A DNA stretch of 64,000 nt from Trissonchulus latispiculum (Eukaryota; Nematoda; Enoplea; Enoplida; Ironidae): positions 15,001-79,000 of the forward strand of contig JASAND010006583.1 of assembly GCA_030248195.1 (NCBI GenBank), given 5' to 3'. The translations under genes were made by a program, and so were the position numbers. Below the pieces are notes generated by a model. It did no database searches and was not told the origin of the DNA. It worked only from the letters and a program-made list of their open reading frames with translations. This document shows, in pieces, positions 1 through 64,000 of this stretch; the stretch's first letter is position 1; every line of letters begins with the position of its first letter.

Positions 1-58
1 GTTTGAACCTAGGACCGTAAGATCTTTATTTGAACACGTTACCACTCGGCCATCGCGG
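1..58 (-). repeat. tRNA-like fragment (SINE head or tRNA pseudogene), cut by window start
   Basis: On the minus strand the stretch reads like the body of a tRNA: an A-box-like GATGGCCGAGTGGTAA and, at the window edge, a B-box-like GGTTCAAAC. The acceptor end lies outside the window. A Ser/Leu-type D arm is suggested, but the middle does not fold clearly. It could be a tRNA pseudogene or the head of a tRNA-derived SINE. Confidence 0.45.
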
Positions 59-529
59 AAAAGTATGGTAATATAAGAATAAACAGTTTCTGACATTTGA
101 TAATAAAGGTGTATCCCCAATAAACTCAACTCTCCAATTAATCAATTCTAATTCCTATGATTAGAGTTGCCTCAGTTTGCCAACCGCTTTTAGTTCACCC
201 TCCACTTAGTCAACTCTTCTATAATGAACCCTCAGTTGGTCAACTCTTTTTCGTTTCAATTAGTTTTCTCTGCCTTAATTTCTGTTAAATAAGTTAAATA
301 GATATATTTAAGTTTAAGCAATGTAGAAGATCCGGCAGGGATTGCACCGACGGAGAACATAAGTTTAAATTTTACTTTTTTTAAAGAAACAAATGTCGGT
401 TTTTGTGCTCAGGCGTGTCGGCTCATAATAATTGTTACATCTCCTGTCATATTTTTAGAAACATTTTCTGATTACTTGCTAATTTCCTTTAGAACTTTTC
501 CTTTTGTTTATTGTAATACAATTTTGCAG
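59..529. other. Intron-like AT-rich sequence without recognised genes
   Basis: This stretch precedes the first EGF exon. It contains loosely repeated 'caactc' motifs (about 125-250) and no convincing ORF. It ends in a pyrimidine-rich acceptor ending GCAG at 529. Confidence 0.4.
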
Positions 530-1022
530 AGGAATCAGACTGTGAACGATATATGTGCTTCCATACCGCAACGTGCGTGCCAATTGGCAATAGCTTTCAA
601 TGTACATGTGCTCCAGGAATGACTGGTATAAAGTGCGACATAGGTAAGGATGACGTGTTCACCAATCGTCAAACGTAGCAGAATATCCTGGTGGATTTTT
701 GTAAATAATTGGCAACATCTCCTGCTGATTGAATATATGTTAATATAATTGCAGATTTTATCGTATTATTAATACCTAAGAGACAGAACAAGAACTTGAA
801 ATGAATGTTCTGCGAATTGTGAGTTTGTCAAAGGAGCCAGCTCTTAAACGCGTTAACAACATGACATGTTTAGATATCGACGAGTGTGCCCAGCCTGAAA
901 ATGTAGACTTGTGTGATAAAGACATGAAGTCTTGTATCGATTATGAAGGAGGAATATCATGTGTCAATGATACAAAAGTTGTTGCTGCAGTATCGTTGCT
1001 GCAAAGGAACAATACTGTTGAG
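530..1022 (+). CDS. Two EGF-like exons of a DEG/ENaC channel gene (gene 1, 5' part in window)
   Basis: Exon 530-643 follows an AG acceptor and encodes a complete EGF-like module with six cysteines (…CERYMC…ATC…FQCTCAPGMTGIKC…), ending at a GTAAGG donor. Exon 874-1022 joins in phase (1 nt carried over) to give the calcium-binding-type start DIDEC, then C…C…C, then NDTKVVAAVSLLQRNNTVE, ending at a GTAATC donor. The next in-phase exon is at 7155 and leads into a DEG/ENaC extracellular domain, so these EGF modules most likely lie in the channel's extracellular loop. EGF modules usually mediate binding to other proteins or matrix. The start codon and first membrane segment are upstream of the window. 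Domain identity is seen directly; linkage to the channel is inferred from order, strand and matching phases across a 6.1-kb intron filled with repeats. Confidence 0.7.
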
Positions 1023-1028
1023 GTAATC

Positions 1029-2012
1029 TATATGTCGTATGAACATTGAATAACCATGCACTTGCGCAAATGCATGATTATCATATGCACTTGCTTAAGT
1101 GCATGGGTCGTTTATGCACTTGCGCAAATTCATAAACGTCCCATGCACTTAGTCAAATTCATACGACGTTCTATGAATTTAAGCAAATTCATATGCACTT
1201 GCTAAAATTCAAACGACGTTTTGTGAATTTGCGCAAATTCATATGCACTTCCTAAAATGCATAAAACACCCTTTGAAATTACTCAAATTCATTGGCACTT
1301 ATGCAGTAAACGGATACTTTTCTATATTTGTTCAGTTTATAAATTGGGGTCATATGTGTTAAGCTGTATTTAAAGGTTGAAATAAAGGTGATAGAAATTA
1401 TCTGAAATATAGGTGATAGGACTCTGACCTATTCTCAAAAAACAAAATTAATGTTTATTGTTCCAGTTGTTTGTGTTCAAACTAAAAATACTTATTTTAA
1501 AATAATTTATTAGCTCAAGCTAATTCTTTGTTTTCGTATGTGCAATGAACTAAAGCAAACTTAAATAATTCATAAAAGTTAAACAAATACTTTTAAGATT
1601 AAAGATTTTTAAAATCTAACTTTTATAATTTTTTGAATGGATATGGATTTTTGGATATGGATAATATCTGTGAAAGTTAAAGATGTAACTTACTATGCAT
1701 GTATGTTTGCGATGAGCTAAAGAATGGTAAAGTAATTTAAAGTTCCTTCAAATATACAAAAGTATCTGTTTACTGTATAAGTGCCAATGAATTTGATTGA
1801 TTTCATTGGACGTTTTATGAATGAATTGATTTTATGTATTTATTTTTTATTATTATTTATTTATTTTTTAATGAATTAATTTTATGAATGAATTGGCAAG
1901 TGCATATGAATTTGCACAAGTTCATAAAACGTCGTATGAATTTGATTAAGTGCATGGAATAATCATGCATTTGCGCAAGTGCATGGTCTTTCAATCTTCA
2001 TACGATATATAT
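1029..2012. mobile_element. Fold-back element with tandem palindromic CACTTGCGCAAGTG-type repeats
   Basis: The left arm (1029-1345) and right arm (about 1745-2012) are inverted copies; for example the block at 1291-1330 is mirrored at about 1750-1797. The terminus reads ATATGTCGTATGAACATTGA on the left, with its near-perfect inverse on the right. Inside each arm a roughly 30-bp unit containing CACTTGCGCAAATTCAT is repeated several times. No ORF was found. It begins within 10 bp of the donor of the 874-1022 exon. It resembles non-autonomous fold-back DNA transposons; the superfamily is unclear. Confidence 0.65.
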
Positions 2013-3609
2013 ATATTCTAAAATAGGTAGAATTTTTATTCTCCAAGCACCTACAGCTAAAATTTTGCCCATGTTAAGAAACAAAACACAAGTAGATCAA
2101 TATTATAACAAGATGAAATTTAAATCTTAAAGTGAATAGCTGACTAGTTGACATATTCCTGTTTTTGCTTTGCATGCATGAACTCAACTCAGCAACTCAA
2201 AAGTTCAGTTATCGCGCTAGCCACTTACGCATTGCTGCACTCTTTTTAGATTAAAGTTTCTATTCTTTGACAATGGTTTTTATTAGCTTTTTCACTGTAC
2301 CGTTAGATTAATAGTGTAACCCCTAGGTAGGCTTTGTGAACAGGAGACTGAGTGTATGAGAACAATGCGTTCTGACACTCCGTGCTACCTGTACTACCGA
2401 AGTTTATACACTAACATAGCGTAGGCCGTTACAGCTGGGATACGAAGGATATGGATAGTAATAGCATTATAATAATAGTTATCAAAAAAGTTCAATATTC
2501 TCGGCTGACATTGATAAAGGCGGTTGATAGAGTCAGCCATATGTGGCATGTCGCGTTTGTCACAACATCAACATGACGAGTTCAGGACAAAATTTGTCGT
2601 GCGACAAACTGTCTTGTGTCGTAAGGAATTAAAAACCTTTTAACATTTGTGACATGTAGCTTGCATCTTAGCATAGATGAAATATAGGCATCGGATGAAG
2701 GGTTGCACTGAAATATCCTGCAACAGGATATCAGCCTGTGAACACATTGGCGACTGCGACGTACGGCATATCAGAAATAATTTGCTAATTGAGCTGTTGT
2801 AGAGATTTGGGAGAGTTATCTCGAATTAAATGGAAGATTGCAAGATCTGAGTGTGTGTTTGTCCGACTTAAATCACCCGACTGCCTTACCAATTGCTTCA
2901 AAATGGGGGAAAACTATTAACTGACACGGTTTTATTCTTCCAACAAATCCAAAGAAAATAGACAAAATAGCTTTTCCAATAGAATACAGGCACCAGCCTT
3001 TACATCAAGAACACGACAAAAAATTATGCAAACCTTGACTCTGGACAATGACAAACTAATGCGTCTTTCAAATGTTTCGTCAACGGCCGTTAACGAGTTT
3101 AGAAGATTCTGTGCCATTAACGAACCGACATTCTGTGAAAGGCCGTTAAAGGAACGGCTTAAATTCTAAATAATTTAAAGAGAAAGTAAGTTAGCACGAG
3201 CATAAATTCTCAGAATGTTAGTTAAGAGATGGCACAAATTCACAGAAAGGCCGTTGGCTGCTTAGCACACTTTCTGAGAAAGTACGTTCGTTAGTGCAGC
3301 AACAAACGCAAATCAACTTAAATTCTCATTAGCTATGTTATATTTGAAAATGCGCGCAAATACACGAAACAAACTGGAAACATCATTTTATAAGTATTTG
3401 GCTGACAAATACTTCAGAAACAATAGTAAAAAATTAATTAATTTAATTAATTAACTTAATTATTTACTAATCAATTTAATTAATTAATTTAATTATTAAC
3501 TAATTAATTTAATTAATTTAATTAATCAATTAATTAATTAAATTCAACGAGCACACACAACACACGACTAAATTTATTCTTTATTACACAAGACAATGCA
3601 AATATCCAG
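2013..3609. other. Intron of gene 1, no gene seen; AT-rich palindromic tract at 3427-3542
   Basis: No coding exon is recognised. A tract of TTAATTAA-type palindromes runs from about 3427 to 3542. Short copies of an 'aaaggccgttaa' motif recur at about 3080-3260. Confidence 0.4.
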
Positions 3610-4671
3610 TTTCAATTTCAACAAAATTTTTGTTGTTACTAATATTTTGGCAAAACCGCACCATTTCTGCTTATTTTTCCTTTAAATCTTGCTAACATAT
3701 ATATAACTACTGTAGAGCTGCAGCATAAAACTTATGGGTTTCATCTGCAACAAAAGGGCTTGTCTCAATTTCAACAAAATTTTTGTTGTTCCCAATAATT
3801 TGGCAAAACCGCACCATTTCTGCTTATTTTCCCTTTAAATCTTGCTAACATATATATAACTACTGTAGAGCTGCAGCATAAAACTTATGGGTTTCATCTG
3901 GAACAGTATAGGCCTGGTCTCAATTTCAACAAAATTTTTGTTGTTCCCAATAATTTGGCAAAACCGCACCATTTCTGCTTATTTTCCCTTTAAATCTTGC
4001 TAACATATATATAACTACTGTAGAGCTGCAGCATAAAACTTATGGGTTTCATCTGGAACAGTATAGGCCTGGTCTCAATTTCAACAAAATTTTTGTTGTT
4101 CCCAATAATTTGGCAAAACCGCACCATTTCTGTTTATTTTCCCTTTAAATCTTGCTAACATATATATAACTACTGTAGAGCTGCAGCATAAAACTTATGG
4201 GTTTCATCTGGAACAGTATAGGCCTGGTCTCAATTTCAACAAAATTTTTGTTGTTCCCTATAATTTGGCAAAACCGCACCATTTCTGCTTATTTTCCCTT
4301 TAAATCTTGCTAACATATATATAACTACTGTAGAGCTGCAGCATAAAACTTATGGGTTTCATCTGCAACAGTATAGGGCTTGTCTCAATTTCAACAAAAT
4401 TTTTGTTGTTCCCAATAATTTGGCAAAACCACTCCATTTCTGCTTGTTTTCCCCCTAGATCTTGCTAACGTATATATAACTACTGCAGAGTTGCAACATA
4501 AAACTTATGGGTTTTATCTAGAACTACAGAGCTGGTCCCAATTTCAACAAAAATTGTTGTTGTTACCAATAATTTGGCAAAACCACTCCATTTGTGCTTA
4601 TTTTCCCCTTAGATCTTGCTAACGTATATATAGCTACTGCAGAGCTGCAGCATAAAACTTATGGGTTTCAT
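3610..4671. repeat. Seven-copy tandem satellite, period about 155 bp
   Basis: Units begin near 3613, 3766, 3921, 4076, 4231, 4386 and 4539 with CAATTTCAACAAAATTTTTG and end in ACTTATGGGTTTCAT. The spacing is 153-155 bp. The middle units are nearly identical and the outer ones more diverged, as expected from unequal exchange. No reading frame runs across units. Confidence 0.9.
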
Positions 4672-5085
4672 TTGGCTGTCAAGGCAATGTCGACGTTCTT
4701 CGCATTAAAACTCAATTTATTTTAAAAACCACGTATATATTTAAATTAAAAAGTAATTATATGTATTTCAATTTAATTGGATCTATAAAATCAAATCTAT
4801 TCAATCAGATCTATTTTATTTTGGATATGGTCCCTAATTTTGCGGCATTCCTTTCAATTTCAAAACATAGATCTCATTCAAAGATTCCATGTTCCTTCCG
4901 TGTCAACACAGATTAAGAAGCATTAAAAAGCATTAAGAAAATGGGAAATTAGGAAATTTGGCGGCAAAGTAATGCTCCCCCAACGCGTACCCAAGACTAC
5001 CGCCCGCAACAATCATCTGACTCTAACTGAACTGAAACTTTTGCATTCGCTCCTTTATACTTCGCAATTAGCTAGTCAAGGAAAC
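4672..5085. other. Intron sequence, nothing recognised
   Basis: AT-rich sequence between the satellite and the short terminal direct repeat at 5086. No gene-like reading frame and no clear repeat seen. Confidence 0.3.
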
Positions 5086-7100
5086 GACTGTACACAAAAC
5101 CTTGCATTTAGCGGTTGCGCAAAATTTCATTAATTTGAATAGAAATCGAAAGAAATAACGAATATTTTCACAGAATACCCCCTCTTTTGAAACGCGCGAC
5201 CCCGCCGCGACCTAAGTGCTCAAGGGTTAGTAATAAGACACAATTAACCTACGTACCCTACCTACTAGTATAGATAAAGCGCGTTTTAGGAAGACAACGG
5301 CAAAAATAGCGATTTGCGTATCCCTCAGCCCCGGGTTCCTGTGGACACTACTCGGGCCCCACACAACACATACATATAGGGGATTCCGAGACACAAATAA
5401 AGATACTCCGGAACATACCGGGACACACTTACTAACATGTACACGGAATACACCGACTACACATAAACGAAATACGGCTTGGGACACCCTTCAGCCACGA
5501 CAAGATCACACGAAACAAAAGAGAAGGTACTCCGGGAGACCCCATCCCAATTTTGTACCCACTGCGGAAGACACTATACCGGACCAACAATGTACATTTA
5601 CAAAATACATAACGGTACTCCGGGATTGTATACGACAAAGCAAACGTACAAAAAAGCCTACATAATACTCACTACCGGTGCAAGAGCAAGAAACGGTACA
5701 AAGACAGAAATTTGTTCTCCCGTGGATCTTATATACATTAGAAAAACTCTTCCGGGAGAGGTGAGTAATGGGGGAATACAACATGGGCTAATACAACAAA
5801 TAATACAATACAATACAATAATACAATACAACAATACTACATGGGCTAATACAACTGCGGGAAAGGTTTCACACAATTACACAGTGCTACGCATAAGTCA
5901 ACCACATAGCAACAATAGATAGTGCAGGTTCCGGGAGAGCCTCCACCGCAGCAAACAACAACGATGCAACCGCGAATCAAAATGAATGTCAGCAAATGTA
6001 AAGCAATCAAACATATTGCATACAGAATTAGCTGTACCAGTATCATTGAATAATTTTGAGGTTATATTATTGCAGTACAAAAGAAAATTTGAAAACAACC
6101 GCGAAAAATTTGCATTGAAAAGAAACAACACCAGATTAGTAAAGACAGAAAAGATACCCAAAAGAAACTAAACGGGAATAAAATGCGACAAAAATATAGG
6201 ACAGCTATACTGAACTAGGGAGCACCAACCCTACCCTTGAAAAGCTCTAGGAAAACCGAAGAAGAGTAAAAGGAAATTAGAAAAATTTAAATAGTAATTT
6301 TACCCACGGACGAAACCCCAAACAAAATCTCCCCCCACCACGGTTAAAGCTAAATCCTAAAGCTAATACAAATGGAATGACATTAACACAACACAAAAGT
6401 TAGGCAAAAAGGGAAAAGGGGGGAGGGAGAGCGGACGAGGAGGGGACAGAACCGGAAAACACAGCAACAATCACAAATATTGACTTAAATAGTTCAGGTT
6501 TGCAAATCATAGGCCGAGGAGACTGCCGGACACCAGTACCGGGGGAAGACCCCACAAGCAAGAACGGACCAATCTTCCGAAAGAGGAGCGGGCGCCCCAC
6601 GGCGCAAGCAGCTCCCAACTGGATAAGAACCACCATCACCTTACCAGAATTACCAGAACCAGGCCTACCACCTGATCTAATCCGCAAGGGCCAATCACCA
6701 TTCACAGGGGGGGGGCAAAATCATCATAAAGTATGGAACAATTGCACAAAAAGGGGACACTCGCTGCAAGAAAGGGACTGGGAGGGAGGGAAGGGAAAAG
6801 TAAGTAATACTAATAGCAAAACAACAAACAAACTAGTAAAATCAATAGTCACAAAACTAAAGTAATATAATATAAGGCACAAAAGCCAGCCATACTTATA
6901 GGCGCGAAGGCCACAATGACAAAATATAATAGGCCCGATTAATTTAGAGAGAGGGGGCACAGATCCACGGTAGCCGCTGCACGGACAGACGTCCAAACGA
7001 CCGGCAGGCACCGACTGTACACAAAACCTTGCATTTAGCGGTTGAGCAAAAATTCATTAATTTGAATAGAAATCGAAAGAAATAACGAATATTTTCACAC
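5086..7100. mobile_element. Short-LTR retroelement-like block flanked by about 88-bp direct repeats
   Basis: Sequence starting TGTACACAAAACCTTGCATT and ending ATATTTTCACA occurs at about 5088-5175 and again at about 7012-7100 in the same orientation, with only a few differences. TG…CA borders and direct orientation fit very small LTRs, as in TRIM- or LARD-like elements. The internal about 1.8 kb has an open frame at 6500-6865 with a degenerate zinc-knuckle-like stretch (WNNCTKRGHSLQERD). Another open frame lies at 5479-5922 and is not recognised. No matching target duplication was found, so the class is tentative. Confidence 0.5.
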
Positions 7101-7154
7101 TGCTAGCTGTCAACAGTCACAAATCTATACATGCATGTTTTTTTTGTTCTTTAG

Positions 7155-8978
7155 ACTATTGAAGAAGAAGTTCTAGTTAGCTCGTCTCGTGAGCTACTTG
7201 GAGCTCTTGTCGGCAATTTAAATTCTTCTGTACTATCAAGCGCTGGATATAGTTTAGCAAGCATTGTTCATCAGTGTTCATTCAGTAATAAACCGCATTC
7301 CTGCAACAAGTAAATAATACATTCTAGTTCATATTCAAACAATTATCCATGGTTTAAATTATGAAGTGTGTTCTATTCGTAATAATCTAGTGTTTCGTAT
7401 ATAGTGTATTACTATTATGACACACTACTACGTTAGAAACAATAACTAGTTAATTGAGTAGGCAACTCCTTAATTTGGAACAATAATAGCTGTAGTCTGT
7501 ATATATACCAATAGTAACAGTATTTGCCGCTCCCTGCGACTTTGTTGCTACCTGTGATCACTCAGAGGAAGCCGTTGAGATGAACACCTATTATTAGTGT
7601 AGAGCATTCTAGGAGTATTGAAAGATTTTAAGTTCTTCGAAGAGTTCTTCTAATCCAATCGATGGTAAGCTGATGTGATAAATTAGTCTTTGATTGGGTG
7701 GAGGGAAAGCCGACACCCGACTGCGTCTATATAAGCGGCCTCTACGTATTCCAGAATGTTCGCCGGCTATCTCCATGATATGTACTACGGCAACTGCTAC
7801 ATAATGAATGAAGACATCGACGCTGCATGGACATCTTCTGCTGCTGGTCCTGAACATGGTATGCTGGAAATTTTTGTGTGCTTCTGATAATACGGTTAAG
7901 CCTTTTATACAATATGACTAATTACAAGCATTTCGCAATAGATAGCTGCACAGATACGTATTAAGACACATACATCAACAACCAAACGCGAATACTTGAA
8001 CCTACTTGAAGCTGAAGCTTGAAGAATGAAGCATGAAGCTACTTGAATTAAGGCTATTTAAAATTGCCTTTTACATGTTCAGGATTGCATTTAACGCTAA
8101 TGCTAAGCCCAGAGGACTATTTATCAGTATCATATACTACAGGGGCGCGAGTGGCAATCAGACCAGTAGGCTCACAACTGTTTATGGATCGTGACGGATT
8201 TTTTGCCCCTCCAGGATACACAACCAGTTTTGATCTTCAATACGTATTTATAGCTAATTAGTATAATAATATGCAAGTTTAAAATGTAATTGTTATAACT
8301 ACGCCAAAACCCGTTCATTGCGTCAAATATGTAAAGTGAAGGAAATGTCTGTTTTCACTGAATTCATTGTTTTCGCAGCTTATTTGTATCTGCGAAAGCT
8401 TTATCCTTCTGGAACTCAAACTCAAAGAATTTGAATGAACAATTTGGGATTGTGTTTGTTTAAGAAAAAAGTTGCACTTCTTCGCGGAAGAGATAGACTT
8501 TGCGTTGATTCAACCAATCAAGATAGATTCAGCTATTTTACTAAAACTTATCGAATCTTGGTGAGTTATTTCGCGGAGAAAGGGAGTGCGAATAAAAATG
8601 AGCAAAATTAAAGATGGAAACGTTTTGAACGTTTTGAAACCTGTGGGTGCATTGCGTGCCTATCAAGTTAGCGAAACATTCTGTCTCTTTCATTCAACTC
8701 ACTGATTTGTAAATACACCAAAAAGGAAATATTTGTCTTCGTTAGATTCGTTAGCAGGAAATGGACACTTGCTTGGACACTTACAGTTAAAAGTTCAGAT
8801 TCTTATAGCTATTTTCATACATAAATCATACTTAACTCATTGATATGGCTGTTGCTTAGGTTTCAGTCATGCGAAAAATCGGCAGAGCAGGACTATTACT
8901 GGAAGGCTTGTCACTGCGCTCATCCAAGCTATCCCCTTCCTATGCCATCTGCAAGCTATTGCAAGTCAAATGAAGAAA
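7155..8978 (+). CDS. DEG/ENaC sodium channel extracellular domain, five exons (gene 1, middle)
   Basis: Exons at 7155-7309, 7755-7858, 8083-8243, 8465-8560 and 8867-8978 have GT-AG borders and keep one frame when joined. They give the canonical degenerin/ENaC order: VHQCSF (first conserved Cys), YYGNCYIMN (the G-x-CYxFN motif), GLHLTLMLSPEDY, TTGARVAIRPVG, FFAPPGYTTSFDL (the pre-β-ball 'PG' segment), LLRGRDRLCVDS, YFTKTYRIL, then SCEK…KACHCAHPSYPLPMPSASYC, which matches the Cys-rich CxCxxPxYPxP region. DEG/ENaC proteins are trimeric sodium-selective channels in the plasma membrane, gated by protons, peptides or force. Gating of this one cannot be told. Identity is strong from motif order; exon edges are by eye. 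Confidence 0.85.
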
Positions 8979-9386
8979 GTGCGTTAATTTTCATTCAGTT
9001 TATTTAGAGCAACAAACCGATATGACTTTTTGCAAGTGTCAAACATCAGTACTTCTGTGTAAAGGAATTTCAGACAATAACAATGACATTTGAGTTCACT
9101 AACATAACGAGATTTCGTCGATTAGGCAAGTGAAAGGCAAGCAGGTTACCTTTATGGAAAAGACGTTCACCCTCAGCTTTCAGTCAAATTGCTATATATA
9201 TGCCTACCAGAGAGCTAAAGCTGTTAGGCTGAAAATTGAGCGTGGTTTTACACGTCTAAACCTAAGCCATTTTTAAGCATAAGTTCAGGCTAATTAATTA
9301 AGCTAATAAGGAGTTGAGAAAATTGTTACCTCGCACAGGCAATGATGTATACGTGTATATTCATTTATTTATTTATTTATTGTATC

Positions 9387-9454
<68 letters not shown>

Positions 9455-10497
9455 AATATAGACATCTTACCTAGCACTTATTCGCAATGCAATGCAATGA
9501 CACCTATTGTTTAATATGTGCCTATATGGCACCCTAATTCCTATTCTCAAGCCTCTAAATCACACGCGAATACAAAACCCCAGTGAACTAACTGCATCAA
9601 CTTTAGGAAATAATACCCATCGTTTAATATTGGAAAGTCGATAGAGTCATTACAATCAACATTCTGTAGATATAAATGGGATGGGATATCCTTTGAAAAA
9701 TCCAAATGCTGTATCTGACGCACAACAAATGGATAGCATAGTTTGAAAAAAGTAATTTTGAAATGGATTGCTTCATTGCGACGATTCATTACCTTTACGG
9801 TTCTTGTATTTAAACTCAACTCTTAGGTGAAGCCTTGTTTAAAGTTTGAAGTTTGCTGTGACAGTTGCGAATTATTAAATAGTTCTATTTAGTACGCTGC
9901 CTACTCAACAATGCCAACAATGCCAGAAATATTTCGTCGGTCAGTGCGTGCCCAGAAGCTTGCATGTCAGTAAGACTAACTGTCTTATGTTTACCTTACA
10001 GCTTGTTAGTTAAGAACGGTTTTAGAGATACGTTTTGACCATACATTAACATAGGGTCGGGTCTTGGGGGGGCTTGTCTCCAAAAAATTTTGAGGGGGCT
10101 TGTACCTTGAACAAAAATTTTCATTGGGGCTTGTACCTCTAGAATAATTTGTAAAAGTTTTAGAAAAATTAACGCTAATTTTATAAAAATTAACAAGTTT
10201 TTGTCAAAATTTGTAGAAACATTCAATTTTTGCAAACAATTTCAAAATTTCGCCGAAAAGTTAAACATGTAGACAAAAAATTCCGGCGAAGCCGGAAATT
10301 TTTTGAAATTTTACTGTAAAAGCAAATTTTTTCCGGCTATTTTTGGTTACCCCTTGTCCCCGACGGCGATAGGGCTTGTACCTTGTCCGGGTTGGGGGGG
10401 GGCTTGGACCCCCAGCCCCCCCCCGCGTTAACCTAGTTTTTTTATTGAAAACTTTTGTGCTATTGTTTCGAAAACACGTGTTCTTATTTTAGTTCAG
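8979..10497. other. Intron with TA microsatellite (9391-9450) and G-rich block (10020-10440)
   Basis: A run of about 30 TA units follows a short TTTA tract at 9363-9380. At about 10045-10435 a G-rich segment repeats 'ggggcttgtacct' and ends in a poly-C run. It may be an old element, but no clean termini were found. No exon seen. Confidence 0.5.
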
Positions 10498-13400
10498 AAT
10501 CCTACAATGTTGTGATCACTAGCCTGAAATATCCTGCTAATTCAATTCCGGTAATTTATTGGCATGGCTATGTAAAGAAATGGTGAATGCACATGTGTAC
10601 AAGTACAAGAGCACTGCGGGACTGATCAGGCTGGAATGCTAGGCATTTGTAGTAATAAAGCAATTATACAGCCGGTTGCATGGATTGTCGAGACAATTTC
10701 ATCCTAACAGCGTGACAAGTTTAGGCAATGATACGTTTTGTTACCTAAATTTGCAAACCCTTTTTCAGCTACCTAAATGCAACAACACTGATCTTTGTGT
10801 AGAAACCTTAAGGTATGAAATAAGCAGAATAATTTTACTTGTGTGGTTTGTCCTTGTACCTGCCAAAATTTGACGCGATTTACATTTCACAATAAAATTT
10901 CGCACTTGATTATATCATTTAAAAGTAAGTCTTATTCAAATATAGTAATGATTTTGCATAGCACATCATTTTACTTTAATGATGGATAGCTTTTAGAAAA
11001 GATACGGCCAGCATATTCATATATTTTTCCCGAATGCAGTTCCTTTACTACAGTGAAAGATTTCGTACATCGGTAAACACCTACATATGCAAATATATCA
11101 TCAATGTATTGCCATAAACCTTAATTAGTTTTAATGTTATGGTCTATTAGCTAAGGAACAATTTTTCTGAGAATAAAGCTTGCAAAAAGTGAAAATAAAT
11201 GTCAAGTTAGGTGTCTCATTGTAAAGTCGTCCATTTGATAAGAAAGAATCAGCTAATTGCAAAGCAATGCAAAGCAAACAGGATAAGTTCAGTATCTGTA
11301 TCAGGTGTGCGATCGCGCAGCAAATCTGCGGTGCCCAATCATGTGTTCGTATTTCTTTTGTTCGTAATTATTTGTTCGAAATTAATTTGTTCGCATTTGT
11401 TCGTACTTTATTTGTTCGCAAATACAAATTGATTCATTTTATCGTAATCCTACAGAATTGCGACAACATTGATGAGTACAATAGAAAGGAACTAACTCAT
11501 ATTTTAAAAAATTTTGTTCCTTGAAATAGAAGCAGGAGTTTGTTCAAGTATGGGAAAGTGTTACTGTGGTAGACAGATAGCGAAGTTAGACACTTCTAGA
11601 AGTGTCTAGTCATTTTAGACACTTCGCAAAGTGCCTAGACACATTGCGAAAATTTTGTCAGAGTAACGTTTTTCTGCAATGTGTCTAGGCACTTCGCGAA
11701 GTGTCTGACCTTCATTAGACACATGCAGAAAATGTCATTTGTCATGAACTATATGACTCCAATGAATTTATTTTGACACAACTGTGACACAACAATATTT
11801 AGTTTTTACATATTTTACTGGATATTCTTACATATGGATATGCATACTTACTCTATTGTAACAAAGTCAAAACAACAAGACTAAATTAATTAAATTAGCA
11901 ATTAGTATTTTTTATTTTTTCAGAAAGTGAAAAATTTCAAAAATGTTCCAAATTTATTATTGAAATTTAGTATGAAGTTTCTAGGTTGCAATCACAAAAA
12001 TTGCGTCAATGAATTCAAGAGATTTGACATTAATTTTGAGCACCAACCAACAACCAACTGCGACAACATCTGAAATGATATATATCTTTTAGTACTTTTT
12101 CACGAATCAAGACATGCGCATAAGCATACATACAGATTATAAAGTGATAACGTTAAAATTAGAAGGATATCCATCGCGAAGTGCCTAAACACATTGCAGA
12201 AAAACGTTACTCTGACAAAATTTTCGCAATGTGTCTAGGCACTTTGCGAAGTGTCTAAAATGACTAGACACTTCTAGAAGTGTCCAACTTCGCTATCTGT
12301 CTACCACATTACTATTGACTACTACAGTCTGTCTGCGTATTAGTGTCAGTATCAGTGCCGCATACTGATCTTTTCCAGAAATCTTTGACCTCGGATGCTA
12401 CTTTGATTTAAACCTTCAGCCTAATCTGATTTTTCATGGCGGCAAAGCTCAGCCATTGGACAGTTCCTGGCGGGTAGCCGAGCTTAGGCCGATTTTTCGG
12501 AAGGCCGTCACTTGCCCCCACGAAACTTGCCCCCACGACAGTTGCCCCCACGTCACTTGCCCCCACGTCACTTGCCTCTCCGCGACACTTGGCCCCAGCG
12601 ATAGTTGCCCCCAAATTTAGAATTTTGTTTTGTAGTACTGTTTGTTCTGTTTTCGGATGTAGTTATTGGATTAAACGTTGATTTGCAAACATGGAGCTGT
12701 GTTATAACAGATAACAAATATAACAGCAAACCTAAGGGAGGGTCTACTTTTGGGGTCAATTTTTCTACTTTCTCTGATCTCGCTGATTTTTACATACTTT
12801 AACTGATTTTTAAAATAAAGGTCGTTAGCCTTTCGATTAGTGAGTAATTTTACCTCACAATTGAGGTCTTATTTCACCTCAGAGTTGCCAAAAAAATTCT
12901 GAGTCAAAGGTGGAGTGTACTGTTAATATAACTTTTGTAATTTTGTAATATACTGTTTGTGTCTTTTTGGCTTTTGATGAAAAGGATTAAATTAATACAT
13001 GCTTACATGTCTGTATTCAACACTAATCAAATAACTACATCCGAAAACAGTACTGCAAAACAAAACAAAATTCTAAATTTGAGGGCAACTGTCGCTGGGG
13101 CCAAATGTCGCGGAGAGGCAACTGTCGTGGGGGCAAGTTTCGTGGGGGCAAATGTCATAGATCCCGATTTTTCTGGTCAACATTAACCTTGGCCAGTCTT
13201 TCCGAAGGGAAAGAATAACTCAGGACTAGTTTGAGACGCCGGATTGCGACGTAGCGACGAAAACGCTGAAATATAAATCCTAAACTGCTTCTTAAATTCT
13301 TGTAGTCTCCACACAGTTTCCATAAATCAGAGAAAAATATGCAAAGTTAAGCAGATTTGTATTTAGAAACAAGTGACATGTAAAAAGACAAACGAAGAGT

Positions 13401-13883
13401 TGCGAAGAAATTAAATACGAACAAAGGATATACATACAAAGGATAGGGAATCCTGTAGTGCAGCATAGTTTTATGTTCTTTAGGATTTTTTGGGTGATGT
13501 GGGTGCAACCTTGGGAAGCACTCTTGGAATGTCCCTCATCAGCATTCTCGAAATAATTGCCATCATCTATAAACATCTGTGCACATTAATCACGAAAAAA
13601 TGAATGAAGACATGATACCGAAAACAGATACTGGGCTTTTATTTTATAGTTGCTTGTAATGATAATATGTGCCATGGTATGCACTTGATAATTTGCAACT
13701 ACTCAATGCCTGTTGTCCATTAGTAAAGCTTCAAGAAGTGATCCAGTCTACGAACATATTATCACTTGTGACAACATTACTAGAACTGTAGCACTGTTAC
13801 AATCACGGATTGATAAAAGGAGCCTTGCAATTCCAATAGCATTCAAGTTCCAAAGAATTCCAAAAATCTGTGTTTATACCTAG
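10498..13883 (+). CDS. Downstream exons of DEG/ENaC gene 1 (membrane-proximal region)
   Basis: Exon 10498-10550 joins in phase to the exon ending at 8978 and encodes KSYNVVITSLKYPANSIP, matching the DEG/ENaC 'Y…SxxxWP' stretch after the Cys-rich region. Exon 10769-10812 (LPKCNNTDLCVETL) continues in phase. An exon starting at 13724 also fits the phase, contributes two further Cys/Asn-rich segments (DPVYEHIITCDNIT…), and runs to a TAG at 13881-13883. The expected second membrane segment with GxS filter residues was not found. Either the true last exons lie further downstream among the repeats, or the gene is broken or the 13724 exon is an alternative end. The first exon is well supported; the last one is tentative. 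Confidence 0.5.
10813..11564. other. Intron, with repeated TTGTTCG tract
   Basis: About 11340-11420 holds an interspersed TTTGTTCG(T/C)A repeat. No supported exon. One open stretch after an acceptor-like site at 11455 is out of phase with the flanking exons. Confidence 0.35.
11565..12308. mobile_element. MITE with about 140-bp inverted ends and TTAC target duplication
   Basis: Inverted termini begin TGTGGTAGACAGATAGCGAA (left) with the exact inverse at 12289-12308. The arms extend about 140 bp and contain near-palindromes GACACTTCTAGAAGTGTC and GGCACTTCGCGAAGTGTC. TTAC flanks both sides (11561-11564 and 12309-12312). The interior is AT-rich and non-coding, so this is a non-autonomous DNA transposon. 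Confidence 0.75.
12485..13180. mobile_element. Fold-back element with TTGCCCCCACG tandem subterminal repeats
   Basis: The left arm (12500-12690) has about six copies of a 15-17 bp unit TTGCCCCCACG(A/T)(C/A)A. The right arm (13040-13155) holds the inverse units (GTGGGGGCAA). Outside the tandem units the arms keep matching inverted sequence, for example TTTAGAATTTTGTTTTG. Termini are not sharp. No coding content. Confidence 0.6.
13190..13723. other. Intron sequence, nothing recognised
   Basis: Between the fold-back element and the exon at 13724. An unassigned minus-strand open frame (13292-13576) has no recognisable domain. Confidence 0.3.
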
Positions 13884-14337
13884 TTTCAACCTTTATGTGT
13901 ATGGAGAGGGCTAACCGTCAAAAGTTTTTTCAGAATTTTTGATACGGAGTAAAACTTCGTGAATAGGTCACCTGGTTAATGCATTTATGTCTCCATTGGT
14001 CCCCGCACCTGCACTATTGTACTGGCACGAAAACAGGATTCAAGTTCATTGTAGGGGAAACACTAAAAGTAATCGGGGATTTTTCTCCTTGGACGGAGGA
14101 GCTCCAAGATAAATCGACAAGTGGAATTGATACCGTTCGGTCAGGACAACCGGTCTGCAGTGAATAAGTGATTGAGCTACAGATCAACTAGCTCCTGGAA
14201 TCGCTTATTGTTAGGCATGGCTGGGCTTCACAACCCTTTCGCGAGTTCGTACGTATAAGTTCCCAGAACAGACCAAATGCATTAATTTCTTTTCTCACGT
14301 TTCATATAAACTCTGAAGGATTGCAATCGGTGATTAT
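13884..14337. other. Non-coding stretch downstream of the 13724 exon
   Basis: Between a possible stop of gene 1 and the fold-back element starting at 14338. No exon or repeat recognised. Confidence 0.3.
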
Positions 14338-17300
14338 GTCTCACTTTCCAACCCGCTTGTCTCACTTTCCACCCTGGTGTCTCATTTTACAACCGCAGTG
14401 TCTCACTTTACAACCTTAATGTCTTACTTTACAACCAATCCTACTCTTAGAGCACTTGATTGGGGATTTTGCTACTTCTATATTAATAAACACCCGATGT
14501 TTTCGGTTTTCACATATTTTATTGTCCTAGTGGATTATTTTAACGAGTTTATAAAATTTAAGGGGGTTATAATTTTTGACGATCTCCGATTTTTCTCATT
14601 TTCATACATTTTAAAGTCCCCATGGGTCCCCAAAACAAGATAGTTGCGTTTGCTACAAAACTTTCCCTGTCATTCACAATAGCCCTCCAAAGGTGACCCC
14701 GAAATGTGTTAAACATAGGAAAACAAAAAAGTTAGGAAAATTTTTCTGCTACCAAAAGTTTGAGCGCTGTGTAAGAGCAAATTGGCTACCACTCGCTGTA
14801 AACCTAATTTGGACAAGGTAAAGTGCTAATATCTATACGAGGTTATTTTCCGCAGGGTCGCTGATTTTATACGAATTTTCAAAGTCCGGAGAAGTCGATT
14901 TTTGCTCAAAATTGCTCAACAAATGTGTAGGTCAGTAGACGTTAGTAAACAGAAAACAGAAAACTGTAACTGTAGGAAGCTTAACTTGGAGAGCCACCCC
15001 TGTACATTTTAGTTTGTACAGGTAAGCTGAGCGGTGCCATGACAGTACAGAACAGGAGTCTAAATTTTGTCAACGATTCAGACCGCATGGCAGACCTCCT
15101 TTAACGCTCGGTCCTCTATGTGGTCGCTGGTCACGGGATAGCGGGTCGGCTTACCTGATTGGTATATGTTTGTTTACCATCCTTTCAGAAAGATTCCAGT
15201 GATCATCCCCGAAGTCCACAGATTTGAGAAAAATCAATGGCTGGTTTCTTCCGTTGTATTCTCTTTTTCTTACCCTTTCAAAAATCCTCTCTAAGCAAGA
15301 GGCCGCCAAGCAACTCAAAACCATGAAAACATTTAGACCGTGTCTTTAGTATACAAATACATATACTGACAGTTTACTTCTCCCGTATGTAGCGACCTCT
15401 TGCTTAGTAAGGCTAATCAGTGCAACGGCTTCGGTCAGGACTTCCTATCTGGTCGTGAAACTACCTTGGGAGAGGACAGGCTCTATTGTCCACGACGGAC
15501 AGTGTACGCTGCCCCATTTATGCCGGCATAATGAACACATTTATGTTAAAGAACATATTGTTTGTAAGCCTTTGAAGGTTGAAGTGTTCATTTCAAGAAG
15601 AGAATTGTTTTGAGCCGGTCGCATAAAAGCAGCAATGGCATCGCAGTAGCCCGATAGCTGAGAGCCGCCAGCCACGGGATAAATCGGGTGAAAACCGAGA
15701 TATTTCAACCAAATTCGGTGTGCCATCTGGAACATATAAACGAAAGAAGTGTGGTAAGTTTCACTGCAATTGCTGTTGTTGAACTGTGGATTCATGCCTC
15801 AGGGCGATGACGGAGGCCTATAGTCTAAATGGCTAATTTTCAAATTTTCCAAATATAGCCAAATTTTATATCAAATCGAAGGTCTCCATGTCCGGAACAT
15901 TTTATCTTCTTGCACCAAGTCTCCATGCAGCAGTATGAGAAAGTTTAAGCGCGTTAAAGTTTGCAGTACCTAAAAGTCGGAATGGTTTATCTTTAGAAGT
16001 CGGAATGGTTTATCTTTAGTAGTCAGAATTTCACATGTTAGAATTTCATTATCCAGAAACTAACTTTTCAAACTACCCAATTGGGTGACCGATAAGTGCG
16101 GTAATCTTGTGCTCAAGAAGCAATTTTTCTGATCCTTTTGTCTTTGATTCAGACTATGATGAAGTGGTATACGCTTTGTATTGTCAATGGGTTATGGTAT
16201 TGGTTGATTAAAGTTATGCAGCATGTTTATGGTATGTTCACTTTTCAGGTTATAGACACCATTAATTACATGGAAATCGTGACGATAACGAAAATCTGAT
16301 GGAATATACGATCAATTGATTAACTTATCTTTAGTTGGATACTTAATCTATCTGGCTCCTTACAAATTTTGTCAAATTTTGAGTTATTGCACCTTCCTCA
16401 TTTCTATAAAGTTGTTAGCAACGACGTCACCACTACATTTGTATAATTTACTTTACAACTTAAAATCAATGTGTACGGTAACATTGTCGCCTCAAAATTG
16501 TTCTGCACAAAATTTGTTGATTTTAAGGTTGTAAAATGAGACATTAAGGTTGTGATGACTGATGAGACATTAAGGTTGTAAAGTGGATTAAGTATTGCGT
16601 TAGGGCGCCTGTTGCGTTAGGGCGCCCCTATAGTGCGTTAGGGCGCTTTTTTCAATTTTTGGACATGGTGCGTTAGGGCGCCCAATATGTGCGTTAGGGC
16701 GCCCAGTGTGTGCGTTAGGGCGCCCAGTGTGTGCGTTAGGGCGCCCACTCTATGCGTTATGAGGCGACTATTCCAATAGGAAACAACCGAATCTGTTTCT
16801 TTCATAGTACTTAATATACAGTTTAAAGTACAAATAGAGAGGAACAATTAGTGAAATCTTTAAATAACATTAAAACTTTAAATCAGTAATCAATGTAAAT
16901 TAATTGAAAATTATTTTTATTTCTGATTTTTTGTAAAACAATCACCATTATCGTGTTCCAAGCTAACCAAAGAATCAAGTGCAAGTCAAATTAAAAATCT
17001 AAGATTTCATGAATTTTCATGTTTCCATAAACTTATCATATTTTTTGCGCGTAAACAGACACTCCACTATACAGATATATTTTAGTTCATTAAAACTTAT
17101 TTGTGCTTTCAAATTTCAGCAGTAAAATTTTCGTTTTAGGAGAACAGGCTATACATATATTCATTAATGCGGACCCCCTTTATTTATACTTTTAAACTGC
17201 ATTACGTTAACACTTTCATAATAGATCTTCATTCCCAATAACACTTTATTATCGTGAAAACAATCAGGCGCCCTAACGCACTCACTGGGCGCCCTAACGC

Positions 17301-17480
17301 ACATACTAAACGCCCTAACGAAACAGGCGCCCTAACGCACCATTTGAGTGCCCTAACGCACCAAAATTAAAATGACCTAAGTTCACGGGCGCCCTAACGC
17401 AACTTTACCGTAAAGTGAGACAGTTAGGTTGGAAAGTAAGACACGTAGGTTGGAAAGTGAGACGGGTTGGAAATTGAGAC
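14338..17480. mobile_element. Large element with GTCTCACTTTCCAACC inverted ends, holding a nested fold-back
   Basis: The left end carries tandem units TCTCACTTT(A/C)CAACC (14338-14440). The right end (about 17410-17480) carries the inverse, and further inverse units lie at 16535-16585. The right array is split by the GCGTTAGGGCGCC element (16590-17405), so that element inserted later. The roughly 2 kb interior has one unassigned minus-strand frame (15541-15795) and no recognisable transposase. No target duplication resolved. Confidence 0.55.
16590..17405. mobile_element. Fold-back element with TGCGTTAGGGCGCCC tandem repeats
   Basis: About seven copies of a 15-23 bp unit centred on GTGCGTTAGGGCGCCC run rightward (16593-16755). 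About six inverse copies (GGGCGCCCTAACGCA) run leftward at 17268-17400. The unit core GGCGCC is palindromic. The AT-rich interior has no ORF. It is nested in the right end of the 14338-17480 element. Confidence 0.7.
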
Positions 17481-17554
17481 TAAGCAAAATCAGCGTAAAA
17501 AACTAGTCTTGCATACCAGAGGTATTGCTGAGGGGAGACTCCTCGACTGCTAAT

Positions 17555-18418
17555 CAGGGATGGAAACTGGGTCATTATTTCTGACCCATGACCCACTTGA
17601 CCCAAAAGCAAATTTGACCCAGACCCAAGGCGACCCATGCAATTTGAAAATTTCGTGACCCAGACATTAATGACCCAATCGTTTTCGTGACCCAGACCCA
17701 GCTGACCCAAGAATTATCGTGACCCAGACCCAAATGACCCAATAAAATAACTCGACCTAAACTGACTTTACATTATCCATTTGTGAAGTTTTCTTGAAAC
17801 TGTGACACGGAGACACTGTATTGGCCAATACAATGTAAATTTGTAAATAATTGGCAAATAGTAGTCGGTAAATAACTAGTCAGAATCCAGCAAAAAATTC
17901 TTCTGAAGCAAGTTGTAAGTTCGGAGCTCCTCAATCTTGTCATTTTGATTATTTTCCAATAATAGTTATTTTATTTGGAAGACCTGATTGGGTGATATTG
18001 CAAAATATTTAAAACTTTCGATGGAAGTGTACACATGGCTTTTATTACGCGAACCGACGCAAACATAATGGCCGGACAAGTCACAGCTAACTATTGATTC
18101 CAGAGAAACAATGCTAAATTCAATTTAAAATTCGCGCCGACGGCGCGAAAAATTTTTTTGCCGCGACAGGTTTACGTATAATTAGAACAATGCCAGATCT
18201 TCGAATTTAAAATTTGGTAAGACCCTGTGACCCAGACCCAAACTGACCCAATAAAAATTGCTGACCCAGACCCAAAGTGACCCACAAAAAGCTTGACCCA
18301 GACCCACACTGACCCAACCGGTTCGCAAAATTTGTGACCCAAGACCCAGTGACCCAAGCAAAAATGGCGACCCAAACGACCCATGACCCAGTGACCCATG
18401 ACCCAGTTTCCATCCCTG
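17555..18418. mobile_element. Non-autonomous hAT-type element, 8-bp TSD CTGCTAAT
   Basis: The terminus CAGGGATGGAAACTGGGTCA is mirrored exactly at 18399-18418. CTGCTAAT directly flanks both sides (17547-17554 and 18419-18426). An 8-bp duplication with CAGGG-type ends is typical of hAT transposons. Both ends hold dense tandem TGACCCA(GA)CCCA units in inverted orientation, likely transposase-binding sites. There is no transposase frame; length is 864 bp. Confidence 0.85.
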
Positions 18419-18887
18419 CTGCTAATCACCCAGCTCGCTTTCGATTCCAGCCATCCCAGGACACTTTCTTCAATTCTTTAAATCCTGATTTCAACCTTTC
18501 ATGGTAACAGGATGGAAATTGTTTGATGAAAGCACACTGCAAACCAGCAGATGCTATCAAGAATTTAAATTTAGACATATTTGTACAGAATGGAAAATAG
18601 CATATGAGTGCATTACCCGCATTGGGAAATATTTGGTAACTACGAAACTTTCGCTGACTCACCTTTACATATTTTGTTTGGGGCCTCAGTCTCCGGGTTA
18701 TAAGTATACCTTATAGCACACTTTAGCATGCATTCACTGATTTATACGCACACCGTGTGGGAATCTCGGAGTGTCTGGCACGAGTGCGCGATGTGCACAC
18801 ACTTTTGGAATGTACACAAAAGTTTGCTGTAAATTCCTTATACAACGATTCCACCTAAGCTCATTCCATGAAACCGTACTGACTTAA

Positions 18888-19855
18888 GGTGGTGATTCCT
18901 TTTGGGCACATATTGTTTACTTGGCGGCGTAAATCAGGATGAAATTTGATGAAACTTTCCGAAATAAGTTCTTTTCGCGTTCTAACACCCTCCGCGCAAT
19001 CCCGATTCAAAAATTCGAGATTTCCGGTCAGAGTGGCTTTTCCAAATTTCTGAACGTTTGGCGGCTGCTATACAGTTATGACTATATTCATCCGAAAGAT
19101 GTCATTGAGCTTCACATTTTTGCTTTTTAAAGCAAGTTTCTAGCTTTTCTCTACCGTGAGATATAGCCGATTTTCTTGTTTTGGCATCAAAAACTTGTCA
19201 TTTTTGCAGAAATCAAATAATCCAACATTTCTTGAACTACGCAATCGTAAAATCAAACTAAGGGCATCGATCTGAAGGTCTCATAGGGACAAATTATCAG
19301 ACGCATGATTGTCTTCCAACTGCTATCCTGTAGGCTGCTATCATAAAAATGTAGTTTTTGCAAAAACACGACCAATTTTTTCCACAGATTGTGGAGCACT
19401 CACCATGCAAGCTGGAGGGCTGCTACTGAACAAATGTGTTCTGCACAAATATACCCAATATATTTTTAGTTGCCCCGATTGCTGCTTTCCAACTATAGTA
19501 ATTGCTTGACAAATTTGGAAAAACTAGGCAAACTACAGGTTACGCACACGTTTCATCTTATTTCTCTATAACGAAGAGCGATTTCTCAAAAAATAAAAAA
19601 ATCGTCCCCATCTATTTGATGGAGGTATCGAATGACGTCTCGCAAAAAAATTTACTTGAGCCTGCAAAAATTCTGGAAAATTATACTTCTTCTAAAATGT
19701 GTCAAAAATATCTTAGAAATGCAACATTGGTTCATGATATGCGTTAAAAAGAGAAAATGTCAAGCTGCATTTTGATATAAAAACGGCTTCTTAACTCCAA
19801 GTAATGAATGAATAATGATGGTGCAAACGGTATGTGACCAAAGGGAATCACCACC
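18888..19855. mobile_element. TTAA-flanked non-autonomous DNA transposon (piggyBac-like)
   Basis: Inverted ends GGTGGTGATTCC(C)TTTTGG lie directly inside TTAA on both sides (18884-18887 and 19856-19859). TTAA duplication is the signature of the piggyBac group, although the usual CCC terminus is absent. The roughly 968-bp interior has only short frames (18939-19130, 19309-19509, 19502-19747) without recognised domains. Confidence 0.7.
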
Positions 19856-20030
19856 TTAAATTGCAGCTGAAAGATGAATCTGCACTAATGTCAATTTTAA
19901 TTGGCAACAACACCATTGCTTGCCATGGCTGGGAGGCCAAATCTTTGGCGTACAGTCGAGCTGCCTAGGTTGGAATTCTGCTATATACACTGCTGAAGCA
20001 AATGTTTTAGTTTGACCAGGCCTCCCAGCA

Positions 20031-20218
20031 TGAGTACTGTGAATTATTTATTTATATGCACTTTACATTGTAAAAGCTCCCATGATTTGTATAAACAATA
20101 TTCAGAAACTGGACTTACTTTTACGTGTGCAAAACGTGTAGGATATTTTAAAAATATAAATGTAGACTTGAGAGACAACCAAAGTTGCACACAAGTAGCA
20201 GTCAGTTATGATTCTCAG
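20031..20218 (+). CDS. Possible orphan Cys-containing exon
   Basis: After a CCCAG acceptor the frame stays open over about 60 codons, with four cysteines (…FICTLHCKSS…LTFTCAKRVGYF…NQSCTQVAVSYDS), ending at a possible GTGAAA donor. The spacing looks extracellular, but no family is recognised. It could be a further exon of gene 1 or chance. Confidence 0.25.
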
Positions 20219-20259
20219 TGAAATCAGATTGAAAGGTGATACAATAAGATCTATTTAAA

Positions 20260-22140
20260 ATTTGCAATGTCGAATATTGTCGAAGCGCTGTTGATAAACG
20301 ATTGCGTGGAATACGCTTCTGCGGCATTCTTTCAAAAACCGTGACAATTCAAGGGAGCAAGACGTTTGTACTGATAGTCTCACAGACGTCCTGTACTCGA
20401 GAACAGTTCTCCTTCTGTCCATGTAAATTTCATGTTCACTGTTGGTGTGTAATGTCTCCGAAGACAAGGAAACTGTTACACTGATAGAATCGTTTCTACT
20501 CTTTTCGAGTTCTGCTACTTATCCATCATCTCATGGTTTTAACCAGAACAACCCGGTCTCTTTAACGGTGGAGCTAATGCACTATGTACATGGACCATTA
20601 TGTTTGAATCTTTAGTCCTGACACGGTCAATATAGTATGTATTGTGAATATCTTGTAATTACGTAGCTACAAGATCGCTGCCAGTTGCCATAAGCAAACC
20701 CAGGGCAGGCAAGCAAAACAGGAAAAAACAAAACAGCAAAACACTTGTTAAAGCTTTACAATGACGATGGAGAAATTTCGATCATTTTGTCTACAAAATT
20801 GCCCAAAGGCTGGACATTGCTATCAAAGAACACAGAAGCAACTTAAATCGTAAGGGGGGGATCGACCAAACGATTTGAATTTTCTAAGGGTATAAACTAA
20901 ACAAACAATTTGAAAAACAACTTGAGAAATAATAATAATGCAGATCTCTAAAGGCAGAACTATTGGAGTGAACTATGTGAACAAAGCCATAAATTTGTTA
21001 GAATAATTAGAATGATCATAAGTCAGCAACAACGATGCTCACAAACGAATGATGAAACCGCAATTATTATATTTGACAGGGATTTCATGTTTTAATTTCT
21101 TCTTCTGCTTCAGTATTACCTTAAAATTCTTCTTCCACTGAAAAGTTTCGTGTGTCACTTCCTTTCGACCACAATCTGGACAGAGTAATCAGCTCATCAT
21201 ATTTGGATATTATGCGGTCTCACTTTCCTTCACCGTTCCGAACTCTCACGTTTGGCTGTGTTAGTTGTCTAGTGATATGTGCTGACCAATATGTAAAGAA
21301 AATGAAAAAATAAGGAGTTTTGAATTGATTTCTAAAGCGTGGTTGATTGTCCCTCGAGAAACACGATTGACGTGTTCTAAAACAGGGATGTTTCTCGCCT
21401 AATTGTTTGATAAAACCTAATACGAAATATGCTGCACATAAGGTGGTGTCACGCCAGTTAATTTCAGCAAATTGGGTTTTGGCCAGCTATCAGAAAACAT
21501 TTGAAGTTAACCTTTTGAGCCTCTCAACCAAAAGTTACACTGAGGGAAAAGGGCTAGAGACTGTTCACAGGACTGTTTTGTACTAAAATTAAGGATAGTT
21601 GTTGCTGGCTGGGTCCGCCTCAACTAATGTGATTGGCAGCTCCACCCTTTCAAGCGAATTGAATAACAGATCTCTAGTTCCCGAGGTCCCATTGACTTTT
21701 CAAACAAAATTATACTCCGAAAATTAAAGTATAGAGAAAACAACACAGCAATCCACTGATTTGTAAAATTCACTGCTTAGCTAATACTTGCATTCTGTAT
21801 TTGGTAATTAGCTAAGATCATGATTGTTCACTGCTTAATTAATGCTTGTATTCTTGCCTACGTACGAAGTGTAAATCAGTTTGACTACGCATTGTATAAG
21901 AGAATCTGTAATCGTAACTGTATAGTTTCACTGTTCTTTCGCAATTGAAATCCAAAAGAAACTAAAAGTTCTATGAGAATCAGTGTATAGATTTGTCTTG
22001 TTGTGGGTGTGTTTTTTCATAATTGTATTGTTTATTTTTAATTGTTGAATGTCGAAATTGAATTCGTTCACCGTCTTATTTGAGCTGAGATTAGTTAATT
22101 TTCTAACCCCTTTAATTCTGCTGCATCAATCGAATGGGGT
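20260..22140. other. Non-coding stretch, nothing recognised
   Basis: No exon, tandem array or paired termini recognised here. Only short, scattered open frames are present. Confidence 0.3.
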
Positions 22141-25100
22141 TCATCTACAGGTCCCTACTACTGGATCATGTGTGTGTGTGTGAGGGAAGGCCAGCGAAGG
22201 CCAGTCTGAGTGTCTAGCATTGAGTCTACGTATGTGTGAGGTTCGGCGCTACCTTTTCACGTCCCCAGAATGACATCACACGCATAAGTCAGACAGAGGG
22301 GAACCCCTCTGAAATCAAGGCACAAGTCACCCCTGAAAGAAAGAAAAGGAAGAAGTTAGCAAGTAATATTGACTAATAGGTAGTATTAGGTCTCTAGCTA
22401 ATCTCTGAAATAGGTATAAGTTTCATCTAGCTGAGGTACGGCTTATTTTGTCTTGGGCTTCCAGGCCCCCTGTCTGTTATTACGATTTCTTCTTCTTCTT
22501 TGCTTCTTGTTTCCATCGGCTCTTCTTTCGCCTGCGCGTCTGTTTGCAAATAACATTCAGGACTATAGAAATAAAGTCCAGGACAAAGGCACTTCGAAAC
22601 AAAAACGCCATAAAAGTTTAGGGCCAGGGCTGTTGGGGTACTTTGGGCCACTCGAAAACGGACCCAAAGTCATAAAAAATTACGTAACTAAGATGACAAA
22701 CAGCTCAGGTGCAAATTCAAAAGAAGGAGGCTGGGTCTTCCTCTTCAAACCGACCAATGACGAAACGCGACCATGAAAGCAACCAATCATCGAAAGATGA
22801 TTGCAAAAGACACGAGGCAAAAGTTAACTTGAGAGCAAAATTTCAAACTCCAGTCAGTCCGTGATTTGGGGCTCGTGACGAACGGTCGTCTACTTTCTCT
22901 CTCTCGCGTGGCCAAAATGCTGGGGGAAAATCACAGACACCCCATGAGCTGTTTTGTTGGGAGAGGCCTTGCCTCTCCCCTTCTAGGATACCCCCCTTCA
23001 AAACTTTTCTCCCACTCGGACCCTAGGTTGGGATTGGGGTACACCTGGGGGGAAGGTCTACCTAAAATGGGTTTGGGCTTCAGAAGCCCGGTTTCTAAAC
23101 TTTCCCCTTTAGGATGAGCGGTCCCAATCTCCTTTAGGATTTATAACCTATGTAAGTGCGAGTCTAAAACCACCTAATCGGACCTTGAGTCCCTCTCTCA
23201 AAAAAAATCATACGTTCAAATCGGGCTCTCGCCGCCCTAGACTATTTGATATATCACTGTTGCTTTCATGTATATGCTAATATCAGTTGATATTAGCTGG
23301 ATTTCCCTAAATTTCCTGAAGAGGAAATTCAGGAATACGTCATTGGTGGGGGATTTCCGATGGAAATCCCCTCTACTCGTTTTCCTAACGTTAAAAGACA
23401 GATCTTTCACCAAACTTTCTTTTTTCCCACTTTTGTCGAGAACGCCTAAAAGAAGAATTTTATTCCATCCAATCATCTTTCCTAATTCCACAAGTTTTCG
23501 CTAATTTTGCTCAAAAATCCTGATCCAGGATAGATCTGCTGTTTCCAATTCAAAATTAGCAAACTTTCTCCTTTCGTCCTGTGAAATCCAGTTAATATCG
23601 CTGAATCCGGGTTAAAACCGACAAGGTTTTACCCATTTGACCCATACGACAACAACCCATTTGATTCAGTTCTAGCGAGTGCCGCCATCGGGCCTCTGAT
23701 TCTTCTCTTCTGCTCTTCTCGATCCTCGCCTGTTCCGTGATCTCGCCAGATTCCGGACGTCTCTGCTGCTCCGTGTTCCGCTGCTTCGCCGGTTCCCGGA
23801 CGTCTGCCCGCTGCACTACTCCCGGACATCAGCTGCTCCCTGGTCTCTGCCTGCTCTGCTTTCCAGTGTGAGAATCCCCGGATTCCCCTGGCCTCTCCTT
23901 CCTGGTTCTTGTCACGCGCTGCTCTGTCCGGATCGCCTGGAATTCAGCCTGTTCCCGTCAGTTTGCTGAGTTTTCACTCTTGCCTTTAGCTTCTTTGCTG
24001 AGAGCCATCCTCTGGCTTAGGGACACACAGTGAGAACCTTAGGACTGTCATATCTGGGATTGGAGTGTGGGTTGGATGTTAAGCTTGATCTATTGATGAA
24101 TCCGAAGATCCTCGCCAAATTATTAACTTTCAATCATTTGTTTTACCCTAAAATGTCTGCTACCTTTTTGTCTGGAAGTTTCTGTTCTTTGATCTGCTCT
24201 GCTCTCGTCTGTTCTGCCAAAACTACACAAATTCTCTCTCTTTAACTTTTCAAACAAACTTTAAAGTTACCGGTCGTCCTCTTAGCAGAGGATAGAATAG
24301 TTACTGGTTTTCTGCTGGTGCGTATTGCTGGTAACTGTTCGTGACCAGGGACGGGTGGACTTGTGCACACTTTTCAGGTACATATAGGGAGCATATAGGG
24401 AACTTCCCCCTCCTCGACTCCAAAAATCAAATCATTGTGACTGCGAATCAGTTCGCAGTCTGAGAGTATCGAGTGCAGTTTAGGCGAGTGTGCTTGCGTG
24501 CGTGTGTGTGTGGCAACCAGTAGGCTAAAATATTAATCTAACCAAAATTTTACTAGGTTTCAGCTCTAGTTCTTCTTCTGCTAGGACTTCGGAGCAGGGA
24601 CCTGTGACTGATCATAGATTTGGGTTTAGTTGTTAGGCGGTGAACGGATTCCTCTTGTATCAGTTTAGCAATAGATTTGTAGTGTACTTGATCTTGTGTG
24701 TTTGTGCTGTTTGATATTGAAGTAATTTGACATAGTAAATAGTTAATTAGGATCGGAAGCTTAAGTCGTTGTAGTTGATACTAGGTTGGATAGGAAACCG
24801 CTGAGTCGACGATATCTGGGAAATAGATCAGTCTGGAGCCCATTGAGTTTGTCTACGGAGACGCTGACGACGAAGGAAATCTTAGTGATATTAGTGAGCC
24901 TGAGAACCAACTGAATCTGCCCTTTCACCAGTGCCCAGAGTCACAACCAATACAGCTTTAGCATACTTTTCCTAGTTCACGAGGGTAGTCCTCTAGTTGA
25001 GCCTGAGCATTCAGAGGTAACCTTCTATTGCAACTGTTCTCAGCCGTGGAATCGCGCTGAGATTGAAGTTTGGACTGTTGATAGTGAGCCTGACGGTAGC

Positions 25101-25610
25101 CCTCATACGGAGCCCTGGTCTTGTGTGTTCAAGTGTGACAGTTGTTCCGACTTCAAGGTCCTCTTCTGTTGTGCGGTGACCCCTGGTACTGATCCGTGGG
25201 TGGCAGTTAAGCATCGCAACTGTTCCCTTGATAAGTACTGGCCTTGAGGCACTAGTGAACTCACTTACCCAACAGACGGACCGTCTGGATTAGGTTGGAC
25301 CCACACTAGGCTAGCTTGATCCTTAGACCTAAGAGTAGACCCTCCACGTCTTCTCGCGTCTGCCTCTGTGTAGCAAGGAATTTTGGCCCCTGGATTTCAG
25401 CCGCTTTGTTACAAATACATATTCTTCGTGCCTGCAAAGCACCCGTGTTCACAGAGTTATCAATACACAATTTGTATTGATTGTTATCACACACAGTCTC
25501 AGTTGTTTGGACAAAGGGTGACTCCATTCTTTATTTTATATAAGTCTGCTTGTTTTAGACATACCATCTTGGACAGTCGTATCAAACGTTGCTTACCTGA
25601 ATAAATTGGG
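22141..25610. other. GC-richer repeat block, probably a decayed retroelement
   Basis: Base composition differs from the flanks (CT-rich stretches at 22900-24000; GT-rich at 22170-22190 and 24495-24515). A motif near 23645 (AACCCATTTGATTCAG) recurs near 56880 in another element, suggesting a shared family. Two short in-frame segments at 24830-25247 look protein-like (separate entry). No termini identified. Confidence 0.35.
24915..25247 (+). pseudogene. Cys-rich ORF remnant, unknown family
   Basis: A stop-to-stop frame of about 110 codons without an obvious ATG contains FYCNCSQPW, then FKCDSCSDFKVLFCC and KHRNCSLDKYWP before TGA at 25245-25247. Just upstream, in another frame, an acidic stretch (FVYGDADDEGNLSDISEPEN) runs to a stop near 24960, so a single frameshift may separate two parts of one ancient ORF. 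The paired Cys motifs suggest metal binding. It sits in a repeat-rich block and is probably transposon-derived; no family is recognised. Confidence 0.35.
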
Positions 25611-26985
25611 AAAATGCCGTACTGCTGATTGATATAATCCTCCTGCAGAAAACATTAATGCGAATCCCAAACCTCTTCACGAAGAGAAATGTTCATATAA
25701 AAGCATTTGCGGGTTGCCGTCCTCGAAGAAGCAACAACCTTACACTTTTTCACTGCGATTCCATTATGAAGCAAAACAAGTTTACAGAAAATAGTTTCCG
25801 TGCAAATTTTTTGTCTGTTTAATGGAGCAGTCAACGGGGGGAGTGTTACTATTTGGGTAAATTTTTGGATCTCTGGAGTTTATTGACTTTCTCCGAACCC
25901 GTTGATTTTCACATGTTGTCGATAGATTCTTTGTTGTGAGCTAAAAATGGCGTTTCTTTGTCTGACAAGTACTAGAGATGAGGACGGGCCGGACGTTTTC
26001 CGGGCTCGGCTCGGGAAAAATGACTTCGGTTCGACTCGGGAGGACTGTGAAAGTGGGTCGGCTCGGCTCGGATCGAATTGTGGATTTTTTATGTAATTTG
26101 AGCTAAAAGCCTTGAAAATGTCTATCTATCTTTTGTGTACTAGTGAGTATTAACAAAATCCTATCATTACCGACACAGTCCGAGCTGCAGAGTCTACAAT
26201 TATAAAGTTTAATGATATTGATTTTTGGTAAAAGTATGATTCAAGGAAAATAAAACACTATTTCAGTGTGCACCCATTCCTTCTTTTTTTCTTAAATATT
26301 ATTTTTATCTTGTGCTATACAATATAAAAAGAAACGAATCGAAACGGGATGAAAGTAGCAAAAAATCATGAGAAAACTTCTGTTAGCAGTATTGAAAAAG
26401 AGGCACAGTCTGAAAATTGTAGAATACTTGAGAACTCAGGAGCGTAATTTAGATTTTTTTTACAAAATTTCATGTATTTCAAAAAAATCAAATTTTCTAA
26501 ATTGCTCTCTGCTTATGCTAACTATAATCATAATCAATCTTTATTATATATCAAGAACAATTTTAAACGCTCATATTCATAGTACGGGATTTGGATTCTC
26601 GAATATACAAAAGCTGTTTTACAACCTTTTCTGCAATCTGATAAATCACTACTTCATCCCAACATCACATTAAGACTATACAGATTTTAGTTGTAATATT
26701 TTTGATAAAATGATGTATATGTAGTCAAATTTGTATATGTAGTCAAAAATGCTTCTTTCAAATTACATCAGTTGACTCCAAGCACAGCCTAACATTTAGA
26801 TTAATTGGCATGGAAAGCATGAACAAAACTAAAGAAAATCGGAACAAACTTAATGAGAAAATCGGAACAAATTAAAAACATAAAGCAGAAATTGATTTGT
26901 TGGCTATTTTGTTGGAACAAATTCGGGGGTATTACAATGAAATTAAAACTTAGGCTCGGTTCGGTTCGGGCTCCGGTTCGTTACC
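25611..26985. other. Non-coding stretch with GGCTCGG-type repeats
   Basis: About 25985-26090 and 26950-26985 carry GGCTCGG/TTCGG(G) direct repeats flanking about 0.9 kb of AT-rich sequence, perhaps subterminal repeats of another element. No exon seen. Confidence 0.35.
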
Positions 26986-27745
26986 GACGGAAGAGGGATT
27001 AAGGTTGTTGAGCTGAAGGCACCAGCTGGGGATCTCTGCTCTAGCCTCAGTGCAAAGGAAGCTGCCCTCCTAGTCGGCCAGGATTGGATTGTAAATCAAC
27101 AGGACAACAATAATCCGTCATTAGAACTGAGGGTTTGTACAGACTCCAGGTCGCTAACCCAGAAGCTCAAGTCTGGACCCCTACAATTGATGTCTACCCT
27201 GGAAAGGGATCACCAGTCACGTCGGAGTTTGGTTAAATGAGGCTGCTGATGTTGCAGTCAAAAATGCTCTTTCCCTGGACCAGAGACGGTCTGACACCGA
27301 TATGCTGACTCCAAAATCCGCCATAAACGCTACATCAAGGAGAAATGTCATCAGATGTGGGGTCGATACGACAACTAAGGTGTCTACCCTGAACATCTAC
27401 CAGTGGCAAAATCCGAGGAAGCTTGTCTCACTCGGAAGGAGCGCGTAAATCGGCGCAGCTGCGTTGCAAGGGTCATTGTTCTGTCCTTGTAAAGCAGCAA
27501 TTACGAATATGAATTGTCCAATTCCCGGTCTGTCCTTTCTCCGGGACTCAAGAGGAGGATCTTGACCACGTCCTCCTCCATTGCCCCGCCCATAGCGCTG
27601 CCGGTGCCGTCTAGGCTGGATATTTCATCGAAGGTCCACCTCGAGTTTCGGCCTTCCTCCGGGATGTGGGGCGGCTGTGAGCTGCTCAAACCACATTGAA
27701 TATCCTTCACGATGGTCCAGGAATAGGAAGAAGAAGAAGAAGAAG
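26986..27745 (+). mobile_element. 5'-truncated LINE fragment: RNase H and terminal zinc-finger region
   Basis: The translated fragment shows VVELKAPAGDLCSSLSAKEA, then RVCTDSRSLTQKLKSGP, which match the E/A…AL and TDSxS(L/A) motifs of LINE RNase H. After a frameshift it reads WLNEAADVAVKNA (the G-NE-AD motif). Further on, in another frame, QEEDLDHVLLHCPAH matches the C-terminal cysteine/histidine motif found after RNase H in I/R1/Jockey-like LINEs. It ends in a GAA/AAG-rich tail (27725-27747). Several frameshifts and stops are present, so it is dead. Truncation at the 5' end and a simple 3' tail are typical of target-primed insertion. Confidence 0.75.
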
Positions 27746-29000
27746 ATAATTGCTAGCGGTTGGGTCACCCTTGAAAAGACCTGGCAACTGTGCCTGATAG
27801 GGGTTTAGGGCAACATAAATTCGAACAGACCTTTGATAAGCCAGTTTTAGCAACAATGCGCACGCCTGAAAAACAAGAACGTATCATACTTTCTTAGCCA
27901 ACAGAATGTATCTTACTTACAATTGCACATAAGAATTTGTTAAGTTTTCACTGTTCAGTTGTTCATTCATATTCACTGAAGGAAACTGATTACTATGGCC
28001 AACTTTCAAGTATTCAATACAGTAGGAGATGCAGTCATAAAGTTTTCTGAAAGAATTGAAGCCACAGAATGTGCAAACTCAACACTTATCTGTAGTCACT
28101 TTGAGTGCTTCAATTTTAAACCAGTAATTGTACTAACATTTTTCTAGTCATTTCCTTCAACGTTTCGAGGCTAGAGACAAATAATTGACCCTCCGGGAAT
28201 AAGTAGGTTGCAGCTTGTGCATTACCAGTTTATTTTCCAATGCAAATTGAGCAATACAACCGTAGAAGTTTTTAGATGCTGTCTGAGTTAGAATACTGTT
28301 AAAATATGTTGTAATTTATAGATGATGGCTTCGTACATTTGCCACACGACTGAGCGGAAAACGAGATGCGACACTTTTCTCGAAAACATGTCATATTTTA
28401 TATCTGATTAAAGTTTTCTTTGCATTTTTCATTTTTGCATTCGAATTCGAAAAATAGCATTTTTCGTTTTTGTTGTTGTTATTACTTTTGCTGTTGAAGC
28501 ATCGTGAAATTATGTGTGAGCTGTTAATGTCCCCATTGATTCATTTATGCCAACTACAGCATGCGCAATAACGTGAATATTGTAGATATTAGGTGAATGT
28601 AGAAGTCCTAGTTTTTTATAACATTCTTGCAACGTAAATTGGCCGACACAATTTCAAGAAGCGTTCAAGACGTTCACGACACAGCAAAAGAAATCCTTTG
28701 GCTAGGAAAAGTACATCTACTTTCGATACGCCGTTGCTAACTATTAATGCTGTCAAAGGTTTCAGACAGCTCGCATTAAGTCACGTCTTTACGTGGTCGC
28801 TGAAGGTAGGACTGGGAACAAATCACTGTAGGCTAGGCGAGACAGCAGTTAAAATCGGTTGCAGCAAACGGCATATTGAGTGTGTTGTTGAGAAGAAGTG
28901 ACGAGATTGCGTGAATGAATATGAACTTGGCTTCTGGGTCTCATTTTCGATGTCGGTGTGAACGACTGAAAGTGGGAATTGAAAAATGTGAAGAAAAGTG
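27746..29000. other. Intergenic stretch without recognised genes
   Basis: AT-rich DNA between the LINE fragment and the tRNA-like sequence upstream of gene 2. It may hold the promoter of gene 2, but no specific element is recognised. Confidence 0.3.
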
Positions 29001-29005
29001 TTCAG

Positions 29006-29060
29006 GGCGAGGATCGAACCACCGAGTTTTGGATGTAGAGTCGGACTGAGCTACATCACC
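29006..29060 (-). repeat. tRNA-like sequence (pseudogene or SINE head)
   Basis: On the minus strand the order is GGTGATGTAGCTCAGTCCGA (A-box-like D arm), a short middle, then GGTTCGATCCTCGCC (a good B box). The anticodon arm is short and the acceptor stem does not pair well. It is therefore more likely a tRNA pseudogene or SINE promoter than a working tRNA. Confidence 0.5.
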
Positions 29061-29308
29061 TGATAGCAAGACTAGCTGATTAGGTTGAATTCAACTTTTC
29101 GATGATGTTGTTACTGCCGGACTACTCAGTCAAGAAGCTTATATGAGTGCGCTAACTATTTGTCTTTCGGTGTTAACATAAGTATGTAGCTTCTATTTAG
29201 GATTTGGAGGTTTGAATGCAATTAGGCATAAGCAGGATAGGTGCAAATAACTCTTGGTAAGTAAATGTAATATCAATTTAGGTCAGGTACCTCATAGAAC
29301 TGGTTAAG

Positions 29309-32300
29309 ATGGCTCGTCCCTCAACGAGGTGTTCAGTTCATGGCTTGAATTTGGTTTATGGGACAACCAGAAGAGCCAGTATATTCTATTGGTCCACAAT
29401 TACAATAGCGGCTGCTATTATTCTAATTCTTCGATTGCAGAGTGATATAAGCGAATACCTAAATCGGAAGCCTTATTTGATGGAACAGGTAATGTCTTTT
29501 AATATGTACAGCAAAATGTTGGGATCAATTTACAAAAGGAGCTCTAGCTGTAACAATGGAAATAGTTTTTGTCACAGGTCACTTCTGATCATTTTAACGA
29601 ATTCAAAGCCAGTTTGCCATGGGTTTTTAGCCTTACCCGAGTATAAAATTTTTCAAACCTTCTGTGATACAAGACTTTCTTTGTTTTCTTTCTTTTCTAC
29701 TACAACTTTTTATATACGCAACAGTAGCTAACTAAGACTACAATGTAATAAAGCGGGATATGAAATCTTAACAACTTGTAACGTTTTTCTTATTTCATAG
29801 TGTTATAGAGTTCTTCACTTAAAGTGCAGACACAGCAATATCTGCGCTTGTAGAAAGTTAACGATAGTAGCAATCAGTCCGGGCATTCCACTTCAAAGGA
29901 GGACGGCTAGTTCTTCTGGAACGTCTAAGCTGATGCTGTTCTTGCTGTGGAACTTAATCTTGGTGCGGGGCCCAGACATTAGGAGCATGAAAAGGAGCAT
30001 GACGTCTTTCGATTTCCGGGAAAGAGCAGTTACCGAATTCCTCCCCATCGTCGACTTCCTTCCAGTATTTTGATGCTGCCCGCATTTGATCAATGTGTCG
30101 GAAGCAGTGTTCCACTGATGAAAGTTGAATTAGACACACAATTTTTCCCTGCTTCTTGATAACTTTACCAAGAACCCATTTTGTACCACTACCGTAGCAG
30201 CAAACCCACACCGCATCGGAAATTCCGAAAGATTGGGGCTGCTGATAACGATCCTTTTCGTAAGCGGCAGCGGCGGCTTCTCTTTCCTTCGGATGAAGAA
30301 AAAGATCAGCAGCTGCGCAATTCACGTCCTAAGAACTGCTTAGCCGGGGTCACTCCGGTAATGGAGTGTGGAGTGGACCGAGGTCAAAAGGAACTGGGTC
30401 ACTGCTTTAGGAAGAGTAGCCACCGGAGCATCGGCAGCTAAGATAGCTCTTTTAAGTTTGAACAAACCGCTTTGCCAACCCGTTTGACGGAGGATGGCAG
30501 GGTGGTGAAAATATGTGGTGGATTCCATTCTGAGAGCAAAACTTTTGGAATTCATTGGATGAAAATTATCGGTTAGCAATGTCTTCGGAATGCCACGCCG
30601 AGCCAACAATGATCTGAGCACGTGAGTCGTGTTAAGGAACGTTGTCGACTTCATTTCAATGACTTCTGGCCACTTGGAATAATTGTCGACCGCCAGAAGT
30701 CACACTTTTCCATAAAATGGACAAGCAAAATCCACATGAACGCTTTGCCACGGCTGTGATGGTATTATTCAACTCGACGAAGTGAAAGCTGTAACTTTAC
30801 TACAGTTGGCACAGTTGCGTGACAGCTCTTTCACTTCTTTGTCCAAAGATGTCCACCAAATATGACGGCGAGCCAAGATCATCCTTACGATGCCAGGATG
30901 ACTAGCATGTAGTTGTCCCAGGAAATAGTTGCGAAGCGAAACAGGTACTACAATACGATGGCCCCAAAAGATGTAATAGTCATGAAACAATAACTACGAT
31001 CTTCGACGCCAAAACGGATGGCCGGCTCGGTAAATCTTAGCTGTCCAGCCATGATGTACGGCTTTCAGAACTTGGCTAAGAATTCTGTTTTGCGCTGTTT
31101 CAAATGCAATCTTTTCCAAAGTACAAGGAATCTGTTCGCCTATAGTCGTTAGTAACTATAGTACTTCCACGCAGGCTTCGTCTTCGGACGCTTTACTAGG
31201 AATCGGAAGACGGGAGAAAGCATCCGCGTTGCCATGAAAATCAGTCGGACGAAAGTCAATTGTGTATTGATGAGCTTTCAGCTTCAGTAACCATCTCTGT
31301 AATCGGCCCATTGCCAGAGGGCTTGCAGCCTTGGCATCAATGATATGAACCAACGGTTTATGGTCAGTGATGAGTTGAAATGGACGGCCATAGACGTACT
31401 CATCGAAACGGTCAATCCAGAGACTATCGCGAGACTTCTTTCCCAATTTGTGAATATCCACATTCAGCTTCGTTCAAGGTGCGCGATGCGTAGGCAATCG
31501 GTCGTTCAGAGCCGTCAGGCAAGCTGTGAAACACCACGGTTCCCACACCCACCGGTGAAGCATCGCAGATAAGGATTAGTGGTAAGGTTTCATCAGATGG
31601 CATGAGAACTGCTGAACTGTGAAGGATGTGTTTCAATTCATCGAATGCAGTGTCACATCGAAAAGTCGAAGTCCACATGACGTTTTTCTCCACAAGTAGT
31701 TAAAAGGAGAAACCAGAGCTGAAAAGTTAGGAACTAAGCTTGAATAATGGTTGGCTACACCAAGGAATGATTGAAGCTCAGATACATTCTTTGGTGCAGG
31801 AATTTTTGCTAAGGAATCGATCTTCTTAGGTGAAGGATAGATACCATCGGCATCCAAAACATGGCCTAGATAATCAACAGAAGGTTACAAAACACGCACT
31901 TGGGTAAACTAAGCTTGATTCCGTGTTTGCGGCAAGCTTCAAGCACACGTCAAAGATTGGCCAGATGCTCAGTTTCGTCGATGCCGGTGACACAGATATC
32001 ATCCAAGAAGATACTGACGCCAGGAAGACCGTGGAAGATCCATCGTTGATTGGAACGCAGGAGGCGCTGAAGAAAGACCGAACTGCAGTCGCTTGCATTT
32101 GTATAGAGCTTTGTGAGTGTTGATACACGCAAGCATTTGGCTGTCTTCATTTAGATCTAGCTGCAAATCAGCTTGGGCCATATCCAATTTGGTGAAACTT
32201 TTCCCACCTTTCAGCTTCTGCATCAACTCGAAAAACTTCGGCAAAGGATACTGGTCTACACAGAGGTGAGTTTTACTGCACGGTGAACGAATTTTACCTG

Positions 32301-34992
32301 TAGGTTTGACTACTGTTACCACGGGAGCAGCCACTTCAGAAGAACAAACTGGCTCAATTACATCCTTATTGCATAAATCTTCCAAGTCTTCTTCGACTTT
32401 GCTTCGCAGAGCATAGGGTATAGGGCGAGCTTTGTTAAATCTGGGACTAACACCAGGTTTTAGGACAAGCTTCACTGGGGGAACTCCAACAATGTGCCCT
32501 AACCCGGGAGAAAGAAATCCGGAAATTCTTCCACTAAGCCTTTAGCGGAATCTGACATCCCAGTTAAAGGCAATTCGGTAACATTGGAAATGTTTACCTT
32601 TAACAGGGAAAGTAAATCCCGGCCCAAAAAGCCGGACCCTCAACCCGTTCAACAACAAATCCCACCGATTCCTTTGGAATCCCACCCTCGTCGCCATTTT
32701 TATATACGCAACTAATATATTTTATATACCTAACTAAGACTATAATAAATGTAATAAAGCGGCATATCAAATCTTAACAACTGGTAAGTTCTTATTTCAT
32801 AGTATTATAGAATTCTTCACTAGTTCCGCACAGCACTACTGCTCAGAGTTCATCAGTGCTAATCTCATAAATTTGCATTATACCTGAAAATAAATTTTTT
32901 ACATTTTTACAGTAGATTCATTTCGGATTGAATGGACTATTAAAGAATACAAATGTGACCATTTTTAGATTATAAGCGCAGATTCTTTGGTGTTTCCACA
33001 AGTTGCTATCTGCAACGCAAATCCATACAGACGTCAAGCAATTGGCAAGATACCAGAACTCGCTGCCGTGGTAAGCAGAGCACATTTGAAATCTGCTTGC
33101 CATTTTCTACATTTTAGAATCAAACAAAACCTAATTTTTTCTTTTGCAAATCATGCTGCTGAGGTTCAACGAAGCAAAAAGTTTTTGAACTTTGAACTTT
33201 TAAAATTTTGAACTTTTAAATTTATGTTATGTTAGTATGTTATGTTAGTTGTTTAAACCGTGTTGTGCAATCACGATTCTAATAATGATAATGATAATAA
33301 TCTTTCGAATGATGACATTTTTAAAGGCCTACCAAAAGTATGTAACTTTTACGTTAGAAAACTAATATACTACGTAACTTGCAAGAATGTTTTCAAAACA
33401 ATACAATATATTCCACGTATTGATTCATAGTGTTCCTAATGGTTATGTTTAGGTGATGGCATATGAGTCTGTGTCCTCCAAGGATGCCAGTAAAGCTGTA
33501 TTAGGACGTCAAAGAAGAGAACTTGACGCTGACCCGATTTCACCTCCAGATCCTAAGAATTACGAGGACTACACACCCGGTAATATTTGATTTTAAATAT
33601 TAATGGTTGTCTTAACGCCGGAGTCTTGCGATTTTTTGATTAATTTTGAATGAATGATGACAAGATTTGCAATAAAAGGACCCTAAAAGTGGTATGGTTT
33701 TGCATCTGAGCTCTAGGAAAAATGTACTTACAATGTAATGTACATAAAGATTATGACTTTCAATGCTGCTCGGAGCCAGTGCCTTGATTTACGCAGCATC
33801 AACGTCAAGACCGTGGAGCTCAGTTTGAATGAATTTGATCTCATATTATTTTGATGTTTATAAACTCTATGTGATAAGTTTGTTCCACATCAAAGAATCA
33901 AATAGGATTAGATTGGCCTGTATGTCAACAGGTATTTAAGTAGTATGCAGTGACACCAATAGTTAGTACAGTTAGGCCTGGACCTGGTCAAATAACTAGT
34001 AAAATAAGGCTAATCATCACATTCAGTGAGTCAGTGGCCAGAGCTGGAAGTGGGTCAAAATTTTTGACCCTCACCCGACCCGCGACCCACGGAACTTGCT
34101 CCTACTCACTTGACCCATTCCCGGGAACCATGGGAAGTTATTTGACGCACATGACCCACGTTTGCCCGCTTTAACATTGTACACCTGGGCCCAATGCTAT
34201 CGACGTCTAAACCCGGGTTAAGTCACAAACACGGGTTAACTTGATTATTTTCAACACATGGAGTTAACCCGGGTTTGTGACTTTACCCTGGTTTGGGCGT
34301 TGATAACATCGACCCCTTAACTTCTAACTGTCGTATGTTTACAGAAATCATACCACTGCAAGATGGCAAACACTGTCGTTTCTTAAAGCATTGGCATCGC
34401 TTTGTGGAAATAATTTTGGCCAGACTTTATAGAAAACCAAAAACAGACAATGCTTGAATTCGACGAATCAGAAAGATTTTAATGCTAAAATCTAAGTTTT
34501 CGGGCCTCGACTGCCCACTTTTGACTCACCATTGACCCCGTGGGTACCCATGACCCACTTCCAGCTCTGCGTGCAACCAAGCGGTCACTTCAGATTTATA
34601 TCCGAAACATGGCGATGCAAAAAAGTTAGTCTATTTAAGGTACTTCGTTTCGGTGACATCAGAATTAAGCACTCATTACTGATTCATTTAGTAAGCCGTT
34701 TATAAATCAAAATGCAGTTTCATATTTTTTTCTCATGCATTGGATTAAACCAGGTTTGGTTTCAGAAAACTGTTAGCAATTTACATAGCAAGTGCAATAA
34801 TTTGGAATTTTATAGAGAACAAAATGTTTCTGTCGTAAGCTAATTATACCATTGAAATCGTCTAGCTGGAGACCATTTTGTAGTTTATATTTGATCATTT
34901 TTCGTTGAACAGAAATTGGGTCATTCCATCCAGAAGCGGATTTGACATACCTGTTGCAAAAACTGACGATTGGATCAATAATACTAATCCAG
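29309..34992 (+). CDS. DEG/ENaC sodium channel, N-terminal four exons (gene 2)
   Basis: Exons 29309-29488, 32969-33070, 33453-33579 and 34913-34992 join in one frame with GT-AG borders. Exon 1 begins at ATG 29309 and encodes SVHGLNLVYG, the cytoplasmic His-Gly gating motif of degenerin/ENaC channels, followed by TM1 (about residues 26-42, WSTITIAAAIILIL) and ISEYL. Exon 2 encodes SLVFPQVAICNANPYR, the conserved FPxVTxCN motif just outside TM1. Exon 3 is a polar linker with a dibasic stretch (GRQRRELDADP). Exon 4 gives EIGSFHPEADLTYLL. Later exons are not found: the next intron holds the 17.7-kb Polinton nest. Introns 1 and 3 also contain transposons (a gypsy element and a hAT-like MITE). It is paralogous to gene 1, so this is a local DEG/ENaC cluster. 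Confidence 0.75.
29710..29880 (-). repeat. 3' LTR of gypsy element (approximate)
   Basis: This stretch shares an interspersed match with 32697-32850 in direct orientation, including CTAACTAAGACTA, AATGTAATAAAGCGG, CAAATCTTAACAACT-like and TTCTTATTTCATAGT blocks. It lies downstream of the integrase end of the minus-strand element, so it is the 3' LTR. Exact borders are uncertain. Confidence 0.55.
29954..32696 (-). mobile_element. Ty3/gypsy retrotransposon, gag/protease missing, pol decayed
   Basis: Read on the minus strand: a primer-binding-site-like TGGCGACGAGGGTGGGA starts at 32696, immediately inside the LTR. Reverse transcriptase follows (32475-31950) with ARPIPYALR, FTKLDMAQADLQL, LQFGLSSAPPAFQ and a changed catalytic box, FLDD. 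RNase H (31693-31160) shows ICDASPVGVGTVV, ITDHKPL and DFHGNADAFSRLP. The integrase zinc domain (30990-30769) has HASHPGIVRM…CANC, and a damaged integrase core (30654-30340) has GIPKTLLTDN and HHPAI. The C-terminal GPY/F-like part (30325-29954) reads VWVCCYGSGTKWVLGKVIK…HIDQM. Gag and protease are deleted between PBS and RT. Frameshifts split pol, so it is inactive. It lies antisense in intron 1 of DEG/ENaC gene 2. Confidence 0.9.
32697..32850 (-). repeat. 5' LTR of gypsy element (approximate)
   Basis: Direct-repeat partner of 29710-29880; on the minus strand it ends in …TATATAAAAA immediately before the PBS at 32696. The two LTRs differ by substitutions and small indels, so the insertion is not recent. 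Confidence 0.55.
34039..34569. mobile_element. hAT-like MITE with GACCC subterminal repeats and an inner palindrome
   Basis: Terminal inverted repeat CAGAGCTGGAAGTGGGTCA (left) is mirrored exactly at 34551-34569. TGACCC-type units lie just inside both ends, as in the 17555 and 54785 elements. No matching 8-bp duplication is seen (TCAGTGGC versus CGTGCAAC). A palindrome about 140 bp long (about 34185-34318; arms contain AACCCGGGTTAA and GTCACAAAC) is nested inside. Confidence 0.65.
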
Positions 34993-35371
34993 GTCGTTTG
35001 ACAAAGCATCAACTATTAGTAGATACTATTTCGTATCCGTTGCTATCAGGTCACTACACAGTTACGCATCTAGAATATTCAACAAGCACAATTACACTTT
35101 AGCAGAGTAGATATATTATGTCGTGTGTAGTACAGGTATAGCATTCAGTACAGTGCGGCATTGTACTAGTACAGTATGGCATGCTCTACTGTACTAGTAC
35201 AATGTAGCATCAGGGGTTAAAAGAGCACTAATATAAAACCTTTTAGTCTAATGCTGCAAAATTAATGGGGTTACTGGTTGGCATTGTTAGTTGACCCTTC
35301 AAATTATTGATACAACTCTTGCTTGGTTGCAGAGGAAGATAATTTCAACATTATTGCATACCAAAAATTAA

Positions 35372-36170
35372 AGTCATTACTATCTCGGCATTGTGCCATC
35401 GTCTGATATTACTTGCAAACTGGTTATATTTTAAAATTTTTAAAGTCTTCTAAAATTTTAATGCTTTTATTTCATATATTTTAAGTATTAACTTGGAAGT
35501 AAGTATAAAAGTAATAAGTAATAGTAATAATAAATATTAGCTAAAACTAGGGTTGCTTGCACTGTCAAATTTTAGCATCCATTGCTCACAAAATCCTCAA
35601 AAAAATGTCAGCCGAATTCTGTATTGTGTAATTAATCCAAACTCACTTGCCTGCCTAAGTGCCTACCTACTTTAAGAGATCTATGCTTTATTAATCTGAA
35701 TTCTTAACTAAGAACATGGGAGCATGTTCTGATCTTTTTTTGACAAACAGTTTATATGTTTGTCAAAAAATTATATTTGCATTATATCAAGCATAATTAT
35801 ATTTGCTTTGTGTTTATATATACATATATAAATATGAGTAAGTTTTTCTTTCGTTATCGTCAAGCCGTCTAGAAGTGTCTTCATTCAAAACTCAGAATTA
35901 GAAATTTGATTTTTTGCAAGTGAGTTTGCATTAATTACACAGTATAGAATTCGGCTGACATTTATAGGATCTGTAAGAAATAGATGTCTAAATTTGTGCA
36001 AAAAAACCCTAGTTTTAGTTGATATTTATTATACTTTTATACATACGTCCAAGTTAATACTTGAAATATATGAAAATAAAAATAAAGCATTAATATTTTA
36101 GAAGACTTTAAAAATTTATATTACTAGTTTGAAAGTAATATCAGAAGATGGCAGTAGTAAAGGACGGATA
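35372..36170. mobile_element. Large fold-back MITE nested in the left end of element A
   Basis: Arms of about 250 bp are inverted copies. The left arm has CGTCTGATATTACTTGCAAACT, AAGTCTTCTAAAATTTTAATG and AAAACTAGGGTT; the right arm has the inverse AACCCTAGTTTTAG…AGAAGACTTTAAAAATTTATA. It separates two parts of A's left terminal repeat that are contiguous at A's right end, so it inserted after A. No coding content. Confidence 0.7.
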
Positions 36171-36179
36171 AATCATGTA

Positions 36180-36335
36180 GCATTAGAGGAGGGGGGAGGG
36201 GGGGAGAAGGCGCTGAGGCGCGGGGGCGCTGAGGGATTGGGTGGTGGAGGAGGTGCTGAGGCGCGGAGGCGCTGTGGCGCTAGGGGGAGGAGGAGGTAAA
36301 GTGCTGCTGCGGCGCCAGGGGGTGCAGGCGTCGCT
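36180..36335. repeat. G-rich GCGCTGAGGCG(C)/GGAGG repeats in A terminal repeat
   Basis: Purine-rich simple repeats with GGCGCTGAGG units. The B termini have a comparable GGCGAAAGC GGCGAAGC array (41851-41975 and 52060-52235). These GC islands contrast with the AT-rich surroundings. Confidence 0.6.
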
Positions 36336-36339
36336 GTAG

Positions 36340-36950
36340 CCGACCGGGCCCATGGTCGACCAAAGCTTAAAATTGAAAATTGTCCAAATTTCTCGTGAAA
36401 ACTTTATATAGGGGGTTTTCAACTTCGTAGATTTCGAAAACGATATTAATTTTCTTATTCTAGCTAAGCTACATCCTGTAATTGTCCCTCTACCGGAACC
36501 TTAGCTGACCCGGGCTTAAAATAGAAAATTGTCCATTTTCTCTGGGAAAACTTTACATGGAGGATTTTTATGGTCGTAGCTTTCGAAAATGATATTAGTA
36601 TTTCTATCCTACGTAAGCTCCATGCTCTAAATGACCCTTGCCCGGAACTACAGTCGAGTGGTCGACCCAAAGTTAAAATAAAAAATGTCCATTTTCTTTG
36701 GAAAAACCTTATATAAGGGGGTTTTCTGGGTCGTAGAATTCAAAAATGCTATTAGTATTTCTATCCTACGTAAGCCCCGTGCTGTATGTGGCGCTGGTAC
36801 GAAACCTTAGCTGACCCAAGCTTAAAATTGAAACTTGTTGAAATTCCTCGGAAAAACATTATGTAGGAAGTTTTCAGGGTCGTAGAATTCAAAAATGAGC
36901 TTAGTTTCTCTCTATTTTAAAAGCTCCATGTTGCGTATACATTTCGAGCT
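36340..36950 (+). repeat. Four tandem subterminal units (about 155 bp) of element A
   Basis: Each unit contains a form of CTGACCCAAGCTTAAAATTG, then a TTTATATAGGGGGTTTTC segment, then ATTTCTATCCTACGTAAGC. Related units occur near both ends of B (42000-42300 and 51724-52020) and in A's right end. Confidence 0.75.
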
Positions 36951-37179
36951 CCTAGCACACCTTGACCTGCTCTACGCCCCCTGCATGCTCTGAGATAGTC
37001 GTAACCTGGCTTTTACCTGCTTTTAAATTGTTCCAGCTAGTGGCCTTTCGGTTTCCGCTGATTTTCATCGTTGGTTTCATTCACTGTCGTCGTTGATGTT
37101 GTTGTTGTTGTTTGTTGTCATTTGTTGGTTGGTTCAATTGTTTGAATCAGAGTTTGACTTAAACTGCATCCTGCCTGCT

Positions 37180-38720
37180 CTCCTTATTGCGTTTTCTCCG
37201 AGCTGCTCTGACTGTACTTACTAGGTGCGAGCTCAGCTGATAAAATTTTATGTCGGTATGACTTTCTCCAACATAGTCGAAATTGCTATACATTTGCTGG
37301 AAGCTGTACTCTCCAAGTAAATCGGTACTTATATTGGCACTATTGCGTTACCGGATTTACATCAATTAGTGTTAAACGAAACCCAACGTAGCCTTGCAAA
37401 AACATTCAACAATGGTGCAAGAAAAACTACCAAGACAAACCAACAAACCATTTGCGCAAATTGAGATCAACCAGCAGTAGGCGTAACAGGAGAGAGGTCA
37501 ACCTGACGAACAACAGAGCAAAAAACAGAAGCCAACAATCAGCAGGATACCTCCTTCCTTTCATCTATCATGATCATTAATTGGTCTAGATTCCTCCTAC
37601 GACGCTCCTTACTTGCTCCGTGTTTGCTCCTTCATTGCTACTTTCATGCTCGTAGACTGCTTCATTGCTCCTTTCATGCTAGATCTATTTGTGGATGGCC
37701 ATTGCTAGACAACTGCTTCTAGAATATTTTTGCACAGCGTACTCCAAGTCTGCACAGTCTGCTCCAAATCGACTCTTACGGGCTTGCAGCTACTCTTAAA
37801 CTGTTTTAAAGTTGCACACATCCGTCCCGTTTCAACATTGTCCTAGCTTATTCCACGTTATTCTGACTTCTCTGTTAATACCTGCCTTGAGAGTGCCTCT
37901 TCCTTCCCAATTCCCGATTTGATTCAACCAAACGTTTGAGACTGTTCTAAGCATCAGGTACCTAAGACAACCACCCACGTGGAGCTCCATGAGTAACGCT
38001 TCTTGCCTAATGGGTCTATCAACTTGATTTAATGTAGAATCAACTTGAAACTGCTCTGAACTTCTACTACCTAGATTTGATAGTGTACTTAGCTTCTCCC
38101 CCCTTAGACTTTTCTTCATCAGCTCTTTATCAGAGTAGCTCTTCATCATCACACACACACGCACACACACGCACGCTCACACACAGACCGATGTAAACCA
38201 TCAAAACCGAGAAACCGAAAGGACGGACACTGTACTTGTATTATTGATGTAGATGAATCTGTGTTGCTTCAGTCTGTTAACATGTTTTCTAAGGTTGCTC
38301 CTGCATGATGTAGTTTACTCTGAACTACTCCCTATGTGCTCTGAAATTGCTCCTGTCCTGCTACTTTGCACAACTTTATCTCTATCAACCAATGTTACAG
38401 ATATGTATTGTTTCCTTTTCTACGTCAGTCCGTTATCATGCGTTCATTGCTGCTGCACGGCTCAGCTTGCTTTAAACGTGCTCCTTACGAACTCCTAAAT
38501 TGCTCCGTATGTGCTCATTGCGCTACAAATGTACTCAGAGTGTCCATCTGCGTGCTCTTCAGTTGCTCATGTGTGCTCCTTGTTCTCCATATGTACTCTG
38601 AGATTGCTCCTGTCTGCCCCTCGATACTGAAAGTGTGCTCCTTTCCTGCTCCGAGATTGCTCCGTATGTGCTCCGTTATTACTCTGTGTGCTCCTTGTCA
38701 TTGTGTGTCACTCCTAAATG
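37180..38720. repeat. TGCTCC-rich tandem array in element A
   Basis: Degenerate units of about 11-20 bp built on (T/C)TGCTCC(T/G) run here, and the inverse GGAGCA runs at 39660-40560, so A has an inverted pair of arrays around its centre. An AC microsatellite lies at 38148-38185. The segment 37011-37170 is an inverted copy of 47234-47370 in B. Confidence 0.6.
37832..38170 (-). pseudogene. Uncharacterised ORF in element A, decayed counterpart in B
   Basis: A 112-residue frame (contains EQFQVDSTLNQVDRPIRQEA) has a homologous DNA segment in B at about 44015-44170 and again at 46125-46290, where the frame is broken by stops. Its function is unknown. Polar, basic-rich composition and the AC microsatellite at its start weaken the case for a real protein. 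Confidence 0.3.
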
Positions 38721-38898
38721 TTCCAAATTGGAATTAACACATCTAATTTCATATAAAGGATTGGTGTCATCGTGATAGTATGCGAGTAGCTGATATAAAA
38801 CGAAGTAGGACAATGCACTGTTGTGACTAATATTGCGGTGGAGAGCGTTCAACTTGAAGCGCCATATAAGAAACATTCATGAAGCAACGACTGAAGAC

Positions 38899-39284
38899 AT
38901 GGAATTAGAGAGAAATAGTGATCAGGAAAGTACTGGCTCAAGCACCAGTAATCAAGAATTAACTGGATCATTCTGACAAGATCTTGTTGCGAAAGCTGAG
39001 GAAAAGTTAGCATCACGAGCTCGCAGATTACTTACTGAGTACCAACAAGATGGTCTCACTATTGACCAAGCAAAGCAAATTAGATCGGAACTGAACAAGA
39101 ATTTGTACGATGACCTCATTGTAGTGATTTCATGAAAGATCCATTGATTGAACGAATTGTGAGCAAGCAGGCAGAATACGAAAAACGACTTTCCACTACC
39201 CAAGCTCTAATACGTGTCATAGAGAAGAACGCAGCCATCGATACGCACGTATTGCCAGAGAATTCAGAGCCATTGCAACCGTGA
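38899..39284 (+). pseudogene. Frameshifted acidic/coiled ORF of element A
   Basis: ATG 38899 opens MELERNSDQESTGSSTSNQE. After one in-frame stop at about 38976 the frame continues as LVAKAEEKLASRARRLLTEY and SELNKNLYDDLIVV. A frameshift near 39115 leads to DFMKDPLIERIVSKQAEYEK and ends at TGA 39282-39284. The Glu/Lys/Leu-rich, helix-forming pattern looks like a genuine former protein, perhaps a virion or replication accessory. No family is recognised and there is no counterpart in B. Confidence 0.5.
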
Positions 39285-39298
39285 CATCTTAATGCCAG

Positions 39299-39409
39299 AT
39301 GTTCGCCACAAATGGAACGAAACTGGACCTCCTCAAACCTCTTCGGAGGTTCTGCTTGAAACCGGTTAGGTGGCGAATGGCAGTTTACTTCCGACTGCAT
39401 GGTTATAGG
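39299..39409 (+). CDS. Small basic ORF containing a UUCG-hairpin motif (element A)
   Basis: ATG 39299 encodes MFATNGTKLDLLKPLRRFCL and continues to VYFRLHGYR, then TAA. The DNA contains AACCTCTTCGGAGGTT (39335-39350). In B, 50686-50775 is similar in DNA and in this frame (IKPLRRFRLKP…LYFR) but lacks an ATG there. Either a short basic peptide or an RNA hairpin could explain the conservation. Confidence 0.35.
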
Positions 39410-39659
39410 TAATAATTCTTAGAGCAAGTATCTTTCGGTTTTGGGGGCTTTTATCGGTGTGTGTCTTGTGCGTCTGTGTTGTTTGTGTGTGTGAGTGTGA
39501 GTGTGTGTATTCCTTGTTTTTTCGTCGTCGGTTTGTTGTTTGGCTGGTATATGTTCATGTGTCAGGTTGTGGTGCGGTGGTGTGCTCTCTCTTGCAGCAT
39601 TCGGTTTAGGCCAGATTCAAACGCAATTGTATAGCAGTGGCCATCCACAAACATATCTA

Positions 39660-40560
39660 GTCATGAGCAAGCAAGGAGCAACGAAGGAGCATGCTGAAAC
39701 AAGTAAGGAGCAGTCAAGTAGAAGTCTAGCAGCAAGTAAGAGCAGTCAAGGAGCATTATAGGAGTAAGCAAGGAACAGTTTAGGAGCATGCTAGGAGGTG
39801 TCGGAGCAAGTAATGAGCAGCTAATCCCACCTTCAGATGTCGAGGTGTTGTTGGTTGGCTTGCAAGGAAGGAAGCGAACAGTCTAAGGAGCAGCATAGAA
39901 GCAACCGAGGAGCAGCCTAGCAGCAAGCAAGGAGCACGTAATGAGCAGGCAAGGAGCAGGTAAGAAGCAGTCATAGAGAAGATAAGGAACAGCTTCAGAA
40001 GGTGAATTATCAAACATCAGCAGCTCATCATGTTTGTTCGCGTGTTTCCATTGTTGGTGTTTGTCCCTATAGCGATTGGTTTTCCGTTGTGGGTATTGCC
40101 CTTGGTTTGGTTATTGTTACAAGTGTTTGTTAGTTTATAGGGTTGGAGCAAACTGGGAGCAAGGTAGGAAAACGCAGCCTCGGAGCACCCAAAGACTAGC
40201 TGGAGTGGGCCTGGAGTTTGAAGAGCGGTAAAGTAAGAGCATGATGAAGAAACTAGAGACGGCAATACTCAAATTCGTAACAGGTTAGGAGTAGCCCCAA
40301 GCAGAGCAAACGATGAGCAAAACTGGGAAGAAAGTAGGAGCATTGAAGAAGCAGTTGTCTAGTAATGAGCGTAATGCGCAGGAATTGGAACAAATAGGCT
40401 CACAATTAAAGCAATCTGAGAATATGTACGGCTCAGAGCAGATCAAGTTAGACATACGCAATATGTGTTTTGAGCAATATACGAGAAGGCTAGGAGCAAT
40501 CGTGAACCCCAGTGGAGCAGCCTAGGAGCAACCACGAGTCGTGTCGGAGCTGGGCAAGAG
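39660..40560. repeat. GGAGCA-rich tandem array (inverted partner of 37180-38720)
   Basis: Degenerate (A)AGGAGCA(A/G)(T/C) units. Reading frames through the array (for example 39780-40013 minus) are by-products of the repeat. Confidence 0.6.
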
Positions 40561-41791
40561 TAACTACAGAGTTTGTCGTATCAGTCGTAGGTGCAAACCT
40601 GTTAGCTCAAATGTGATGCGGAAATTGGACATTTCATTGCAGGAATGATCGAATCAAAGACTTGATTAAACATCATCGGCTGCTCCAATTCAGATTTGGA
40701 CCAGTCTCGCAGCAATCAAACAATGCGCAATGCAATCTGCCAGCCAGTTTAGTGACTTCTGCACATTAAAGAACATCAACAGAAAACAAACAAAAGGCCG
40801 GCCAGACAGAAGACCCAGAAGACCAACATCCCCGACAGGTGACAAAACAATAAGCGAATCACAGAGACCAAAACTTGTGAAATCGAAAAGTCAATATTTG
40901 GCTAGAATTGAATTAGCTGGCAGTTCATGTTCATGTTCAATTCATGAAACTGCAGTAGTTAAACGTAATGGAATTACGCAGCCTTTGGCTTCTCTTTCTC
41001 GAATTGGCTGATTGATTCTGACTACTAAATCCCTTCTGCTAGACACGCACAAGCTAAAATTTGCTTTAAACTCGGAAAACCGTCGTAATTTTTTGGCAGA
41101 TGCGTTAACCCCGCAGGGGTCCAAACGTATGTAGCAGTTGGGTTCAAATATCAAATAGCTTTATTCTTGCTTGTGTTTTACAAATTAATCTGTTTTGTAA
41201 AATACCGCTTTAATATCTGTTAGATATTGAGTTGTGTGTTGAGCTGCGACATTTCTGTAATAGATTCCCAAATCATCCTATCTATTTCACTAATTCAAAC
41301 TTAGCAGTCTTCAAACTCATCCAACTTTGACAAACTTGGCCATTTTCATTCTGTGAGATCTAATAAAAACTTACATACAAACAACATTTGCTTCTGACAA
41401 TGGGCATTAGGCTATAGTTCTGATCATGTATACAGCGACGCACAGCGACGCATGGCACGACATGGAAAATCCGATGGTCAAGGTTGATTGTTAAGCTTGC
41501 CCGAGCACATGCAAGGAGCACACATACAATCCTGGAGTACATATACACAACATGCATCATTGAAAGTAGAGGGGAACGAATGTCATTTTCCAATTCTACG
41601 ACCCTGAAAACCCCCTATATAAAGTTTTTCTGAGGAATACGGACAATTTTCAATTTTAAGCTTGGGTCAGCTAAGGTTCTGGTTGAAGGTCACATAGAGC
41701 GCAGAGGTTAGCCAAGATGGAAACACTAATAGCAGTTTCGAATTCTACGACCCTGATAACCCTCTACATAAAGTTTTTCCAGAGGAAATAG

Positions 41792-41797
41792 TCAATT
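41792..41797. repeat. Target-site duplication TCAATT, left of element B
   Basis: Identical 6-mer at 52285-52290. A 6-bp target duplication is the Polinton/Maverick integrase signature. Confidence 0.9.
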
Positions 41798-42456
41798 AGT
41801 AGTAATAGGTCCGCACCAGACGTATTGCTTGGGGGGGGGGTGGTGTAAGCGGCGAAAGCGGCGAAGCGGCGAAAGCGGCCTGGGGGTGGTGGTGGTGTGA
41901 GCGGCGAAAGCGGCGAAGCGGCCTGGTGGGGGTGGTGGTGTAAGCGGCGAAAGCGGCGAAGCGGCGCTGGCGGAGGAGGAGGCTCAGCTTCAGGGAGACC
42001 GGAACCATGGCTGACCCAAGCTTAAATTTGAAAATTCTCTATTTTAAGTGGGAAAAATTTGTGTATAGGGTTTTCAGGCATGTAGAATTCAAATATGAGC
42101 TTTGTTTTCCTCTACAACCTAAGCTCCGCGCTGCAAGTGACCCATGACCGGAACCATGGCTGACCCAAGCTTAAATTTGAAATTCTCTATTTTAAGTGGG
42201 AAAAATTTGTGAATAGGGTTTTCAGGCATGTAGAATTCAAATACGAGCTTAGTTTTCCTCTACAACCTAAGCTCCACGCTGCAAGTGACCCATGATTTTT
42301 TCTCTGCAATCTGAGCTACGCTCTGTACGTGGCTAACAATTTGTGATGAAAGTGCAATTGTTTTTTGTTTGAGGTTAGTTGTTAGTATTTTATGAAAAGA
42401 GAATTTAAAATTCTCTAGCCAGTGTAACTGGCGGAAAAATTTTATTTCAAGCAATA
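41798..42456 (+). repeat. Left terminal inverted repeat of B, outer part
   Basis: Mirrors about 51585-52284. It contains the GGCGAAAGCGGCGAAGCGGC array, two GGAACCATGGCTGACCCAAG units (42000-42300) and the block CAGTGTAACTGGCGGAAAAA. The homology to the right end stops at about 42456 and resumes at 43229. Confidence 0.85.
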
Positions 42457-42508
42457 TACAGCAGGGTTTACAAGTGACTACAAGGTAAGTTAGATATACA
42501 GCATAAAG

Positions 42509-43012
42509 TTAATGGTTGCAGTCATAATGATTCCATGGAACAATGAGCCATTCGGGTACTGTCCATCGCTTGCAGGGATGATTTCCCAACCATTCCGTGA
42601 ATTCCACAGTTCGAGCATCACAGTCCATGGGCCCCAGAACAAATACAACGTCCAACCGTGCGGCATCCATAGACTGAAACGTTTTATGACTTTGTTGCTG
42701 AAGCATCTTTAGGCGGGAATAAATCTTCCAAGTAACACCTCTCTGCAATGGCTGATCAGGTTCCGGCAAAATCATCATAAGGTCGCTCTGTCCAGATTTT
42801 CGAAGCGCTTCTCTAAGTAGAATAGAGGCATTGGCTCCGTAGCGATTAAGAGTCGTTAACAGTTCGTAATTTCTGTCGTGTTCAGGCGTGCAAAGCCTGA
42901 GCTTATCTGCTACGTTTGTGGTAAATAGTCCCACTTCCACCAGGTAATCCAATATCGGTTCCGCTTTCATGTCATTGCAAAATAGCACCAAGTTATCGTA
43001 AACAAGATCCAT
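42509..43012 (-). CDS. CARD (death-fold) domain protein in the left terminal repeat of B
   Basis: The frame extends to ATG 43048, but ATG 43012 (MDLVYDNLVLF) gives the better domain start and a 167-residue product. From that start, residues 1-82 follow the caspase-recruitment-domain pattern: ILDYLVEVGLFT near residue 19, then DKLRLCTPEHDRNYELLTTL, then NRYGANASILLREALRKSGQ and DLMMIL. CARDs make homotypic contacts in apoptosome and inflammasome signalling, so a transposon-borne one may modulate cell death or innate sensing. The C-terminal half (WKIYSRLKMLQQQ, FVLGPMDCDARTVE, VPEWLIVPW) is not recognised. The ORF is intact. It lies in a 772-bp block absent from the matching right repeat. A 70-bp duplication (about 43004-43130) sits just upstream. 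Confidence 0.7.
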   Translation of the reverse strand: MDLVYDNLVLFCNDMKAEPILDYLVEVGLFTTNVADKLRLCTPEHDRNYELLTTLNRYGANASILLREALRKSGQSDLMMILPEPDQPLQRGVTWKIYSRLKMLQQQSHKTFQSMDAARLDVVFVLGPMDCDARTVEFTEWLGNHPCKRWTVPEWLIVPWNHYDCNH

Positions 43013-43228
43013 AATAGCTACAATAAAATGACAGGTGTATAATAGCATCTAGTAGAAGAAAAAGCATCGCTAACAAGAGCCATAATAGCTACAATAAAAT
43101 GACAAGTGTATAATAGCATCAAGTAGAAGAAAACGCAACACACTACATCATTTGAAATAACGAACAACACACTGCAAAACTAACATTGAGGCACCCTGCT
43201 GTGATTGCACCTGTCCATATTAAAAATT

Positions 43229-43690
43229 TAACGCTTGGGTTCCCTGCTGTGTTTGCACCTGCCTCAAAATTTCAAACGGTTTTTGCGACTTTAACGATCA
43301 TTTGGCTCTAGCAGTGACAATACAATGGAAGGAGAAACCAATGTTCAGGTAATAGTTTTACAGAGGTTTTTGAGCTTAGAGGTTGAGGTAAGAGGTTGTG
43401 AGATTAGTGGTTTAGAGATAAGAGGATTTGAGGTTTAGAGATAAGCGGATTAGTGGTTTAGAGATAAGAGGATTAGAGGTTTAAGAGGATTAGTGGTTTA
43501 GAGATAAGAGGATTAGAGGTTTAGAGATAAACGGATTAGAGGTTTCGAGATAAGAGGATTTGAGGCTTAGAGATAAGCGGATTTGAGGTTTAGAGATAAA
43601 AGGATTAGTGGTTTAGAGATAAGAGGTTTTGAGATAAGCGGATTTGAGGTAAGAGTTTTAGATGTTGCCTCTCTTTACTCGCTCTGAGGT
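43229..43690 (+). repeat. Left terminal repeat of B, inner part, with 20-bp minisatellite
   Basis: Mirrors about 51130-51573. It holds the promoter and first exon of the zinc-finger gene and a minisatellite of GGTTTAGAGATAAGAGGATT units (43400-43660). The same units appear inverted at 51160-51410. Confidence 0.85.
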
Positions 43691-44029
43691 ACTCCGACAT
43701 TCTCCGGCACCGTTTTATTTTAGAGCAACTGCAACATATGTGGAATGACATTCGGCCGGAAAGATGCATTGGTGCGGCACATGGACACCAAGCATTTCAA
43801 AAAGGTAATTCGATGTGGCTGCAATACAGATAGTACCACATTTTGATTGAGTGCAGGTATGTCTTGCCTTTAGTCGGGTTCTTATTTCATGTGTCGACTT
43901 CTTTTGTTTCAGGTCAGGATTCATTGTGGTCATTGCTCCAAGATGGTTCTGCGAACAGATACCTACCAGCGCCACTTTAGAGAGCAACACGAGCAATTGG
44001 AGCTTCAGGCTAGTGCAGTTTCGAGTTGA
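43325..44029 (+). CDS. Spliced C2H2 zinc-finger protein, left copy (element B)
   Basis: Three exons keep frame: 43325-43348 (MEGETNVQ), 43724-43804 and 43913-44029, all with GT-AG borders. Exon 2 encodes a C2H2 finger (CNICGMTFGRKDALVRHMDT with KH following). Exon 3 encodes a second one (CGHCSKMVLRTDTYQRHFRE with QH) and stops at TGA 44027-44029. The product is about 73 residues. Exon 1 and most of intron 1 lie in the terminal repeat and recur, inverted, at the right end, so both copies share promoter and start. Likely a small nuclear DNA-binding regulator; target unknown. Confidence is high for the fingers, moderate for exact splicing. Confidence 0.75.
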
Positions 44030-44520
44030 ATCAAGTGGAGAAAATTCACTAGGCAGGATGAGTTACTCTGTGTCGCTTACTCTCTTAGGTAGATGATGCT
44101 AAGTGTTGGGTTGAATGAAGTTGGGAGTAAGGAAGGAAGAGGCACTCTCAATTCAGATAAAGCCTAACTGGAATGGCCAGGATAGGAATAAACAAGGAAA
44201 AGGTTGAAGAGGGACGGATCTGCATAACTTCAAAACGGTGTAGGAGTAGCTCCTAGCTCATAAGAGTTGAGAGCAAATCAGGAGAAAATATGGGGTAAGC
44301 TAGGAGCAGACAACAAATAGTCTGGAAACAGTGAAGAGTCAGAATGGAACAATATCGTTGCAAACAACATCGTTGCAGCCTAAGAGCATGTATGGAGCAG
44401 ACCCGGAGTAGAAAGTGAGAAGCCTCAGACGGTGAATATTTAAAACATCAAAATCGCAGTCTTCACAATCTCAAGAACCATACGCGTCAAACCTGAAAAC
44501 TTCAAACACTCAAGTATAAA
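44017..44520. repeat. Unit of internal duplication in B, copy 1 (5' part)
   Basis: Matches 46122-46620 in the same orientation (CAGTTT(C/A)(G/A)AGTTGA…, CTTAGGTAG(A/G)(T/C)GATGC, GGAAG(A)AGGCACTC). It precedes the GGAGCA array in both copies, so a block of about 1.1-2 kb was duplicated in tandem inside B and then diverged. Confidence 0.6.
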
Positions 44521-44524
44521 CATG

Positions 44525-45660
44525 GCAGGACCAACTAGGGGCAGTCAAGGAGCAAGTAAGGAGCAGCCAAGAAGCATCTAGGAGCAAGCGAGGAGCATTC
44601 AAGGAGCAGTCAAGGAGCAAGTAAGGAGCAGCCAAGGAGCATCTAGGAGCAAGCGAGAAGCATTCAAGGAGCAGTCAAGGAGCAAGTAAGGAGTAGGCTG
44701 AAACAAATAAGGAGCAGGTAAGGAGCAGTCAAGGAGCAAGTAAGCAGCAGCCAAGGAGCATCTAGGAGCAAGCGAGGAGCATTCAAGGAGCAGTCAAGGA
44801 GCAAGTAAGGAGTAGGCTGAAACAAGTAAGGAGCAGGTAAGGAGTAACTCTGGACAGCGCCAGATGTTTGACTGTTCACAGTTGTCTTCTGTTGGCGTCC
44901 CTGTTGCTTGTAGCTTGCTCTGAGATTACTCTCTATTATGGAGCAGGTAGCAACCTAGGAGTGCCGGAGCAGGCGAAAACGATACCCCAATCCTTGGAAG
45001 ACTCAGCCTCATACCCTCTAACCACAAATCTCCATTCCTCCAACCTCAAATCATGAATTCTGTTACCTCAAACCCCAAAACCTGAGACCAAAACACAGTC
45101 GAAAACCCAGCACCTCAAACCGCACAACCGAAACACATCAAACTCTAACTCAGCCAGGAATCCTCAATGTGTAATCTTGGAGTCTGTCCAGAGCATTCTA
45201 TGAGCAAGTCGGGAACAGGCTAACAACAAGTTGGGAGAATGCTAAGAGAAAGCAATAGCAGAATAGGAGCAAGTTAAGAGCGAGGTAGGAGCATGCTAGG
45301 AGCTACCAAGAGTAGGAGCACGTGAGGAGCCGTCTAGAAGCAAGAGATGATCGTGGTAGGAGCAAGTAAGGATTAGGGTAGATGCAAGGAATAATTAACT
45401 CGGGCTCAAAGCCTAGCTTCGGTAATCTTCTGTTTGTCCTCGGTTTTTCGTTGTTGTTTGTTGGATTGGTTTTTGTTGGCTTCTACTGATTACTGATTTT
45501 TGTTGTCCTGAAGCTTGAATCCTGAAGCACACGGGAGATTAAAAGCAATATAGAAGAATATAGGAGTAACTCAGAGCCGGTAAGAGCAATCTCGGAGCCA
45601 GCAAGTGCTCTCGGAGTAGCTCCCAGCAAGCAAGAGTAATCCTGGAGCGAGTCAGGAGCA
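44525..45660. repeat. GGAGCA tandem array 1 of element B
   Basis: Units of AAGGAGCA(A/G)(T/G)(T/A)(C/A)A, about 11 bp with higher-order groups of about 120 bp (44540-44840). Minus-strand Leu/Ala/Cys-rich frames (for example 44664-44879) are repeat translations, not genes. The segment 44840-45150 matches 46825-47200. Confidence 0.75.
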
Positions 45661-46121
45661 CAGCCAGGAGTACTCTATGAGGCCATGGAGCTCATACGGA
45701 GCAATCAAAATACGTATGGAGCACGCCCAGAGTAGCAATAAACGGAGAAGCAGACTAGAAAACAACAGATCCCTTACCTGATTGATAAGTTGTGAGAGAT
45801 GGCAGGACAGAAGCAATTTCAGAGCACATAAAGAGTAGTTCGGAGTAACCTACAGAAGTAACCTTTGAAAGCATGTTAACAGACTGAAGCAATATACATT
45901 CATGCATATGCACAAGTTCAGTGTCAGTGTAATTACCTTTCGGGTTTGGTTGTTGTCAGCGTTGGGTGTGTGTTGTGTGTTGTGTGTGTGTGTTGTGTGA
46001 GTGTTGTGCGCGTTCTTTGTTGTGTTCGTTCTTAGGTGGTTTCTTGCTGGTGTTTGTTCCGGTGTCAGTTTGTTGTGCGGTCAGTTGATTTGCTCTGTTG
46101 TTTTCAATAGGCTTACTGCAG

Positions 46122-47230
46122 TTTCAAGTTGAGTCAAAGATGGATCAAGTTGAGAGAACTCATTAGGCAGGAAGAGTTACTCATAGTGATCTACGTGGGT
46201 TACTTTCTTAGGTAGGCGATGCAAAGAACAGTCTGTAATGTTGGGTTGAATTGGAAACACTCAGTCTAGGAAGAAAGAGGCACTCCCAGCACAGGAAGGA
46301 GTAGTCAGAGTAAACTAGGGAAAGGTGATACGGGACTGAACGTCGTAACCCAAAACGGTTTAAGAGTAGCTCGTAAGAGTTTAAAGATCAGGAGCAAACA
46401 TGTGGTAAGCTAGGAGCAGGCCATATATACTCTGGAAGCAGTGAAGAGTCAGTAAGGAACAACTACGCGAAGAGCACCTATGGAGCAGACATAGAGAAGA
46501 TAAGGAACAGTCTCAGAAGACGAATGTTTCAGTACCTCAATCTTCATAACCCCAAGAACCTTATGCGTCACGCGTGAAAGCCTCAATCACTCAAGCACTA
46601 GCCTGCAACATGCCAAGCGTGAGCAATTGAACGCAAACTAGGAGCAAGCAAGGAGCATTCAAGGAGCAGTCAAGGAGCAAATAAGGAGCAAGTAAGGAGC
46701 AAATAAGGAGCAAGTAAGGAGCAGTCAAGGAGCAGCTAAGGTGCAGTCTAAAAGCAAGTTTGGAACTATTGCAAGCAGCAATTGTGGACCGCATAAGGGG
46801 CAAGTGATGAGCACGTTGAAACAAGTAAGAAGCAAGCGTGGAGCTATTCTGGGCAGGACCAGATGTTGGGGTGTTCTTCGTTTGGTTGTGTTCACTGTTG
46901 CTCGTAGCTTCCGCTGAGCTTGTTCCCTATCATGGAGCAGGCCAAGAGCATATAGCTACCTGGGAGTGCAGGAGCAGGCGAAAACGACACCTCATCCCTC
47001 AGAACCCCCAAACCCCTAACCACAAATCGCTAGCTTCAAATCCATGTTGCCTCTAACCTCAACACCAGACCCAAACCTCACAATTACAAACCCGAAGACC
47101 TAAAACATCACAACCGGAACCCCTTTAACTCTAACTCCGCTAGGAATGTAAAATCCTGGAACCAGTCAAGTCAGGATTATGCTATGAGAAAGTCAGGAGC
47201 ATGGAAGAGCAGACTAGGAGCGAATCAAAC
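46122..47230. repeat. Internal duplication copy 2 with GGAGCA array 2
   Basis: Second copy of the 44017-45160 block. The array proper (46635-46740) is shorter. A GT-rich tract lies upstream at 45965-46010. Confidence 0.6.
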
Positions 47231-47357
47231 CAGCTTAAGTCACACTCTGATTCAAACAAGTGAACCAACCAACAAATGCCAACAAATAACAACACCAACA
47301 ACGACAGAACGAGGCCAACGACGAAGACCAGCGAAAACCAAGCTGGAAACAATTTAA

Positions 47358-47693
47358 GAGCAGGTAAAAGCCGGAGTCGTTACAAAACACAAGATTATTG
47401 CAACTGGGGAACCCGATATGAGAGCTGGATTCTATTCCATGTACGTCTACTGTGACATTGTAGCACCTCAAATCGTCGGAAATACAACTGCGCCCATTCT
47501 GAGAGTCGTTCACGTTGAAGGTGAACACGGAGACATTATAGATAAGATATACAACAACCCGCACTACGTTCCAGTACTAAAAAAGGAGTTTGACACAATC
47601 GAAATCAATATAAACGACGATAATGCTAGACACATTGCATTCAATTACGGAAGAGTGTTTGCAAAACTGCACTTTAGAAGACAGCAATTATGA
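47358..47693 (+). CDS. Penton-like minor capsid protein, C-terminal part
   Basis: The open frame starts after a TAA at 47355-47357; the first ATG is 47418. VTKHKIIATGEPDMRAGFYS is followed by MYVYCDIVAPQIVGNTTAPI, then PHYVPVLKKEFDTIEININD and FAKLHFRRQQL. The YCDIV.PQIVGdT…LLRVV and Y.PVLK..FDTIEI…LHFR pattern is typical of the C-terminal half of Polinton/adintovirus penton-type (vertex) proteins. The N-terminal half is missing or replaced by repeat-derived sequence (47234-47370 resembles element A). The ORF's TGA overlaps the next gene's ATG (ATGA). Truncation suggests an incomplete capsid set unless an upstream exon is spliced on. Confidence 0.65.
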   Translation, partial: EQVKAGVVTKHKIIATGEPDMRAGFYSMYVYCDIVAPQIVGNTTAPILRVVHVEGEHGDIIDKIYNNPHYVPVLKKEFDTIEININDDNARHIAFNYGRVFAKLHFRRQQL

Positions 47694-48103
47694 GAACTCC
47701 ATATTATCCCGAAAGCGTGAAAACCTGGGAGCATAGCTTGCTTCAAACAGGTGGGGCATTTTACAAAGGTGTGCCCTATCAGCGTGGTGGTGGATTCGGT
47801 AAAGTACTTGGTGGCATCTTCAGAGCTATATGGCCGACAGTCCGAAAAATTGGCGCTGAAGTAGGCAAAGAAGCACTGCGGACAGGCTCAGAGGTTGCGA
47901 GAGACTACTTGAATAGAGGAGAAGACATTGGAACGTCGTTTAAACGACACTCAAAACAAGCCGTTGGCCGAGTCTTGGAAACCACGGGTAAGGACTTACA
48001 GGAAGGAAGAGGCCTCGGATCAAGAAAGCGCACCAATAACATAAAAACAATAGGCAGAAGCAAAGCTAAGCGTCGAAAAAGAGACATTTTAGACTATGAC
48101 TAA
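47690..48103 (+). CDS. Adenovirus pVI/pX-like minor virion protein
   Basis: 137 residues, strongly basic. Gly-rich patches (LLQTGGAFYKG and YQRGGGFGKVLGG, about residues 17-42) resemble the sites cut by adenain-type proteases. An amphipathic stretch follows (IFRAIWPTVRKIGAEVGKEA, about 43-62), and the tail is Lys/Arg-rich (GRSKAKRRKRD). The combination and its place between penton and major capsid genes match the minor core/membrane-active proteins of Polintons and adintoviruses. It overlaps the penton ORF by 4 bp and the capsid ORF by 8 bp. The ORF is intact. Whether it acts like pVI (membrane lysis) or pX (DNA condensation) cannot be told. Confidence 0.7.
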   Translation: MRTPYYPESVKTWEHSLLQTGGAFYKGVPYQRGGGFGKVLGGIFRAIWPTVRKIGAEVGKEALRTGSEVARDYLNRGEDIGTSFKRHSKQAVGRVLETTGKDLQEGRGLGSRKRTNNIKTIGRSKAKRRKRDILDYD

Positions 48104-49433
48104 GCGACTTGACGCAAATTCTGTTCCCGGTTTCAAGAGTGAACTGGACTTATTCTCACTCCCACCCACTCAGGTGGCCGTTGAGAAAGGATACTGGTCA
48201 GAATATTACCCTCAAAACCCTGTAACCAATTCTGGTCCATACAGGATATTCGTCCCAAGGGACGCGTACATGCTAGATCTTAACAAAAACTACCTTTACA
48301 TAAAACTCAGAGTGGTATCGGATGCTGGCGCAGCTGTGACTCAGACGGCAGCTGCTGATGGAACTGTAGACGCGGATGACTTTCCCGTTGCTCCAATCAA
48401 TTTGATTGGGAAAACCCTATTTGAGCGCCTTATAGTTAAACTCAGCGACAAGGAAATTTACAACTCGGGCCCACTTTATGCATACCAAGCGTACTTGGAG
48501 ACACTGCTAAACTACGGATGGGACGCCAAAAACTCTCATCAACAACTAAGTTTGTTTTACAAGGATGACAATTTTGAACTAGCCTCGAAAGCAGCCGGAA
48601 AAAGAGCTAAGCCATTTCTAGATAACAACGCGGTCGAACTACTGGCTCCACTGCATTGTGACTTGTTTAAGCAGGAAAGATACTTGCTGAGCGATTGTGA
48701 GCTAGCACTGGAATTACACAGAAACAGTGATAATTTCTGTCTCATCAGTAACGGTACAAAGTACAAACTACTGGTAGACGATATTAGATGGTACGTCTGG
48801 AAAGTAAAGCCACAAGAGTCCCTTTCCCTAGCAATCGAACAAATCTTGCAGACACCAAATACGGCAAAATATCCTATTCGAAGGATTAAAATGGCTACAA
48901 GACATATAGCTGCAGGATCTCAGCATATAATTGAAAACTCAATTTATAGTGGTCAATTACCACGAAGAGTGGTCATAAGCCTTGTAGATGCAGAAGCATT
49001 CAACGGATCTTTCACAAAGAACCCTTTCAAGTTTGAACACTGCAATGTCACAGAAATTGCCCTTAAATGTGGAGACGAATATGTGCCCAAGTATCCCTTG
49101 AAGATGGACTGGAAAACTTATCAGTACAGTTTTCCATACATGTACCTCTACGAAAACTGCGACATGGCCAACTTGGACAGAGGCATGGATATATCCTACA
49201 ACAACTTTATTAAAGGATTCACCATGTTCACCTTTAGTCTAACTGCCGATAACGTGGATACTGGAGCTATGGAATTGATTAGAGAAGGCGACTTGAGCCT
49301 CTCCATGAATCTGAAGGAGCCTTTGCCTGCTGCGGATTTCCCTCAAGGCATCGTCATAATCATATATGGAGAATTTGATAACTTGATTGCCATTGATGCC
49401 AACAGAACACCATTCTTTGACTACGCAATATGA
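48096..49433 (+). CDS. Polinton major capsid protein (hexon-like, double jelly roll)
   Basis: 445 residues, intact. Residues 14-26 (KSELDLFSLPPTQ) are the hallmark N-terminus of the Polinton-derived protein annotated as 'F54H12.2-like' in many animals, now understood as the double-jelly-roll major capsid protein. Length fits the family. Other features are FVPRDAYMLDLNKNYLYIKL (about 49-68), IKMATRHIAAGSQHIIENSI and a C-terminal FPQGIVIIIYGEFDN…ITANR-like strand. It would form trimeric capsomers of an icosahedral particle in the nucleus. It overlaps its upstream neighbour by 8 bp and the protease gene by ATGA. No stop or frameshift, so constraint or recent insertion is likely. Confidence 0.92.
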   Translation: MTKRLDANSVPGFKSELDLFSLPPTQVAVEKGYWSEYYPQNPVTNSGPYRIFVPRDAYMLDLNKNYLYIKLRVVSDAGAAVTQTAAADGTVDADDFPVAPINLIGKTLFERLIVKLSDKEIYNSGPLYAYQAYLETLLNYGWDAKNSHQQLSLFYKDDNFELASKAAGKRAKPFLDNNAVELLAPLHCDLFKQERYLLSDCELALELHRNSDNFCLISNGTKYKLLVDDIRWYVWKVKPQESLSLAIEQILQTPNTAKYPIRRIKMATRHIAAGSQHIIENSIYSGQLPRRVVISLVDAEAFNGSFTKNPFKFEHCNVTEIALKCGDEYVPKYPLKMDWKTYQYSFPYMYLYENCDMANLDRGMDISYNNFIKGFTMFTFSLTADNVDTGAMELIREGDLSLSMNLKEPLPAADFPQGIVIIIYGEFDNLIAIDANRTPFFDYAI

Positions 49434-49918
49434 ATACTAAAGAGATTATAGAGACAATGAAACGGTGTAACGACTTCATTGGGGTATTTGCCAGTGATTG
49501 TCTACCAAACATCAAGTCAAGACCTGCCTGCTTTATTGCCAACACCGACCCCGCAGATCAGCCTGGCCAACACTGGGTTGCACTCTATGTTGGTAACAAT
49601 ATAGAATACTTTGACAGTTATGGACTGCCTCCCATTGCTGAATTTGGCAAGTACGATGTTAATAAATACAACCCTTATTGCCTCCAGAACTTTGATACTA
49701 ACGTTTGTGGAGAATACTGCATCTACTTTCTACTCAAACGATGCCAAGGGTATAGTCTTGAATCTATTGTGGAATACCTGAGAAGGTGTGACAACGACCG
49801 GGTTGTAAAGAAGTTTGTGGACAGGATACGAGCAACGTGCGAAGCTGGTGGACAGTGCTGCAAATGCCGATCGTCAACGTTGTGCTTACTGGAAAGCTTG
49901 GTAAAGAAATTGCCCTGA
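49430..49918 (+). CDS. Adenain-like cysteine protease (C48/C5 type)
   Basis: 162 residues, intact. The catalytic pattern is visible: GQHWVALYV (His48), EYFDSYG (Asp62), Gln86 in CLQNFDTN, and CGEYCIYFLL (nucleophile Cys93 in the CGxxC box). These match the His-Asp/Glu-Gln-Cys order of adenovirus protease and its Polinton relatives. The C-terminus has a CCKCRSSTLC cysteine cluster. It is expected to process virion precursors such as the pVI/pX-like protein. Its ATG overlaps the capsid stop (ATGA), and its 3' end overlaps the TBP-like gene by 55 bp in another frame. Confidence 0.9.
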   Translation: MNTKEIIETMKRCNDFIGVFASDCLPNIKSRPACFIANTDPADQPGQHWVALYVGNNIEYFDSYGLPPIAEFGKYDVNKYNPYCLQNFDTNVCGEYCIYFLLKRCQGYSLESIVEYLRRCDNDRVVKKFVDRIRATCEAGGQCCKCRSSTLCLLESLVKKLP

Positions 49919-50358
49919 CGAAGCTGGATGATGTTTACTATCAACCTAAACGATTCAGCGGGGCTATACTGCATGATGGCTGCACATTTCTGATATTCAA
50001 GAGTGGATCTTTCAACTGTGTTGGTTCCACTTCAACCTCAGATGCGATAGGAAATGCCCATAAACTTGCAGAAAGGTTGGATGCTAGCTTGGAGAATTAT
50101 AGGATATGCAACCTTGTATTCTCAAACAAGGCCAAATCAGCTGTGGACTTGGACTCGCTCTATGAATACCTGCGCCCCTACGGCTATGTTATGATGGATC
50201 ATGAGCTCTTCAGTGGAATCACCTGGAAACTCAATGGAGCTACTGTACGACTATTTCACAATGGCCAGTACTTCATCACTGGACTAAAGACGGAAGAGCA
50301 TGCACAGCTTGCTGATTGCACTGTGCAACAACTATGTGATGAATTCATGAAGAAGTAA
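49864..50358 (+). CDS. TATA-binding-protein-like protein encoded by element B
   Basis: 164 residues from ATG 49864. An upstream in-frame GTG at 49837 adds nine unsupported residues. The sequence follows both TBP repeats. Repeat 1 has IVNVVLTGKLGKEIALTKL, YQPKRFSGAIL, CTFLIFKSGSFNCVGS and AHKLAERL. Repeat 2 has RICNLVF, VDLDSLYEYL, ELFSGITWKL, VRLFHNGQYFITG and a final helix. The PKRF, LIF-SG-…C-G and ELF-G motifs match the saddle core; Phe45 and Phe131 sit where TBP's DNA-kinking phenylalanines lie. Length fits the core (about 180). TBP bends TATA DNA and recruits TFIIA/TFIIB; a diverged copy could direct polymerase to the element's own promoters. The ORF is intact and overlaps the protease gene by 55 bp. 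Homology is by eye, but motif order over the full length makes it strong. Confidence 0.8.
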   Translation: MPIVNVVLTGKLGKEIALTKLDDVYYQPKRFSGAILHDGCTFLIFKSGSFNCVGSTSTSDAIGNAHKLAERLDASLENYRICNLVFSNKAKSAVDLDSLYEYLRPYGYVMMDHELFSGITWKLNGATVRLFHNGQYFITGLKTEEHAQLADCTVQQLCDEFMKK

Positions 50359-50395
50359 TAAAAGGCGCTAAAATCTGACAAGAAACTGACTGACA

Positions 50396-50683
50396 ATGGA
50401 ATATCAGACGAAACGAGATTATATCTTATCCACTGCCAACTTGAGGTGTGTGGAAGCGGAACTTACAGCAATCAATGGTGACACTGTGGAGTCATCAGAT
50501 ATCAGAGATTTTATGCTGCTCAAGTTCCAAAACTGGACGAATGATGATAAAATGTACTTGCTTATCACGGATGAATGCTACCATATTCTCTTTAAAGGAT
50601 GGGTCGAGAAGTCAACAGTTGCTGACGTTTGCTCATTTCCAGAAAGAAGGAAGCTGACGGTGCTGGCTATTCACCTTGACTGA
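50396..50683 (+). CDS. Unknown 95-residue ORF after the TBP-like gene
   Basis: ATG 50396, 37 bp after the TBP-like stop, same strand. Begins MEYQTKRDYILSTANLRCVE, then DFMLLKFQNWTNDDKMYLLI and HILFKGWVEKSTVADV, ending LTVLAIHLD. Alternating hydrophobic residues suggest a small β-rich fold. No family is recognised. Its position suggests a partner of the TBP-like protein or a small virion protein; both are guesses. It is followed within 15 bp by a UUCG hairpin. Confidence 0.6.
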   Translation: MEYQTKRDYILSTANLRCVEAELTAINGDTVESSDIRDFMLLKFQNWTNDDKMYLLITDECYHILFKGWVEKSTVADVCSFPERRKLTVLAIHLD

Positions 50684-50696
50684 ATGGACTCATCAA

Positions 50697-50712
50697 ACCT
50701 CTTCGGAGGTTC
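50697..50712 (+). terminator. Hyperstable C(UUCG)G hairpin after the last cassette gene
   Basis: AACCTCTTCGGAGGTT forms a perfect 6-bp stem closed by the cUUCGg tetraloop, 13 bp after the TGA of the 95-residue ORF. The same 16-mer is at 39335-39350 in element A. It may mark a transcript 3' end or protect RNA; a conserved short coding frame is the alternative explanation. Confidence 0.4.
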
Positions 50713-50814
50713 CGTCTGAAGCCACAGCGTGGCGGATGGCTTTATTTCAGGCATACATACAGTTTACATAGTTGAACAAGTTTAATTGTTATTCAGTTTC
50801 GGCTTCGTTAGTCT

Positions 50815-51475
50815 TCATCGTTTTGTTGTTTGTTTGTTGTTGTTTGTCGTTTCGCTGGTTGTTGTCGGTGGTGATTCTGGTGGTGTTGTTGTTTCAGGTC
50901 TCCGCTTCTTTGTTCCATGTGAATGAATTCGTTTGCAATGTGCCATTAGGAGATCCTGTCTGGCAAACACGCGACCACATTTTATACAGGCAACCGGCAA
51001 TGACTGCCCATGCTGATCCCTGAGATGGCGCTGGTAGGTATCTGTTCGCAGAAACGTCTGGGAGCAATGACCGCACTGAATCCTGGCCTGAAACAAAACA
51101 CTCGACTATAAGCAAACGAAAGAGACATTGCAGGTGGTACTATTTGGAGCTAACTCTTACCTCAAATCCGCTTATCTCTAAACCTCTAATCCTCTTATCT
51201 CTAAACCACTAATCTTCTTATCTCTAAACCACTAATCCTTTTATCTCTAAACCTCAAATCCGCTTATCTCTAAACCTCAAGTCCGCTTATCTCTAAACCT
51301 CTAATCCTCTTATCTCTAAAACATTAATCCTCTTATCTCTAAACCACTAATCCTCTTATCTCTAAACCACTAATCCGCTTATCTCTAAACCACTAATCTC
51401 ACAACCTCTTACCTCAACCTCTAAGCTCAAAAACCTCTGTAAAACTATTACCTGAACATTGGTTTCTCCTTCCAT
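50815..51475 (-). CDS. Spliced C2H2 zinc-finger protein, right copy (element B)
   Basis: Exon 1 (51475-51452, MEGETNVQ) lies in the right terminal repeat and is identical to the left copy. Exon 2 (51087-50815) follows a TTTCAG acceptor. It encodes IQCGHCSQTFLRTDTYQRHL with RDQH, then ACIKCGRVFARQDLLMAHCK with RIH, so two C2H2 fingers, and a Thr/Pro/Lys tail to TGA at 50815. The product is about 98 residues. Its first finger is homologous to the left gene's second finger; the left gene's CNICG finger exon is absent here. The two genes face inward from the two ends and share promoter sequence through the terminal repeats. Confidence 0.75.
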
Positions 51476-52284
51476 TGTATTGTCACTGCTAGAGCCAAAT
51501 GATCGTTAAAGTCGCAAAAACCGTTTGAAATTTTGAGGCAGGTGCAAACACAGCGGGGAACCCAAGCGTTAAATTTGCTTGAAATAAAATTTTTCCGCCA
51601 GTTACACTGGCTAGAGAATTTTAAATTCTCTTTTCATAAAATACTAACAACTAACCTCAAACAAAAAAAATTGCACTTTCATCACAAATTGTTAGCCACG
51701 TACAGAGCGTAGCTCAGGTTGCAGAGAAAAAATCAGGGGTCACTTGCAGCGTGGAGCTTAGGTTGTAGAGGAAAACTAAGCTCGTATTTGAATTCTACAT
51801 GCCTGAAAACCCTATTCACAAATTTTTCCCACTTAAAATAGAGAATTTCAAATTTAAGCTTGGGTCAGCCATGGTTCCGGTCATGGGTCACTTGCAGCGC
51901 GGAGCTTAGGTTGTAGAGGAAAACTAAGCTCATATTTGAATTCTACATGCCTGAAAACCCTATACACAAATTTTTCCCACTTAAAATAGAGAATTTTCAA
52001 ATTTAAGCTTGGGTCAGCCATGGTTCCGGTCTCCCTGAAGCTGAGCCTCCTCCTCCGCCAGCGCCGCTTTGCCGCTTTCGCCGCTTACACCACCACCCCC
52101 ACCAGGCCGCTTCGCCGCTTTCGCCGCTTCGCCGCTTTCGCCGCTCACACCACCACCACCCCCAGGCCGCTTTCGCCGCTTCGCCGCTTTCGCCGCTTCG
52201 CTGCTTTCGCCGCTTCGCCGCTTTCGCCGCTTACACCACCACCCCCCCCCCAAGCAATACGTCTGGTGCGGACCTATTACTACT
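51130..52284 (-). repeat. Right terminal inverted repeat of element B
   Basis: Mirrors 41798-42456 plus 43229-43680, including the minisatellite (51160-51410), the CAGTTACACTGGC block, two subterminal units and the GCCGCTTTCGCCGCTTC array. It lacks the 772-bp CARD-bearing block present at the left. Confidence 0.88.
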
Positions 52285-52290
52285 TCAATT
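52285..52290. repeat. Target-site duplication TCAATT, right of element B
   Basis: Identical to 41792-41797. Confidence 0.9.
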
Positions 52291-52794
52291 TTTAATATTA
52301 AGCTTTGGTCAGCTAAGGTTCTAGACAAAAGTCAGAGCATAAGTAACAAACGAAAACTAATAGCAGTATACGAATTCTACGACCCTGAAAACCCACTATA
52401 TAGTTTTTCCGAGGAATTTGGACAATTTTCAATTTTAAGTTGGGTCAACCATGGCTGTGGTCGGCCATAGCACCTCCATCAACAACACAGCACCACAGCG
52501 CCACTTTACCTCCTCCACCACCCAATCCCTTGCAATAACGTTGAAATTATCTCCTCTGCAACCAAGCAAGAGTTGTATCAATAATTTTAAGGGCGAACTA
52601 ACAATGCCAACGAGGTAACCCCATTAATTTTGCAGCATTAGACTGACGGGTTTTATATATGTGCTCCTTTAACCCCTGATGCTACATTACAGTAGAGCAT
52701 GCCATACTGTACTAGTACAATGCCGCACTGTACTGAATGTTATACCTGTACTACATTCGACATAATATATACTCTGCTAAAATGTAATTGTGTT

Positions 52795-54776
52795 TTCATC
52801 CGCGTGGTGGGCGGCGGCAATGAAAGTATTAATTTTGTGGAAGGCGAATTTGTTTAGATTTTGTGAAGAGGGTAGGATCGGGGATAACTAAGACAATTTA
52901 TTCAGTCACAAGGTACATACCGTACATACCGCCACCAATGAACGGTTCTCATTGATTACACAAAAATTATATTTAAAAAAAAAACGTATAAATTTTTTTA
53001 TTACTAACGGCCCCTTGGGTTAAAAAGTGAGACACTATACTAGGACTATGTTGAAGATAGAAAGACCTATGTTGAATATAGGAGAAGTTTGATTTGAGTA
53101 GCTTTTTTATTGCAATTCCTACCTATTTTTCGTGTAAAAAGTTCTGCCTCCAGACAGAACAAAAATGAAATAATGATTAAAACTATAGTCCTGAATTATT
53201 ACATTAAGTCTTGTGTATGGGCTATACGAAGCGCACGTTTGAACAAGGCCCGTGAAACTACCTAAATGCAGCAAATTACAAATCTTTTGTCCAGTGTACA
53301 GAAAATTGTAGTCTGTCGCAACAGTACATGTTAGCTGAGAGAAGTTCGAATTACTAAGCACTAAGCAAGAGCTTTGTGCAAACATAGTAGTGGTTTGTGC
53401 TGAATTTAAAGTGATGACGCTAATTGTTGCAGGTGTGTAAGAATAGACCTGCTGGGAGCTGGTTCATATCTGCAACTGAATACTGACACTAATAACGTAG
53501 CAGCAAAGAGTGGCACAACACATTGTGTAGCAAGTAAACTTTCGTTGCAGTTAGCAAGCAAATCTGAAATTCAAAATGAGGGTAGTCATTTGCAATAAAC
53601 TTGCAAACGACATGGCTCTGTAGTGAATCACAGATCACATCATCTAGCTAAAGATAGAAACAAGTTTTACGCCAACTAAAGCTATTAACGCTTCCTTATT
53701 TCATGTTATTGCAACTAATGCCAAGTGTTGTTAGTCACATCACAATAAATGTGAACATTAATATTAAGTGGAGAAGGAGCAAAACTGGTCTTTCAAACGC
53801 TTATGCTAAATTGAATGAAGAACAGAATAGCTGTTTTGTAGCATTAAGATAGTTCTAATGCACAGTTTTATACACTGTCTACATAGTTAGATTAACTGTG
53901 TGCAAACGATACTTTACAAACCAATTATAGTAGACCTGCTGCGCCGAGGCGCAGCAGGGAAGTATCTGGAATGTTAGTGTTTGATGAATACGAATAGATA
54001 TGAATAGATTCGCTGTAAATGACTGTAAATTTTATACAATATATCAACCCTTTCATGGCCACGGCGGTCATTTGACACAAGTGGTTGTTTTTGATGTATT
54101 TTCCAAAGAGCAGACACCGGTTTAAATCTAATTTCGTGCCCTCGTTTTCCTCGACGCTGCCGTTACAATTTGGGGTAGTAATTCAAAGGTTGCTAAAGAA
54201 AAAGTCCTGGCCTAATGCAAGCATCGGCTACAATTTGTCAGGCGGCAAAGCAGTTCCAGCCGGTCATTCGTGAGATTATGCAGATTAAATTAAGGGATAA
54301 TTGATTGTGCCTCAGAATCAACTCTTGCACCTAGAAATCAAGTGCTTGATTTTTTCCTTAATTTTTTGATATTTGATGCTTGATCGTTGATACTTGATAT
54401 AATTTCTTCCTTGAGTACTTGATTTTCAAAAATTCCTACTTCGCCCGGCTTTGATGGCTCCTATTTTTCCGGGCGCATCGCAAACCCTTCAATTATTATA
54501 AAATGAAGAGGAATTATTCTTTGTGAAGGGGTGGCAGTCCCACCCCTGTCGGTGGTCTTTGCAAAAATTGCGGCCGAAAACGTAAAAGCGCTGACATTCA
54601 GTCGCTTTCGTCGAGAAGCTTTGGAAAGTTTTGGTTAAGTTAAGCTAAGTTAAGTTAAGAAACATTTGGAAACCAAATGATTAAGTTTCATTTAAATTGA
54701 TGAGTGTTTTCCTTTAATAGTCGCTTCCATCAGACTAGTTTGGATTGAACTGTTTTAACCAAAAGAAGCTTTTATG
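52795..54776. other. Intron or intergenic stretch after the Polinton nest
   Basis: No confident exon. A plus-strand frame at 54085-54273 (…SWPNASIGYNLSGGKAVPAG…) ends near a GTGAGA donor-like site but has no recognised domain. The gene 2 exons expected next (ENaC G-x-CYxFN region) were not found here. Confidence 0.35.
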
Positions 54777-54784
54777 GTAAGCAT

Positions 54785-57001
54785 CAGAGATGAAACCGGG
54801 TCACTATTTACTGACCCGGTGACCTGGTGACCCGGTCGACCCCTGACCCGGTGACCCGGTGACCCGGTGACCCGGTATTTTTGAAAATTCAGGTTTAAGC
54901 ATGCAAAATATTAAAAATATTTTACTGGGGTGCGGTGAGTGTTTTTTACCATTTTGGACATTTTTGACGACTAAAATAACAAGTTGGGCAAAAGCTTTCC
55001 TTAAAGTAATAGCATTGGAAAGTGAATAGTTGTAATGGAATAACTTAGATCTTGCGCTTAAAAGTGATTAAAAAGCTAGTTTCTAATTGGTCATCATTCC
55101 AAAAGAGGTTCTTACATAAAACGGAGTCTAAGAGATCTTGCCTATGCTAAGTTTTAGTTTTAGTCTTATGTCCAAGCCATAATTAATTGTCATTGTATAA
55201 TTGTTAAAACCAGAGTTGCCAGTCCCAAATAAGCCCTTTATAAACTCTACGAAAGGAAAAGCCTAGAATTATCTTATGTGTTAGCACAAGAAAAGGGCAC
55301 CTACAAGCTTAGTTAGGATTAACTAGTCAAAAATGACGATCTATTATACTTGAGGTAACAACTTAAGTCAATCTTAAAACCCCCTATTTCTGAAAGGACA
55401 GGTGTCCTTTCCTTCAGTGGCCCGGGTGCGGTCACTTTCCCCTCCCATTGCTAGAAATTAATAAGAACAGAAGAATCATGAAAATCCAGGAATTCTAATG
55501 TTGGCGTAAAATCAAAATATATAACTATCGTGGAAAGAATTCAACATCTTTAGTTGAAAAGAAACTAAAACTCCTGTATTAGGCAGGACATTAGTGCGAA
55601 TGTGTATGAATGTTAGTTTGCATGCTGAATACTTGCGAATCTGAGGGATATGAGTGTGATAAACAGTGTGAATGAGTACCTAAGTCAGTATTGAGGTAAT
55701 ATGCAAATTAGGTAGCTAATCTAGTCCAGGGTCACGGGGACCCCCAGGATAAGTTGATATTACCAGGTTGTCCTCGATTCGTCCACGTAGGTATGCCCGC
55801 AAGAAGGGAGTGGACGAATCGCAGATAAAGGACTTCGTGCTGGTCTGTTTCACCCGTTTAGAGTTGAATTTTGTTCCAAAGTCTATAATATAAATTAGTT
55901 CAGTCCGTCCACTGTTTTGTACTAATTGTATGTGTTAATTAGCTAGATCTGTGTCATTATATGTGTTAATTAGATAGATCTGTGCCACTAAATTCACCAC
56001 AAGTTGGTGTTTATGCAATGCATTGCAAAACGGCCTATACTTTAATCAGCCTTTAGCATAAAGGCAAAAGTTAGTTTTATTCAAATTGCAAGAATTATGT
56101 CAAAACTGTTATTCTTGCCCTCACTCGTTCTCGCTAACGAGGCAATTAATTTGGTTGTAGTTCACATTTTTGTAAAGCATATCATCTGTACAGTTTAGAC
56201 TTTTTATGCCAACCAGTAACTGCAAAAAGTAAACGTTTTACGTCGAAAATACTACCCAAATCTGACTGTAAGCATCAAAATATATTCGTTAATCTATGTA
56301 GGCAAGCAATTATGGGATTTAATGGCACACAAGGTGAAATATCTTTACGTAAGCACCAAATAAACCTAAAATCACATAAATAATAGTTAGTTAGAATATT
56401 AATATTGTGTAATTACGTAAGAATTGAAGATTACGACGAAACCATCTTCTAATAAACTTAAAAGGAATAATCTTGCGGATCCGCATTTCTACTCTTGTAA
56501 ACTTGTCATACAGGAAACGGGTGCTTTCCTGCCACAAAAGTCCTAACTGGCAAACAAGCCTTTAGGCCTCAAGTCTAATTATGCGCAGACCGAATATGAT
56601 CGCAAAGAATACACGTTGAATCGGCGATTTCCGGCATTCCGATGCAGGAAATCGCCCAAAAACTCATATTCGGCAAAATTTTATCTATATCAAGCCAATA
56701 TCGCCTAATTAGTCACATTTCGTCCCGCGAAAACAGTCAAAGTGTGTTAACTCTGTCTTTCAAGCAAAATCTTAATCAGAATTAACTAAAGTTCTAGTTT
56801 TCTTCTCCGAAAGCCATATAAGTGAGTAATAGTTGCTGGGTTTGATTCCCGCACTAATATTCTGAACTAATGGGTTTTAACCCATTTGATTCAGGTTCGT
56901 CGAAGATCCTGTCCTGCCAGATCATTGTCAGTGGAGCCTGATCCAGTGGAACACTATTGAGATTGTCTGGAGCCTATGACCTGTAGCCTGATTCAGTAGA
57001 C

Positions 57002-57032
<31 letters not shown>

Positions 57033-59288
57033 CCTGATTTCCGTTGGCGTAGTACAGTACTTGAGAAGGTACATTGAGATTGGAATTCTGAAGATAGTAG
57101 TCTGAGGCAGAGACATTCGATCCGACAGCCTGATCTACCTTGGGAAAACCGCCAAAATCAACTGAATCGTTTGTTTGTAGTTCCTAACTCAAAACATCAG
57201 TAACTTTCGATACCAGCATAAAAGTTATCTCTAAACTTTGCCTAAAAATGTGTCAAAAGATCATCTCTATCCTATCCTGCTCAGGAACTGGCGTTCCTGC
57301 CCTGTCTCTGGTTTAGACCACTAAGAAGTGGACATTATCAGATCCAAAGAAGAGGATTTAGTGAAGAGACTTAATTTAAAGCCTTTTAATTTAAATTATA
57401 ATTATATTAGCAGCCATCTCCCGGTATCACCCCGCCTGGACCGACCCCATTATTGTGTGCTATCCAAACTTCCCTAACCACTCGTGAGGTTGCAGGTGTA
57501 ACCTGACGAGATCACCCAACTCCATAGACCGGAATTGTAATACCCGACACTCTGTTAATCTTAGCTAATCATTTGTTATATTGAATCTGTGCTGTAGTTT
57601 TCTGTAAAAGACTAATAGAGAGTAGACCTGAGTTTAATTACACGACACGCAACACACCCTAACGTGCCCAGTCATAATACCTGAAGAAGAGGACTAATAA
57701 ATTAGTCTCAAGTTAATTGTTAACCGGTCAGTCACTAGTTTAGTCAATCTAATATTCGGAAATACTCAGTCCCTTAAAATAACCCTTTCCACCCAAGGGC
57801 TGGCAACTCTGGTAAATTGAGTAATCTGTAATCTTGTGAATATTTTGTAATCTTCGTTGCTGTTAATAATTGCCTTGAAACCATTCTGTCCCTTTAATTG
57901 TAACCATATCACGTTTAGATAATAAATTAATCTTGTTGCGTGCAAATCGTAGTCTACATTTCAGCTGCTGAAAAGAGATCCAGGTGAGATCTCTCAGAGA
58001 TAATACTAAAGGTAATCTGCTCAGATCCAATTAAGTTGGATCTGAATCTCAAGTCGAAGACTAATTGTCTGATCTTAGTTTTGACCTGTTGCGTCAAAGC
58101 AATCCTATCCATACTCCAGGTGCGATTGGATAGTGCCTAACCCCTCCCAATTAAACGAACTCACAGTAGTACCCCTAACAGGTTAGCTGTAGGGATCCCC
58201 GGTTTTGGTAAACCACCTTTCGGGAATCTCGTACATAAGTTTGTCTACCCAGGCAAACGCGCTAACCTTCCGTGTAAGCGAACTTTCAACCTAAGCGACC
58301 CCACTTTCGAAATCAAATTAAATTGGTCAAGTTTTCTATCCTAATCTCACTCAGTTCATTACATATTGTAAGTAAGCCGGAAAAAATCAAAACTATTCGC
58401 ACGATTTTGCACTCAAACTCATAATGTGAAGTAAACTACACAAGCTTTTTGAATCAAACAAATTGGAACAAAATACTTTGCCAAAGTCATAACATCATCT
58501 AATTCTAATCATACGGTTTAACATTAGCACTTTTCTGTTTTATCATTATATATTTTAGTAAAATATTTCATTTAGCAGTATGATTGAAGTTTAGTTTCAC
58601 TCAGCGGAAATTCTTTGGAAATATTTTCCGTATGGCTAGGATTCAGAGAATATGAAATAAAATCAATCACAATTGGTTCCTGAAGATGTGTAGTAAGCCA
58701 TAACAATTGCAAAAAATGCAAAGTGAAACTCAGAATCTGTAAACCTTGTTTTGCTGAGATTTTCCTTCTTACCGAGATTTGAAACCCACAGTCTGAAATC
58801 CCTCTCCTCCAAAAATAATAGCAGCAGCGATAAACCACTTACAGTCGACGGGACATGGAGAAGTTTAGATTTTAAAATAAAGATTTCAGACTCTCAGGGC
58901 CCATGTAATAGTTTTCATTTTCTAGTCAAGATTCAACGCAATCATTGTGGTTTCAAACCTAGATATAAGCTTGACAGGACATTGCAAATATTATGAGGAC
59001 ACTACTACAGCGACAAGCATTTAAAAACGACTCGATTAAGTTAAGAATATTTACATTGCTAGTTTTTGAATAATTGTTGAAGTTTTCAGTTGGCAAATAT
59101 TGGTAAAACTTTGAAAAATATCCTATAACAGCAAAAAAATTCCTCCAATCAAAAATACCGGGTCAAGACCGGGTCAGAGCTCGTGACCCGGTGACCCGGT
59201 CCATATAGTGACCCGAACTGACCCGGTGACCCGGTCCATATAGTGACCCGAACTGACCCGGTGACCCGGTGACCCGGTTTCATCTCTG
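54785..59288. mobile_element. hAT-type element, about 4.5 kb, 8-bp TSD GTAAGCAT
   Basis: The terminus CAGAGATGAAACCGGGTCAC is mirrored exactly at the right end (…TGACCCGGTTTCATCTCTG). GTAAGCAT flanks both sides (54777-54784 and 59289-59296). Both ends carry TGACCCGG tandem units in inverted orientation, the counterpart of TGACCCA units in the 17555 element. No transposase frame is seen; about 2.6 kb of the interior is a nested element. It inserted about 50 bp upstream of the lectin exon at 59338. Confidence 0.85.
55211..57811. mobile_element. Nested element with CAGAGTTGCCAG inverted ends
   Basis: CAGAGTTGCCAGTCCC at the left is mirrored by GGGCTGGCAACTCTG at the right, a hAT-like terminus. 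Flanking 8-mers (GTTAAAAC and GTAAATTG) are only partly alike. The interior is non-coding; it has a GATT microsatellite (about 57003-57030) and shares AACCCATTTGATTCAG with the block at 23645. Confidence 0.5.
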
Positions 59289-59337
59289 GTAAGCATGCCA
59301 AGTATTTTTAAAAGTGGATTTCTGCTTATTATTTCAG

Positions 59338-60968
59338 TGGAACAAACTTGTCCTTCTGGCTTTGAGCAGTACGGCTGCAATTGCTATAAACACCTAACTG
59401 TGATCGCAGACTACAACGTTGCCTCAGCCAGTTGCAAGTCGTCAGCTACGAATGCGACTTTTCCAGTGTTTTTAAATGCCGAGGAATTCCGACAATTTCC
59501 TGCTTGGCACTTCTATGCTTCGGCGTCTAGTTCGTAAGAGTGTTTACTAATAACTGGTATGTATTGTATTCAAGTCGCTCTAAACGCTCAACTTAAACTC
59601 TGGAGTCTGTTTCTAATGTGTTTGCATCATAGGAGCGCACTACAGTGAAGTTTATCTATTTAAATATGCGAAGATTACAAATATGGTTGTTATTGCTATT
59701 ATTATTTCTATTTATCTCCTGTATATTTTTTAGTGTCTATTTATTGCCCATACTTTATAGTGCAATTGTAATTAATTACGTAATTTGTTGTTTAAGTAAG
59801 AATCCATATTTCTGGACAGCTGGAGTGTGGGGCGATGAACAATGGGTACTTGAACACGACCACAGTCAAAAATTTCCGTAAGTTGATTAATACGTTTGCG
59901 AATTCGTCAATGTTTCATGAACACTCACTGTTGAGCCCCAGACTATGTATATGGTCATAGTTCGCATTTCTCGTTGCAGATTATTGTGTCTTATAATTTA
60001 TTTTATCATATCATTTATAATTATTTTATTTTATATACTTTTCTGAGCTTTGTCAAGCAGTTACATTACTTACAAAAGAAAAAACGTAGCAACTAAAAAG
60101 AGACCGGGGTACGCTTGTGTAAAGCAGACCTGTTAGTTGCAGCCCTCTAACCTCGATAGCAAATGCAAGTGTAGAGCCGTAGGCCGATGCAGCCAATGCC
60201 CGGTTATTGATATTTGGCAGAGGATTTGGTCAACTGTCTAGGTCGGGCATCGGCCATTGGCCATTCCTTCATGTTGGTCAAGTAATCGTTGGCCTAGCTT
60301 AGACGTATTGATGTTCACACCTACACTTTCAGAGAATTATTTCTTGCGTGCTTTATTTACTTTTGCGTTATCGTAAGAGTTTGCAAATCTTTAGTATGTA
60401 CCAAACGATATACCGTAGTGAGTACTCGCAACCAAAGGTTTGCAAAACCCTCTTGTTCCGACGACTGAAAAGCGGATAAAACTGAATGTAATGAAAACGC
60501 TTCAGGATTAATCGCGTAAAGGAGTGCACAACTTCTACACAAATTTAAAAACTAGCATCGAAAGTATTTTAAAGGTAAATGAAGTAATTTCTGAAAGTTT
60601 CATAAACGTTCAAGTTGATTTGAGCCGTGTACTAACAATAAGTGTCGGAAGGAATCACAACCTTAAACACCCAAATTTTCAATTGCACACGCACCCGTGT
60701 TATTTAAGCGAATGAAAGCTTTGCTGTTGCAAGCAACATTTATCTATTAGATCTAAAACTGATTAATCAAAGTAATTAACGGAAAGATTGCATTATTGCT
60801 GTTCTCAATTGTAGATATACAAAATTTTCTATTGGCATGGAGACAGGTAGTCCGGGTGCCAGTTGTTTATCCTATCTTGTTCAAGACGAATACACGGCCT
60901 ACACAGTAGCAGACTCTTGCTCGAACAGGGAGGTTATTTGCCAGGTTCGGTGGTGTGCAAGTAAGTGA
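59338..60968 (+). CDS. C-type lectin domain protein, three exons (5' end not found)
   Basis: Exons 59338-59533, 59797-59877 and from 60815 join in phase. They read EQTCPSGFEQYGCNCYKHLT … ADYNVASASCKSS … FLNAEEF, then KNPYFWTAGVWGDEQWVLEH, then YTKFSIGMETGSPGASCLSY … ADSCSNREVICQVRWC. This is the CTLD order: CPxGF…Y…C at the start, A…C in helix 1, FWxxG in the core and a final C…(V/F)IC. No EPN/QPD plus WND sugar-binding set is seen, so glycan binding is uncertain. If unspliced after VRWCA the protein ends at TGA 60966-60968; alternatively GTAAGT at 60961 is a donor towards the Thr-rich exon. The first exon starts in phase 1, so at least one upstream exon is missing from view. Confidence 0.75.
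59878..60814. other. Intron between lectin exons 2 and 3
   Basis: AT-rich. An unassigned minus-strand frame is at 60357-60542. No repeat family recognised. Confidence 0.4.
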
Positions 60969-61690
60969 CAAACCCTCCTAACCAGAATCAACATCTGCTG
61001 ACAAGATTCGAATCTAATTGTGCAGTCAAAAATTTTCCTAAGTCGTCAATACGGTACAGCTATTCAAAAACGCCAAATTATGCAACTTCAAAGACTGTGC
61101 CTTTGATGCAGGCGCGTGAACGAAGCTCTCATCGAATTGCTTTTGTAAAATACCTGCAACTTCGAAAGGTTGAAATCAGAGAAGTGAACTAGGTACGCTA
61201 TACGGGGATGTGGCTCAGTGGTAGGCGTTATACTACAAATCCAAAGCCACTTCTATGTTACGTTACTGTACTATGCAATTGGATTTACTTCGGTAAGTTT
61301 ACCTTTAAAACTATCAATTCACGTGTAAAAATAAGCTGAATGCGTTAAAATTAGTCGTTTATCAAGCTAGCTGCATTTTGAAACTGACGGGCAAATACCT
61401 ACTGCATATAAAATTAAATGTTTAGATAAATGAAGTTAAAACTTTTAGTCGGCAAATTATTGCTTGAAACAAATAAGAAATTTCTTTACTTGAATTGAAA
61501 GTCGTCATCTAGCATCCTCAAAAAATTATTATGTAGAATTAATACGTGCCATGCACATTCAGCCAAAAAAGCAGGTTTCATAAGACACTTTCTCAGCAAT
61601 GAAAAGCTCGGCAATGTCTTTTGCTCGCAGCTTATGCAATTCATAATTTTTTGATTTTCTGGACCTTCTGTAAAACTTGACTTTTGAACA
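60969..61690. other. Intron/intergenic with a tRNA-like 5' half at 61204-61230
   Basis: GGGGATGTGGCTCAGTGGTA resembles a tRNA acceptor/D arm with an A box, but no B box follows, so it is at most a fragment. Nothing else recognised. Confidence 0.35.
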
Positions 61691-61717
61691 TTCTCGGCTG
61701 TGCGATTTTCGACAAAG

Positions 61718-61865
61718 AATATTCAACCGTCAATTATTATAGCACCTGAATTTGCGACGTCTCGCACAATTACTGGAAAAGACGAATTGACTACAACGGA
61801 CACAACAACAACAATAACTACTACTACAACCACAACCGCAACAACAACAACTACTACTACTACTT

Positions 61866-61932
<67 letters not shown>

Positions 61933-61970
61933 AACCACAACCACAACAACAACAACTACTACTACTACTT

Positions 61971-62010
<40 letters not shown>

Positions 62011-62045
62011 TACTACTACTACTACTTCTACTACTACTACTACTT

Positions 62046-62088
<43 letters not shown>

Positions 62089-62638
62089 AACTGCTACTAC
62101 AATTACTACTACTACTGCTACTACTACTAAAACTGCTACTGCAACTACAACTACTACTACAGCTACTACTACAATTACTAAAAGAACTACTACTACAACA
62201 ACTACTGCTACTATCACTACTACTAAAGCTATCACTACTACTGCTTCTACTACTGCTGCAGCTACAATAACTAATACCGGTACCACTTCTATAACTACTA
62301 CTAAAACTAGTATACCCGCAACAATGACGACTACAACAACTGCTACTATAACAACCAGGACTTCAACTACTACTGGTACTACTACTACAACAACAACTAA
62401 TACTGGCACTGCTACCACTTCTATAACAACTACTACTACAACTATTGCCACTATTACTGCTACTATTATAACTGCTACAACAACTAATACTGGTACTAGT
62501 TCCACAACTGCTATTAAAACTACTATACCTGCAACAATCACTACTGCAACAACTGCTACAACTACTATTGGTACTCTTACTACGGCAACTACCACTACAA
62601 CAAGTAATGCTAATGCTGGCACTGCTACTACTACTACA

Positions 62639-62698
<60 letters not shown>

Positions 62699-62743
62699 AC
62701 TAGTACTACTACTACTACTACTACCACTACTACCACTATTACC

Positions 62744-62775
<32 letters not shown>

Positions 62776-62858
62776 AACTACTACTGCTAGAACTACTACT
62801 ACAACAGTTACTACTACAACACCAAGTATTACTATTACTACTACAACTACTACTTCTG

Positions 62859-62889
<31 letters not shown>

Positions 62890-62905
62890 AACTACTACTA
62901 CTACA

Positions 62906-62985
<80 letters not shown>

Positions 62986-63727
62986 CACTACTACTACTAC
63001 TACTACTACCACTACTACTACAACAGTTAGTACTACAACACCTAGTATTACTATTACTACTACAACTACTACTTCTGCTACTAATACTAGAGCTATAAAA
63101 ACAGCAACAATAATTACTACTAGTGCTACTGCTACAACTGCTACTACAACAACCAGGACAACGACAACTACGACTCGTACTACTAGTACAACAACAACTA
63201 CTACAACTACTACTACTATTGCCACTACCAGTCGTGCTGTTGCTACTACTTCAGCAATAACAGCTCCTACGACGACTACTTTTAGTACCAGGATTGCCGC
63301 TGCTACTATCACTGCTACTGACAAGCAAAACAAGTTCAAAACTACTAGCGATATGCAAACTACACAGCTGCAAACGGTCAGCTCTGAAGCAACAAATATG
63401 CACAAGACTGCAGCTACTAGCAAGCAGACCTTTGCGCAGATCAGCAGTGCCAGTTCTACTGCAGCAGCAGCTGCAAATCCAATAACTGCATACTCAACAG
63501 CACAGTCACCGTTGGACCATACTATGACCGGAACAACGCAAACCGCCAATACAGAATCAAAGCAGTCTAGTGCTGGAAGCTTTATGAAAACCAGTGCCCA
63601 AGAAGCAGCAGCAGTAGCACAGTCACTCGCCAGCATAGTCACTACCCCTGCGATTACCGTCACAACAACAACAAAGTTGACAATTTCGATTGGTAAATAT
63701 GAACCGCAAACCATGGTTTTACACTGA
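61718..63727 (+). CDS. Thr-rich mucin-like exon (ACT/ACA/ACC expansion)
   Basis: After an ACAAAG acceptor-like site the frame is open for about 670 codons. It starts NIQPSIIIAPEFATSRTITG, then has some 450 residues of almost pure Thr with scattered Ser, Ala, Ile, Val, Lys and Arg (about 61800-63290). A normal-complexity Ser/Thr/Ala/Gln tail follows (SDMQTTQLQTVSSEATNMHK, ASIVTTPAITVTTTTKL) to TGA 63725-63727. Such domains are O-glycosylated extracellular stalks. A GTAAAT donor-like site at about 63692 could instead splice onward past the window. It lies downstream of the lectin exons on the same strand, so a lectin plus mucin-stalk protein is plausible but not phase-proven. The opposite-strand Val-rich frame is its mirror. 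Confidence 0.6.
61800..63230. repeat. Trinucleotide tract (ACT)n with ACA/ACC interruptions
   Basis: Near-continuous ACT/ACA/ACC triplets; two blocks (about 62812-62880 and 63020-63085) share ACAACA(C)CAAGTATTACTATTAC-like sequence, showing internal duplication as well as slippage. Confidence 0.9.
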
Positions 63728-64000
63728 ATAATCGTAAGGTTTTAAGCCGTCACACCATAGGTTTAGTTCTTAGTTCAATTTTGGGCGTTGTTCATTTTCA
63801 TTGTGGTATTGCTAAGTGAAAGCAATTCTTATTCGGTTAGAGATTTTGTTATATAATAGCGATGCCACGGTCCAAATATATGTCACCCTTCCTGTTTATT
63901 TTTACTAAGGAAATGTATGCTAAGAATTGCAGTGATTGTTGATGTTATAAACTTCAGACCTACGTTCTACAAATCTGGCTATATCTAAAGGTCTTATTAA
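63728..64000. other. Sequence after the Thr-rich exon, nothing recognised
   Basis: AT-rich, no exon or repeat recognised up to the window end. Confidence 0.4.

Follow-up and report, generated by a model that had tools for sequence, protein, structure and literature searches.

The features named for Polinton/Maverick elements in the excerpts of PMC10328495 used here are pPOLB, MCP, mCP, int, pro, atp and terminal inverted repeats (TIRs). A gene for a TATA-binding protein (TBP) is absent from that feature list. Among larger DNA viruses, TBP-like genes do occur, as the preliminary description of the present locus had noted for some giant viruses. The asfarvirus protein pB263R is predicted to be a TBP (PMC5825884), the TBP and TFIIBs of CpV-BQ1 have been proposed to redirect host RNA polymerase (PMC12085832), and the TBPs treated in PMC11464507 and PMC12085832 are both giant-virus TBPs. 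Mirusviruses are a further DNA virus group with TBP, found in 59% of their genomes (PMC10132985, PMC12768974), and the TBPs of PMC10675990 belong to mirusvirus-like elements. The best model for a mechanism is KSHV ORF24, in which a viral TBP-like domain binds late promoters (TATTWAA), replaces TBP, and recruits host Pol II (PMC13345323). The TBP in PMC7786948 is the host's. No report of a TBP in a Polinton, Maverick or polinton-like virus was found in the open-licence full-text literature, and no mention of TATA or TBP was found in PMC11071308, PMC11071296, PMC10120064, PMC9952930, PMC10328495, or PMC12721341.

Here we show that an ORF at 49864-50358 of a 64,000-nucleotide window (the whole stretch of DNA analysed, from the nematode Trissonchulus latispiculum) encodes a TBP core belonging to a TIR-bounded Polinton. 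Both the protein family and the element class are known; their combination was not found described, and it recurs in several lineages and at hundreds of places. The elements resemble described Polintons in the PolB, rve integrase with chromodomain, capsid ORF and protease-like ORF of this element kind, in their long TIRs, and in the 6-bp target duplication at the window copy, but differ from the feature list excerpted from PMC10328495 by their TBP gene and by a CARD-domain cargo. At 10-15 kb they are unlike giant viruses. Mirusviruses, which we compared by description, differ in their HK97-fold capsid and large genomes, and KSHV ORF24 carries an additional Pol II-binding domain at its N terminus and has partner proteins, whereas the element protein is a bare two-repeat core.

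Identity and predicted fold of the element TBP

The ORF at 49864-50358 (+ strand) is an open frame of 164 aa with an ATG start, and it shares 55 bases with a protease-like ORF. The preliminary description had read it as an intact 164-residue frame within a capsid/protease cassette that follows the two-repeat TBP core, and that reading was confirmed. Its match to Pfam TBP (PF00352) scored 84.1 bits against a cut-off of 22.9 and fell into two stretches representing both repeats, which places it far beyond chance. Against PDB, 35 sequences were returned at E <= 10 (best E 7e-11); their names are those of TBPs or TBP fusions, with the exception of one called only ECU04_1440. A profile built from 20 family members gave a TBP match at E 1e-22. 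The confidently predicted model is a pseudo-symmetric saddle, so both the profile search and the structure prediction proposed in the preliminary description returned a TBP.

In the fold search, the window TBP reached a TMq of 0.94 to cellular TBP and 0.78 at best to viral TBPs (BFVD). The viral proteins share the same fold, with 42 BFVD matches at E <= 0.001 whose named sources include Heterosigma akashiwo virus, Ectocarpus virus, and abalone asfa-like virus, but sequence identity across these 42 matches was 8-21%, and the element TBP fold is nearer to cellular TBP.

An internally deleted Polinton in the window

The insertion measures 10,487 bp and is flanked directly outside both inverted repeats by the 6-bp duplication TCAATT (41792..41797 on the left, 52285..52290 on the right). 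Target duplications of 6 bp are typical of Polintons. The left TIR (41798..42454, + strand), which starts AGTAGTAATAGG, pairs with the right TIR (51575..52284, - strand) at 91.6% over 711 columns, with a 466-nt core at 99%. An inner inverted repeat at 43224..43657 pairs with 51152-51576 at 89.8% over 442 columns. Part of the left arm (43156-43995) matches, reversed, the region 3' of TBP in copy L002 (91%), and the left end of the window element thus resembles a right end that was copied in inverted orientation. The stretch from about 44.1 to 47.3 kb shares no match of at least 60 bases with the related loci fetched for this comparison.

The virion genes lie to the right of this stretch on the + strand. 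A penton-like ORF is present as a 3' fragment (47376..47693), with homology to locus L013 starting at 47376; intact relatives have about 272-279 aa and gave no Pfam match, and the name is taken from position. It is followed by a small virion protein ORF of 137 aa (47690..48103) that is conserved in the cassette and had no Pfam match; we call it pVI-like after what we take to be the usual Polinton gene order. The capsid protein ORF (48096..49433, 445 aa) is double-jelly-roll-like, with a marginal DJR-like_dom score of 27.1 bits against a cut-off of 27.0. The adjoining ORF of 162 aa (49430..49918) resembles adenovirus-type cysteine proteases at 14.0 bits for Peptidase_C5, below the cut-off of 21.3, and a relative in L025 scored 20.7 bits, also under that cut-off. 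Beyond TBP are a small conserved ORF of 95 aa (50396..50683), which is 91% identical in L013 and 64% in L014 and L015 and whose L013 copy had no Pfam match, and, on the - strand, a C2H2 zinc-finger open stretch of 96 codons (50815..51105). The latter is recognized by DNA homology to L013:6636-6788, where the homologous ORF matches zf-C2H2 at E 1.6e-14. A PHROGs search of four proteins returned nothing.

Within 41798-52284 there is no PolB-sized frame, the longest being the 445-aa capsid ORF, and PolB and rve integrase are absent. Because no frame is long enough for PolB, we regard the window copy as an internally deleted derivative, and without PolB and integrase it is therefore not autonomous; by its gene content it keeps an intact virion-and-TBP cassette though internally deleted. 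The view of this DNA as a capsid-encoding transposon thus stands insofar as it is a TIR-bounded Polinton with a capsid ORF, but not as a full Polinton, and its capsid/protease setting proved correct, with the weak profile scores given above.

Directly within the left repeat lies a cargo gene on the - strand (42509..43048) for a CARD-domain protein of 179 aa (Pfam CARD E 4e-9, 36.8 bits, cut-off 23.9). CARD is an adaptor domain of apoptosis and inflammasomes. A homologue is present in another copy (L013:7625-8128, CARD E 2.5e-8), and our literature search found no paper combining a Polinton with a CARD domain.

Related loci in the genome

When the window TBP was compared with its own genome (734 Mb searched), the best 150 of 866 candidates were scored. 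Among these 150 listed matches, which come from a ranked list that favours intact copies, 134 had no stop in the matched stretch, with identities from 100% down to 40%. A second TBP lineage occupies at least 150 further listed places, none of them common to the first list. Together with a Pfam search, the two lists give at least 357 distinct TBP places, of which two are exons of the host TBP, leaving at least 355 TBP-type places. This count took in 59 of 150 Pfam rows, rows already in other lists and second repeats being left out, and the 57 places so added may include other cellular TBP paralogues.

For the lineage of the window copy (lineage A), 20 fetched regions and the window make a set of 21 loci. 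A protease-like ORF lies directly 5' of TBP in 20 of them; in the remaining locus, L016, a protease fragment holds that place, beside an inverted second copy. The two inverted TBP matches of L016 (contig C1659) each follow a protease fragment and are 355 bases apart, an arrangement that we read as an inverted duplication of the cassette end. Identity to the window protein was 67-98% for the capsids of eight lineage-A loci and 40-85% for TBP in 19 of the 20 fetched regions (L026 left out).

For at least 8 of the 77 PolB places listed, a TBP from the lists lies no more than 20 kb away, in all 8 pairs on the same strand and at 9.6-10.1 kb. A complete relative, C12783:7706-22413, has 545-bp terminal repeats at 98.9% with TBP 430 bp inside the repeat. 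It encodes PolB in a 1414-codon frame (DNA_pol_B_2, E 4e-49), an integrase with chromodomain (rve, E 5e-14), and a protease-like ORF. Its capsid frame had no Pfam match at E <= 0.05, and its ends showed no matching target duplication. In three other loci, L020 (69-3608), L019, and L024, long frames of 1179, 1176, and 951 aa converge on TBP; the L020 frame matches Endonuclease_7, not DNA_pol_B_2, and by eye its motifs resemble Polinton PolB.

TBP occupies other positions in further lineages, where neighboring genes were identified by eye unless a profile is given. At four such loci, Pfam TBP E-values ranged from 5e-25 to 2e-37. TBP lies between the integrase/chromodomain gene and the penton-like gene in L035 and L036, after a NADAR-domain gene (L037:3733-4203, Pfam E 4e-40) and before small ORFs in L037, and on the strand opposite the virion genes in L038 and L039. 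In L040, the TBP repeats (Pfam E 5e-25) and, after them, a segment that is penton-like by eye share a single frame of 404 aa from Met (1913-3124). A 218-codon frame in L038 resembles the FtsK/HerA packaging ATPase by eye. In the 70-76% identity group, 16 listed lineage-C copies have a single in-frame TAG and are otherwise open; perhaps the gene is shorter and genuinely stops at this TAG.

Selection and descent

The ratio dN/dS was 0.08-0.38 for TBP (16 of 18 pairs computable), 0.02-0.13 for capsid (8 of 12), and 0.03-0.24 for protease (11 of 12). From these ranges, TBP is constrained but faster-evolving than capsid. Such values, together with intact frames that persist down to 40% identity, contradict the idea that the TBP genes are leftovers or recent host TBP copies with no function in the element. 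That idea can point to stops in 16 of the 150 listed matches, in a list that favours intact copies; in view of the descent described below as well, we consider it very improbable.

The host TBP is canonical, with its repeats on separate exons. In a tree of 42 rows, it falls among eukaryotic TBPs (97/93 with a TBPL2), apart from the element genes, and lineage A groups with the metagenome proteins P0002-P0006 (83/83). A clade joining the host TBP to lineage A plus the metagenome proteins related to it was rejected (p-AU 1.4e-7), which bears out the earlier statement that the gene is not a recent host copy. A clade of all 15 element TBPs without the metagenome proteins was also rejected (p-AU 5e-4), and one of all elements plus all short metagenome TBPs against cellular and archaeal TBPs was not (p 0.47). 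By these clade tests, the TBP genes are old in the elements or their kin; a single origin of the element TBPs is possible, and several origins are likewise possible. The metazoan proteins share fold and family with the element TBP, at 30-34% identity to the host TBP, two TRF rows, and a TBPL2 row, but they are cellular genes and group with the host TBP, away from the element genes. The window TBP has 34% identity over aligned residues to the host TBP and 28-37% to archaeal rows; the host is thus no closer. In this tree, which samples the TRF-like and TBPL2 paralogues beside the host TBP but not TRF2/TBPL1, the element genes form a TBP lineage distinct from all of these cellular proteins.

Used alone, the window TBP (P0001) had no relative at E <= 1 in 5.8 billion proteins. 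A 20-member profile found 15 proteins, including P0002-P0006, which are short TBPs encoded on contigs 1.1-2.9 kb long. IMG/VR returned no relatives for P0001, the capsid, or alignments A1, A3, and A4.

Residues for DNA and TFIIB contact

Contact residues were mapped on the host TBP, whose residue numbers after the exon joint were corrected by two, and compared among 26 element TBPs, near-identical copies included. Positions are given in what we take to be human TBP numbering. Equivalents of N163, N253, F193, F210, and E282 are present in all 26 element TBPs, and the window TBP has all four kinking Phe residues and both central Asn residues (F31, F45, F116, F131, N5, and N83). Its E114 corresponds to the TFIIB-contact Glu in the C-terminal stirrup, invariant in 26/26. 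F301 is invariant in the 20 sequences of alignment A1 and is seen as IFHTG in others. The fourth kinking Phe, F284 (F116 in P0001), is more variable: the 20 lineage-A sequences divide evenly between Phe (10) and Tyr (10), lineages B and C have Phe, D has Tyr, and E has Leu. T218 is lost in 20/20 lineage-A sequences and T309 is retained in 14/20. Glu187, presumably a TFIIA-facing contact, is replaced in every one of the 26 element TBPs. Of these proteins, 23 have a shortened first stirrup (R201 column empty), the exceptions belonging to lineages D and E.

In TBP, four Phe residues intercalate in DNA, and TRF2, which has lost one, cannot bind TATA (excerpts of PMC10005294). The same source describes E146 of Arabidopsis TBP2, which forms a salt bridge to TFIIB, as the residue that matters most. 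This E146 aligns with E282. The overall pattern would fit retained DNA bending and TFIIB binding, with the TFIIA side and base readout altered.

Candidate promoter boxes

A TATA weight matrix compared with synonymous-codon shuffles gave no signal, with 0 of 53 gene starts at p < 0.05 (median p 0.37). An unbiased scan for 6-mers over these 53 starts ranked ATAAAA first, in 25 windows against 10.2 expected (z 5.0; maximum over 200 shuffle sets, 3.8). There were 14 upstream occurrences of the longer CATAAAA where 2.6 were expected (maximum over 200 shuffles, 6) and 8 inside frames where 5.2 were expected; TATAAA and AATAAA showed no upstream enrichment. ATAAAA precedes capsid at -46 to -61 in 6/8 starts, the penton-like gene at -85 to -96 in 7/7, and integrase in 5/6 at varying distance. 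It was found before protease and before TBP in 3/8 starts each, before the pVI-like ORF in 0/7, and was missing before two small genes in 7/7. L037 has an identical stretch of 12 bases, TATAAAAGCAAG, upstream of two successive genes.

Because the gene starts share ancestry and the motif was chosen post hoc, this enrichment is suggestive only. ATAAAA is also in excess inside frames (35 against 24.0, sd 3.9). Among 18 further starts outside the scan set, 16 from other lineages and two of PolB, 6 contained ATAAAA, where shuffling gave 2.6 (P 0.026; control windows 89/864), and 1 contained CATAAAA. Both the ATAAAA excess inside frames and the presence of CATAAAA at just one of these additional starts weaken the case for a promoter box.

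Proposed role of the element TBP

With some reserve, we lean towards a role in which the element TBP binds TATA-like boxes of the element and recruits host RNA polymerase II via TFIIB, so that element genes are transcribed. Retention of the kinking Phe residues and of the central Asn residues suggests that it would bind and bend TATA-like element DNA, and the invariant Glu points to recruitment of TFIIB. The CATAAAA/ATAAAA boxes 5' of element ORFs, given their enrichment, would be the candidate sites, and the genes transcribed would be chiefly those of the capsid cassette that contains TBP. Neither an RNA polymerase subunit nor a TFIIB gene was found among the ORFs run through Pfam, which are part of the elements' ORFs; since no polymerase subunit was among them, the polymerase would be the host's. 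The preliminary description had proposed that the element may steer polymerase to its own promoters; we infer the same, with indirect backing from the contact residues and the TATA-like box. The TBP probably enables the elements to activate their own genes; for some of the larger DNA viruses such a role has been proposed or demonstrated. Against a promoter role speak the null TATA-matrix test, the other positions of TBP in other lineages, the Tyr and Leu variants at F284, the loss of T218, the replacement of Glu187, the shortened first stirrup, and the fact that the window copy, without PolB and integrase, is not autonomous. A bolder version is conceivable, although we find it doubtful: Polintons would run their own promoter system, in which a TBP with a tuned saddle and altered TFIIA side fires CATAAAA boxes through host Pol II and TFIIB without host TFIID, TBP would be an old core gene of a Polinton branch, and capsid-coding animal mobile elements would be transcriptionally semi-autonomous viruses.

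The TFIIB-contact Glu could also serve a protein that acts on the host, competing for TFIIB or host promoters and thereby damping or redirecting host transcription during element replication, and the CARD-domain cargo of the window element could act on host defence. In lineage A, however, the virion cassette ends with TBP, and CATAAAA enrichment 5' of element ORFs is unexpected for a purely host-directed factor; we consider such a role unlikely. We give similarly little credence to use of the fold for non-transcriptional DNA bending, whether in replication initiation at the inverted repeats, in packaging, or as a virion component. The in-frame fusion of TBP with a penton-like part in L040 would fit a structural function, as would a cassette position adjoining capsid and protease, but the fusion was seen in one locus only, and a TFIIB-contact residue would not be needed for these tasks, yet one is invariant.

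If promoter recognition is the role of the element TBP, a self-encoded TBP would offer a direct handle on Polinton virion gene expression, with one dedicated factor and one candidate box, and with natural copies by the hundred available for comparison. An element promoter system, if true, would bring transposons and viruses closer to each other. It would also provide a natural second TBP/promoter pair in one nucleus for testing the division of labor among TBP, TFIIA, and TFIIB.

Elsewhere in the window, positions 61700-63727 form a long microsatellite-like stretch that is open as a 675-aa threonine-rich frame and is valine-rich on the opposite strand.
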